Shown here piece by piece: positions 1-42,461 of a DNA stretch of 42,461 nucleotides (position 1 is its first letter; each line of letters starts with the position of its first letter). A program made the translations under genes and the position numbers. This DNA is from Gemmatimonadota bacterium (GTDB taxonomy: Bacteria; Gemmatimonadota; Gemmatimonadetes; Longimicrobiales; Gaopeijiaceae), in NCBI GenBank assembly GCA_028874985.1, contig JAPPGI010000055.1:2864-45324 (forward strand). The letters run 5' to 3'. Below the pieces are notes generated by a model. It did no database searches. It worked only from the letters and a program-made list of their open reading frames with translations, and was not told where the DNA came from.

Positions 1-534
1 CATTCATCACGTAGATCTCCGTGTTGCCGTCGCGGCCGGACGCGAAAGCGATCCTCGCCCCGTCCGGGGACCACGTGGGCCACGAATCGGCGGCACTGTT
101 GTTCGTCAGCCGCTCCATGTCGCTCCCGTCCGCATTCATCACGTAGATCTCCGTGTTGCCGTCGCGGCCGGACGCGAAAGCGATCCTGGCCCCGTCCGGG
201 GACCACGTGGGCCACCTATCGGCGGCACTGTTGTTCGTCAGCCGCTCCACGTCGCTCCCGTCCGCATTCATCACGTAGATATCCCGGCTGCCGTCGCGGG
301 TGGAACCGAAAGCGATCCTGGCCCCGTCCGGGGACCATGCGGGATCCCAGGCACCGTGGTTCGTCAGCCGCTCCACGCCGCTTCCGCCCGCATTCATCAC
401 GTAGATTTCCAAGTTGCCGTCGCGGGTGGACACGAAAGCGATCCTGGTCCCGTCCGGGGACCACGCGGGATCCACATCCCAGTCACTGTTGTTCGTCAGC
501 CGCTCCAGGTCGCTTCCGTCCGAGTCGAACGTGT
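1..534 (-). repeat. Tandem ~132-bp units encoding PD40 blades
   Basis: The same segment recurs at 1, 133 and 265 (132-bp steps), then 391 (126-bp step) and about 523. Each unit encodes one 42–44 residue propeller blade. The first three copies are nearly identical at the nucleotide level, including CATTCATCACGTAGAT, while the two nearest the N-terminus have diverged. This fits recent in-frame duplication of blades. The array continues off the left edge. Confidence 0.85.
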
Positions 535-1084
535 AGATCTCCGGGCTGCGATCGCTATAGGAACCGAAGGCGATCCTGGTCCCGTCCGGGCTCCACGCGG
601 GCGACGGATCCCACTTGCCCCAGCCGTTCTTCGGCAGCCGCCTGATGACCGGAGCCAACGTCACCATGAACTCCTGGTCTGCCGTGAGTCCCGCGGGATC
701 ATGGGCCGTCACCGTCACCGCGGCCTCTCCCCAGGCCAGCGCCGTCACGGTCAGCACGCTGCCCACCACCACCACCCCGGCCTCCTCGGGCGCCGAACTC
801 TCCGCCTCGTACCGCAGGACATCCCCGTCGGGGTCCTCGAAGTGGCCCGCGAGATCCACCGTAAGCGAGTCCCCCACGAACACCTCGGCACCGGTGAGGT
901 CGTCCGTCACGACGGGCGCGCGGTTCGCCACCGGGCTGTCTCCGCAGGCGGCGGCCACAAGCCCCGCGAGGGCGGCTGCCAGGACGAAACGGGCGGCTGC
1001 CCCTCGACAACGGCGCCCGGCGGAGCGGCGCGCGGCGGCCATGCGGCCGTGAGCACGAGCGGCGAGGATTCGCAGGTTCTTCAT
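1..1084 (-). CDS. PD40 beta-propeller repeat lipoprotein (3' end cut by window edge)
   Basis: The frame is open from ATG at 1084 to the left edge, so the C-terminus is missing. The N-terminus is basic, then hydrophobic, ending in an AAAC lipobox-like site near residue 49, so a secreted lipoprotein is likely. Next comes a cadherin-like/Ig-like domain of about 95 residues (NRAPVV…DPDGD… motif). From about residue 150 there are consecutive PD40/TolB-type blades, each with a WSPDG..IAF core followed by an EIYVMNADGSD…RLTNN stretch. Such propellers sit in the periplasm or at the cell surface and mediate protein contacts; no enzymatic residues are visible. A GAAGGGAA ribosome-binding site lies 7 nt before the ATG. 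The exact role is unknown. Confidence 0.85.
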   Translation of the reverse strand, partial: MKNLRILAARAHGRMAAARRSAGRRCRGAAARFVLAAALAGLVAAACGDSPVANRAPVVTDDLTGAEVFVGDSLTVDLAGHFEDPDGDVLRYEAESSAPEEAGVVVVGSVLTVTALAWGEAAVTVTAHDPAGLTADQEFMVTLAPVIRRLPKNGWGKWDPSPAWSPDGTRIAFGSYSDRSPEIYTFDSDGSDLERLTNNSDWDVDPAWSPDGTRIAFVSTRDGNLEIYVMNAGGSGVERLTNHGAWDPAWSPDGARIAFGSTRDGSRDIYVMNADGSDVERLTNNSAADRWPTWSPDGARIAFASGRDGNTEIYVMNADGSDMERLTNNSAADSWPTWSPDGARIAFASGRDGNTEIYVMN

Positions 1085-1260
1085 CGTCGGGTTCCCTTCG
1101 TTGGCGCTACACTCCCGTGCGCGGCGCTCGCCGCGATCCGATTTGTTCCTTCTACGATGGACGGTCGCCTGCATTACGCCCGGATTCGATCTGGCGCCGC
1201 GGGTCCGGGCAGAACGGCATCCCGCCACGACCGCGCGGTCACGCGGCCGCGTCGCGGCCA

Positions 1261-1707
1261 CTAACCGGCCCCTCGTCGCCCAAGCGGGTGTTGCCACCGG
1301 AGCGCCGGGAAACGCGCAAAATCGGAATCGCTCGAAACCATGGTACATCCGTGCTCCATCGCGACCGCGGCGTGCTGGGCGTCCGCGACCAGTTTTCCTG
1401 TGGCTCCCGCCGCACGGCACAGGTGCTCGAAGATCGCCATGTGATCGGGACCGGGACCGACGATTCGAGCGTTCGGGCGCTCCGTGAGCGAGGACACGAA
1501 GGCGAATGCCTCGTCAAGCGTGGATGGAGGATCAAACACCCGCGCGTTGGTCACGATGCGAACGAAACCGGAGAGAACGAGGACCGAGAGCGCGAAGGGC
1601 TCCGGTCCGGTGGCCATGCGGGTGACCCACCGCGCGTACGCGTCGTGCTCCGGGGTCGAGCCGTCGATGTGTGCGTAGATCAGTACGTTGACGTCGGGCA
1701 GGAGCAC
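1261..1707 (-). CDS. vapC: VapC-family PIN-domain ribonuclease toxin
   Basis: 148-residue single PIN domain. The N-terminal LLPDVNVLIY strand carries the first catalytic aspartate (residue 5). The C-terminal part has the conserved GKLVADAQHAA helix and the SSDSDFARF motif with the last acidic ligands. PIN toxins are Mg-dependent endoribonucleases that cut tRNA or rRNA and halt growth. Start is GTG at 1707. The antitoxin gene lies 6 nt upstream on the same strand, the standard VapBC order. Length is typical of the family. Family assignment is confident; the RNA target cannot be read from the sequence. Confidence 0.88.
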   Translation of the reverse strand: MLLPDVNVLIYAHIDGSTPEHDAYARWVTRMATGPEPFALSVLVLSGFVRIVTNARVFDPPSTLDEAFAFVSSLTERPNARIVGPGPDHMAIFEHLCRAAGATGKLVADAQHAAVAMEHGCTMVSSDSDFARFPALRWQHPLGRRGAG

Positions 1708-1713
1708 GGAGAA

Positions 1714-1962
1714 TCAGCCCCGTCCGAAGCGGGCGGCATCCTCTTCGACCTCCAGCACCCGGGGTCGGTCGAGATCGACGCCGACACACGGACGGGAACG
1801 GACGGTTACGAGTCGGAACGGCGGCACCGTTGTGCGATCACGCCGTTTCAACGCATCGTCCAACGTCTTGGCGATGAAGGCGCTCACACTCATCCCCCGG
1901 GTGGCCGCTTCGCGGCGCACCTGTCTGTCAAGTCGGTCGCTGAGGGAGATCGTCGTGCGCAT
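1714..1962 (-). CDS. vapB: Ribbon-helix-helix antitoxin of the VapBC pair
   Basis: 82 residues. The N-terminal 40 residues (MRTTISLSDRLDRQV… GMSVSAFIAKTLDDAL) form a CopG/Arc-type ribbon-helix-helix: a short strand, then two helices. This half binds DNA as a dimer and represses the operon. The C-terminal tail (…VDLDRPRVLEVEEDAARFGRG) is the likely toxin-neutralising segment. It ends 6 nt before vapC. No Shine–Dalgarno sequence precedes the ATG at 1962, but a -10-like TATTCT ends 7 nt upstream, so the message may be leaderless. Confidence 0.82.
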   Translation of the reverse strand: MRTTISLSDRLDRQVRREAATRGMSVSAFIAKTLDDALKRRDRTTVPPFRLVTVRSRPCVGVDLDRPRVLEVEEDAARFGRG

Positions 1963-1969
1963 GATGAAG

Positions 1970-1998
1970 AGAATAACGCACCCGCATCACTGCATCAA
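1970..1998 (-). promoter_or_regulatory. Predicted promoter of vapBC (leaderless)
   Basis: Reading the minus strand: TTGATG (1993–1998), 17-nt spacer, TATTCT (1970–1975), then 7 nt to the ATG of vapB. The distance places transcription start on or next to the A of ATG, and no ribosome-binding site is present. Prediction from sequence only. Confidence 0.5.
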
Positions 1999-2095
1999 CC
2001 ATCAGCCGCCGGCTTTCACCGGAGGCACTCATCGTCTCCTGGCGACGCCATCCGGAGTCCCGCGCGGATGATGGTGGCGCTGCTGGTGAAAGGCT

Positions 2096-2506
2096 CTACC
2101 CGGCAGCCGCCACCTGTGCCGAGGCCAGCTGCACAAAGCGCTCGGCGGCTGCGACCGCGTTCGTCGCCTGCTCCTCCGTGAACGCCATGAAGGGAAAGCC
2201 GCCGGGCAGCCCGTTGGGATACCGCGTGGGGATGTAGTACTGGTCCAGAACCCCGGCTTCGTCCCGCAAGTCCGCCAGCTCCGGGACGCGCTCGGCGTAG
2301 CGCCCGGCGAGAACGGCTACGGAATGGCCCGGCACGGTTCGCTCGCCCATGAGGTAGCCGATGGCCTTCACCGCCTTTTCCGCACTCTGCTGGGTCAGGA
2401 AACACACCTGCGAATGGAATCCTTCGCGCAAGCCCAGGCGAGCGAAATCGAGATCGTTCTCGGCCTGCTTCAGCCAGCGTTCCGCTTCGGACCTGCTATC
2501 CCACAT
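2096..2506 (-). CDS. HEPN-domain protein, probable toxin of a HEPN/MNT pair
   Basis: 136 residues counted from ATG at 2506 (MWDSRSEAERWLKQAENDLDFA…). The helical HEPN fold is evident: W…A..DL.FA, QQSAEKAVKAIGYL and a GERTVPGHSV segment carrying the R-x4-H ribonuclease motif. The third residue after His, Tyr in the best-studied HepT toxins (HxY), is not Tyr here. HEPN toxins are RNases; the partner nucleotidyltransferase neutralises them by direct binding or by adding AMP near the active site. The reading frame continues further upstream, but only the 2506 start gives a normal HEPN N-terminus. It overlaps the MNT gene by 11 nt. Confidence 0.8.
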   Translation of the reverse strand: MWDSRSEAERWLKQAENDLDFARLGLREGFHSQVCFLTQQSAEKAVKAIGYLMGERTVPGHSVAVLAGRYAERVPELADLRDEAGVLDQYYIPTRYPNGLPGGFPFMAFTEEQATNAVAAAERFVQLASAQVAAAG

Positions 2507-2882
2507 GGATCGGCCTCGCGGATGCCATCGCGTGTGACAGGAACGGGCGCTTCTCCGCACGCATCAGATCGAACTCCTCGGGCGTGTAGACCAAGAGGTC
2601 CACGCCGACGCCGACCGCCAGAATGGCCGGCAGATAGTCGCGGAAACGCTCCACGAAGGGACGGTCCGAGGGCGCGACGAGGATCACATCGATGTCGCTC
2701 TCGGGTGCCGCGTCCCCGCGAGCACGAGAGCCCACGAGCCACGCCGAATGCACGGCGTGCTCCTGCAGCAGCGGGCCCAGAGCAGCCAGGAACCGTGGCA
2801 GTTCGTCGTCCGTTCGGACGTGCGCGACCCGGCGCGCGTCGAACCTGCCGACGCTGATGTGGTCTCCGTGCATGTCGGACAT
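2496..2882 (-). CDS. MNT-type minimal nucleotidyltransferase, probable antitoxin
   Basis: 128 residues. The signature GS-x10-DxD of the Pol-beta nucleotidyltransferase superfamily is complete: GSRARGDAAPESDID, with both metal-binding aspartates. A later VDLLVY strand supplies the third acidic residue position. In HEPN/MNT modules this protein is the antitoxin and AMPylates the HEPN toxin. It is the first gene of the pair and its 3' end overlaps the HEPN start by 11 nt, so the two are translationally coupled. Start ATG at 2882; an in-frame internal ATG lies three codons in. Confidence 0.82.
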   Translation of the reverse strand: MSDMHGDHISVGRFDARRVAHVRTDDELPRFLAALGPLLQEHAVHSAWLVGSRARGDAAPESDIDVILVAPSDRPFVERFRDYLPAILAVGVGVDLLVYTPEEFDLMRAEKRPFLSHAMASARPIHVG

Positions 2883-2913
2883 CGGTGTTCCCGGAATGGA
2901 TGGAGCGTCCTAC

Positions 2914-2943
2914 AAGCTATCCGCCGTGCCAACCGTCGGCCAA
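2914..2943 (-). promoter_or_regulatory. Possible promoter of the HEPN/MNT pair
   Basis: On the minus strand TTGGCC (2938–2943) and TAGCTT (2914–2919) are separated by 18 nt, about 30 nt before the MNT start. The match to consensus is weak. Confidence 0.3.
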
Positions 2944-3066
2944 CACCACCTGTTCGGCCACCGGATCGGCGCGGGGGCGCGGTTCGCCGCACGCAGGTTA
3001 CCTTCCCCGGTGCCGCCTCGCGCGAGGTGTGGCACCCGACAACCCAACCATCACGGGGCGACAGCA

Positions 3067-5787
3067 TTGAAGCACGGGAAGATACTCACGGCGGCCGCGC
3101 TCGCGGTCCTGGCGGGGCCGGCCGGCACCCCGATCGCTGCCCAGCAGCAGGGCGGCGTCGCCGGCACCGCCCTCCTCATGCGCCAGCTCGACGGCGTCAA
3201 GCGCGTCCTGATGATCGCGGCCCACCCCGACGACGAGGACACCGGCCTGCTGGCCACGCTGGCGCGCGGGATGGGCGCCGAGACCGCGTACCTGTCGCTC
3301 AGCCGCGGCGAGGGCGGCCAGAACTTCATCGGTCCCCGCCTGCACGAAGGCCTGGGAGTCATCCGCACCGGCGAACTCCTCGCGGCCCGCGCCCTGGACG
3401 GGGCCGGGCAGTACTTCACCCGGGCCTACGACTTCGGCTACTCGAAGAGCCTGGACGAGACGCTGGAGTTCTGGCCGCTCGAGGAGGTGCTCCGCGACGT
3501 GGTGTTCGTGGTGCGCAGGTTCCGCCCTCACGTGATCGTGTCGGTCTTCTCGGCGACGGCCCGCTCCGGACACGGACAGCACCAGCTCGCCGGGGTCGCG
3601 GCGCGCGACGCGTTCGCGGCGGCCGGCGACCCCGAGCGCTTTCCCGAGCTGGCCGCGCACGGCGTCACCCCGTGGACGCCGTCCAAGCTGTACCGTTCGG
3701 CCCGCTTCTCCCCCCGGGAAGCGACGCTGAGCGTGCCCTCGGGCGACTTCGATCCCGTGCTGGGGCGCTCGCACTTCCAGGTGGCCATGGAGAGCCGCAG
3801 CCGACATCGCTCCCAGGAGATGGGATCGGGCCAGGCGATGGGACCGCGCGCCAGCCCGCTGCGTCTCGAGGCTTCGTCGGTGGAGGGGTTTGAGGACGAC
3901 GGCATCTTCGCGGGCGTGGACACCACGCTGATCGGGCAGCTGGGCGCGCCGCTGCCTGCGGGATGGCCGGCGGACACCGAGCGGCGCCTGGACCGGTACC
4001 GCGGGGCGGTCGCGGAGGCGGGGCGGGGGCTCTCCGGGGCGAGTTCGGATGGGGCGGTGGCGGGGCTGGCGGAGGCGGCGGCGATCCTGCGGGGCCTGGT
4101 TTCGGAGGCGCCGGAGGGCGAGGGGATGCGCGTGCTGGAGCGGCGGCTGGCGCAGGTCACCGAGGCGGTGCTGTCCGCCGCCGGCGTCGTGACCGAGGTG
4201 CGGGTCGGCCGTGGGCTGCTGACGCCGGGGGAATCGGCGCTGGTCGACGTCACCGTGTGGAACGGGGGGGCGGCCGGGTTGGCGGGGCTGGACCCCGCGC
4301 TGCTGCTTCCCGACGGTTGGGAGGCGTCCCGGACCGAAGAGTCGGCGCAGGCTGGGTCAAGGTCGCGGTTCTTTCGGGGGCCCCGGGTCGAGACACCGGC
4401 CGACGGGCGGATCGGGGCCGGGGAGGTGGGGCGGTGGAGCTGGCGCGTGACGGTGCCCAGGGACGCGCCGCCCTCGGCGCCGTACTACCTGGCGGAAGAG
4501 CGCGACGGGGCGATGTACGAGTGGCCGGACGACGCGGAGCTGTGGTCGCTGCCGTTCGGCCCCGCTCCCGTGCGCGCCGGGATCGGGCTGGAGCTGGAGG
4601 GGGTGGCGCTCAGCGTGGAGCGCGACGGCGAGTTCATCGGCGTGGACCGCGCGATCGGCGAATACCGCAAGGCCGTGCTGGTCGCCCCGGCGATCGACGT
4701 GGCGGTGGACCCGCCCTGGATGGTGTGGCCCGCCGGGGCGGAGGAGGCGCGCGAGATCGGCGTCGTGCTCACCAACACGTCCACCCGGGGGCGGTCCGGT
4801 TTTCTGCGGCTGGAAGTCCCCGAAGGGTGGTCGGCCGAGCCCGCCAACGTTCCCTTCGTGCTGGAACCCGGCGGCGCGAGCGGGTCCTTCGTCTTCGCGG
4901 TGGCTCCGGCGACGGACAGATTGGCGGGTGATTTTGTCATTCGGGCCGTCGTGGTGGGCGCCTCCGCCGCACCACCAGAGACCCCAGTGGCGGTCCATGA
5001 CAGATTGCCGGCCAGATTCGGGGTTGATTTTGGCACGCAGACCGACGTCATCGACTATCCGCACATTCCGCGCGCGATGATGGTCCGCGACGCCGCCGTG
5101 CGCGTTTCGGTCGTCCCCGTCACGGCCGACACCTCGCTCAGGGTCGGCTACATCATGGGCTCGGGAGACGACGGCGCCGCGGTGCTCGGGCAGATCGGCA
5201 TGCACGTCGAGGAACTCGGCCCGGCGGCGGTGCGGGCGGGCGAATTCTCCCGCTACGACGTGCTCGTGCTCGGCATCCGCGCCTACGAGACGCGGCCGGA
5301 TCTGGCCGCCGCCAACGAGGCGGTCCTCGATTTCGCGCGGGCGGGCGGCACGGTGATCGCGCAGTACAACAAGTACGGGTTCCCCGCGGGTGGGTTCGCC
5401 CCGTACCCCGTCGCGATGAGCAGGCCCCACGACCGCGTGACCGACGAGACCGCGCCGGTGACGATCCTCGCGCCCGGGTCGGCCCTCTTCACGGCGCCGA
5501 ATGCGATCGGCCCCGCCGACTTCGAGGGTTGGGTGCAGGAGCGGGGGCTGTACTTCCTGGGCGAATGGGACGAACGCTACACGCCGGTCATGGAGATGGC
5601 CGACCCGGGCGAGGACCCGAAGCGCGGGGGGCTGGTGGTGGCGCGGGTGGGGGACGGGCTCTACGTCTACACCGGGCTGGCGTTCTTCCGGCAGTTCCCG
5701 GCGGGGGTGGCGGGGGCGTACCGCCTGTTCGCGAACCTGGTGTCGCTGAGGGCGGGGGGCTGGCGGCGGGGGGTGTCCGACGGGTAG
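3067..5787 (+). CDS. Secreted PIG-L/LmbE-type deacetylase with C-terminal beta and GATase-like domains
   Basis: 906 residues. TTG at 3067 is chosen because it opens a good signal peptide (KHGKILTAAALAVLAG… ending AAQ) and GGGGCG precedes it; the frame stays open upstream without coding character. Residues ~45–260 are a PIG-L/LmbE zinc N-deacetylase: HPDDE at 53–57 and SGHGQHQ near 170 supply the metal ligands. Residues ~370–490 form a spacer and ~540–650 beta-rich repeats, including a NEW3/CARDB-like stretch (VVLTNTSTRG… LEVPEGW). The last ~230 residues resemble a class-I glutamine-amidotransferase/ThuA-like flavodoxin fold (YDVLVLGIRAYETRPDL). The substrate is probably an N-acetylated sugar or glycoconjugate outside the cytoplasm; this is inference. 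Confidence 0.82.
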   Translation: MKHGKILTAAALAVLAGPAGTPIAAQQQGGVAGTALLMRQLDGVKRVLMIAAHPDDEDTGLLATLARGMGAETAYLSLSRGEGGQNFIGPRLHEGLGVIRTGELLAARALDGAGQYFTRAYDFGYSKSLDETLEFWPLEEVLRDVVFVVRRFRPHVIVSVFSATARSGHGQHQLAGVAARDAFAAAGDPERFPELAAHGVTPWTPSKLYRSARFSPREATLSVPSGDFDPVLGRSHFQVAMESRSRHRSQEMGSGQAMGPRASPLRLEASSVEGFEDDGIFAGVDTTLIGQLGAPLPAGWPADTERRLDRYRGAVAEAGRGLSGASSDGAVAGLAEAAAILRGLVSEAPEGEGMRVLERRLAQVTEAVLSAAGVVTEVRVGRGLLTPGESALVDVTVWNGGAAGLAGLDPALLLPDGWEASRTEESAQAGSRSRFFRGPRVETPADGRIGAGEVGRWSWRVTVPRDAPPSAPYYLAEERDGAMYEWPDDAELWSLPFGPAPVRAGIGLELEGVALSVERDGEFIGVDRAIGEYRKAVLVAPAIDVAVDPPWMVWPAGAEEAREIGVVLTNTSTRGRSGFLRLEVPEGWSAEPANVPFVLEPGGASGSFVFAVAPATDRLAGDFVIRAVVVGASAAPPETPVAVHDRLPARFGVDFGTQTDVIDYPHIPRAMMVRDAAVRVSVVPVTADTSLRVGYIMGSGDDGAAVLGQIGMHVEELGPAAVRAGEFSRYDVLVLGIRAYETRPDLAAANEAVLDFARAGGTVIAQYNKYGFPAGGFAPYPVAMSRPHDRVTDETAPVTILAPGSALFTAPNAIGPADFEGWVQERGLYFLGEWDERYTPVMEMADPGEDPKRGGLVVARVGDGLYVYTGLAFFRQFPAGVAGAYRLFANLVSLRAGGWRRGVSDG

Positions 5788-5823
5788 TCCGGGTGCGGGT
5801 ATCGTTCACGGGGACAACCCGCG

Positions 5824-6105
5824 CTAGGGTCCGAGTTCGGCATGTGACCCGAGCCGCACGAGACACAGGATGTCGGCTCCGGACTTCCGGTAGATGAGCA
5901 ACAGGTCCGGCTTCACATGGCAGTCCCGGTGATCTCCCCACTCGCCACCCAACGCGTGGTCGTGGTGCCGGGGCTCAAGCCGCCGGTCGTCGGCCAGGGC
6001 TTCGACCACGGGAGCCAGAATGGTGTCGAGGTATGTCCGGTGCCGACCCCGGGACTCCCGCTTGTAGTCTCGTTTGAACCGGCTGGTGCGCTCAATCGTC
6101 CGCAT
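5824..6105 (-). CDS. yafQ: YafQ-family mRNA interferase toxin
   Basis: 93 residues with the RelE/ParE fold of YafQ: SRFKRDYKR at the start, then H..HALGGEWGDHRDCHVKPDLLLIY and LVRLGSHAEL at the end. Residues equivalent to E. coli YafQ His50, His63, Asp67 and His87 are present. The position of Phe91, reported as part of the active site, is Gly (HAELGP). YafQ toxins cut mRNA in the ribosomal A site. The gene begins 14 nt inside the antitoxin gene, the usual dinJ–yafQ order. Confidence 0.87.
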   Translation of the reverse strand: MRTIERTSRFKRDYKRESRGRHRTYLDTILAPVVEALADDRRLEPRHHDHALGGEWGDHRDCHVKPDLLLIYRKSGADILCLVRLGSHAELGP

Positions 6106-6352
6106 TCAGATCGTCGAAGAGGTCCTCGACGGTGGCGAACTGCGGGAGGTTGCCGCTCCGGGCCTCCTTCATCGCTTCGATCGTGGCGGCATTGGGGACC
6201 AGCGGCGCAAACGGCAGCGCCTTTTCGTGTGCGACCTTGGTCAGCAGCAGCCGAACCGCGCCGGACACGGTGAGGCCCATGGCGGCCAGCACCGCAGCCG
6301 CTTCCTTTTTCACGGCTCCGTCAATGCGGGCCTGCACGAGTTCGTTCGGCAT
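6092..6352 (-). CDS. dinJ: DinJ/RelB-family antitoxin
   Basis: 86 residues. N-terminal ribbon-helix-helix (NELVQARIDGAVKKEAAAVLAAMGLTVSGAVRLLLTKV) of the RelB/DinJ family, followed by an FAPLVPNAATIEAMKEA segment and an acidic tail that binds the toxin. The dimer also represses its own operon in known pairs. ATG at 6352; the 3' end overlaps yafQ by 14 nt. Confidence 0.87.
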   Translation of the reverse strand: MPNELVQARIDGAVKKEAAAVLAAMGLTVSGAVRLLLTKVAHEKALPFAPLVPNAATIEAMKEARSGNLPQFATVEDLFDDLNADD

Positions 6353-6387
6353 CGTCCGGCGATCCCATCGGAGGGGGTGAAGTACAG

Positions 6388-6416
6388 ATCATGCAAGTCG
6401 ACCAGCCGTTGGTCAA
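6388..6416 (-). promoter_or_regulatory. Predicted promoter of dinJ–yafQ
   Basis: Minus strand TTGACC (6411–6416), 17-nt spacer, CATGAT (6388–6393). The expected transcript would begin about 30 nt before dinJ. Confidence 0.42.
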
Positions 6417-6761
6417 GGCACGCACCTTGGCAACGCCGGAGGCGGCGCGGAACCTGCCGGAGCGCCCGCCCGTCGCCGCGGCGAAACCCGGGACGCGAGC
6501 ATGTCGGAATGGGAACTCCAGTCCCAATCAAGCATGCGGCTGTCCCTTGATTTGCCGCGGCGGCGGGCGTTGCGGTTTGACCGGGGGTCCGGGCAATCCC
6601 GGCATCGCGATTCCCCAACCGTCGGTTCCCGGATTCACGGGGCCCTTCCGACAGGACCGGTTCGCGGTCCCGTCCGAGCATGACCGTCCCAAATCGGGCC
6701 GGCGTCCACGATTCGCTTCAGCGTGTCCCGTCCTGCCGGGAGGCGCCCATCACTCCCCCCC
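6417..6761. other. Gene-free gap between dinJ–yafQ and the phosphofructokinase gene
   Basis: No reading frame here has a start, coding character and protein-like composition. The stretch holds a 16-bp imperfect hairpin (6499–6537) and a small CCGGG-CAAT-CCCGG hairpin (6589–6602), either of which could end transcription of the phosphofructokinase gene that runs toward it. No T-run follows either stem. No RNA gene was recognised. Confidence 0.5.
6499..6537. repeat. Imperfect 16-bp inverted repeat (hairpin, 7-nt loop)
   Basis: Arms 6499–6514 and 6522–6537 pair at 12 Watson–Crick positions plus one G·U, with three mismatches. Both ends (GCATG/CATGC) and the base of the loop (TGGGA/TCCCA) are perfect. 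Could be a terminator or RNA-processing element; no function is shown. Confidence 0.55.
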
Positions 6762-7841
6762 TCAATCCCCGAACGAGATCCCCATCCCCCTCGCCGCCGC
6801 CACCACCTCGTGCTCCGGCGGCACGGTCTTGACCTTCGCCACCGCCTCGGCCAGCGGCACCGCCTTCACCACGGGCGGATCCAGCGCCACCATGCACCCG
6901 AACCTGCCCTCCGCCGCCAGCTCGATCGCCGCGCTCCCGAAACGCAGCGACAGCAGCCTGTCGAATGCGATCGGCCGGCCGCCCCTCTGCAGGTGCCCGA
7001 GCACCAGGCTGCGCGATTCGTGACCGGTCAGTTCCTGTAGCTGACGGGACACCCGTTTCGCCACGCCTCCGAGCCTCCGCCCCCCGCCCGGAGCGGTCTC
7101 TTCCAGGTAGGAGGCCTCGCCCCCCCTCGGCATCGCGCCCTCCGCCACCACCACGATCGCGAATTCGGGTCCCTCCCAGAACCGCCGCCGGATTTTCGCT
7201 GCGACCTTCTCGATGTCGTACGGGACTTCGGGGATCAGGATCGCGTCGGCGGTGGCGGCGAAACCCGCGAAGAGTGCGATCCAGCCGGCGTGCCTGCCCA
7301 TGAGCTCCACGACCATGATCCGCTGGTGCGCCTCCGCGGTCGAATGGAGCTTGTCGATGGCGTCGGTGGCCGTCTGGACCGCGGTGTGGAAGCCGAAGGT
7401 GACCTGCGTCGCCTCGAGGTCGTTGTCGATGGTCTTCGGTACCCCTATCACCCTGAGACCCATCTCGGACAGCTCGCTCGCGATCCTGAGCGACCCGTCG
7501 CCCCCCACGGCGACCAGGCAGTCGATCCTCAGCCTCTTCATCCTTTCGACGACTTCGCCCGAGCGGTCGACCATCTCCGTGGAGCCGTCGGGTTTGCGAA
7601 CCGGGAAGGAGAAGGGGCTCCCCCGGTTGGTCGTTCCGAGGATGGTGCCGCCCAGGTGGGTGATCCCCCGCACCGCCGCCCCGTCGAGGGGCACCACTCC
7701 GCCCGGGTTGAAGAGCCCGTCGTAGCCGCGGCGGATCCCGACGACGTCCCAGCCGCGTCCTTCGGCCGAGAGCACCGCCGCGCGGACGACCGCGTTCAGG
7801 CCCGGGGCGTCGCCGCCGCCGGTGTTGATGGCAATTCGCAT
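6762..7841 (-). CDS. pfkA: 6-phosphofructokinase
   Basis: 359 residues, ATG at 7841. Complete PfkA-family protein acting in glycolysis: GGGDAPGLNA near the N-terminus (phosphoryl-donor loop), GGDGS at 113–117, TIDND at 137–141 with the catalytic Asp139, MGRHAGWIA, and LGHLQRGGRP near the end. The donor-specificity pair is mixed: Gly116 (ATP-type, E. coli Gly104) with Lys136 (PPi-type, E. coli Gly124). Enzymes with this combination, such as trypanosomal PFK, use ATP, so ATP use is the better guess, but PPi cannot be excluded. It diverges from the Paa-like operon across a 237-bp gap and ends before a 400-bp gene-free gap. Confidence 0.92.
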   Translation of the reverse strand: MRIAINTGGGDAPGLNAVVRAAVLSAEGRGWDVVGIRRGYDGLFNPGGVVPLDGAAVRGITHLGGTILGTTNRGSPFSFPVRKPDGSTEMVDRSGEVVERMKRLRIDCLVAVGGDGSLRIASELSEMGLRVIGVPKTIDNDLEATQVTFGFHTAVQTATDAIDKLHSTAEAHQRIMVVELMGRHAGWIALFAGFAATADAILIPEVPYDIEKVAAKIRRRFWEGPEFAIVVVAEGAMPRGGEASYLEETAPGGGRRLGGVAKRVSRQLQELTGHESRSLVLGHLQRGGRPIAFDRLLSLRFGSAAIELAAEGRFGCMVALDPPVVKAVPLAEAVAKVKTVPPEHEVVAAARGMGISFGD

Positions 7842-7994
7842 GGTTCGCTGGTATCCGATCTCCCGGGAGCGGGGCCGGCCGGAAATCGACCCGTGATGGC
7901 GCGAATGTACCCGGGTTTGCGCCACGGACAAGTGGGAGGCCCCGGCGATGATCCGCCATTCCGCCGTGCGGGCACGCGCCCTCCCCCTTTCAGC

Positions 7995-8000
7995 TATCTT
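7995..8000 (+). promoter_or_regulatory. Possible -10 element upstream of the Paa-like operon
   Basis: TATCTT, the same hexamer found just before 19593 and 34715, lies 78 nt before the first gene of the operon. No clear -35 element accompanies it. Confidence 0.25.
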
Positions 8001-8078
8001 GCACGGACCCCGCCGACGGAGGCATCTTGGCCTCCCGCGCCGGCGCGCACACCCCCCAACCGCCGAAGGTCCTCCTAG

Positions 8079-8378
8079 GTGCCCGTAACCGAGAAAGCCG
8101 TCCGCAACGCCCTCAAGACCGTCAAGGATCCGGAACTCAACCTGGACCTCGTGGTCCTGGGTTTGGTGTATGACATCGAGGTCGAGGGCGCGAAAGCCAA
8201 GGCCACCATCTCGCTGACCACGCCGATGTGCCCGGCGGCGGGGCAGATCGTCGACGACGCCACGGCGGCGATCGCGTCGGTCGACGGGGTTGAGGACGCG
8301 CAGGTCGACCTCACCTTCGAACCGCCCTGGACACCGGAGCGGATCAGCCCGCTGATTCGCTCGGCGCTGGGGATCTGA
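8079..8378 (+). CDS. DUF59/MIP18-family iron–sulfur assembly factor
   Basis: 99 residues, GTG start with GAAGG upstream. A complete single DUF59 domain: KDPELNLDLVVLGLVYDIEV at the N-terminal half, conserved Cys in TTPMCPAAGQI, and the family ending FEPPWTPERIS. Members (SufT, MIP18, the N-half of PaaD) help insert iron–sulfur or diiron centres. It is followed after 93 bp by paaA on the same strand, so it probably serves the oxygenase complex, but it lacks the PaaD zinc ribbon and is closer in form to stand-alone SufT-like proteins. Confidence 0.85.
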   Translation: MPVTEKAVRNALKTVKDPELNLDLVVLGLVYDIEVEGAKAKATISLTTPMCPAAGQIVDDATAAIASVDGVEDAQVDLTFEPPWTPERISPLIRSALGI

Positions 8379-8471
8379 CCGCAGTGGCCCCGTCGCCCGC
8401 CGCGTCCCGGGACCGCGTCCCGGACGGGCGATACCCGCTCCGCATACGCCGGTGACGAGAAGGAACCCGAA

Positions 8472-9410
8472 ATGTCCCAGTACACTGAAGACGAACTGAA
8501 GGCGAAGATCCGGGGCGGCTACATCCTGGAGTCCCCCGAGGAGATGACGCCCGGCTACCGCAAGGCGATAATCATCCAGCTGACGGTGCAGGCAGACACG
8601 GAGCTGATGAGCGCACCCGCCTACTGGCTCGCCGCCCGGCACGCGCCCTCCACCAACACCCAGGTGAGCGCGCACGCCATCATCCAGGACGAACTCGCCC
8701 ACGCCAACATCGCCTACCGGCTGCTGGAGGACATGGGCGTGTCGAAGGAGCAGCTCGTCTACGGCCGCGAGCCGCACGAGTTCAAGCACCCCTACGGCTT
8801 CGACCAGCCGCTGGACAACTGGGCCGAGCTGGTGGTGGCCAACGGGTTCTTCGACCGCGCCGGCATCACGCTGCTGGGCGACGTGCACCGCAACACCTCG
8901 TACGGGCCGCTCAAGCGCGCGCTGGTGAAGGTGGACATGGAGGAGACCTTCCACCTGCGCCACGGCGAGGTGTGGATGCGCCGCCTGGCCCGGGCGGGGG
9001 GGGCCGCGACCGAGCTGCTGCAGCGCTGCGTCGACTGGATGTTCCCCATGACGATCGAGTGGTTCGGGCTCCCCGACGACCTGAAGCGGCACAGCGGCCA
9101 GCTCGACTACCAGCTCAAGGGCCTGACCAACGACGAGTTGCGGCAGGTGTGGATGTCGTCCACCGTCCCGCTCTGCGAGAGCCTGGGCCTGTCGGTGCCC
9201 GCCCACTACGACGAAGGGGAGGAGGAGTACGTGCTGGACTATCCCTTCCCGTGCGAGTACGACCCCGAAGCCAAGCGGTGGCTCTTCGACGATGGGGAGA
9301 TCACCTGGCAGGCGGTCTTCGAGCGGTGGAAGGGACGGGGCCCGATGAACGAGCGGTACGTCGAGTCGGTGCGGCGGTCGCGCGGGGCGGTGGCGTCGTG
9401 GCTGAACTGA
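8472..9410 (+). CDS. paaA: PaaA-like diiron subunit of a ring 1,2-epoxidase complex
   Basis: 312 residues, ATG with AGAAGGA 6 nt upstream. Ferritin-like fold of phenylacetyl-CoA epoxidase subunit A. Diiron ligands are visible: Glu in QADTELMSAP, the QDELAHA ExxH motif, Asp/Glu in NGFFDRAG and EETFHLRHGE with the second ExxH. In known systems PaaA is the catalytic subunit that epoxidises the aromatic ring of phenylacetyl-CoA using O2. B, C and D subunits follow in an overlapping operon, while no PaaE reductase and no beta-oxidation genes are nearby, so the substrate is not certain. Confidence 0.88.
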   Translation: MSQYTEDELKAKIRGGYILESPEEMTPGYRKAIIIQLTVQADTELMSAPAYWLAARHAPSTNTQVSAHAIIQDELAHANIAYRLLEDMGVSKEQLVYGREPHEFKHPYGFDQPLDNWAELVVANGFFDRAGITLLGDVHRNTSYGPLKRALVKVDMEETFHLRHGEVWMRRLARAGGAATELLQRCVDWMFPMTIEWFGLPDDLKRHSGQLDYQLKGLTNDELRQVWMSSTVPLCESLGLSVPAHYDEGEEEYVLDYPFPCEYDPEAKRWLFDDGEITWQAVFERWKGRGPMNERYVESVRRSRGAVASWLN

Positions 9411-9865
9411 ACGGTCGCGCCGGGGCCGGGGTGGTGGGCGCCGCTCCCCCTCGTCGCCGACGGCTCAAGACGCTCCTGGCGGAGCAGCCCGCTCCGCGCA
9501 TTCACGCCTCCGGGGGCCGGGACCGTTGGTCCGCGCCGCTGCCGGAGTCCCCGGCCGACAAGTCCGCGGCCCTGCACGCGGCCCTCGGCGAGGTGCTCGA
9601 CCCCGAGCTGCCGATCTCGCTGGTGGAGCTCGGTCTCGTCTACGGGGTGGGTTTCGAGGGCGGAACCGCCCGCGTCGACCTCACCTTCACGGCCACCGCC
9701 TGTCCCTGCATGGACTTCATCAAGCGGGACGTGCGCGACCGCATCGGCAGCGAGCCGTGGGTGAAGGCGGTCGAGATCAACGAGGTGTGGGACCCGCCCT
9801 GGACCACCGACCGGATCAGCGAGGCGGGGCGGCGAAAGCTCGCGGGACTGGGAGTCGGCGCGTGA
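9398..9865 (+). CDS. paaD: PaaD N-terminal half (DUF59 domain without zinc ribbon)
   Basis: 155 residues if started at GTG 9398, which overlaps paaA by 13 nt. After ~50 poorly conserved residues comes a DUF59 domain: LDPELPISLVELGLVYGV, TATACPCMDFIKRD, WDPPWTTDRIS. The WDPPWTTDRIS ending matches the PaaD family, where DxAWTTDWM is followed by a C-terminal four-cysteine ribbon. Here the protein stops at that junction, and the missing ribbon is encoded separately at 10915–11127. PaaD is needed to mature the diiron centre of PaaA. Downstream, its stop overlaps the paaB start (TGATG). Confidence 0.82.
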   Translation: MAELNGRAGAGVVGAAPPRRRRLKTLLAEQPAPRIHASGGRDRWSAPLPESPADKSAALHAALGEVLDPELPISLVELGLVYGVGFEGGTARVDLTFTATACPCMDFIKRDVRDRIGSEPWVKAVEINEVWDPPWTTDRISEAGRRKLAGLGVGA

Positions 9866-10107
9866 TGTCCGGAATCGACGAAAGCGTCTACGAGGTGTTC
9901 GCGCGCAAGAGCCGGGGCGACCCGCTGCGCCACATCGGCTACGTCGACGCGCCGGGGGTGGAGCTGGCCCGTGTCTACGCCTGGAAGACCTACGACGAGG
10001 AGAACTGGTTCGAGATGTGCGTGGTGCCGCGCCGCGCGGTGATCCCCGTCAACCGGCCCGAAGGTCCGTGGGCGCGGAACCTGCCGGCGGGGGCCGGGAA
10101 CCCGTGA
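9865..10107 (+). CDS. paaB: PaaB-like small subunit
   Basis: 80 residues, ATG at 9865 overlapping the previous stop by 1 nt. The core YEVFARKSRGDPLRHIGYVDAPG..LA…Y matches the PaaB family (YEVFVRGKxGLxHxHVGSLHA). PaaB has no catalytic residues and bridges PaaAC heterodimers in the known complex. The C-terminal region VVPRRAVIPVNRPEGP is short compared with E. coli PaaB (95 residues). It overlaps paaC by 4 nt (GTGA). Confidence 0.83.
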   Translation: MSGIDESVYEVFARKSRGDPLRHIGYVDAPGVELARVYAWKTYDEENWFEMCVVPRRAVIPVNRPEGPWARNLPAGAGNP

Positions 10108-10910
10108 CCGGCGCGGCGGGGACCCGCGAGGACGCGTACCCGGCCGGCCGGGAGACCGCCCCCGCACCCCTCTCCCGCCACATCCTCACCCTGGCCGACA
10201 CCAAGCGGCTGCTGGGGATCCGCTACAGCGACTGGATCCTGGGCAGCCCCTCGATCGAGACCGGAATCGCCGCCTCGTCGATGGCGCAGGACGAATGGGG
10301 ACACGCCCGGCTGCTGTACGCGATGCTCAAGAAGCAGGGCTTCGACCCCTTCGAGGTCGAGCACACCCGCCCCGCCGGGCGGTACTACTCCGTGCCCGCC
10401 CTGGACCGCCCCTTCGCCGACTGGGCGGACTTCACCGCGGCGGTGGTCGTGGTGGACGGCGCGCTGGCGGTGGCGCTGGAGAGCTTCGCCGCCGGCAGCT
10501 TCGCGCTTGCGGCATCCCGCATCCCCAAGATGCTCGCCGAGGAGGAATACCACCGCCGGTTCGGCTTCGCCTGGTTCGCCCGTCTCGCGGCGGCGGGGGG
10601 CGAGGCGGAGGCCCGCCTGCGCGAGGCGGCGCTCGCCATGCTGCCTTCGACCCTGGCCTGGCTGCTTCCCGAAGACGACGTGCACGAGGAACTGGTGGCC
10701 GAGGGGCGGGTCTGGCCCGGCGGGCGCGTGCGGGAACGGTGCGAGGAACGGTTGGCCGGCGTGCTCGGGCAAGCGGGATTCTCCCTCGCGGACGTGGAGC
10801 CCGCCCGAGGGGGCTGGGACCCGGAGCGCCGCCGCGGTCCGGGAGCCCCCGGCGAAGAGGCCGTGGAGCGGGCCCGGGGAGACCGCAACCGGGCCCTCTT
10901 CGTCGAGTAG
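10104..10910 (+). CDS. paaC: PaaC-like ferritin-fold subunit retaining diiron ligands
   Basis: 268 residues, GTG start overlapping paaB by 4 nt. Same ferritin-like superfamily as PaaA: LADTKRLLGIRYSDWILGSPSIE (helix A Glu), AQDEWGHARLLY (ExxH), VALESFA (Glu), EEEYHRRFGFAW (second ExxH). In E. coli PaaC the first ExxH is replaced (LDLLGQAR) and the subunit is structural. Here all four ligand positions look filled, so this subunit may also bind iron. The C-terminal 40 residues are basic and variable. The zinc-ribbon gene follows 4 bp after the stop. Confidence 0.84.
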   Translation: MTGAAGTREDAYPAGRETAPAPLSRHILTLADTKRLLGIRYSDWILGSPSIETGIAASSMAQDEWGHARLLYAMLKKQGFDPFEVEHTRPAGRYYSVPALDRPFADWADFTAAVVVVDGALAVALESFAAGSFALAASRIPKMLAEEEYHRRFGFAWFARLAAAGGEAEARLREAALAMLPSTLAWLLPEDDVHEELVAEGRVWPGGRVRERCEERLAGVLGQAGFSLADVEPARGGWDPERRRGPGAPGEEAVERARGDRNRALFVE

Positions 10911-10914
10911 CGGC

Positions 10915-11127
10915 GTGATCGACCGCGACGAGTCCCCCACCGCGCCGCAACCACCCCCATGCCCTTTCTGCGGCGGCAACCGGACCGAGGTAATGTCGCT
11001 CTTCGGAAGCCACGCCTCGCTCACCACCTGCTGGTGCGGAGACTGCCGGAGCCCGTTCGAGTACCTCCGCTGGCGAGGCCCGCGGACCGGCGGGGCGCCG
11101 CAACATGGCCCCGGCGCCGGAGGTTGA
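10915..11127 (+). CDS. Stand-alone PaaD zinc-ribbon protein
   Basis: 70 residues from GTG at 10915, 4 bp after paaC. Residues ~17–55 are a zinc ribbon with CPFC and CGDC knuckles around TEVMSLFGSHAS, and then SPFEYLRW. This matches, piece for piece, the C-terminal ribbon of PaaD (CPRC…TTLISEFGSTACKALYRCxxCxEPFDYFK). The N-terminal half of PaaD is the gene at 9398–9865. It probably docks with that protein to form a functional two-chain PaaD. The last ~15 residues are low-complexity Gly/Pro. Confidence 0.8.
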   Translation: MIDRDESPTAPQPPPCPFCGGNRTEVMSLFGSHASLTTCWCGDCRSPFEYLRWRGPRTGGAPQHGPGAGG

Positions 11128-11183
11128 CTAATGTGTCGTCTGCCATTGTTCGCCCCTCGTCCAGGAAGAATCCGCACCCCGAG

Positions 11184-11894
11184 ATGACCGCATCTCCCGA
11201 TCGCCGTTCATCGGTCCTCCGCACCGCGGTCGCCGTCGCCGTCCTCTTCGCGGCTGCCGGTTGCGGCGCCGGCATCCGCAATCTGCCAGCCCCCCGGGGC
11301 CTGGTCATCCATTCCGGGGAGCGCATCGCCACGACGGCGGAGCGGATGGAGGAGGTGGACCTCTGGGTACGGGAACAGGTCGACAGCATCCGCCTGGACC
11401 CATCCTTCATGATCCACTACCTCCAACAGGTCGGCCCCGCCTACCCCTGGGAGACCCTGCGGATCAACGAGGCCGGCGACACCGCGGAGATCGTGTATCA
11501 GGACCGGCCCGGGCTGTACGGACCGTTTCTGATCTACGCCCATCTGCACCTCATGAAGGCCCAGGGCCGGTTGGACCGGTGGCTCCCCGAGGCCGCCGGG
11601 GGCACCCCCTTCGAGATTGAGGGCGCGATCCTCTCGCGGGTGGCCGATGCCTGGCTCTACCAGCGGTCGATCTTCGACGTCCGTCCCAACGGAATCATGG
11701 ACGAGTTGATCTACGCAAAGGAGAACGGCTTTCTGGACGCCTTCATCCTGACCGCCCGGCCAAATGAATTCGTCGAGGCGAGGAGGGCGTGGGAGGCCGA
11801 GAACCCCGACGGCCGGAGCGAGTACGTCGACTGGTTCCGAAGGGCCTTCGAGCGCGACCCGCCGGGACTCAGGGGCGTTCCGGCGACCCGCTGA
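11184..11894 (+). CDS. Uncharacterised lipoprotein
   Basis: 236 residues, ATG at 11184. A clear lipoprotein signal: basic start, TAVAVAVLFAAAGC with Cys near residue 27. The mature part is mostly helical with a tyrosine/tryptophan-rich centre (PAYPWETLRINEAGDTAEIVYQDRPGLYGPFLIYAHLHLM), and an INGMDELIYAKENGFLDAF-type helix later. I do not recognise a family. It lies in the same direction as the Paa-like operon, 56 bp after it, but nothing links them. It converges with the next gene across 22 bp. Confidence 0.7.
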   Translation: MTASPDRRSSVLRTAVAVAVLFAAAGCGAGIRNLPAPRGLVIHSGERIATTAERMEEVDLWVREQVDSIRLDPSFMIHYLQQVGPAYPWETLRINEAGDTAEIVYQDRPGLYGPFLIYAHLHLMKAQGRLDRWLPEAAGGTPFEIEGAILSRVADAWLYQRSIFDVRPNGIMDELIYAKENGFLDAFILTARPNEFVEARRAWEAENPDGRSEYVDWFRRAFERDPPGLRGVPATR

Positions 11895-11916
11895 ACGTCG
11901 ACTGCCGGAGCGCCGC

Positions 11917-12228
11917 TCAGGTGGGACCGAGCACCAGCCAGCCCGGCTGCACTCCCCGCGCCGCCTCGCCCTCCACGTGTATGTCGACACGCCCCGTGCG
12001 GGCCAGCCGCGCGTCGCTGGGCCTGCCGCCGAACAACGCGAATCCATGTGCCCTGACCCTCACCTCCTCGCCCTCCGGCGAAGTCGCGACCATCGAACCA
12101 CTCTTCAGTTCCTTGACGCCCAACGCCTCACCCCGGCCGAGGCGCAGCCGGAGGATACGTCCCCCATGGGGGTGGTCGTAGGCGTCGATGACGCGGTAGG
12201 TCGCCTTGGCTGCAGCTGTTGTCGTCAC
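11917..12228 (-). CDS. Hypothetical small beta-rich protein
   Basis: 103 residues from GTG 12228, chosen because GAGGGC lies 6–11 nt upstream. The sequence alternates short strands (YRVIDAYDHPHGGRILRLRLG, KSGSMVATSPEGEEVRVRAHGF, GRVDIHVEGE), which suggests a small beta-barrel. FALFGGRPSDARLARTGR looks like a conserved signature, but I do not know the family. No signal peptide or membrane helix. Transcribed alone, divergently from the decarboxylase gene 107 bp away. Confidence 0.6.
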   Translation of the reverse strand: MTTTAAAKATYRVIDAYDHPHGGRILRLRLGRGEALGVKELKSGSMVATSPEGEEVRVRAHGFALFGGRPSDARLARTGRVDIHVEGEAARGVQPGWLVLGPT

Positions 12229-12335
12229 GGTGGCCCTCGGTTGCGGTGGTCCGGTGTGTTGCCCAGCGTCGTAATCTGGCCACAATCTCGTGACGCGGCC
12301 AACGCTGGAACGAGGCGTCAACAACGGTCGGCAAC

Positions 12336-13829
12336 ATGAACGACGGCAGGACAGGACGGAGTGCGCCACCCGCGCGGATGCTGGAGGAAGCCGCGGAGAT
12401 GCGCCGTTCCGGCTACCAGGTGGTCGACGCGATCGTGGACCGCTGGAGCGCGCTGCCCGATGGCCCTCCCTGGCGGGCGGCGACCCGGGACGCCACCGAG
12501 TCCCTGCTCCATGGACCACCGCCCGAGGAGGGCCGCGCATTCGGCCCCCTCCTCCAAACCGTTCTCCACGACGTGATGCCGCTGGCGGGCCGGATCGACC
12601 ACCCGCGTTTTCTGGCCTTCGTCCCCTCGAGCCCGTCCTGGGCCTCCGTTCTCGCGAGCTTCCTGATGAGCGGGTACAACGTCTTTCAGGGTACGTGGCT
12701 CGAATCGGCCGGCCCATCCCAGATCGAGCTCACCGTGACCGACTGGTTCCGCGAATGGCTCGGATACCCCGAGGGCGCGGGCGGGCTCTTCACGAGTGGG
12801 GGCTCGGCCGCGAACCTGATGGCCATCGTCGCGGCGCGCGAGGCCGCCGGAAACCCGGAGCGGGGCACCCTGTACATGTCGAACCAGGCTCACGGCTCGG
12901 TCGGGCGAGCGGCCCGCATCGTCGGCATCGATCCGGACCGAACGCGCCTAGTCCCGACCGACCGGGCCTGCCGGATCGTCACGGCACGCCTCCGCGAAGC
13001 CATCCGGCGCGACCGGGAAGCCGGCCGGGAGCCGTTTTGCCTGGTCGGCACGGCGGGCACCACGAACACCGGCGCCGTCGACCCGCTGGAGGAGCTCGCC
13101 GGCATCGCGCGGGAGGAAGGGATGTGGTGCCATCTGGACGCCGCCTACGGGGGCTTCGCGGTGCTCGACCCGGAAACACGGCCGCTTCTGGAGGGTCTCG
13201 AGCTCGCCGACAGCGTCACCCTCGATCCGCACAAGTGGCTCTTCCAGCCGTACGAGACCGGATGCCTCATGGTCCGCGACGTGACCCGCCTCGAGTCGGC
13301 CTTTCGCATCATGCCCGACTACATGCAGGATGCCGACTGGGGACATGGGCATGTGAATTTCTGCGATCGCGGGCTACAGCTCACACGGGCCTTTCGCGCA
13401 CTGCGCGTGTGGCTGGCGGTGCAGCGGTACGGCGTGGGAGCCCACCGCCGCGAAATCGCCCGCGGCATCGCCATCGCGAGCCGGGCCGCGGCGCGGATTC
13501 GGGAGGAGCGGGAACTGGAGCTGCTCGCCCCCCACAGCCTGGGAGTGGTCTGTTTCCGCTTTCGGGGAAGGGAAGGAGAGACGGGACCGGAGAGGGGCGG
13601 GACCTTCCGGAGTTCGCCCGAACGCATCGATGACCTGAACCGGGAGATTCAGGACCGCATCGTCGCCTCGGGTGTCGCCATGATCTCCTCCACACGCCTC
13701 GCAGGCCGCTTTTCCCTGCGGTTCTGCGTCCTGAATGCCCGGACCACCGATGAGGACGTGCAGGCGATACTGGACCGCGTCGTGGAGCTGGGCCGCGAGT
13801 TGAGCGAGGATCCGGGACGCCCGGCATGA
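12336..13829 (+). CDS. Group II pyridoxal-phosphate amino-acid decarboxylase
   Basis: 497 residues, ATG at 12336. Fold-type I PLP enzyme of the aromatic-L-amino-acid/glutamate decarboxylase group. N-terminal [13 protein letters not shown] and [23 protein letters not shown] match the family substrate region, TSGGSAANL binds phosphate, HLDAAYGG contributes Asp268 to the pyridine nitrogen and [13 protein letters not shown] contains the Schiff-base Lys300. The reaction is decarboxylation of an aromatic or acidic amino acid; the exact substrate cannot be told. Its stop overlaps the CPBP protease start (ATGA), so it likely heads the operon that runs to the topoisomerase gene. Confidence 0.88.
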
Positions 13830-14614
13830 CCCGGGTGCGCGGCCGTGCATGGGTGGCGGCGGCGGCCACCGCCGTGCTGGCGGCCGCCTTCGTCGCATCG
13901 GGACTGGGGAACGTCGTGGTTTCCCTGGTCGCCGCCTCCTGGCTCGTCCTTCTACCGATCCTGGCCCTGGCGCAACCCGCCCCGCCAATATCCGAGCTGC
14001 GCGCACGCCGGTTCAGCTTCTACGCGACGTCGGTCGCGGTTCTGGCGGTCGCGGGGCTGCTCACGCTGGCCGTGGCCGCCGGGCTCTCCCATCCGCCCGG
14101 CCTGCGGCTGGATTGGCCGTCCCCGCCGGTCCGGGTGCTGGGTCCGGCGGCGCTCCTCACCCTTGCCGGCGTTGCCGTCGCCTTCCTCTTCCGCGGGCTC
14201 TCCGGGTTCCTCGGCTGGCGTGAAACCGAAGTGGTACACGGAATCATACCCGTCACCGGACGGGAAAAAGGCATGTTCGTGCTCCTCGCCGCGACCGCCG
14301 GTTTCTGCGAAGAGCTGGTTTTCCGGGGTTTCCTGCCGGGGTTCATCATGCCCTGGTCAGCGTCCTATCTTCTCGGCGCCTTGCCTGTCGCGGTGGTTTT
14401 CGGCTTCCTTCATGCCTATCAGGGTCCTCACGGAATCGCGCGGGCCGCGGCCATCGGCGGGATTCTGGCGGTCGGAGTCGCCTGGACGGGAAGCCTGTGG
14501 CCGTCGATCTTCGCGCATGCGGTCCTGGACCTGCTCTTCGGGCTGGTGCTCAACAAGTCACTACTGGGGGAACCGCCGGCGGAACCGGCGGTGAAAGGAG
14601 CCAAGTGGACGTAG
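13826..14614 (+). CDS. CPBP-family intramembrane glutamic endopeptidase
   Basis: 262 residues with about seven hydrophobic segments. The Abi/CAAX (CPBP) motifs are all present: EELVFRGF (EExxxR), FGFLHAYQG (FxxxH) and FAHAVLDLL (HxxxD). Family members are intramembrane proteases related to Rce1; bacterial ones act in bacteriocin immunity, protein maturation or signalling. Start ATG overlaps the decarboxylase stop by 4 nt, and the 3' end overlaps the next gene by 10 nt. Confidence 0.88.
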   Translation: MTRVRGRAWVAAAATAVLAAAFVASGLGNVVVSLVAASWLVLLPILALAQPAPPISELRARRFSFYATSVAVLAVAGLLTLAVAAGLSHPPGLRLDWPSPPVRVLGPAALLTLAGVAVAFLFRGLSGFLGWRETEVVHGIIPVTGREKGMFVLLAATAGFCEELVFRGFLPGFIMPWSASYLLGALPVAVVFGFLHAYQGPHGIARAAAIGGILAVGVAWTGSLWPSIFAHAVLDLLFGLVLNKSLLGEPPAEPAVKGAKWT

Positions 14615-15021
14615 ATCTCGTGCTCACCGCCGACGCCGCCACGATTGACGGGTCGGGGAAGCTCAACCTGCTCGGCGTATTCGATCAGATCAGCGTGGGC
14701 CGGTTTCCGGCACGGCACGGCCGCCTGTCCCTGGTGCTGCGCTTTCTCGGGGGAGTGGACGACGCCGGGACCCACCAGCTGACCATCAGGCTGTCGAGTC
14801 CCAAGGGCAAGGAACTCGTCTCGCTCAGCGGCGAACTGAAGGTCTCTCCCGGCCGCAGGAGCCTGCAGACGGGAATCCGTGTCCCCCATGTGATCAACCT
14901 GGACGGGATCGTCTTTCAGGAGGCCGGAGTCCACACCTTCCACATCCTCGTCGACGGACGCCACCAGGCGACCCTCCCGCTCTCGATCGTCAGCCGGGGC
15001 GGGGGCCGGGCGATGGCATGA
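14605..15021 (+). CDS. DUF6941-type small protein
   Basis: 138 residues. GTG at 14605 is supported by a strong AAAGGAG 4 nt upstream. The start VDVDLVLTADAATIDGSGKLNLLGVFDQI and the later LRFLGGVDDAGTHQLTIRL are typical of DUF6941, an all-beta family without known function that is usually encoded near housekeeping genes. No catalytic residues stand out. Overlaps the CPBP gene by 10 nt and the MOSC gene by 4 nt. Confidence 0.72.
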   Translation: MDVDLVLTADAATIDGSGKLNLLGVFDQISVGRFPARHGRLSLVLRFLGGVDDAGTHQLTIRLSSPKGKELVSLSGELKVSPGRRSLQTGIRVPHVINLDGIVFQEAGVHTFHILVDGRHQATLPLSIVSRGGGRAMA

Positions 15022-15922
15022 CCGGGCCGGGCGCGCCCCCCTCCGATTCGGATCGGGCGAACGGACTGCGGGCCATCCGCCTCCGCGTCTACCCCGTGAA
15101 GGGGATGCGGGGCACCGAACTCCGGTCCATGGAATTCGACGACATGGGGCCCCGGTTCGACCGCCGCTGGATGGTGGTCAGGGCGGACGGGGGCTTTGCG
15201 AGCCAGCGGGACACGCCCCGCCTCGCCACCGTCCGTCCCCGCCTGGCCGATGGCGCGCTCCGGCTCGAGACGACGGGCGCGGAGCCCTTGATCCTCCCCG
15301 TGCGTGCCACCGGAAGCCCGGTGCGGGTGCGCATACACGGATCCGGCGCTCTCGCCACCAGCGTGTCTCCCGAAGCCGACGCGTGGCTTTCCGGCGTGCT
15401 CGGCGGGGAGTTCCGCCTGGTCTTCATGCGCCGGGAGAACGCGCGTACCACCGATCCGGCCTACGCCGGCGGCCACCGGGTGAGCTTTGCCGACGGCTAC
15501 CCCGCGCTCGTGGTCAGCGAGGCTTCGGTGGACGAACTGGCCCGCCGCGCCGGCCGCGCGATCCCCGTGGAACGCTTCCGGCCCAACCTCGTCGTCGCCG
15601 GCGCCCACCCCCACGACGAAGACAAATGGAGGCGTTTCGCCGTCGGTGATCTGGATTTCAGCGCCGTCAAGCTGTGCGCCCGCTGCAAGGTCACCACGAC
15701 CGACCAGGAGACCGGCGCCCGCGACCCGGAACGTGAACCGCTGCGCACCCTGGCGCTCTACCGGCGCATCGAGTCGTCGGTGTACTTCGGGGTCAACGTG
15801 GTGCACCACGGCCCGGGACGGATCGCCGTGGGGGACCGTATCGAAGTGACGGAGCGGGGGATCGTGCCGGGTGCCCGGCCGGGCGGGAGCGTGACGGAAC
15901 CGGCGAGCCGAGGGGGAGACGG

Positions 15923-15926
<4 letters not shown>
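15018..15926 (+). CDS. MOSC-domain protein (YcbX/mARC type)
   Basis: 302 residues. N-terminal MOSC beta-barrel domain ([30 protein letters not shown]) followed by a MOSC domain with FRPNLVVAG and [16 protein letters not shown]. The second Cys of CARC aligns with the cysteine that ligates molybdenum in mARC/YcbX. Such proteins reduce N-hydroxylated compounds with a molybdenum cofactor and a partner ferredoxin. No ferredoxin domain is fused here. Overlaps neighbours by 4 nt on both sides. Confidence 0.87.
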
Positions 15927-18403
<2,477 letters not shown>

Positions 18404-18410
18404 CCGCCCC

Positions 18411-19562
18411 ATGAGGTTCCTCGTGCTGGGCGGGGGAACCCAGGGATCGGCCGCCGCCTTCGATCTCCTGCAGGACGATGCGGTGGAGGAAGTCGTCATC
18501 GCCGACCTGAGCACGGACAAGTTCCATCCCGCTCTGCGACCCTACGTCGGAGGCCGTCTGGCCGTCGTCCGCGCCAACGCATCCTGCGAATGGGAGGTAT
18601 CGGCCGCGATGGACGGCGTCACCGGGGTCCTCTGCGCATTTCCCTACTACTTCAACTACGACATGGCCCGGCTGGCGGTGGATGCGGGGGCCCACTTCAC
18701 CGACCTCGGCGGCAACACCGCGATCGTGGACCGGCAGAAGCGACTCGACGCGCGCGCACGCGTCGCGGGACTATCGGTCGTACCCGATGTCGGGCTCGCC
18801 CCGGGGATGGTCAACGTGCTGGCGCAAGGGGCGATCGACCGCCTGGACGCCACGGACTCGGTGCGCCTGTGGGTCGGAGGACTGCCGCGGTACCCCAAGC
18901 CGCCGCTCAACTACCAGATCGTCTACTCGCTGGAGGGAATGCTCGACTACTACGTCACGCCGGCCGAAATCCTGAGAGGGGGCGCGCGCACGACCGTCGA
19001 GGCGCTGTCCGGGGTCGAGACCCTGGACTTCCCGGCTCCCATCGGGTGCCTGGAAGCCTTCCACACCGGCGGCGGAACCTCCACGCTGCCATCGCGCTAT
19101 GAAGGGCGAATCCGGACGCTGGAGTACAAGACGCTCCGCTACCCGGGGCACGTCCGCATCATGCGGGCGATCCGCGATCTGGGACTGCTGAGCGACCGCG
19201 ATGTGGACTACGGGGGCAGACCGGTCAACCCGCGCCGCTTCTTCATCCAGCAGGTCACACCGCTCCTCACGAACGAGGCGGGGAACGACCTGGTCGTCGC
19301 GCGGGTCGAGGTGGAAGGGGTGAAGGGCGGCCGCCCCGCCCGGATCAGGTACGACGTAACCGACTATCACGACCCGGCGAGCGGTATCACCGCCATGGGG
19401 CGGACCACCGGGTTCTCCCTGGCCATCGTGGCCCTGATGCAGGCCCGGGGCGAGGTGGCCGCGGCGGGGGTGGGTACGCCCGACGAGGTGGTCCCGGCCG
19501 AGCCGTATGCGGAAGCGCTCAGGCGGCGGGGCGTTCGCGTCGTGTGCTCCGAAGAGGGGTGA
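18411..19562 (+). CDS. Saccharopine dehydrogenase-family oxidoreductase
   Basis: 383 residues, ATG at 18411, 7 bp after the topoisomerase gene. N-terminal Rossmann fold with VLGGGTQGSAAAFDLL, and AGAHFTDLGGN and DVGLAPGMVNVLAQGA, the signatures of saccharopine reductase/lysine 6-dehydrogenase-like proteins. A homoserine-dehydrogenase-like substrate domain follows (LPRYPKPPLNYQIVYSLEG). The likely reaction is NAD(P)-linked oxidation or reduction of a lysine-derived amino acid. No other lysine pathway genes are near, so the substrate remains open. Confidence 0.85.
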   Translation: MRFLVLGGGTQGSAAAFDLLQDDAVEEVVIADLSTDKFHPALRPYVGGRLAVVRANASCEWEVSAAMDGVTGVLCAFPYYFNYDMARLAVDAGAHFTDLGGNTAIVDRQKRLDARARVAGLSVVPDVGLAPGMVNVLAQGAIDRLDATDSVRLWVGGLPRYPKPPLNYQIVYSLEGMLDYYVTPAEILRGGARTTVEALSGVETLDFPAPIGCLEAFHTGGGTSTLPSRYEGRIRTLEYKTLRYPGHVRIMRAIRDLGLLSDRDVDYGGRPVNPRRFFIQQVTPLLTNEAGNDLVVARVEVEGVKGGRPARIRYDVTDYHDPASGITAMGRTTGFSLAIVALMQARGEVAAAGVGTPDEVVPAEPYAEALRRRGVRVVCSEEG

Positions 19563-19579
19563 GGCGCGGAAGTCCGTGT

Positions 19580-19585
19580 TATCTT
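19580..19585 (+). promoter_or_regulatory. -10 element of a probable leaderless transcript
   Basis: TATCTT followed by exactly 7 nt and then the ATG of the PD40 gene. No Shine–Dalgarno sequence lies between. This is the geometry of leaderless genes, where the ATG is the transcription start. Confidence 0.45.
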
Positions 19586-19592
19586 ACGCACC

Positions 19593-20669
19593 ATGATTCG
19601 CCACGGCCCATCTCTCCTGCTGGCCGGTCTGGCCATTGTTTCGCCCACGGCAACGCACTCCCAGAACAACGAAAGCCCCAACAGTTCCGAGCTCGTGAAG
19701 CCCGGTGAGTCCCGCTTCGGCGGCATGCGGCAGCTCACCTTCGCGGGCGAGAACGCCGAAGCCTACTGGGCCTTCGACGGCTCCTCGCTCATCTTCCAGT
19801 CGAGTCCGGTCCCGGGCGAGGGGTGCGACCAGATCTACACCCTCGACCCGGCCACCGGCGCCCGCCAACTCGTCAGCACCGGCAAGGGACGCACGACCTG
19901 CGCCTATTTCTACCCCGCCGGCGACCGCATCCTCTACTCATCCACCCACCACCACGACCCCGCCTGCCCCGCCCCTCCCGACCGTTCGCGCGGCTACGTC
20001 TGGCCCATCCATCCCACCTTCGACATCTTCGCGGCCGACGCCGACGGCTCCAACCCCGTCCAGCTCACCACCGGAACCGGTTACGACGCCGAGGCGACCT
20101 TCTCCCCCACCGGCCACCGCATCATCTTCACCTCCCTGCGCGACGGCGACCTCGACCTCTACTCCATGCTTCCGGACGGCTCGGACGTGCGGCGCGTTAC
20201 CGACCGGCTCGGCTACGACGGCGGCGCCTTCTACAGCCCCGACGGCACTAAGATCGTGTGGCGCGCCCACTATCCCGAGACCCCGGAGGCCCGCGAAGAC
20301 TACCTGTCGCTGCTGGCCGACGGCCTCCTCCGCCCCTCCGCCCTCGAGATCTGGGTCGCGGACGCGGACGGCTCCAACCCGCGCCGGCTCACCGACAACG
20401 GCGCCGCCAACTTCGCCCCCTACTGGCACCCCTCCGGTGAGAAGATCATCTTCTCGTCGAACATGGACGACCCGCTCGGCCGGGACTTCGAGATCTACCT
20501 GATCAACATCGACGGCACCGGTCTGGAGCGGGTGACGTACTCGGAGGGCTTCGACGGATTCCCGGTGTTCCACCCGGACGGCACCCGCCTCGCCTTCTCG
20601 TCGAACCGCAACATGTCGCACGAGGGCAACACGAACGTGTTTCTCGTGGAGTGGCTGGACGGGAAGTGA
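19593..20669 (+). CDS. Secreted PD40/TolB-type beta-propeller protein
   Basis: 358 residues, ATG at 19593. Signal peptide MIRHGPSLLLAGLAIVSPTA ending THSQ. Repeated PD40 blades follow: FSPTGHRIIFTS, YSPDGTKIVWRA, WHPSGEKIIFSS, FHPDGTRLAFSS, each near a DADGSN or IDGTG turn. Probably a periplasmic or outer-membrane-facing propeller for protein contact; two cysteine-bearing segments (GCDQIY, TTCAYF) could form a disulfide. Not co-linear with the partial PD40 protein at the window start, which has an extra Ig-like domain. It converges with the NUDIX gene over 12 bp. Confidence 0.85.
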   Translation: MIRHGPSLLLAGLAIVSPTATHSQNNESPNSSELVKPGESRFGGMRQLTFAGENAEAYWAFDGSSLIFQSSPVPGEGCDQIYTLDPATGARQLVSTGKGRTTCAYFYPAGDRILYSSTHHHDPACPAPPDRSRGYVWPIHPTFDIFAADADGSNPVQLTTGTGYDAEATFSPTGHRIIFTSLRDGDLDLYSMLPDGSDVRRVTDRLGYDGGAFYSPDGTKIVWRAHYPETPEAREDYLSLLADGLLRPSALEIWVADADGSNPRRLTDNGAANFAPYWHPSGEKIIFSSNMDDPLGRDFEIYLINIDGTGLERVTYSEGFDGFPVFHPDGTRLAFSSNRNMSHEGNTNVFLVEWLDGK

Positions 20670-20681
20670 CGCGGACCCGGG

Positions 20682-21290
20682 TCAGACCAACTCCAGAAAC
20701 AGCGTCAGAATCCGGTAGGTCAGTCCCCAGATCACCCGGCCTTCGACGCGGATGGCCGGGAAATTCCGCACCGGCCCTCCATCCGTCCAGGGGTGGGACC
20801 CACGGTTCTCGGCCTTGGCCAGTTCCACCACGGAGAACCAGTGCACCGACGCCACCTCGGGGCTCGCTACCCGCGCGGCCGCATCCGGTCCGGCCCGGAA
20901 GACGAATGGCCAGATCGTGATCACGGGCAACCGCGCCCCGAGGGGGCGCACCGTCTCGATCCGGCCGAGGGTGCCCCACCCCGCCTCCAGCGACAGCCCC
21001 GTCTCCTCGCGCGTCTCGCGAATCGCCGCGGCCAGCAGCCCGTCGTCCACGGGATCGAGGCTCCCGCCGGGGAGCGCCATCTGTCCCGACCACGGATCCC
21101 CGGGAGACTCGGCTCGCCGGATCACCAGTACGTCGCACTCCCGGACCGGCGGGTCCGCAAGTCCCGGCGGACCGCGCAGCACCAGCGCGACCGCCGCGTT
21201 CCGGCGGTCCCTGTCGGGGACGGCCGACAAGGCGCGACCGAAGCGCGCGTCCAGTGCCGGCGCCAGCGCGGAAAGTCGGCGGCCCCTCAC
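20682..21290 (-). CDS. CoA pyrophosphatase-type NUDIX hydrolase
   Basis: 202 residues from GTG 21290, overlapping queE by 4 nt. The UPF0035/NudL signature is present: SGQMALPGGSLDPVDDG followed by AAIRETREETGL, a Nudix box with REx2EExGL. These enzymes split coenzyme A or acyl-CoA into 3',5'-ADP and phosphopantetheine. E. coli NudL has GQVAFPGG at the same place. The reading frame extends upstream into queE but with no coding character of its own. Last gene of a three-gene minus-strand operon. Confidence 0.83.
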   Translation of the reverse strand: MRGRRLSALAPALDARFGRALSAVPDRDRRNAAVALVLRGPPGLADPPVRECDVLVIRRAESPGDPWSGQMALPGGSLDPVDDGLLAAAIRETREETGLSLEAGWGTLGRIETVRPLGARLPVITIWPFVFRAGPDAAARVASPEVASVHWFSVVELAKAENRGSHPWTDGGPVRNFPAIRVEGRVIWGLTYRILTLFLELV

Positions 21291-21979
21291 ACCCCCGCCC
21301 GGTCCGGCCCCCAGATGTGCTTGTGCAACTGGGTCTGAAACCGGACCGGCAGCCCGCTCGCCAGGATGGCGCCGGCCAACTCCTCCATCGTCTCCATCCC
21401 CCACACCGGCGACACCAGCAGCGCCCCGAGCGAACCCACGCGGACCCGCTCGTCGAGCCGGTGGCGGCGGATCACCGCCGCGGCCCACTCGAAGTCCTCC
21501 GGATCCGCCACCACGAACTTGACCTCGTCCCGCCCCGTGAGGTGGTTCAGGTTCGACCACAGGTTGCGCCGCTCCTCCCCCGAGCCGGGGCACTTCAGGT
21601 CCATGATGCGGTGCACCCGGTCGTCGAGGACGCTCACGTCAAGCGCGCCCGAGGTCTCCACCAGCACGGTGTAGCCGTCGTCGACGAGCCGTCCGGCCAG
21701 CACCGCCGCGCCGGGTTGTACGAGCGGTTCCCCCCCGGTGATCTCGACCAGGCCACATTTCCTTCGGGCCACCGCATGCAACACCTCGTCGATCGTCATG
21801 CGTCTGCCGCCGTGGAAGGCGTACGCGGTGTCACACCAGACGCAGCGCAGCGGGCACCCGGTCAGCCGCACGAAGGTGCACGGCAGGCCGGCGCGGGTGG
21901 ACTCCCCCTGGATGGAATGGAAGATCTCGGTCACGCGCACCGACGGTCCGGGGTCGCCGCCCACCCTCGATTCCGTCAC
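21287..21979 (-). CDS. queE: 7-carboxy-7-deazaguanine synthase (radical SAM)
   Basis: 230 residues, GTG start. FHSIQGESTRAGLPCTFVRLTGCPLRCVWCDT is diagnostic of QueE: C42, C46 and C49 form the CX3CX2C iron–sulfur site. ITGGEPL is the SAM-binding GGE motif and LVETSG follows. QueE makes the deazaguanine base used for queuosine in tRNA, or for 7-deazaguanine DNA modification. No queC, queD or queF is in the window, so the downstream use is undetermined. Overlaps both neighbours by 4 nt. Confidence 0.93.
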   Translation of the reverse strand: MTESRVGGDPGPSVRVTEIFHSIQGESTRAGLPCTFVRLTGCPLRCVWCDTAYAFHGGRRMTIDEVLHAVARRKCGLVEITGGEPLVQPGAAVLAGRLVDDGYTVLVETSGALDVSVLDDRVHRIMDLKCPGSGEERRNLWSNLNHLTGRDEVKFVVADPEDFEWAAAVIRRHRLDERVRVGSLGALLVSPVWGMETMEELAGAILASGLPVRFQTQLHKHIWGPDRAGV

Positions 21980-22353
21980 CGCTCGCCCCCCTCCCCCGCT
22001 CCACCCACCTCCGCCGCCCTCACCACGGCCTCGTTGAGCAGACGCTGCACCTCGTGCAGGGTGAGCGCCCCCGCCTCCTCCGCAACCTCGCGACGGGTGG
22101 CTCCCCGCCAGAGCAGCGGGCTCTCCACATGGCCCACGATGCCCAAGCCGGTGGCGGCCCAGCGCGGGAAGACCAGGTATCCGACCACCGGCGCCCTCAG
22201 GTCCGCCGTTCGTTCCGTCTCGATGGAGACCGTGTACGGCTGGCCGTCGACGGCCTCGAAGGCGGGCGGGCGGGTGTGGACGGCAAAGTACCCCCCGAGG
22301 GTGTGGTCATCCTGTCCCCTTCCTGCCTCCGGCCGGTCCGCCGGGTCGCTCAT
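21976..22353 (-). CDS. Hypothetical protein preceding queE
   Basis: 125 residues. ATG 22353 is preferred because GGAAGGAG lies 9 nt upstream; a longer frame lacks one. The acidic N-terminal ~25 residues are followed by an alpha/beta region with GGYFAVHTRPPAFEAVDGQPYTVSIETER and GYLVFPRWAATGLGIVGHVESPLLWRG, then a helix LTLHEVQRLLNEAVVRA. No signal peptide and no recognised domain. Its stop overlaps the queE start, so the two are translationally coupled, but any shared function is unproven. Confidence 0.65.
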   Translation of the reverse strand: MSDPADRPEAGRGQDDHTLGGYFAVHTRPPAFEAVDGQPYTVSIETERTADLRAPVVGYLVFPRWAATGLGIVGHVESPLLWRGATRREVAEEAGALTLHEVQRLLNEAVVRAAEVGGAGEGGER

Positions 22354-22461
22354 CTCGCTCGCTCCTTCCCGCGGCGGGCCGCCGCCGGTCGACATCGGCG
22401 CCGTGCCCGCCGAACCCAAAGCTAACCGTGCCCCGCGTCGCCGTGGCCCGGTCCGATTCCC

Positions 22462-22467
22462 TATACT
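22462..22467 (+). promoter_or_regulatory. Possible -10 element of the oxidoreductase–mazG operon
   Basis: TATACT lies 80 nt before the chosen GTG start, in the 194-bp gap between the two divergent operons. No convincing -35 hexamer is seen. Confidence 0.3.
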
Positions 22468-22547
22468 TCTTCGGCACGCCCTTCCGGCGGCGGGCCTCGC
22501 AAGGCCGTTCGATCCCCAACCTCACCGAGAAAGGTCGCTTCCCCAAG

Positions 22548-23585
22548 GTGCTGGCAGCGGTGTTTCACAAGAACGGCGGCCCCGAGGTCGTCAAGGTCGA
22601 AGACGTCCCCGTCCCCCGTCCCGGGGTGGCCCAGTTCAGGATCCGGGTCGAGGCCTCCTCCATGAACCACCTTGACCTGTGGATGCGGCGCGGTCTCCCG
22701 ATCGAGATCCCGATGCCGCACATCGGCGGTTCGGACATTGCGGGCACCGTCGACGAGGCGGGGGGCGGGGCCGACCGCACCCGGATCGGCAGGCGTGTGG
22801 TCGTCGATCCGTCGATCATGTACGACTGGTACCGGTTGGCGAGGATTCCCGGGCTGGACGTCGAACCCTTCCAGGTCATCGGAGAGCACACGCAGGGTGG
22901 CTTCGCCGAATTCGCGGTTGTGCCGGCCGCGAACGTGGTGGAGCTGCCCGACGGGTTCCCGGCCGCAACGGCGGCGGCCGCGGCGCTGGCCGGCGTCACC
23001 GCGTGGCGGGGGCTCATGTCGCGCGGCTGTCTGCGAGAGGGCGAACGCGTGCTGATCACCGGCGCCAGCGGGGGTGTGTCGTCGATGGCGGTCCAGTTCG
23101 CCGACGCCGCGGGTGCCGAGGTCTTCGCGGTGACATCGTCGGAGGACAACGTACGGCGCGTACGCGCTCTGGGCGCGCACCACGTCTTCGACCGCACCAC
23201 CACCGACTGGGGCCGGGAGATTCACCGGATGACCGGGAGGAGGGGCGTGGACCTCTGCCTCGATTCGGTCGGCGAGGCCATCTGGCCCCAGCTCCTGCGC
23301 GCGCTGGCGGTAGGGGGGCGGCTGGTGTCGTTCGGTGCGACCACGGGCCCCGCCGGAAAGATCGACATCCGGCTGCTCTTCTGGCGGCAGCTCTCGATCC
23401 TGGGATCGACGATGGGCACGCGTGCGGAGTTCCGCGAGGCCATGGACATGGTATTCCGGGGCGTTGTCACGCCGCCGGTCCACGCCGTCCTCCCGCTCAG
23501 CGAGGCGCGGCGGGCCCACGAGCTCCTCGAGGCGGGGAATGTCTTCGGCAAGCTCGTGCTCGCACCGGGGAGCGAGCCCGCGTGA
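22548..23585 (+). CDS. MDR-family oxidoreductase without zinc-loop cysteines
   Basis: 345 residues from GTG 22548 (VLAAVFHKNGGPEVVKVEDV is the standard family start). GroES-like N-domain with SSMNHLDLWMRRG and HIGGSDIAGTVDEAG, then a Rossmann NAD(P) domain with ITGASGGVSSMAVQFA. Close zinc-type relatives carry four Cys in the segment after RVVV (structural zinc loop); here that segment, DPSIMYDWYRLARIPG, has none. The protein therefore probably works without structural zinc, as quinone oxidoreductases do. The frame is open further upstream but over non-conserved sequence. It overlaps the mazG-like gene by 4 nt. Confidence 0.83.
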   Translation: MLAAVFHKNGGPEVVKVEDVPVPRPGVAQFRIRVEASSMNHLDLWMRRGLPIEIPMPHIGGSDIAGTVDEAGGGADRTRIGRRVVVDPSIMYDWYRLARIPGLDVEPFQVIGEHTQGGFAEFAVVPAANVVELPDGFPAATAAAAALAGVTAWRGLMSRGCLREGERVLITGASGGVSSMAVQFADAAGAEVFAVTSSEDNVRRVRALGAHHVFDRTTTDWGREIHRMTGRRGVDLCLDSVGEAIWPQLLRALAVGGRLVSFGATTGPAGKIDIRLLFWRQLSILGSTMGTRAEFREAMDMVFRGVVTPPVHAVLPLSEARRAHELLEAGNVFGKLVLAPGSEPA

Positions 23586-23926
23586 CCTTCCGCGCGGCGC
23601 AGGAACGGGTCGACCGCTGGATCAGCCGCTTCGAGGAGGGGTACTGGCCGCCGCTGGCGATTCTGGCCCGGCTCATCGAAGAGGTCGGCGAGCTTGCCCG
23701 CGAGGTCAATCACCGTTTTGGCTCCAAGCCCAAACGCGAGGACGAGGCGCCGGCCGAACTGGAGCTTGAGATCGCCGACATCCTCTTCGTGCTGATTTCG
23801 CTCGCCAACCAGCAGGGGATCGACCTGGACCGGGCCTTCGCGCGGGCCATGGACAAGTATGAGGAACGCGACCGGGACCGGTGGACCCCGAAACCACGCA
23901 GCGACGACACCGGCCCGGCGCCGTAA
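23582..23926 (+). CDS. MazG-like nucleotide pyrophosphohydrolase
   Basis: 114 residues, GTG start overlapping the previous stop (GTGA). All-alpha NTP pyrophosphatase with the metal-binding helices LARLIEEVGELAREVNH (EExxE) and ELEIADILFVLISLA (ExxD), and NQQGIDLDRAF after them. These proteins hydrolyse (d)NTPs to monophosphates for pool cleansing. Single-domain length indicates the short MazG-like type, not the two-domain MazG. Confidence 0.86.
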   Translation: MTFRAAQERVDRWISRFEEGYWPPLAILARLIEEVGELAREVNHRFGSKPKREDEAPAELELEIADILFVLISLANQQGIDLDRAFARAMDKYEERDRDRWTPKPRSDDTGPAP

Positions 23927-23974
23927 CGAATCGCCCGCCCCGGCTGTCCGCGATACAGGGACATGCTTCGTTAC
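23923..23974 (+). promoter_or_regulatory. Inverted repeat GTAACGAA…TTCGTTAC upstream of the sigma gene
   Basis: 8-bp arms at 23923–23930 and 23967–23974, perfect, separated by 36 bp; the first arm overlaps the mazG-like stop. GTAAC resembles the AAC core of ECF -35 elements. It could be a promoter or operator of the sigma-factor gene 26 bp downstream. Confidence 0.3.
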
Positions 23975-24000
23975 GAATCACTCCAACCAGCCGGGCCCGA

Positions 24001-24561
24001 ATGGACAGTGGGGAGACCGACGGGATCCTTGTCGCTCGCGTCCGGCGCGGAGACAGCCGGGCGTTCGACCAGCTGGTCCGGCGGCACCTGAGGACGGCTC
24101 ACGCCGTGGCCCGGGCCACCCTGGACAACCCCGACGACGCGGACGACGTGTGCCAGGATGCGTTCATCCGGGCGCTCAAGCGAATCGACGACTGCCGCAA
24201 CCCCGAGCGCTTCGGGGCGTGGCTCATGGCGATCGTCCGCAATACGGCGCACAACAGGAGGGACTACAACCGGATCCGCGCGGCGGTTCCGCTCGAAAAG
24301 GCGTATTCGGCCGCGTCGCGGGACGACCCGCTGGAGGACGCCGGTCGAGCCGAGCTCAGGAGCCGTCTCAAGGAAGCCATGACACACCTGACCGAACTAC
24401 AGCGCAAGGTTCTGCTCCTCTACGATCTCGAGGGGTGGAGCCACGGCGAAATCGCGAGCGAACTGGGGATATCCGCCGGTTCTTCGCGGGTGCATCTGCA
24501 TGTCGCCAGAAAGGCCATGCGCAGGCACCTGGCGGGAACGCTCGCGCTGGGGACCCTGTGA
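24001..24561 (+). CDS. ECF-type RNA polymerase sigma factor
   Basis: 186 residues, ATG at 24001. Region 2 spans FDQLVRRHLRTAHAVA…DDADDVCQDAFIRALKRID…FGAWLMAIVRNTAHN, and region 4 spans LTELQRKVLLLYDLEGWSHGEIASELGISAGSSRVHLHVARKAM. No region 3, as expected for ECF. It would redirect RNA polymerase to envelope or stress promoters. The next two genes, a single-pass membrane protein and a Spy-like protein, are the likely sensor/regulator partners. The DNA-contact residues do not identify the ECF group. Confidence 0.92.
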   Translation: MDSGETDGILVARVRRGDSRAFDQLVRRHLRTAHAVARATLDNPDDADDVCQDAFIRALKRIDDCRNPERFGAWLMAIVRNTAHNRRDYNRIRAAVPLEKAYSAASRDDPLEDAGRAELRSRLKEAMTHLTELQRKVLLLYDLEGWSHGEIASELGISAGSSRVHLHVARKAMRRHLAGTLALGTL

Positions 24562-24577
24562 ACCGGAGGGAATCAGA

Positions 24578-24979
24578 ATGACCGAACTGCCCGCACCCGG
24601 AAGCGGAAGCACCCGCAACGGAGGGTCGGACCACCGGAAGGAGGCCTCCGGGCTGGCCCCGGAAACCGACCCCGGCCGCTGGGAGGCCCTGGTGGCGCGC
24701 ATCCTGGCCGAAGCGCGCCCTCTACTGGAGGTCCGGCGGCGACGGCACTCGCTCGCCCGCACCCTCTCCGGCTGGCGCAGGCCCGTCGTGACCGGTGCGG
24801 TGGGGCTGGCGGCGGCGGCGGCCGCCACCCTGGTTCTTCTGCCGGGGAACGCCTCGCCGCCGGTGGAGGCGTCGATCGCCGAAGTCGCGGTCCCCTGGTC
24901 GGTCGCGGCGTGGATGGACGGGAGCCACGCGCCGACCGTCGAGGAGCTGGTCCTGGCCCTCGAGGAGTATTCGCCATGA
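24578..24979 (+). CDS. Single-pass membrane protein, candidate anti-sigma factor
   Basis: 133 residues, ATG with GGAGGG 8 nt upstream. Cytoplasmic N-terminal ~65 residues (…PETDPGRWEALVARILAEARPLLEVRRRR), one membrane helix VVTGAVGLAAAAAATLVLL, then a short outer segment ending VEELVLALEEYSP. No zinc HxxxCxxC anti-sigma motif is present. Its position right after the ECF gene makes an anti-sigma role the best guess, but this is context only. Overlaps the following gene by 4 nt. Confidence 0.7.
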   Translation: MTELPAPGSGSTRNGGSDHRKEASGLAPETDPGRWEALVARILAEARPLLEVRRRRHSLARTLSGWRRPVVTGAVGLAAAAAATLVLLPGNASPPVEASIAEVAVPWSVAAWMDGSHAPTVEELVLALEEYSP

Positions 24980-25491
24980 GTGGGAGAACGGCGGCAGCGG
25001 TCGTCCTCGCGGCGGTCTTCTTCGCCGGGGCCGCCACGGCCCTGGGCGTTCTTCGTCTGTTGGACCACCGGCACGAGCCCTACGCGGCCGGCGGTCGTCC
25101 CCCCTTCCCCGACGATTTCCGGCCGCGCGCCGGAGAGCGAGACGGTGACGCCCGGGGTCCCCGCCGCTTCTTCGGAGAGCCCCGGCGCTACACCGACGTG
25201 GCCCGCATTCGCGTCACGGACCGGATGGCCAGGGCTCTCCAGCTCACCGACGAGCAGCGCGACGCGATCGACGAAGCCATGGAGCGTTCGCGGGTTGACG
25301 CCCAGGAGGCAATGGCGGAAGTGCTGCCCCGGCTGCAGGGCCGCCTGGATTCGCTCCACGCCGCGATCGACGGGATCCTGACCGAGGAGCAGCGCGAGGC
25401 CTTCCGCGAGTTCCGCCGCCAGGACCGGGACCGTTTCAGGCGGGAGGGCAGCCGTTGGTTCCGTTGGCCCCGCCGGGGCGGCCGGCGGTAG
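24976..25491 (+). CDS. Spy/CpxP-like periplasmic protein with membrane anchor
   Basis: 171 residues. N-terminal helix TAAAVVLAAVFFAGAATAL, then a charged linker and a helical part with two LTxxQ motifs: LQLTDEQRDAIDEAM and ILTEEQREAFREF. LTxxQ repeats mark the Spy/CpxP/CnrX family of periplasmic chaperones and metal or stress sensors. Encoded after an ECF sigma and a membrane protein, it fits the periplasmic sensor of a three-component system such as CnrYXH. The C-terminus is very basic (RRWFRWPRRGGRR type). Confidence 0.75.
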   Translation: MSGRTAAAVVLAAVFFAGAATALGVLRLLDHRHEPYAAGGRPPFPDDFRPRAGERDGDARGPRRFFGEPRRYTDVARIRVTDRMARALQLTDEQRDAIDEAMERSRVDAQEAMAEVLPRLQGRLDSLHAAIDGILTEEQREAFREFRRQDRDRFRREGSRWFRWPRRGGRR

Positions 25492-25605
25492 CAGGCCACA
25501 CCTTGCCTCCCGCCCGTTTGCGGGCATCTTGTCATGTCCCCGCACGCGGAACCCACGACCGCGCGGCCGCGATCTCATCCGAGAGCCCACCCGATACCGC
25601 CAGCC

Positions 25606-26577
25606 ATGAAGCGAATCCTCGTCACCGGCGCGGGCGGCCAGATCGGTACCGAACTGACCGCCCGCCTGCTGGACCGCTACGGCCCCGCCGTGACCCTGGC
25701 AACGGATGTCCGCGAACCGGCGACCTGGGCGCGGAGCGGTCTCGCCGAACAGCTGGACTGCCTGGACCTGGGGGCGCTGCGCACCGTGGTCACCCGCTTC
25801 GGCGCCACCGACATCTTCCACCTGGCGGCCATCCTGTCCGCGGCCGCCGAGGCCGATCCGCTCCGGGCGTACCGGATCAACATGAACGGCCTGGTGAACG
25901 TGCTGCAGGTGGCGGCCGACACCGGGTGCCGCGTCTTCACACCCAGTTCGATCGCGGCCTTCGGGCCCGAAACCCCCCGCGACCCCGCCCCCCAGTCGAC
26001 TCTGCAGCGCCCCACGACCATGTACGGGGTCACCAAGGTCGCCGGGGAGCTGCTCTGCGACTACTACCACACCCGCTTCGGCGTCGACGCCCGGGGCCTG
26101 CGCTTCCCCGGTCTCGTCTCCTACACGGCGCCTCCCGGGGGCGGCACCACCGACTACGCGGTCGAGATCTTCCACGCCGCGCTGGACCGGAGCCGGTACA
26201 CCTGCCCGCTCAAGCCGGACACGCGCATGGACATGATGTACATGGCCGACGCGATCCGCGCGATCATCGAGCTCATGGAGGCCCCGTCGGCGTCGCTCGT
26301 CCACCGCAACGCCTTCAACGTGACCGCGCTCCAATTCACGCCGGCCGAACTCGCCGATGCGATCCGGGTCCACGTCCCGGCCTTCGCCATCGACTACGAA
26401 CCGGATCCGGTGCGCCAGGCCATCGCCGATTCGTGGCCCGAGCGGCTCGACGATTCGGAGGCGCGTGAGCAGTGGGGCTGGCGCCACGAGTACGAGCTTC
26501 CCGACATGGTGGCGGACATGTTCCGGGGGCTCAGGACGAACCTGGCCCGACACGCGGCGGGCGCCGCCGGGAGGTGA
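25606..26577 (+). CDS. tdh: SDR-type L-threonine 3-dehydrogenase
   Basis: 323 residues from ATG 25606 (MKRILVTGAGGQIGTEL, the NAD-binding glycine motif). The extra upstream residues in the open frame are unlike the family. YGVTK holds the catalytic Tyr and Lys, with SSIAAFGPETP before it and RFPGLVSYTAPPGGGTTDYAVEIFHAAL after it, which is typical of the NAD-dependent SDR threonine dehydrogenase group. It oxidises threonine to 2-amino-3-ketobutyrate. The kbl gene follows 10 bp later, which supports the assignment. Confidence 0.88.
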   Translation: MKRILVTGAGGQIGTELTARLLDRYGPAVTLATDVREPATWARSGLAEQLDCLDLGALRTVVTRFGATDIFHLAAILSAAAEADPLRAYRINMNGLVNVLQVAADTGCRVFTPSSIAAFGPETPRDPAPQSTLQRPTTMYGVTKVAGELLCDYYHTRFGVDARGLRFPGLVSYTAPPGGGTTDYAVEIFHAALDRSRYTCPLKPDTRMDMMYMADAIRAIIELMEAPSASLVHRNAFNVTALQFTPAELADAIRVHVPAFAIDYEPDPVRQAIADSWPERLDDSEAREQWGWRHEYELPDMVADMFRGLRTNLARHAAGAAGR

Positions 26578-26587
26578 TCGAAAAACC

Positions 26588-27820
26588 ATGCCGCTGGACC
26601 GGCTGACCGACGCGTTGAACGGGCTCGTCGCCCGCATGGAAGAGCAGGGCACCGCCAAGGGTGCCGAGGTGGTCGTCCGGGAGGTGATCCCGGCCGGCGG
26701 GGGGCGGGGGCCGCGCTTCCTGCTGGAGGGGCAGGGCGACAAGCGCTTCATCCGCATGAACGCGAATTCGTACCTGGGCCTGAGCCTGCACCCGGAGGTC
26801 ATCGAGGCGGAGGAGACCACGGCGCGCGCCATGGGGGCCGGGCCGGGGGCGGTCCGCTTCATCGCCGGGACCCATGCGCCGCACACGGCCCTGGAGCGGG
26901 AGCTCGCCGCCTTCCACGGCCGCGAGGAAGGGATGATCTTCTCGTCGGCCTATGCAGCCGTCGTGAGCGCGCTCGGCTCGCTGCTCGACAGGAACACCTT
27001 CGTGCTCTCCGACGAGCTCAATCACAACTGCATCATCAACGCGATCCGCATGTCGCGACCGGCGGGCAAGGCGATCTACCCGCATCTCGACATGGCCGCC
27101 CTGGACCGCCGGCTGGAGGAAGCGAAGAGCCGGGCCCGCCGGGCGGTCGTGGTGACCGACGGAATCTTCTCCATGCGGGGTGACCACGCACCGGTGGACG
27201 AAATCATGGCGATCGCCGAGCGGCACGACCGGGACTACGCCGAGAACGTGGTGGTGGTGGTGGACGACTCCCACGGCGTCGGGGCCTTCGGAGCCACGGG
27301 GCGGGGTACGGAGGAGTACACCGACAGTCCGCCCTGCGACATCCTGATCGGCACGCTGGGGAAGGCCTTCGGCGTCAACGGCGGCTACGTCGTTTCAACC
27401 GCCCCGGTGATCCGTTTCCTGCGCGAGTCGTCGCCGCTCTACATCTATTCGAACCCCATCACGGCCGGGGAGGCCGCGGCGGCCCGCAAGTCGCTGGAGA
27501 TCCTGCGGGGTCCGGACGGAGCGCACCGGTTGCGGCGCCTGCACGCCCTGACGAAGCGCTTCGAGTCGGGACTGGTCGCGCGGGGATTCGAGACCATTCC
27601 CAGCGACCATCCCATCACTCCCATCATGGTGCGCGACACGGCGGAAACCCGGCGCCTGGTGGCCGCCCTCTTCGACGCGGGCGTCCTCGCCACCGGGCTC
27701 GCCTACCCGGTCGTACCCAGGGGCGACGAGTCGATCCGCTTCCAGATCAACGCCGACCATACGGAGGCAGGGATCGACCAGGTCCTCGCGGCCCTGGCCG
27801 CCGCCCGCCCCACCCCCTGA
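26588..27820 (+). CDS. kbl: Glycine C-acetyltransferase (2-amino-3-ketobutyrate CoA ligase)
   Basis: 410 residues, ATG with GGGAGGTGA 9 nt upstream that overlaps the tdh stop. Alpha-oxoamine synthase fold: NSYLGLSLHPEV, HNCIINAIRMS, VTDGIFSMRGDHAPVDEI, VVVDDSHGVGAFGATGRGTEEY and GTLGKAFGVNGG with PLP Lys259. Kbl cleaves aminoketobutyrate with CoA to glycine and acetyl-CoA. Paired with the dehydrogenase it makes a complete two-step threonine-to-glycine route. Confidence 0.9.
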   Translation: MPLDRLTDALNGLVARMEEQGTAKGAEVVVREVIPAGGGRGPRFLLEGQGDKRFIRMNANSYLGLSLHPEVIEAEETTARAMGAGPGAVRFIAGTHAPHTALERELAAFHGREEGMIFSSAYAAVVSALGSLLDRNTFVLSDELNHNCIINAIRMSRPAGKAIYPHLDMAALDRRLEEAKSRARRAVVVTDGIFSMRGDHAPVDEIMAIAERHDRDYAENVVVVVDDSHGVGAFGATGRGTEEYTDSPPCDILIGTLGKAFGVNGGYVVSTAPVIRFLRESSPLYIYSNPITAGEAAAARKSLEILRGPDGAHRLRRLHALTKRFESGLVARGFETIPSDHPITPIMVRDTAETRRLVAALFDAGVLATGLAYPVVPRGDESIRFQINADHTEAGIDQVLAALAAARPTP

Positions 27821-27830
27821 TCCCCCCATC

Positions 27831-28574
27831 GTGCGTCTCGCCTTCATCTCGGACATCCACGGAAACCTCCCCGCCCTGGACGCCGTCCTGGCCGACATCG
27901 CCACCCGTGGGGTCGACGCCACCTACCACCTCGGCGACCTCGTCGGGTACGGCCCCTGGCCCAACGAGGTCATCGAACGGATCCGCGCCGAGGGCATCCC
28001 CGGGGTGGCCGGCAACTACGACACGACCGTCGCCCACGGCCACCCCGGCTGCGGTTGCCAGCACGAGGACCCCCGCCACCGTGCGCTCTCCGGCGAAAGC
28101 TACCGCTGGACCGCCGCCCACACCTCCGCCAGCAACCGGCGCTTCCTGGCCACGCTCCCCTTCCGCCTCGACGTGCGCCCGTTCGGCGGCCATGCGCCCG
28201 GTCCCGCCCTCGTCCTGGTCCACGCCGCCGCCACCCTGAACACGGTCTACTGGCACGCGGACCGGTCGGACCGCTTCTGCGCCGGGATGATCCGGCTCCT
28301 GCGCGCCCGCGACGGCGACACGATCCTCTTCGGTCACACCCACAAGCCGTGGACCCGTACCTTCGAGGGGCGGACGCTGGTCAACACCGGGTCCGTCGGG
28401 CGTCCCAAGGACGGCGACGCGCGCGGGAACTACGCCATCGTGGACATGCGGGAAGGCGCCGACGTCACCTTCCCCAGGGTCTCCTACGACGTTGACGGGG
28501 CGGTCGCCGCCATCGCCGCCAGCGGCCTGCCGGCAGAGCTGGGAACGGTCCTGAAGACCGGCGGTTCGCTGTAG
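27831..28574 (+). CDS. Calcineurin-like metallophosphoesterase (YfcE/DUF2436 type)
   Basis: 247 residues, GTG start 10 bp after kbl. The metal-site motifs are in order: FISDIHGN, HLGDLVGYGP, VAGNYD, then VHAA and FGHTHKPW, with LVNTGSVGRPKDGD near the end. This arrangement matches small prokaryotic phosphodiesterases of the YfcE kind. The substrate is unknown. It probably shares the tdh–kbl transcript and converges with the outer-membrane gene over 7 bp. Confidence 0.86.
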   Translation: MRLAFISDIHGNLPALDAVLADIATRGVDATYHLGDLVGYGPWPNEVIERIRAEGIPGVAGNYDTTVAHGHPGCGCQHEDPRHRALSGESYRWTAAHTSASNRRFLATLPFRLDVRPFGGHAPGPALVLVHAAATLNTVYWHADRSDRFCAGMIRLLRARDGDTILFGHTHKPWTRTFEGRTLVNTGSVGRPKDGDARGNYAIVDMREGADVTFPRVSYDVDGAVAAIAASGLPAELGTVLKTGGSL

Positions 28575-28581
28575 CCTCCTG

Positions 28582-29784
28582 CTACCTCGCCGGCCTCACG
28601 CGCAGGAAGAAGGCCCCTCCGAAGCGGCTGTAGTAGGCGCCGTTGAAGTTGGTCTCCACCTTCTGCCACCCGACGCGGAACGAGCCGTTCACGCGCGGCC
28701 CCAGGCTTCGCGTGATGGTCGCGTAGAGACTCGACTCGTTGTCGGCCTCCTCGCCCGGCACCAGTGCGTCCTGCCCGGGGTCGATGTACCGTTTCCTGGC
28801 GAGCGTCGCCGCAAGGTCGAGGTCAAAGTCCCTCCAGCATTCCCACAAGACCATCTTCGCGTCCACGCGCCCGCGGTTGTATTCCACGCGCCCGGAGTTC
28901 GACCGGTTTCGCGTGCCGTCGATCGTCACCGTGAGATCCAGCCGCGTCGTTCGCAGTTCGTAGGTTCCCCCCAGTCCCGTGGCGTGATCGACCCGGGGCA
29001 CCTGCTCCAACGCCTGCTTCGGGTAGCTGTGGTAGCGGTAGGTGCCGAAGACGCGAAAGCCCGAATACTCCCCTTCGTCGTCCTCGTTGGGGGTATCGGG
29101 GGTCCGGTAGAACCGTCTTCCGGCCCCCGCCTCCAGGGTCACCGAGCGGCGATCCAGCAGATCGAGGTTGCTAAGCAGGGCGGGTGCCGTGTAGTCGGCC
29201 CCTTCGCCCGTCAGGGTGACGTCCGCGGACATGCCCCGGACGGACTTCTGGTACCCGGCCCCCAGCCGGTAGATCTCATATCCCGGAGAGAGGTACAGCG
29301 GCATGGGAGGGTGATCGGTGATCCCGCGCATCCGCACCGTGGCCTCGCCATTGAACGTGCCGGCGCGGCCGCCCCGGATGCTGTGCATGAGTTTCGTGGT
29401 GAGGCTCCCGGTGTGTTCGCGCGGCGCGTAGTTGCGCAGCTGGAATCCTCCGGTTGCGAACTGGCGCAATCCGGCGTCGAGGGTGGCCTCCACCCTGCTG
29501 TGCTTCCGACTCAGCAGCGTGAAGATCCCATTCACGCTCCATTCGCCGATCCAGGCCTCCGCATGCTCGGTGGAATCGATCTGCGGTACCGCGATGGCGG
29601 TGAAGTCCCCGCGCCACGCTTCGCCCGCCATCCCCGCGGCGATCACGAGGTCCTTGACGCGTGCCTGCCCGGTGAGGGTCGCGGGGAACCAGAGCAGCCC
29701 GCCAAGCCCCAGCACCGCCAGAATCGCATGCGCTCGCGTCCGCGCCGACATGCTGTTGAATGCCAGCCACACCAATGGTCTCAT
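28582..29784 (-). CDS. Putative outer-membrane beta-barrel protein
   Basis: 400 residues, ATG 29784 overlapping the preceding gene by 4 nt. Signal peptide: ARTRAHAILAVLGLGGLLWFPATLTGQA. The mature part is a run of amphipathic strands with alternating aromatic residues (YEIYRLGAGYQK, FRVFGTYRYHSY, ESSLYATITRSLGPRVNGSFRVGW), ending in a strand FGGAFFLRVRPAR rather than the classical terminal Phe. No named family. Last gene of the kinase operon, so its synthesis is probably tied to that signalling system. Confidence 0.7.
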   Translation of the reverse strand: MRPLVWLAFNSMSARTRAHAILAVLGLGGLLWFPATLTGQARVKDLVIAAGMAGEAWRGDFTAIAVPQIDSTEHAEAWIGEWSVNGIFTLLSRKHSRVEATLDAGLRQFATGGFQLRNYAPREHTGSLTTKLMHSIRGGRAGTFNGEATVRMRGITDHPPMPLYLSPGYEIYRLGAGYQKSVRGMSADVTLTGEGADYTAPALLSNLDLLDRRSVTLEAGAGRRFYRTPDTPNEDDEGEYSGFRVFGTYRYHSYPKQALEQVPRVDHATGLGGTYELRTTRLDLTVTIDGTRNRSNSGRVEYNRGRVDAKMVLWECWRDFDLDLAATLARKRYIDPGQDALVPGEEADNESSLYATITRSLGPRVNGSFRVGWQKVETNFNGAYYSRFGGAFFLRVRPAR

Positions 29785-30691
29785 GATCGGCCTCCCGCCC
29801 GTTGTCGGAATTCCTCCGCCTTCCGCCTCGTTTCCTCCATACGATCCGCGACTTCCTTCCTCAAGGCCCTCTTCTTCTCGATTCGGGCCTCGATTGGCTC
29901 GAGAGCCAGGTTGACCGCCGTTGAGTCCGTGACCCCCGTGGCCCCGGGAGCACTGCGCCGCTCGGTTCCGGTGGGGGTAACAACATGACTAAATCGTTCC
30001 CGCGCCGCCAGTATGTCTCTTCTTTTCTGTTCCCGCTCCTGGCGCTTTACGAGGGACTCGATCTCGCGGTCGAGGTCCTGCAGCAGCAAATCGTAACGTG
30101 CCACGGTGTTCTCGATCACCGTGGCCTTGTATCGAATCTCCCTGGGCGTATCGTCCGGACCGATCTCGATTTCGGGCATCGGCTCCAGCTCGAGGGGCTC
30201 CCGCGCCGCTTCCACCTCCCCCTCCACCAGCTCCAGTTCATCTTCCAGATTGCCGTACAGGATCCACGCACCCTCGGCGGAGCCCACGGACACCTCGATC
30301 TCGTTCACGAGCAGGGTAAGCCTCGCATCGATGGCACTGATCAGCGCGTCGGCGGCGGCGACCCACCGCTCTCTGCTCGTGCGCCATCCGGTCTCGGCGC
30401 TGTCCTTCTCTCCGCTTCGCTCCTGGAACTCGGCGAGAAGCTCGCTGACGAGAGCCTCGTCACCCCCCTGCCGGGCAGCCGTGTAGCGTTCGAGGAGCCG
30501 GTCCCACTCGTGTTGGAGCCGTTGCGCCTCGGTGAAAGCCGCCTCGTGCTGTTCCTTCGCGGCCCGGTATTCGATCCGCCTGTCCTCCACGTTCTGGTGC
30601 ACGGTCCCCTGTGCTCCCAGGCCAACCGGAGCGGCCGCCGCCGCAAGCAGCCCGAGGAGTCCGTGGGCTCCCGGGAGACGGGGCAAGCCCT

Positions 30692-30695
<4 letters not shown>
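29781..30695 (-). CDS. Secreted coiled-coil protein
   Basis: 304 residues. Signal peptide of about 29 residues (LLGLLAAAAAPVGLGAQG). The rest is rich in Glu, Arg and Ala heptads: ~35–130 and ~200–300 are long helices, separated by a short acidic stretch LELEPMPEIEIGPDD. Resembles tethering or adaptor coiled coils, but no family is recognised. It overlaps the response-regulator and outer-membrane genes by 4 nt each, which indicates coupled translation. Confidence 0.75.
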
Positions 30696-32109
<1,414 letters not shown>

Positions 32110-32113
<4 letters not shown>

Positions 32114-33567
32114 GGCGTTGCGCTTTCCGGGCCGGCCAGCCGGCGCCCCCCGTCGTCGGGAAGGTCTTCGGGACCACTCAAGTATACGTGAAATTCCGCG
32201 CCATCCCCAGTTTCCCCCGTCCCCCGCCCCCCGGACGCCAGCTCCACGCGGCCGTGGTTCGCCTCCGCCATCTCCTTGACGATTGCCAGGCCGAGACCCG
32301 CACCCTGCGCCTTGTCACCGACGAAGGGCTCGAAGATCCGGTCCCGCAGTTCGTGCGGAATCCCGGGCCCGTTGTCCTTCACCGCGAGCCGCACTTCGCC
32401 GTTCACCAGCGCCCCGCCCAGCCACACGCGGTCGCCGGCGTGGGCGGCGTTGCGCAGCAGGTTGAGCACCAGCCGCTTGACGTGGAGCGGGTCGGCCATG
32501 GCGAGGAGCGGTCTCGACGGCAGGTCAACGTGGAGTTCGCCACCCTTCTTCCCGAGTTCGGCTTCCGCGAGGGCCGCGGCTTCACCGAGCGGCTCGCGCA
32601 CGTCGTGCAGCTGCGGTTCGGTTTGCCCGGGGCGGGCGAATCCGAGGAACTCGTTGATGATGGCGTTCAGGCCCCGCACCTCCTTTCTCACCCGCTCCAG
32701 GATGCGCCGGCGTTCCCCGGCATCCTCCGTATCCTGCGCCGCGGACGCGAAGAGCTCGAGGCCCCCAAGCGGGTTGCGGATCTCGTGGGCGACGCGCGAC
32801 AGCATGAGGCGCAGCTGCTCATCGCGGCGCTGAATCCCGGTTCTCATGCGCTCCATGGCCCTGGCCAGCCGACCGACCTCGTCCTCCCCCTCGAGGTCGA
32901 AGGGGCGATCCATCGCGCCCCGCTGGATCCGCAGTGCTCCCCGGCTCATCACCTCGAGCCGTGAGGCTATGCCGCCGGCCAGGCGCCAGCCGATCAGCGC
33001 CGCCAGCAACCCCGCCCCGACCGAAAGCGCGACCACCGTCCACCCCAGCGTGTGAAGCGGTTCCAGGTGGTCGGCCGGCATCAGCACGGCCAGAAAGGCC
33101 TTGCCGGAGCTCAGACGCACGATGCCGTACTTGTACCATCGTCCGTCCCTGCCCGCGAAGAGCTCCGTCGTGGCCCAGCCGCGCTCATGCGCTTCCGGGA
33201 CCGCCGTGGAGATGTACGGCTCGACCCAGTGGAGCTTCTGCCCCAGCGGGAGCGGTTCGGCGCTTACCAGGACGGTCGCCGGATCGCCGGGCTCCCAGCG
33301 GAAGATGTCGGCGCGGTCCACATATGACTTGCGGTTGCGGTCGACCCTCGTGCTGTCGACGAGGCGGAGCAGCAGGGCGCGGTACTCGACCCAGATCTCC
33401 TCTCCCTCTTCGTGGCCCGGCCGCAGCCCGAGAAGGACTTCGTCCGCTCCGAAGGCCAGATCTCCCGCAACTCTCGCCACGTCAAGCAGCCTCTTGTCGA
33501 GCGCTTCCTCGAGTGCCTGCCGGGACGCGTTCCAACTCAACAACCCCTGAACCGCGCTGATCGCCAC
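32110..33567 (-). CDS. Membrane sensor histidine kinase
   Basis: 485 residues from GTG 33567. This start cuts the first membrane helix: the upstream frame continues RLRNRFALFFVAFAVAISAVQGLLSW back to a stop at 33667. GGAGG (33619–33623) precedes ATA at 33612 by 6 nt and CTG at 33606 by 12 nt, so the true start is probably non-standard and upstream. Features: TM1, periplasmic sensor ~25–175, TM2 (VVALSVGAGLLAALIGW), HAMP, H-box LSRVAHEIRNPLGG, N-box LLRNAAHAG, G-boxes DNGPGIP and GAGLGLAIVKE. Partner of the overlapping response regulator. Confidence 0.88.
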
Positions 33568-33666
33568 GGCGAAGGCGACGAAGAACAGCGCGAAGCGGTT
33601 GCGCAGTCTTATCGTTCGCCTCCAGCGACGTCGGCGCCCGGGTATGCTGCGCCAATGCTCATGGCA

Positions 33667-34710
33667 CTACACCCCGCAGGGCACCCTCTCTTCCCGGAAC
33701 CCGTACGAAACCCGGGCGGTATCTCTGCGCGTCACCGCGATGTGATGGGGCCGGACCGTGCGCCGCGCCGGAGCGCAATAGTCCCCAGGGATCCGCTCCA
33801 CGATTTCGAACTTCATGTCCCGGTCCTTGTCGATAACCAGGACACGGCGGACTTCGACGGAGTCTCCCAGTTCTCGTCTGACGCCCACGGCGGCGACTAC
33901 GACCATCTCACTGGCCCAGTCGACCTCGGGCGGCGGGCGGCCGCTGTCCCTGGTGTGCTGTTTCCAGAAATCCAGCCATTCCCGAGGGGGCTCGCTCCGC
34001 CCTCGTTCACCCGTGGACCGAAAGACCGTGGATTCGTTCAGGTCCATTCCCGACTCCGTGCCGCGCTCAAGGGTCCCGAACGGCAGGCTGCCCGTGTAGG
34101 CGTATCCGTCGAAATCCGCTCCCAGAGTGAAGTCCCTGGCCCGCAACACGACCTGGATCACACGTGCGGAGCCGTCGTCGGGGTCCACTCCCTGGATGCT
34201 CAAACCACGCAACGGGGTCGCTTCGGGAGCGCAACGAGTCCACTCCTTCTGGTCATCGCGCAGGTTGTCATGGATCAGAAAGCTCACCCGGCTTCGGCCG
34301 ATGCCGCAATTCGGGTCCAGATCGCGCAGGCCCCATAGCCTGGTACCCCTGTTCTCGTTGACAAGATGGAGCAGGCTGACGTAGTTGGCCGCGAATCTGA
34401 ACGGCAAACCCGGGCTCCTCAGGAGGCTCCTATCGCCCATCAGGGTGTCGTATCCGATCTCCTCGAAGAGGCTCCACGCACCGTCGGACTGCCAGGTGAA
34501 CACCTGCTCCATCCACCCGAGGCCGCCCTGCAGGGGCACCTCGACCGTCACCCGCACCAACCCGTCCGATCCGAAGCGCAACAGAGTCGGGCCAACCGGA
34601 TCGCAACCTGCGAAGGCGATGCAAGTTGTGGTCAGACCTAGCGTTACGCGAATTGCCGACAACCGTCGCGGTGACCTTTCCCTGGCAGGTGTGCCGGTGT
34701 ATCTTTCCAT
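33667..34710 (-). CDS. Lipoprotein with C-terminal PrcB-like domain
   Basis: 347 residues from ATG 34710, supported by GGGAGG 8 nt upstream. Lipobox FAGC follows the hydrophobic stretch RVTLGLTTTCIA near residue 36; a TTG at 34662 would give a shorter signal and is the alternative. The middle has no known fold. The last ~110 residues (REWLDFWKQHT…VDWASEMVVVAAVGVRRELGDSVEVRRV…RPHHIAV) match PrcB_C, known from a Treponema denticola protease-complex subunit. It likely precedes the kinase on one transcript. Start lies 4 nt from the divergent pyrE start. Confidence 0.7.
   Translation of the reverse strand: MERYTGTPARERSPRRLSAIRVTLGLTTTCIAFAGCDPVGPTLLRFGSDGLVRVTVEVPLQGGLGWMEQVFTWQSDGAWSLFEEIGYDTLMGDRSLLRSPGLPFRFAANYVSLLHLVNENRGTRLWGLRDLDPNCGIGRSRVSFLIHDNLRDDQKEWTRCAPEATPLRGLSIQGVDPDDGSARVIQVVLRARDFTLGADFDGYAYTGSLPFGTLERGTESGMDLNESTVFRSTGERGRSEPPREWLDFWKQHTRDSGRPPPEVDWASEMVVVAAVGVRRELGDSVEVRRVLVIDKDRDMKFEIVERIPGDYCAPARRTVRPHHIAVTRRDTARVSYGFREERVPCGV
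34700..34705 (+). promoter_or_regulatory. -10 element before pyrE
   Basis: TATCTT ends 9 nt before ATG 34715, with TTTCCC 17 nt further upstream as a poor -35. Same hexamer and similar distance as before the PD40 gene at 19593. Confidence 0.35.
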
Positions 34711-34714
34711 GGTC

Positions 34715-35275
34715 ATGTCCTCCCTCTCCCGCCTGCGCCGCCTTCTCCGAGATAGAAGCGTGAAGACGGGAGTGTTCACGCTTGCCAGCGGCCGTCGCTC
34801 AACATACTACATCGACGCCCGCCTGACGACAATGAGCGGTGCAGGCCAGCTTCTCGTTGGCGAGGTCTGCTACGACGCCATCGCGGACGCCGGTTGGCGG
34901 CCGGCCTTCGTAGGTGGCATGACCCTGGGCGCCGATCCCATCGCCTATGCCATCGCAAACCATTCCGCGCGCCTGCGCCGCCCGCTTGACGCGTTCACCG
35001 TTCGGAAGGAGGCGAAGGAGCACGGAACGGGCAGGCGCATCGAGGGTGGTCTGCCCGTCGGCGTGAGGGTCGTGGTCGTCGAGGATTCGGTGACGACCGG
35101 CGGCAGCCTGCTTGCGGCCCTCGACGTGGTCGAACGGCACGGCGCCGTCGTTGGCGGGGTGCTGGCTCTCGTCGACCGCGAGGAAGGCGGCGCGAGAAAG
35201 GTCGCGGAAGCGGGCTATGACTTCCGGGCCGTCTTCACGGCCGCGGAACTCCTGCAGGTGCCGCCTCCGGCCTAG
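34715..35275 (+). CDS. pyrE: Orotate phosphoribosyltransferase
   Basis: 186 residues from ATG 34715; ATG 34709 would add two. Pyrimidine pathway enzyme that joins orotate and PRPP to give OMP. LRRLLRDRSVKTGVFTLASGRRSTYYIDAR is the family N-terminus; TVRKEAKEHGTGRRIEGG is the flexible loop and VVVVEDSVTTGGS the PRPP-binding signature. No Shine–Dalgarno sequence, but TATCTT lies at 34700–34705, so the message may have almost no leader. Confidence 0.92.
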   Translation: MSSLSRLRRLLRDRSVKTGVFTLASGRRSTYYIDARLTTMSGAGQLLVGEVCYDAIADAGWRPAFVGGMTLGADPIAYAIANHSARLRRPLDAFTVRKEAKEHGTGRRIEGGLPVGVRVVVVEDSVTTGGSLLAALDVVERHGAVVGGVLALVDREEGGARKVAEAGYDFRAVFTAAELLQVPPPA

Positions 35276-35298
35276 GACGGTTCCGCGGCCGACCGCCC

Positions 35299-35323
35299 GG
35301 GAACCGGTCCCTCTCCGGTTCTC
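35299..35323. terminator. Hairpin between convergent pyrE and dnaN
   Basis: GAACCGG (35301–35307), 7-nt loop, CCGGTTC (35315–35321), extended by one wobble and one further pair. No T-run on either side, so it is a weak candidate for a bidirectional terminator. Confidence 0.4.
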
Positions 35324-35362
35324 GCCGCCCGGGACGATTCGGTCCGGGGACTCCTGGAGCCG

Positions 35363-36466
35363 CTAGTCCACCAGGCGCAACGGCATGACGAGACACAGAT
35401 AGTCGAGGTCCCCGTCGCCCGGCTCGACCGTCACGGCGCGCTCGGCGGTCCTGAACGCGAGCTTGACATCCCCTTCCGGCATGTTGCGCAGGACCTCCAG
35501 GACGTAGTTCGCGTTAAAGGCGATCTGCAGCGATTCGCCCTCGTAGTCGAGTTCCAGCTCGTCATGGGCCTCCCCGAGATCCGGGGTCATGACGTCCATG
35601 TGGACCCGGTTGGACTCGAACGAGAGCTTGATCCGCCGGGTCTGGTCGCTCGCGACGACGGCCATGCGGCGCACGCTGGCTTCGAGCGCGTCCCTGTCGA
35701 CCCGCGCGATCTTGTCGTTGTCCTTCGGGATCACCTGCTCGTAGTTGGGATACCGTCCCTCGATCAGCCTCGTGTAGACCTCTTGGTTGTCGGAGCGGAA
35801 CCCCAGGTGGTTCCCGCCCTTGCCGACGGCGAGCTCCCCGTCACCGTCGAACAGCCGTTCCACCTGTGCGAGCGCCGCGGGGGGCACGATGAACTCGCCG
35901 CTGCTCCCGTGCGCGGCCGCGGCGCCGACCTCCATCTTGGCCAGACGGTGTCCGTTGGTGGCCACCATCGTCATGGTCGTGTCCCCCAACGCCCAGTAGA
36001 CGCCGTTGAGGATCGGCCGGCTCTCCTCGTTGGACACCGCGAAAGCGGTACTGCGGATCAGTTGGCGCAGCGATCTTTCCGAGACGCCCCAACCCTGCTC
36101 GAAGTCCATGGCCGGAAGGTTCGGGAACTCCTCGCTCGGCAACCCGTTCAACTTGAACCGGCTGTGTCCGCAACCGATCTCCAGCTGGTGGCCGCGGGCC
36201 TGCAGGTCAACGGGCTGGTCCGGAAGCTCGCGGGTAAGCTCCAGGAGCTTGCGGCCCGGCGCGGTGATCGCTCCCGCCTGCACCACCTCCGCCGGCACAC
36301 GAACGCGTATCGACACGTCGAGGTCCGTGCCGGCAATCCAGATCGAGTCCTCCTGCGTCTCGATCAGGACGTTCGACAGGACCGGCAGCGTGGTCTTGCT
36401 GGGGATGCTCGCCGATACGGCCGCCAGCCCCCGCTGAAGGTTCTGGCGTGTGATGGTCAGTCTCAT
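35363..36466 (-). CDS. dnaN: DNA polymerase III sliding clamp (beta subunit)
   Basis: 367 residues, ATG 36466 with GGGAGG-type spacing just upstream. The three-domain beta-clamp pattern is complete: SIPSKTTLPVLSNVLIE at the start, FAVSNEESRPILNGVYW with TNGHRLA in domain 2, EGRYPNYEQVIP, and the C-terminal YLCLVMPLRL peptide that shapes the binding cleft. It tethers polymerase to DNA. Downstream of dnaA in the same direction, the usual order. Confidence 0.96.
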   Translation of the reverse strand: MRLTITRQNLQRGLAAVSASIPSKTTLPVLSNVLIETQEDSIWIAGTDLDVSIRVRVPAEVVQAGAITAPGRKLLELTRELPDQPVDLQARGHQLEIGCGHSRFKLNGLPSEEFPNLPAMDFEQGWGVSERSLRQLIRSTAFAVSNEESRPILNGVYWALGDTTMTMVATNGHRLAKMEVGAAAAHGSSGEFIVPPAALAQVERLFDGDGELAVGKGGNHLGFRSDNQEVYTRLIEGRYPNYEQVIPKDNDKIARVDRDALEASVRRMAVVASDQTRRIKLSFESNRVHMDVMTPDLGEAHDELELDYEGESLQIAFNANYVLEVLRNMPEGDVKLAFRTAERAVTVEPGDGDLDYLCLVMPLRLVD

Positions 36467-36774
36467 GGGAGGCTCGTGATGGGGTGGGAGAGAGGGAAAA
36501 TCCGGCGGTTCAGCGGTGAGTCCCTATTATGTAGGTAACAAGGTAACAGGTCATCATCATAAGGGGTGTGGAAAAGTGCACAGCCCGGGTGCCGTACGGC
36601 GGGGGATGCAGCGGGAATCCGGGAATCCGGGGATTCGGGGGTATGTGCACGGATGGAGGAAAAGAACGGCATTTCGGTGGCGACGAGGGGGGGAGTGTGG
36701 AGAACACGATGGCCCGCGGCCGGTTTTCCACAGTTCTTCCACAGGGACATGAGGAAAAGGGAGAGCTCCCCTCT
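36467..36774. other. oriC: dnaA–dnaN intergenic region, candidate replication origin
   Basis: 308 bp without a gene, flanked by dnaA and dnaN. Four DnaA-box-like 9-mers: TGTGGAAAA (36567–36575) and TGTGGAGAA (36696–36704) in one orientation, TTTTCCACA (36724–36732) and TCTTCCACA (36735–36743) in the other. The last two start 11 bp apart, one helical turn. The first and third are the same box, one mismatch from TTATCCACA. An unusually AT-rich patch for this genome (36525–36562) contains two tandem AGGTAACA copies and TCATCATCAT. Exact consensus boxes are absent, so the origin call is tentative. Confidence 0.55.
36526..36554 (-). promoter_or_regulatory. Possible dnaN promoter
   Basis: Minus strand ATGACC (36549–36554), 17-nt spacer, CATAAT (36526–36531), 60 nt before dnaN. 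The spacer is formed by the AGGTAACA direct repeats. Confidence 0.4.
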
Positions 36775-38148
36775 TCAGGCGCTCTTCTGAAGGTCGCGGC
36801 GCAGTCCGTCCACCCTCGCCCGGAAGGCATCATCGGCGTCCAGACGTTCCTCCACTTTCCGAATGGAGTGGATCACGGTCGAGTGGTCCCTGCCCCCGAA
36901 GGCCTGCCCGATCTGCTTGAGGGGAGTATCGAGGATTTCCCGAATCAGGAACATTGCGACCTGGCGGGGCACGGCGAGGGCACGGGCGCGGCCGGGCGAT
37001 GCGAGAGCCTCTCCGGTGACGCCCCACACCTTGCCGACGCGTTCCCGTATTGTCCCGGGGTCCAGGGGTGTCGGGGTCTCGCCGGCGGAGCCCAGACCCG
37101 CCAGTGCTAGGTTTGCGAGGTCGAGCGTCAGTTCCTGCCGGGTGAGCGACGAGTAGGCGAGCAGCTTGATGATGGCACCTTCGAGTTCCCTGACCGACGA
37201 CGTACAGCGCCGTGCGATCAGATCGAGGATGTCGGCGGGGAGGAAGATCCGGTCTTCGTCCGCCTTCTTGCGGAGGATCGCCACCCGCGTCTCGTAGTCC
37301 GGCGGGTTGACGTCGGCGACGAGACCCCACTCGAAACGTGACACGAGGCGGTCCTCGAGGCCCTCGAGTTCCTTGGGATGGCGGTCGCTGGTCAGCACGA
37401 TCTGGCGGCTGGCGTTGTAGAGGACGTTGAAGGTGTGGAAGAACTCCTCCTGGGTGTGCTCCTTGCGGCGGAGGAACTGGACGTCGTCCACTAGGAGAAG
37501 GTCGTAGGACCGGTAGCGGGCCCGGAATGCATCGGTCGTCTGGTCGTAGATCGCCGTGACCATCTCGTTGACGAACTGTTCCGCCGGAATGTAGCAGATG
37601 CGGGTGCGCGCGCCCTCCTCCAGCAGCCGGTGCCCGATCGCCTGCATCAGATGGGTCTTGCCGAGCCCCGTGGCCCCGTAGAGGAAGAGGGGGTTGTAGC
37701 TGCGGGCCGGTCTCGCCGCGACGGCGAGGCTCGCCGCCTGGGCAAGTCGGTTGTTCTCGCCCACAATGAAGCGGGAAAAGGTGTAGCGGGCGTTCAACGC
37801 CGGGCGCGGACCGGGAGGTGGGGGATCGTCGGCGGGCCGGGATTCCGGCTCGACCACCTGGGTCACCGTGATTTCGGGGGCGTGGCGCTCGGGGAGGGAG
37901 GCGTCCCAGGAGATTTCGAGTTCCACCGGCCCCGGTACGGCGCCGACGGCGATACCGTGAAGGAGCGGCCCGTATTTGTCTTCGAGCCACTCCGCGTGGA
38001 ACTTGCTCGTCGCCGCGATGTGCAGGACGCCGCGGGACCAGGAGACCGCTCTTGCGCTGGCGATCCAGGTGCGGAAGGTCTGCTCGGGAAGGCCGGTCCT
38101 GGCCTGCTCGAGGATGCGGTTCCAGAGGTCGGTAGCGGTCGGCGTCAT
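36775..38148 (-). CDS. dnaA: Chromosomal replication initiator protein DnaA
   Basis: 457 residues from ATG 38148; a longer frame would include the promoter -35 element. Domain I (LWNRILEQARTGLPEQTFRTWI), a short proline-rich linker ~100–118, AAA+ domain III with YTFSRFIVGENN, GATGLGKT at 158–165, LLLVDDVQFL and the sensor region TSDRHPKEL, then domain IV with GGRDHSTVIHSIRKV, the DnaA-box-binding signature. It melts origin DNA and loads the replisome. It is followed by dnaN and diverges from rpmH. Confidence 0.97.
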   Translation of the reverse strand: MTPTATDLWNRILEQARTGLPEQTFRTWIASARAVSWSRGVLHIAATSKFHAEWLEDKYGPLLHGIAVGAVPGPVELEISWDASLPERHAPEITVTQVVEPESRPADDPPPPGPRPALNARYTFSRFIVGENNRLAQAASLAVAARPARSYNPLFLYGATGLGKTHLMQAIGHRLLEEGARTRICYIPAEQFVNEMVTAIYDQTTDAFRARYRSYDLLLVDDVQFLRRKEHTQEEFFHTFNVLYNASRQIVLTSDRHPKELEGLEDRLVSRFEWGLVADVNPPDYETRVAILRKKADEDRIFLPADILDLIARRCTSSVRELEGAIIKLLAYSSLTRQELTLDLANLALAGLGSAGETPTPLDPGTIRERVGKVWGVTGEALASPGRARALAVPRQVAMFLIREILDTPLKQIGQAFGGRDHSTVIHSIRKVEERLDADDAFRARVDGLRRDLQKSA

Positions 38149-38176
38149 GCCCCGGCGTACGGTGGAAGGGGCGCGA

Positions 38177-38205
38177 AGCTTATCGGCGGGGAGCGGCGAA
38201 GTCAA
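38177..38205 (-). promoter_or_regulatory. Predicted dnaA promoter
   Basis: Minus strand TTGACT (38200–38205), 17-nt spacer, TAAGCT (38177–38182). Transcription would begin near 38170, about 20 nt before the ATG. This is one of the best promoter matches in the window. Confidence 0.55.
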
Positions 38206-38270
38206 TCGCCGGGGTGGGCTGGAGGTCGTGGCGTGGTGGGGGGCGTGATCGGCGCGCCGGAGTCGAGCGC

Positions 38271-38279
38271 CGTGGATAA
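38271..38279 (-). promoter_or_regulatory. DnaA-box candidate upstream of dnaA
   Basis: CGTGGATAA on the plus strand is TTATCCACG on the minus strand, one mismatch from the consensus box. It sits between the dnaA and rpmH promoters, a position used for dnaA autoregulation or origin function in other bacteria. Confidence 0.5.
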
Positions 38280-38290
38280 AGCCGCCGACA

Positions 38291-38320
38291 TTGACTGACG
38301 GCCGGTGGTTTTGGTAACTT
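38291..38320 (+). promoter_or_regulatory. Predicted promoter of rpmH–rnpA–yidD–yidC
   Basis: TTGACT (38291–38296), 18-nt spacer, TAACTT (38315–38320), giving a leader of about 80 nt before rpmH. It uses the same -35 hexamer as the divergent dnaA promoter. Confidence 0.45.
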
Positions 38321-38407
38321 CCACGGCTGTACCGATACCAGCGGTCGCCTCAGGAGACACGGGGACCGACACACGATCCGCCAGAACTGAACCCGGGTGT
38401 TCCAAAG

Positions 38408-38566
38408 ATGAAACCGACCTACCGGCCGCGAAACCGTAAGCGGTTGAACAAACACGGCTTCCGAGCTCGAATGAGGACCAGGGCCGGGCGGGCGACGCTG
38501 AGCCGGCGGCGGCGGCGGGGCCGGCGGGCGCTCGTCGTGCGCACCGGATCCAAGAACGGCGGTTGA
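38408..38566 (+). CDS. rpmH: Ribosomal protein bL34
   Basis: 52 residues: [22 protein letters not shown] followed by an arginine-rich helix and RTGSKNGG. The TYRPxxRKRxxxHGFRxRM pattern is diagnostic of L34, a small protein of the large ribosomal subunit. It is slightly longer than the usual 44–47 residues because of extra Arg/Gly residues at the end. The stop TGA overlaps the TTG start of rnpA. The rpmH–rnpA order next to dnaA is nearly universal. Confidence 0.93.
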
Positions 38567-38961
38567 CGCCGTCGGTGGACGGGGGGCACGAGCGGCTCCC
38601 GCGAGCGGCCCGGATCCGCCGGACGCGTGATATCCGGGTGCATCTCCGGCGTGGAAGACGGATGAGAACCCCCGCTCTCGACGTGTACCTCCTCGACCGT
38701 TCGGCAGGGGGCATTGGCGAATGGCGCGGACCGCGTATCGGTTGGATCGTGCCCAAGCTGGGGCATGGCAGCGTGGAGAGGAACCGGCTGAAGCGCAGGC
38801 TCAGGGAGATCGGGCGAAGAAGGGTGCTGAAGAGGCTGCGGGAGGCGGAATGCCGTGCGGATGTGCTGGTGCGGGCGCGAAGGGGCGGGTATCGCGCTAC
38901 GTATCAGGAGCTCGAAGCCCAGTGGATGAGCGTCGTGGAGGTGGCATGCTCACATCGTTGA
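38563..38961 (+). CDS. rnpA: Ribonuclease P protein component
   Basis: 132 residues from TTG 38563, which overlaps the rpmH stop; GTG at 38575 is an alternative. [23 protein letters not shown] starts the fold and the RNR signature [20 protein letters not shown] is intact. The protein helps the RNase P RNA mature the 5' end of tRNA. The RNA subunit gene is not in this window. The end overlaps yidD by 16 nt. Confidence 0.93.
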
Positions 38962-39179
38962 TGGCCGCGACCATCCGTTTCTACCAACGCTGGTTGGCGG
39001 CGGCGAAGCCCCCGTGCTGCCGGTTCCATCCGACCTGCTCGGAGTACACGCGGGTGGCGATCCTGGGACACGGGCCGGCCCTGGGGTTGTGGATGGGTGT
39101 CAGGCGTATCGCGAGATGCCACCCGTGGGGTGGATACGGGTACGACCCGGTCCCCGACCCTAAGGTGGACGGGCCATGA
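38946..39179 (+). CDS. yidD: Membrane protein insertion efficiency factor YidD
   Basis: 77 residues, ATG 38946 with GGAGG 4 nt upstream (ATG 38961 is possible). FYQRWLAAAKPPCCRFHPTCSEYTRVAILGHG and GVRRIARCHPWGGYGYDPVP are the conserved cysteine-rich YidD motifs. YidD is a small inner-membrane-associated protein that supports YidC-dependent insertion. Overlaps rnpA by 16 nt and yidC by 4 nt. Confidence 0.93.
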   Translation: MLTSLMAATIRFYQRWLAAAKPPCCRFHPTCSEYTRVAILGHGPALGLWMGVRRIARCHPWGGYGYDPVPDPKVDGP

Positions 39180-40858
39180 AAACGGGCCTCCGCTTCTTCG
39201 CCGCGATGTTCCTGATGCTGCTGGTCTTCGTGGTCACCAACCGGCTGTTCCCGCCGGCGGTGCCGGAGCCTCCAGACGAACAGCCGAGGCCGGAGGCCGG
39301 CGGGGACGAGCGCGGTGGACTGCGCGAACCCGCCGAGGCGGTGGTGCCGGAGCCCGGGGGGGAACGCGGGGCGCGGCTGCCCGGTGAAGGCGATCCGGAA
39401 CAGCTTGTCACGGTTCAGACACCCCTTTATCGCATCGTATTCACCAACCGCGGGGCGGCCATTCGCTCCATTCAGCTGCCCACGTACGAGTCGTTCGCCC
39501 ACGAGGGACCGGTCGAACTCGTGCCCCCCGGCGTGGAGCGGGTGCTGGCGGGAACCTGGCAGAGGGGATCGGGTTCGGACCAACTCGACCTGACGCGGCT
39601 CGCCTATGAGGTGAGCCCGCGCGACGGCCTCCGCCTGGGCGAGGGCGGCGGACCGCGGAGCCTCACCTTCCGCTACGAACACCCGACTCAGCCCTTTGTG
39701 AGCGAGGTACGGTACACCTTCTCATCCGATTCCTACGTAATCGGCGTCGACGGACGGCTGCCCGCCTCGGAGCGGGCGGCGATATTCGTGGATCTGGGGC
39801 CGGGCCTCGCGATCAACGAACTCAAGGAGGACGACGAACGCAGGCTGATGGCGTTCTCGTCGAACCACGTGGACGAAGGGGTCCGCTCACGACCCTTCGC
39901 CAAGGTCAAGGAGCCGGAAGCGGTGCCGGGTCCGTTGCGCTGGGCGGCGGTGAAGAGCAAGTACTTCGTGGAGGTCATCCTGGCCGGCGACGGCGAGGGG
40001 GAGGGCGGGTCGCTTGCGGGAATCTGGGCCGAACCGGTGCCGGGAACGGGGCGGGTGGCCGTACGCGTGGGCATGCCGATGGGCGAGGACGGCAGGTACG
40101 CCTACCGGGCCTTCCTGGGCCCCATCGACCGGGATCTCCTGGTCGGAGTGGGCGACGATCTGCACGAGGTCAACCCCATCGGCCTGGCCATCTTCCGGCC
40201 GATCATCCGACCCTTCGTGGCGGTGGCCCTGTGGACGATGAGGATGCTCCATGACCACCTCCACCTGTCCTACGGATGGGTATTGATCGTGATCGGCCTC
40301 CTGGTCCGGGTCGTGCTCTGGCCGCTCAACCAGAAGGCGATGCGGTCGCAGCTCAAGAACATGGCGGCCGCGCCGCTGATGGAGGAGATCCGGCGGAAGT
40401 ACAAGGACGATCCCCAGAAGGCGCAGCAGGAGACGCTGAGGCTGTACAAGGAGCAGGGAATCAATCCGCTGGCCGGATGCGTTCCCCTGCTGATTCCCTG
40501 GCCAATGCTGATCGCGCTCTTCTTCGTCTTCCAGAACACGATTCAACTGCGCGGCCAGTCCTTCATGTGGCTGGCCGACCTGTCGGCGCCGGATCCCCTC
40601 TATATCCTCCCGATCTTCCTTGCGGTCAGCATGTTCGTCCTGCAGTGGATCAGCATGAGGGCGATGGCTGCGGCCAACCCGCAGATGAAGATGATGATGT
40701 ACATTCTGCCACTTGTGATGCTGTGGATCTTCTGGCGGCTGGCTTCGGGATTGAACCTCTATTACGCCACCTTCAATCTGGCCATGATCCCGCAGCAGAT
40801 CCTCATCGCGCGGGAGCGGAGGAAGGCGCAGGCGGCGGGGCCGCTCAAGCCGAAATGA
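39176..40858 (+). CDS. yidC: Membrane protein insertase YidC
   Basis: 560 residues. N-terminal anchor helix FFAAMFLMLLVFVVTNRLF, a Pro/Glu-rich linker, a periplasmic P1 domain (~75–335: QTPLYRIVFTNRGAAIRSIQL…) and the conserved insertase core of five helices from ~345: YGWVLIVIGLLVRVVLWPLNQKAM, KEQGINPLAGCVPLLIPWPMLIALFFVF, then MKMMMYILPLVMLWIFWRLASGLNLYY. The periplasmic domain marks a Gram-negative-type YidC and therefore a diderm cell. It inserts and folds inner-membrane proteins with or without Sec. ATG overlaps the yidD stop. Confidence 0.95.
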   Translation: MKTGLRFFAAMFLMLLVFVVTNRLFPPAVPEPPDEQPRPEAGGDERGGLREPAEAVVPEPGGERGARLPGEGDPEQLVTVQTPLYRIVFTNRGAAIRSIQLPTYESFAHEGPVELVPPGVERVLAGTWQRGSGSDQLDLTRLAYEVSPRDGLRLGEGGGPRSLTFRYEHPTQPFVSEVRYTFSSDSYVIGVDGRLPASERAAIFVDLGPGLAINELKEDDERRLMAFSSNHVDEGVRSRPFAKVKEPEAVPGPLRWAAVKSKYFVEVILAGDGEGEGGSLAGIWAEPVPGTGRVAVRVGMPMGEDGRYAYRAFLGPIDRDLLVGVGDDLHEVNPIGLAIFRPIIRPFVAVALWTMRMLHDHLHLSYGWVLIVIGLLVRVVLWPLNQKAMRSQLKNMAAAPLMEEIRRKYKDDPQKAQQETLRLYKEQGINPLAGCVPLLIPWPMLIALFFVFQNTIQLRGQSFMWLADLSAPDPLYILPIFLAVSMFVLQWISMRAMAAANPQMKMMMYILPLVMLWIFWRLASGLNLYYATFNLAMIPQQILIARERRKAQAAGPLKPK

Positions 40859-40875
40859 CCCCGGGAGCAGGGGTC
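40857..40875 (+). terminator. Small hairpin at the end of yidC
   Basis: GACCCC (40857–40862), 7-nt loop, GGGGTC (40870–40875), starting at the stop codon. There is no T-run, so termination is uncertain. Confidence 0.3.
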
Positions 40876-40987
40876 GTCGGCCCGCGGGAGGCCGAAGTGC
40901 ATCGATCACGCGCGAGAGTGCGAAACCGGCGTTGCACGCGCCCTGCAGGGCTGTTGTGATGTAAAGCATAGTTTCCAATATGTCATG

Positions 40988-40993
40988 TATAAT
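40988..40993 (+). promoter_or_regulatory. Consensus -10 box at the mnmE start
   Basis: A perfect TATAAT lies 9 nt before TTG 41003 and inside the frame that begins at ATG 40985. No good -35 hexamer is present at 16–18 nt. The surrounding 40955–41005 is AT-rich for this genome. Confidence 0.5.
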
Positions 40994-41002
40994 GTACACT
41001 TC

Positions 41003-42394
41003 TTGGATCAGTCGGCTGCCACCGCGGGTACCGCGCGGCTTCGCGACACGATCGTAGCACTGGCGACCCCGCCGGGAGTCGGCGCGGTCGCGCTGGTCCG
41101 CCTCTCGGGTCCCCTGGCGCTGGAGATCGCCGCGCGCCTGATGGCCCGGGATGCGCCGTCAATGGCTGGGTGGGCGGACCGGTTCAGCCGCCTCCGGCCT
41201 CTGTTCCGTCCCGGCTCGGAAGAACCCCTGGACCGGGCGCTGGTCACGCTGTTTCGGGCACCGGAGAGCTACACGGGCGAAGACATGGTGGAATTCTCGA
41301 CACACGGGGGGCACAGGGTCCCGCGCAGCGTCGTGGCAGCCTGCATGGCGCTGGGCGCCAGAGAGGCGAGGGCCGGCGAATTCACGCAGCGCGCCTACCT
41401 CAACGGGAAGCTCGACCTGACTCAGGCGGAGGCGGTCGCCGATCTCGTCGAGGCGCGGTCGGCCAAGGGACGGACGGTGGCGCTCCACCAGCTCGAGAGG
41501 GGACTCGGCGCGCGCATCGCGGAGCTTCGCGAACAGGTGATCGGGCTTTCGGCGCTACTCGTCCAGCACATCGACTTTCCCGAGGAGGACGATGCGCCGA
41601 CACCCCTGGACGGAATCGCCGCGGAGGCCGGGCGCGTGGCCGTTGAGATCGGTCGCCTGCTGGCGACCGCCCCCGCGGGAGAAGCATTGCGCGAAGGCGC
41701 GGTGACTGTGCTGGCGGGAGCGCCGAACTCTGGCAAATCCAGTCTGTTCAATGCCTTGGTCGGTGTCGAGCGCGCCATCGTGACCGACGAGCCGGGGACG
41801 ACGCGGGACGCGGTCGAAGCGGTGGTCGAGGTGGAGGGGTTTCCCTTTCGGCTGGTTGACACCGCGGGTCTCCGAGTAGCCGCGGGCAAAGTCGAGCGTC
41901 TGGGGATCGAGGTGGCGCGCCGCTTCCTGGCCGGGGCGGACGTGGTGCTCTATTGCCGGGAGGCGGGCCGCGACCCGACGGGGGAGGAGCTCCGCTTCCT
42001 CGGCGGACTGGAGGCGCCGGTCGTGTCCGTGAGGACGAAGTGGGATCTGGCCGGCGGCGGAGATGTCCGCGAGGACGGTGCGGTGGCGGTGTCGGTGGAG
42101 ACCGGTGAAGGACTCGACGCCCTGAAGACCGTGTTGCGCGATCTGGTCTTTCAGGGCGTGGTGGAAAACCGTGACGACGTGCCGGTGGTAACGCGCAGGC
42201 GGCAGGCCGACCTTCTGGCGCGGGCACGGGAGGACGTTGAAGGTTTCCGGGTGGCGCTGGAGGGGGGAATCCCTCCGGAGGTGGCGTCCGCGCACCTGAA
42301 GAGTGCCGAGAGCGCACTGGAGGATATTCTCGGGGTCATCGCCACGGACGATGTGCTGGACCGTGTGTTCAGGGACTTCTGCATAGGAAAGTGA
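41003..42394 (+). CDS. mnmE: tRNA modification GTPase MnmE
   Basis: 463 residues from TTG 41003; ATG 40985 gives six more but would place a perfect TATAAT inside the gene, and neither has a Shine–Dalgarno site. N-terminal folate-binding domain (DTIVALATPPGVGAVALVRLSG, SYTGEDMVEFSTHGG, AYLNGKLDLTQAEAVADL), then a G domain with GAPNSGKSS, DEPGTTRD and DTAGLR; the G4 motif is TKWD instead of NKxD. The C-terminal CIGK holds the conserved cysteine. With MnmG it makes the carboxymethylaminomethyl group on wobble uridines; mnmG is probably beyond the right edge. Confidence 0.93.
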   Translation: MDQSAATAGTARLRDTIVALATPPGVGAVALVRLSGPLALEIAARLMARDAPSMAGWADRFSRLRPLFRPGSEEPLDRALVTLFRAPESYTGEDMVEFSTHGGHRVPRSVVAACMALGAREARAGEFTQRAYLNGKLDLTQAEAVADLVEARSAKGRTVALHQLERGLGARIAELREQVIGLSALLVQHIDFPEEDDAPTPLDGIAAEAGRVAVEIGRLLATAPAGEALREGAVTVLAGAPNSGKSSLFNALVGVERAIVTDEPGTTRDAVEAVVEVEGFPFRLVDTAGLRVAAGKVERLGIEVARRFLAGADVVLYCREAGRDPTGEELRFLGGLEAPVVSVRTKWDLAGGGDVREDGAVAVSVETGEGLDALKTVLRDLVFQGVVENRDDVPVVTRRRQADLLARAREDVEGFRVALEGGIPPEVASAHLKSAESALEDILGVIATDDVLDRVFRDFCIGK

Positions 42395-42414
42395 AGGGGA
42401 TTATACCCCCTGAC

Positions 42415-42442
42415 TTGACAACGTGAACGATGACCGTAACCT
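42415..42442 (+). promoter_or_regulatory. Possible promoter at the right edge
   Basis: TTGACA (42415–42420), a perfect -35 element, 16-nt spacer, TAACCT (42437–42442). It would drive whatever follows the window. Just before it, GGGGATTATACCCC (42396–42409) is a short palindrome. Confidence 0.38.
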
Positions 42443-42461
42443 CAATGGAGAACGCCGGATC

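Follow-up and report, generated by a model that had tools for sequence, protein, structure and literature searches.

A candidate chromosomal origin with cytosine-centred DnaA-trios in a clade of Gemmatimonadota

In Bacillus subtilis, the basal unwinding system (BUS) of oriC is formed by DnaA boxes 6/7, a GC-rich spacer and a run of DnaA-trios, canonically 3'-GAT-5'; cytosine, like the adenine in the middle of these trios, has an exocyclic amine. It is through this amine that Asn187 of DnaA holds the middle trio base (PMC10721633). According to the available text of the same work, changing the middle adenine to cytosine gave an unwinding rate similar to that of adenine, with G, T and U being slower (Pelliciari et al. 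2023, PMC10721633), and in vivo a cytosine in the middle of trios 1-3 was better than a guanine or a thymine. The cytosine result led its authors to suggest, in their discussion, that homologues of DnaA may recognise a variety of sequences; single-stranded origin recognition is known structurally in B. subtilis, and this 2023 structure paper, in its available portion, left the reading of other sequences open (PMC10721633). Elsewhere, the middle T of the complementary strand has been described as highly conserved (PMC8235120, available text), and the published search rule, at least three 3'-NAN-5' trios within 16 nt of a box, holds in 1755 of 2070 origins (PMC8287927, available text). Regarding natural trios centred on cytosine, we found none in the literature covered, including the available text of PMC13220808, PMC10225481, PMC8235120 and PMC6669920.

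Here we analysed a stretch of 42,461 bases (the window) from the 4.25 Mb genome of an uncultured member of the Gemmatimonadota. The genus of the window has 23 genomes in our collection and its family 121.

A predicted oriC between dnaA and dnaN

The locus presents the gene order pyrE, dnaN, dnaA, yidC and mnmE, with pyrE on one side of the dnaN-dnaA pair and yidC and mnmE on the other. The gene for the replication initiator, dnaA (36775-38148, minus strand, 457 aa), matches TIGR00362 above its cut-off and was also read by alignment to PDB 8btg and column counts, and dnaN (35363-36466, minus strand), encoding the beta subunit of DNA polymerase III, matches TIGR00663 above its cut-off. Between them lies an intergenic gap of 308 bp (36467-36774), predicted to be oriC by its boxes, its AT-rich patch and its conservation. 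A GC-skew minimum located elsewhere would speak against the original prediction of an origin at this place; the cumulative minimum falls at 36361, about 100 bp from the gap, a value that refers to the 42,461-base window, the genome itself being in 230 contigs. Regarding closed relatives, 20 sampled stretches of genome G021 gave a negative skew just before dnaA (263.8 kb) and a positive one just after it, while beyond about 2 Mb the sampled skew was mostly negative again and several stretches were opposite in sign. Genome G022 showed a sharp local minimum at dnaN-dnaA (1406-1407 kb), an agreement that is local, with no clear pattern away from dnaA. No known RNA element was detected at the gathering threshold between positions 33000 and 40000 of the window.

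Four box-like 9-mers had been reported within 36567-36743, two in each orientation, and all of them are present. The first, TTTTCCACA at 36567-36575 on the minus strand, abuts the trios described below and is backed by an exact match and by the alignment of relatives. It is followed by TTCTCCACA at 36696-36704 (minus strand), which is TTTTCCACA in several close relatives, by a second TTTTCCACA at 36724-36732 (plus strand), and by TCTTCCACA at 36735-36743 (plus strand), with two mismatches to TTATCCACA and one to TTTTCCACA. As had been noticed, the same 9-mer is thus found on opposite strands (36567-36575 and 36724-36732), and two boxes have their starts, 36724 and 36735, 11 bp apart. A weak fifth box, TTTTCCTCA (36750-36758, minus strand), sits just beyond the span first reported. 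Allowing up to one mismatch to TTATCCACA or TTTTCCACA, we counted 5 boxes in the gap; dinucleotide shuffles averaged 0.108, and not one of 2000 had as many as 5. The two TTTTCCACA copies are the only exact TTWTCCACA in the window, and the whole genome has 15 copies, 11 of them being TTTTCCACA. Box starts in the gap are 32/43/71/200 in the window and 38/50/77/206, 105/117/144/274 and 44/56/83/213 in three relatives. Boxes that were not conserved between relatives would also have weakened the original prediction, and every one of the 23 genomes of the genus carries one or more exact TTWTCCACA copies in this gap. The box cluster is real, far above chance and conserved.

B. subtilis has a box cluster upstream of dnaA too. 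We looked for a second conserved cluster at that place and rejected it: the window has a lone TTATCCACG at 38271-38279, with none in the relatives, and no box with up to one mismatch was present in the 420 bases before dnaA in any of 22 relatives (L002-L023).

A box with T at position 3 had been proposed as specific to this lineage. Such a T is enriched in the clade defined below, where it is found in 82 of 95 boxes; the other family genomes have it in 81 of 166. The variant itself is not new, because TTTTCCACA is a standing cyanobacterial box, according to the available text of PMC4674748; cyanobacterial origins beside dnaN share the box and its T at position 3 with the window but belong to an unrelated lineage, and the variant is not diagnostic. 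As for an origin with TTTTCCACA boxes typical of the lineage, it is supported by the box excess, the conservation and the skew minimum.

The most AT-rich 40 bases of the gap (approximately 36525-36564, 65% AT) are the predicted unwinding element, and contain a tandem direct repeat, two copies of AGGTAACA at 36533-36548, that was not seen as a repeat in relatives. The original prediction rightly described an AT-rich patch with direct repeats, and missed the trinucleotide run directly beside the box, in the place of DnaA-trios. Besides, a second conserved AT-rich block, TTACTAATTC, begins 26 nt from the first base of the run in many members of the clade (36520-36545 in the window), and is perhaps the dnaN promoter or a further melting element. 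Past the AT-rich stretch, towards dnaN, many gaps of the family (e.g. L132, L199 and L250) carry an inverted partner, TACTATGTTTTT ... AAGAGAGATAGTATC, which resembles a putative second, facing set of trios. The gap shows what is expected of an oriC of the dnaA-dnaN type, namely a box cluster above chance, a GC-skew switch (in the window) and an AT-rich element, and its boxes, AT-rich patch and cumulative skew minimum indicate that it is very probably the chromosomal oriC.

The trinucleotide run beside the box

In the aligned gap, conservation is highest in a block that combines the box (36567-36575) with a C-rich spacer and a run of trinucleotides. The spacer (36563-36566) has 4 nt, CCCC on the minus strand, and the register of the trios is fixed by box and spacer. 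The trio strand corresponds to the plus strand of the window, and four bases past the box it reads 3'-AAT ACT ACT ACT-5': trio 1 (36560-36562) is centred on adenine, while trios 2-4 (36551-36559, 5'-TCATCATCA-3' on the plus strand) are centred on cytosine. Canonical 3'-GAT-5' trios in the window were rejected, trio 1 being the only A-centred one in the conserved register. Most other genera of the family carry TACTACTAC as the run, and its opposite strand gives 3'-GAT GAT GAT-5', the canonical DnaA-trio; in the genus of the window it is TATGATGAY. These other genera (e.g. G023, TACTACTACTACT) resemble the window in gap, box and spacer geometry but differ in having 3'-GAT-5' throughout trios 1-4.

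From the 121 genomes of the family, 109 were read and 107 tabulated (4 had no dnaA match, 8 were left out as partial matches or at a contig edge, and 2 lacked dnaN after dnaA). For 8 of the 107 we placed the register manually, and site picking across the 109 genomes gave a small bonus to A-centred trios. We have defined as the clade the 24 genomes formed by the genus (23) and G037, much of which reads 3'-GAT ACT ACT GCT-5'. The 4-nt spacer is kept in 22 of these 24 genomes and in 59 of the 83 others of the family. The middle base of trio 1 is A in all 24, and that of trios 2, 3 and 4 is C in 23, 24 and 22 of them, respectively. As to the flanks, the first base is a purine throughout trios 1-4, and the third base of trios 2-4 is T in 24, 24 and 21 of the 24. 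Among the 83 genomes outside the clade, the middle base is A in 83 (trio 1), 83 (trio 2), 68 (trio 3) and 77 (trio 4), and some genomes of other genera show a single C-centred trio among A-centred ones. Within the clade, G017, the closest to the window by DnaA identity, reads AAT GCT ACT ACC, and G007 has A in trio 4. G014, a long branch, has mostly A-centred trios (GAT GAT GCT GAT, with A in trios 2 and 4), representing either a reversal or a misplacement of this genome. Searching for the motif CCACA-N3-6-TATGATGAYGA gave hits in 16 of 395 genomes of the phylum, once each and only in the genus of the window and the neighbouring g5, while its reversed control gave none in the 395.

Regarding the published definition of a BUS, a box with up to two mismatches does lie within 16 nt of the trios (TTTTCCACA, spacer of 4). 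The conserved register falls short of at least three consecutive 3'-NAN-5': at spacer 4, the run counted with A only is 1 in 22 of the 23 genomes of the genus and 2 in G014, and allowing A or C it goes from 4 to 7 in genus genomes. One could argue that the trios are still A-centred in a register shifted one base nearer the box (3'-GAA TAC TAC TAC-5'), leaving the NAN rule intact. Taken alone, the window does have a NAN run of 4 at spacer 3, and in any register the rule also holds in 11 of the 22 other genomes of the genus. However, in 11 of the 23 no NAN run longer than 2 lies within 16 nt of the box, and in 17 of the 24 clade genomes a G stands in the corresponding run where an A would be needed. 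The shift would further need T as first and C as third bases, against G or A first and T third elsewhere, and a changed spacer, even though the 4-nt spacer and trio 1 are kept. We consider it unlikely.

The opposite strand, read 3' to 5', has an A every third base, and a switch of strand could be invoked, with the minus-strand 5'-TATGATGATGA-3' acting as the trios of a DnaA filament that approaches from dnaN, on whose side a reverse box-like TGTGGATTT is seen in some relatives. This box, though, is tens of bases off and degenerate in the window, whereas the boxes of the dnaA side, the spacer and trio 1 are all kept; genomes of other genera with one C-centred trio amid A-centred ones also argue against a switch, which seems very improbable. 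Even harder to sustain is a reading in which the conserved ATGATGACG begins a leader or a short reading frame ahead of dnaN and is no DnaA site. It opens a frame such as MMTIFYLLVTNS in several relatives, but no purine-rich ribosome site lies ahead of it, frame length varies from 4 to more than 30 codons (with four frames extending beyond the 40 codons covered), the C/T exchange seen at column 9 alters the amino acid, and ATGATGACG is found exactly where sister genera carry canonical trios.

Our preferred reading is that of C-centred trios in the conserved register. By the NAN rule, taken in the conserved register, this element fails the BUS definition, yet the run occupies the place of the BUS of its relatives and most likely works like a BUS with C-centred trios. 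In comparison with the BUS of B. subtilis, the box, the 4-nt C-rich spacer, the trinucleotide run, the AT-rich stretch, the position between dnaA and dnaN and the pocket residues of DnaA are alike; the differences are the C-centred trios 2-4, the A instead of G as first base of trios 2-3, and an upstream partner of the tandem box that is degenerate in the window. C-centred trios are also shared with B. subtilis FDS686, in which the middle A of trios 1-3 was changed to C and, as described in the available text of PMC10721633, initiation was better than with G or T. FDS686 is artificial, whereas the state of the window is natural and conserved, with trio 1 still centred on A.

Changes of the middle base and sites beyond the family

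We built a DnaA tree of the 107 genomes with FastTree, rooted it on G057 and counted changes by parsimony. In the middle base of trios 2-4 we counted 13 A>C, 2 A>G, 2 A>T, 4 C>A and 1 T>C. Taking a null of one third, 13 A>C out of 17 gives a P of 0.0003. The flanks of the same trios showed 22 T>C in the third base and 10 G>A and 3 G>C in the first, with few others. According to these counts, most changes in the flanks are transitions, while the middle mainly undergoes A>C, the transversion in which the amine is retained. The C-trio genomes form a single clade, and its 24 genomes amount to roughly one event; support is weak (0.37) for how G036, G037 and the genus branch.

These changes bear on the view that the trios have decayed, so that the origin is opened by AT-richness and boxes only and the run has another role, for instance as part of the dnaN promoter. 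The second AT-rich conserved block, TTACTAATTC, present 26 nt on in many of the clade, would fit with it. Nevertheless, the run ranks among the best conserved stretches of the gap, together with the box core, and its substitutions are mainly of the kind tolerated biochemically, so we give decay a low probability.

For sites outside the clade we used a blind picking based on the box core, the spacer, the first CTA and the later AT content, with the middle of trios 2-4 left unused. It found a site in 211 of 221, failed in 5 of the 24 genomes of the clade, that of the window among them, owing to a trio 1 reading AAT, and carries the noise of mis-picked sites. Relatives are not independent and counts beyond the clade are descriptive: in the middle of trios 2-4 we counted A 217, C 23, G 3 and T 6 in the rest of the family (83 genomes); A 126, C 35, G 11 and T 5 (n=177) in other families of the phylum (59 of 60 genomes fetched, hand-chosen from the better matches and with the most distant families missing); and A 81, C 20, G 2 and T 2 (n=105) in Firmicutes, mostly Negativicutes (35 of 36), in which trio 5 was C-centred in 25 of 35 sites, among them loci of L024-L056. 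L057, L037, L069 and L026 (a copy of G010) were excluded from the Firmicutes and Actinobacteria sets. Adding a filter that ignores the middle and asks for a purine first and T or C third in trios 2-4, we obtained C 17, G 2 and T 0 in 68 genomes of the family, C 27, G 0 and T 2 in 42 of other families, and C 16, G 0 and T 0 in 26 Firmicutes. Candidate C-centred trios, as identified from these sites, also occur singly in other Gemmatimonadota and in Negativicutes.

Four Negativicutes (L039, L042, L058 and L059, from Pectinatus and Propionispira) show alternating A and C, GAT GCT GAT GCT GCT GAT. In other families of the phylum, L320 (G203) reads GAT GCT GCT GCT GAT, with three C-centred trios in a row, and L291 and L292 (G323 and G325) have C-centred trios 4-6. 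The three-C runs of G203 and of G323/G325 are independent; these sites come from a score favouring A or C in the middle and are used as illustrations only. Finally, in Micrococcaceae (Rothia and Kocuria, L061-L081), four bases past the box and with a trio 1 that may be TTA, 17 of 18 genomes read AAT AAT TGT GAT, with a G-centred trio 3. Blind picking is unreliable in Actinobacteria, and this trio is either a real exception or the product of another register; it counts against an A-or-C rule.

DnaA and the proposed reading of cytosine

The DnaA of the window keeps E190, N194, R209, K229, E230 and E235 of the trio pocket and the arginine finger R271, which in the alignment to PDB 8btg are, in order, E183, N187, R202, K222, E223, E228 and R264 of B. 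subtilis. The equivalents of N187, R202, E228, K222, I193 and R264 are invariant in the 24 clade genomes and that of E183 is kept in 23, and the residues that build the dinucleotide pocket, which belong to the BUS definition, are present in the clade. L122 (G014), the genus member with mostly A-centred trios, carries Val where E183 would be, has a small genome of 2.8 Mb and sits on a long branch of the DnaA tree. Besides, family genomes of other genera (e.g. G054:C96 and G044:C264) present extra DnaA-like AAA+ matches, of about 40-45% identity over residues ~116-355, within longer open frames of several hundred aa.

In the cryo-EM structure of the B. subtilis protein, Asn196 contacts the third trio base (PDB 8btg; PMC10721633, available text). 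At its equivalent, position 203, all 24 clade genomes have N, H or Q, whereas 84 of the 85 others have G or A and the sister genome G036 is the lone exception, with N; the position was singled out after the fact, as 8btg shows its contact with the trio, and concerns one clade. Negativicutes with C-centred trios have G there. An Asn, His or Gln at this position may compensate for the lost first-base G in trios 2-3. We rejected covariation between DnaA and trios as a proof: 20 DnaA positions separate C-trio from A-trio genomes at the cut-offs used, and they prove nothing because the C-trio clade is monophyletic.

It seems quite probable that the gap is a chromosomal origin opened by a variant basal unwinding system with C-centred trios, in which DnaA binding, capture of cytosine and unwinding at the predicted trios would proceed as follows. 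DnaA would bind the double-stranded TTTTCCACA box (36567-36575), and its AAA+ domains would polymerise past the 4-nt C-rich spacer along the plus strand of the window, over 3'-AAT ACT ACT ACT-5', with every two adjacent protomers capturing bases one and two of a trio. For trios 2-4 this would mean capture of a cytosine instead of an adenine in the middle; at the Asn187-type residue (N194 in the DnaA of the window), the N4 amine of cytosine would stand in for the adenine N6 amine. The AT-rich stretch beyond the trios would then melt, and the upstream boxes (36696-36758) would gather further DnaA.

Judging from the aligned genomes, the cytosine swap seems to be a natural, fixed and conserved state in the clade of the window. 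We also lean, by a small measure, towards a natural trio code of the form 3'-N(A/C)N-5', in which the exocyclic amine would be read and the middle base would drift between A and C and seldom go to G or T; the clade would have moved furthest, with three consecutive box-proximal C trios, and a change in DnaA may compensate. By implication, origin finders that use the NAN rule would miss or mis-register some origins. The clade is a lineage in which the replacement of A by C looks fixed in nature, with an evolutionary signature of A>C far above A>G, and such a C-trio lineage would make the amine-reading model directly testable.
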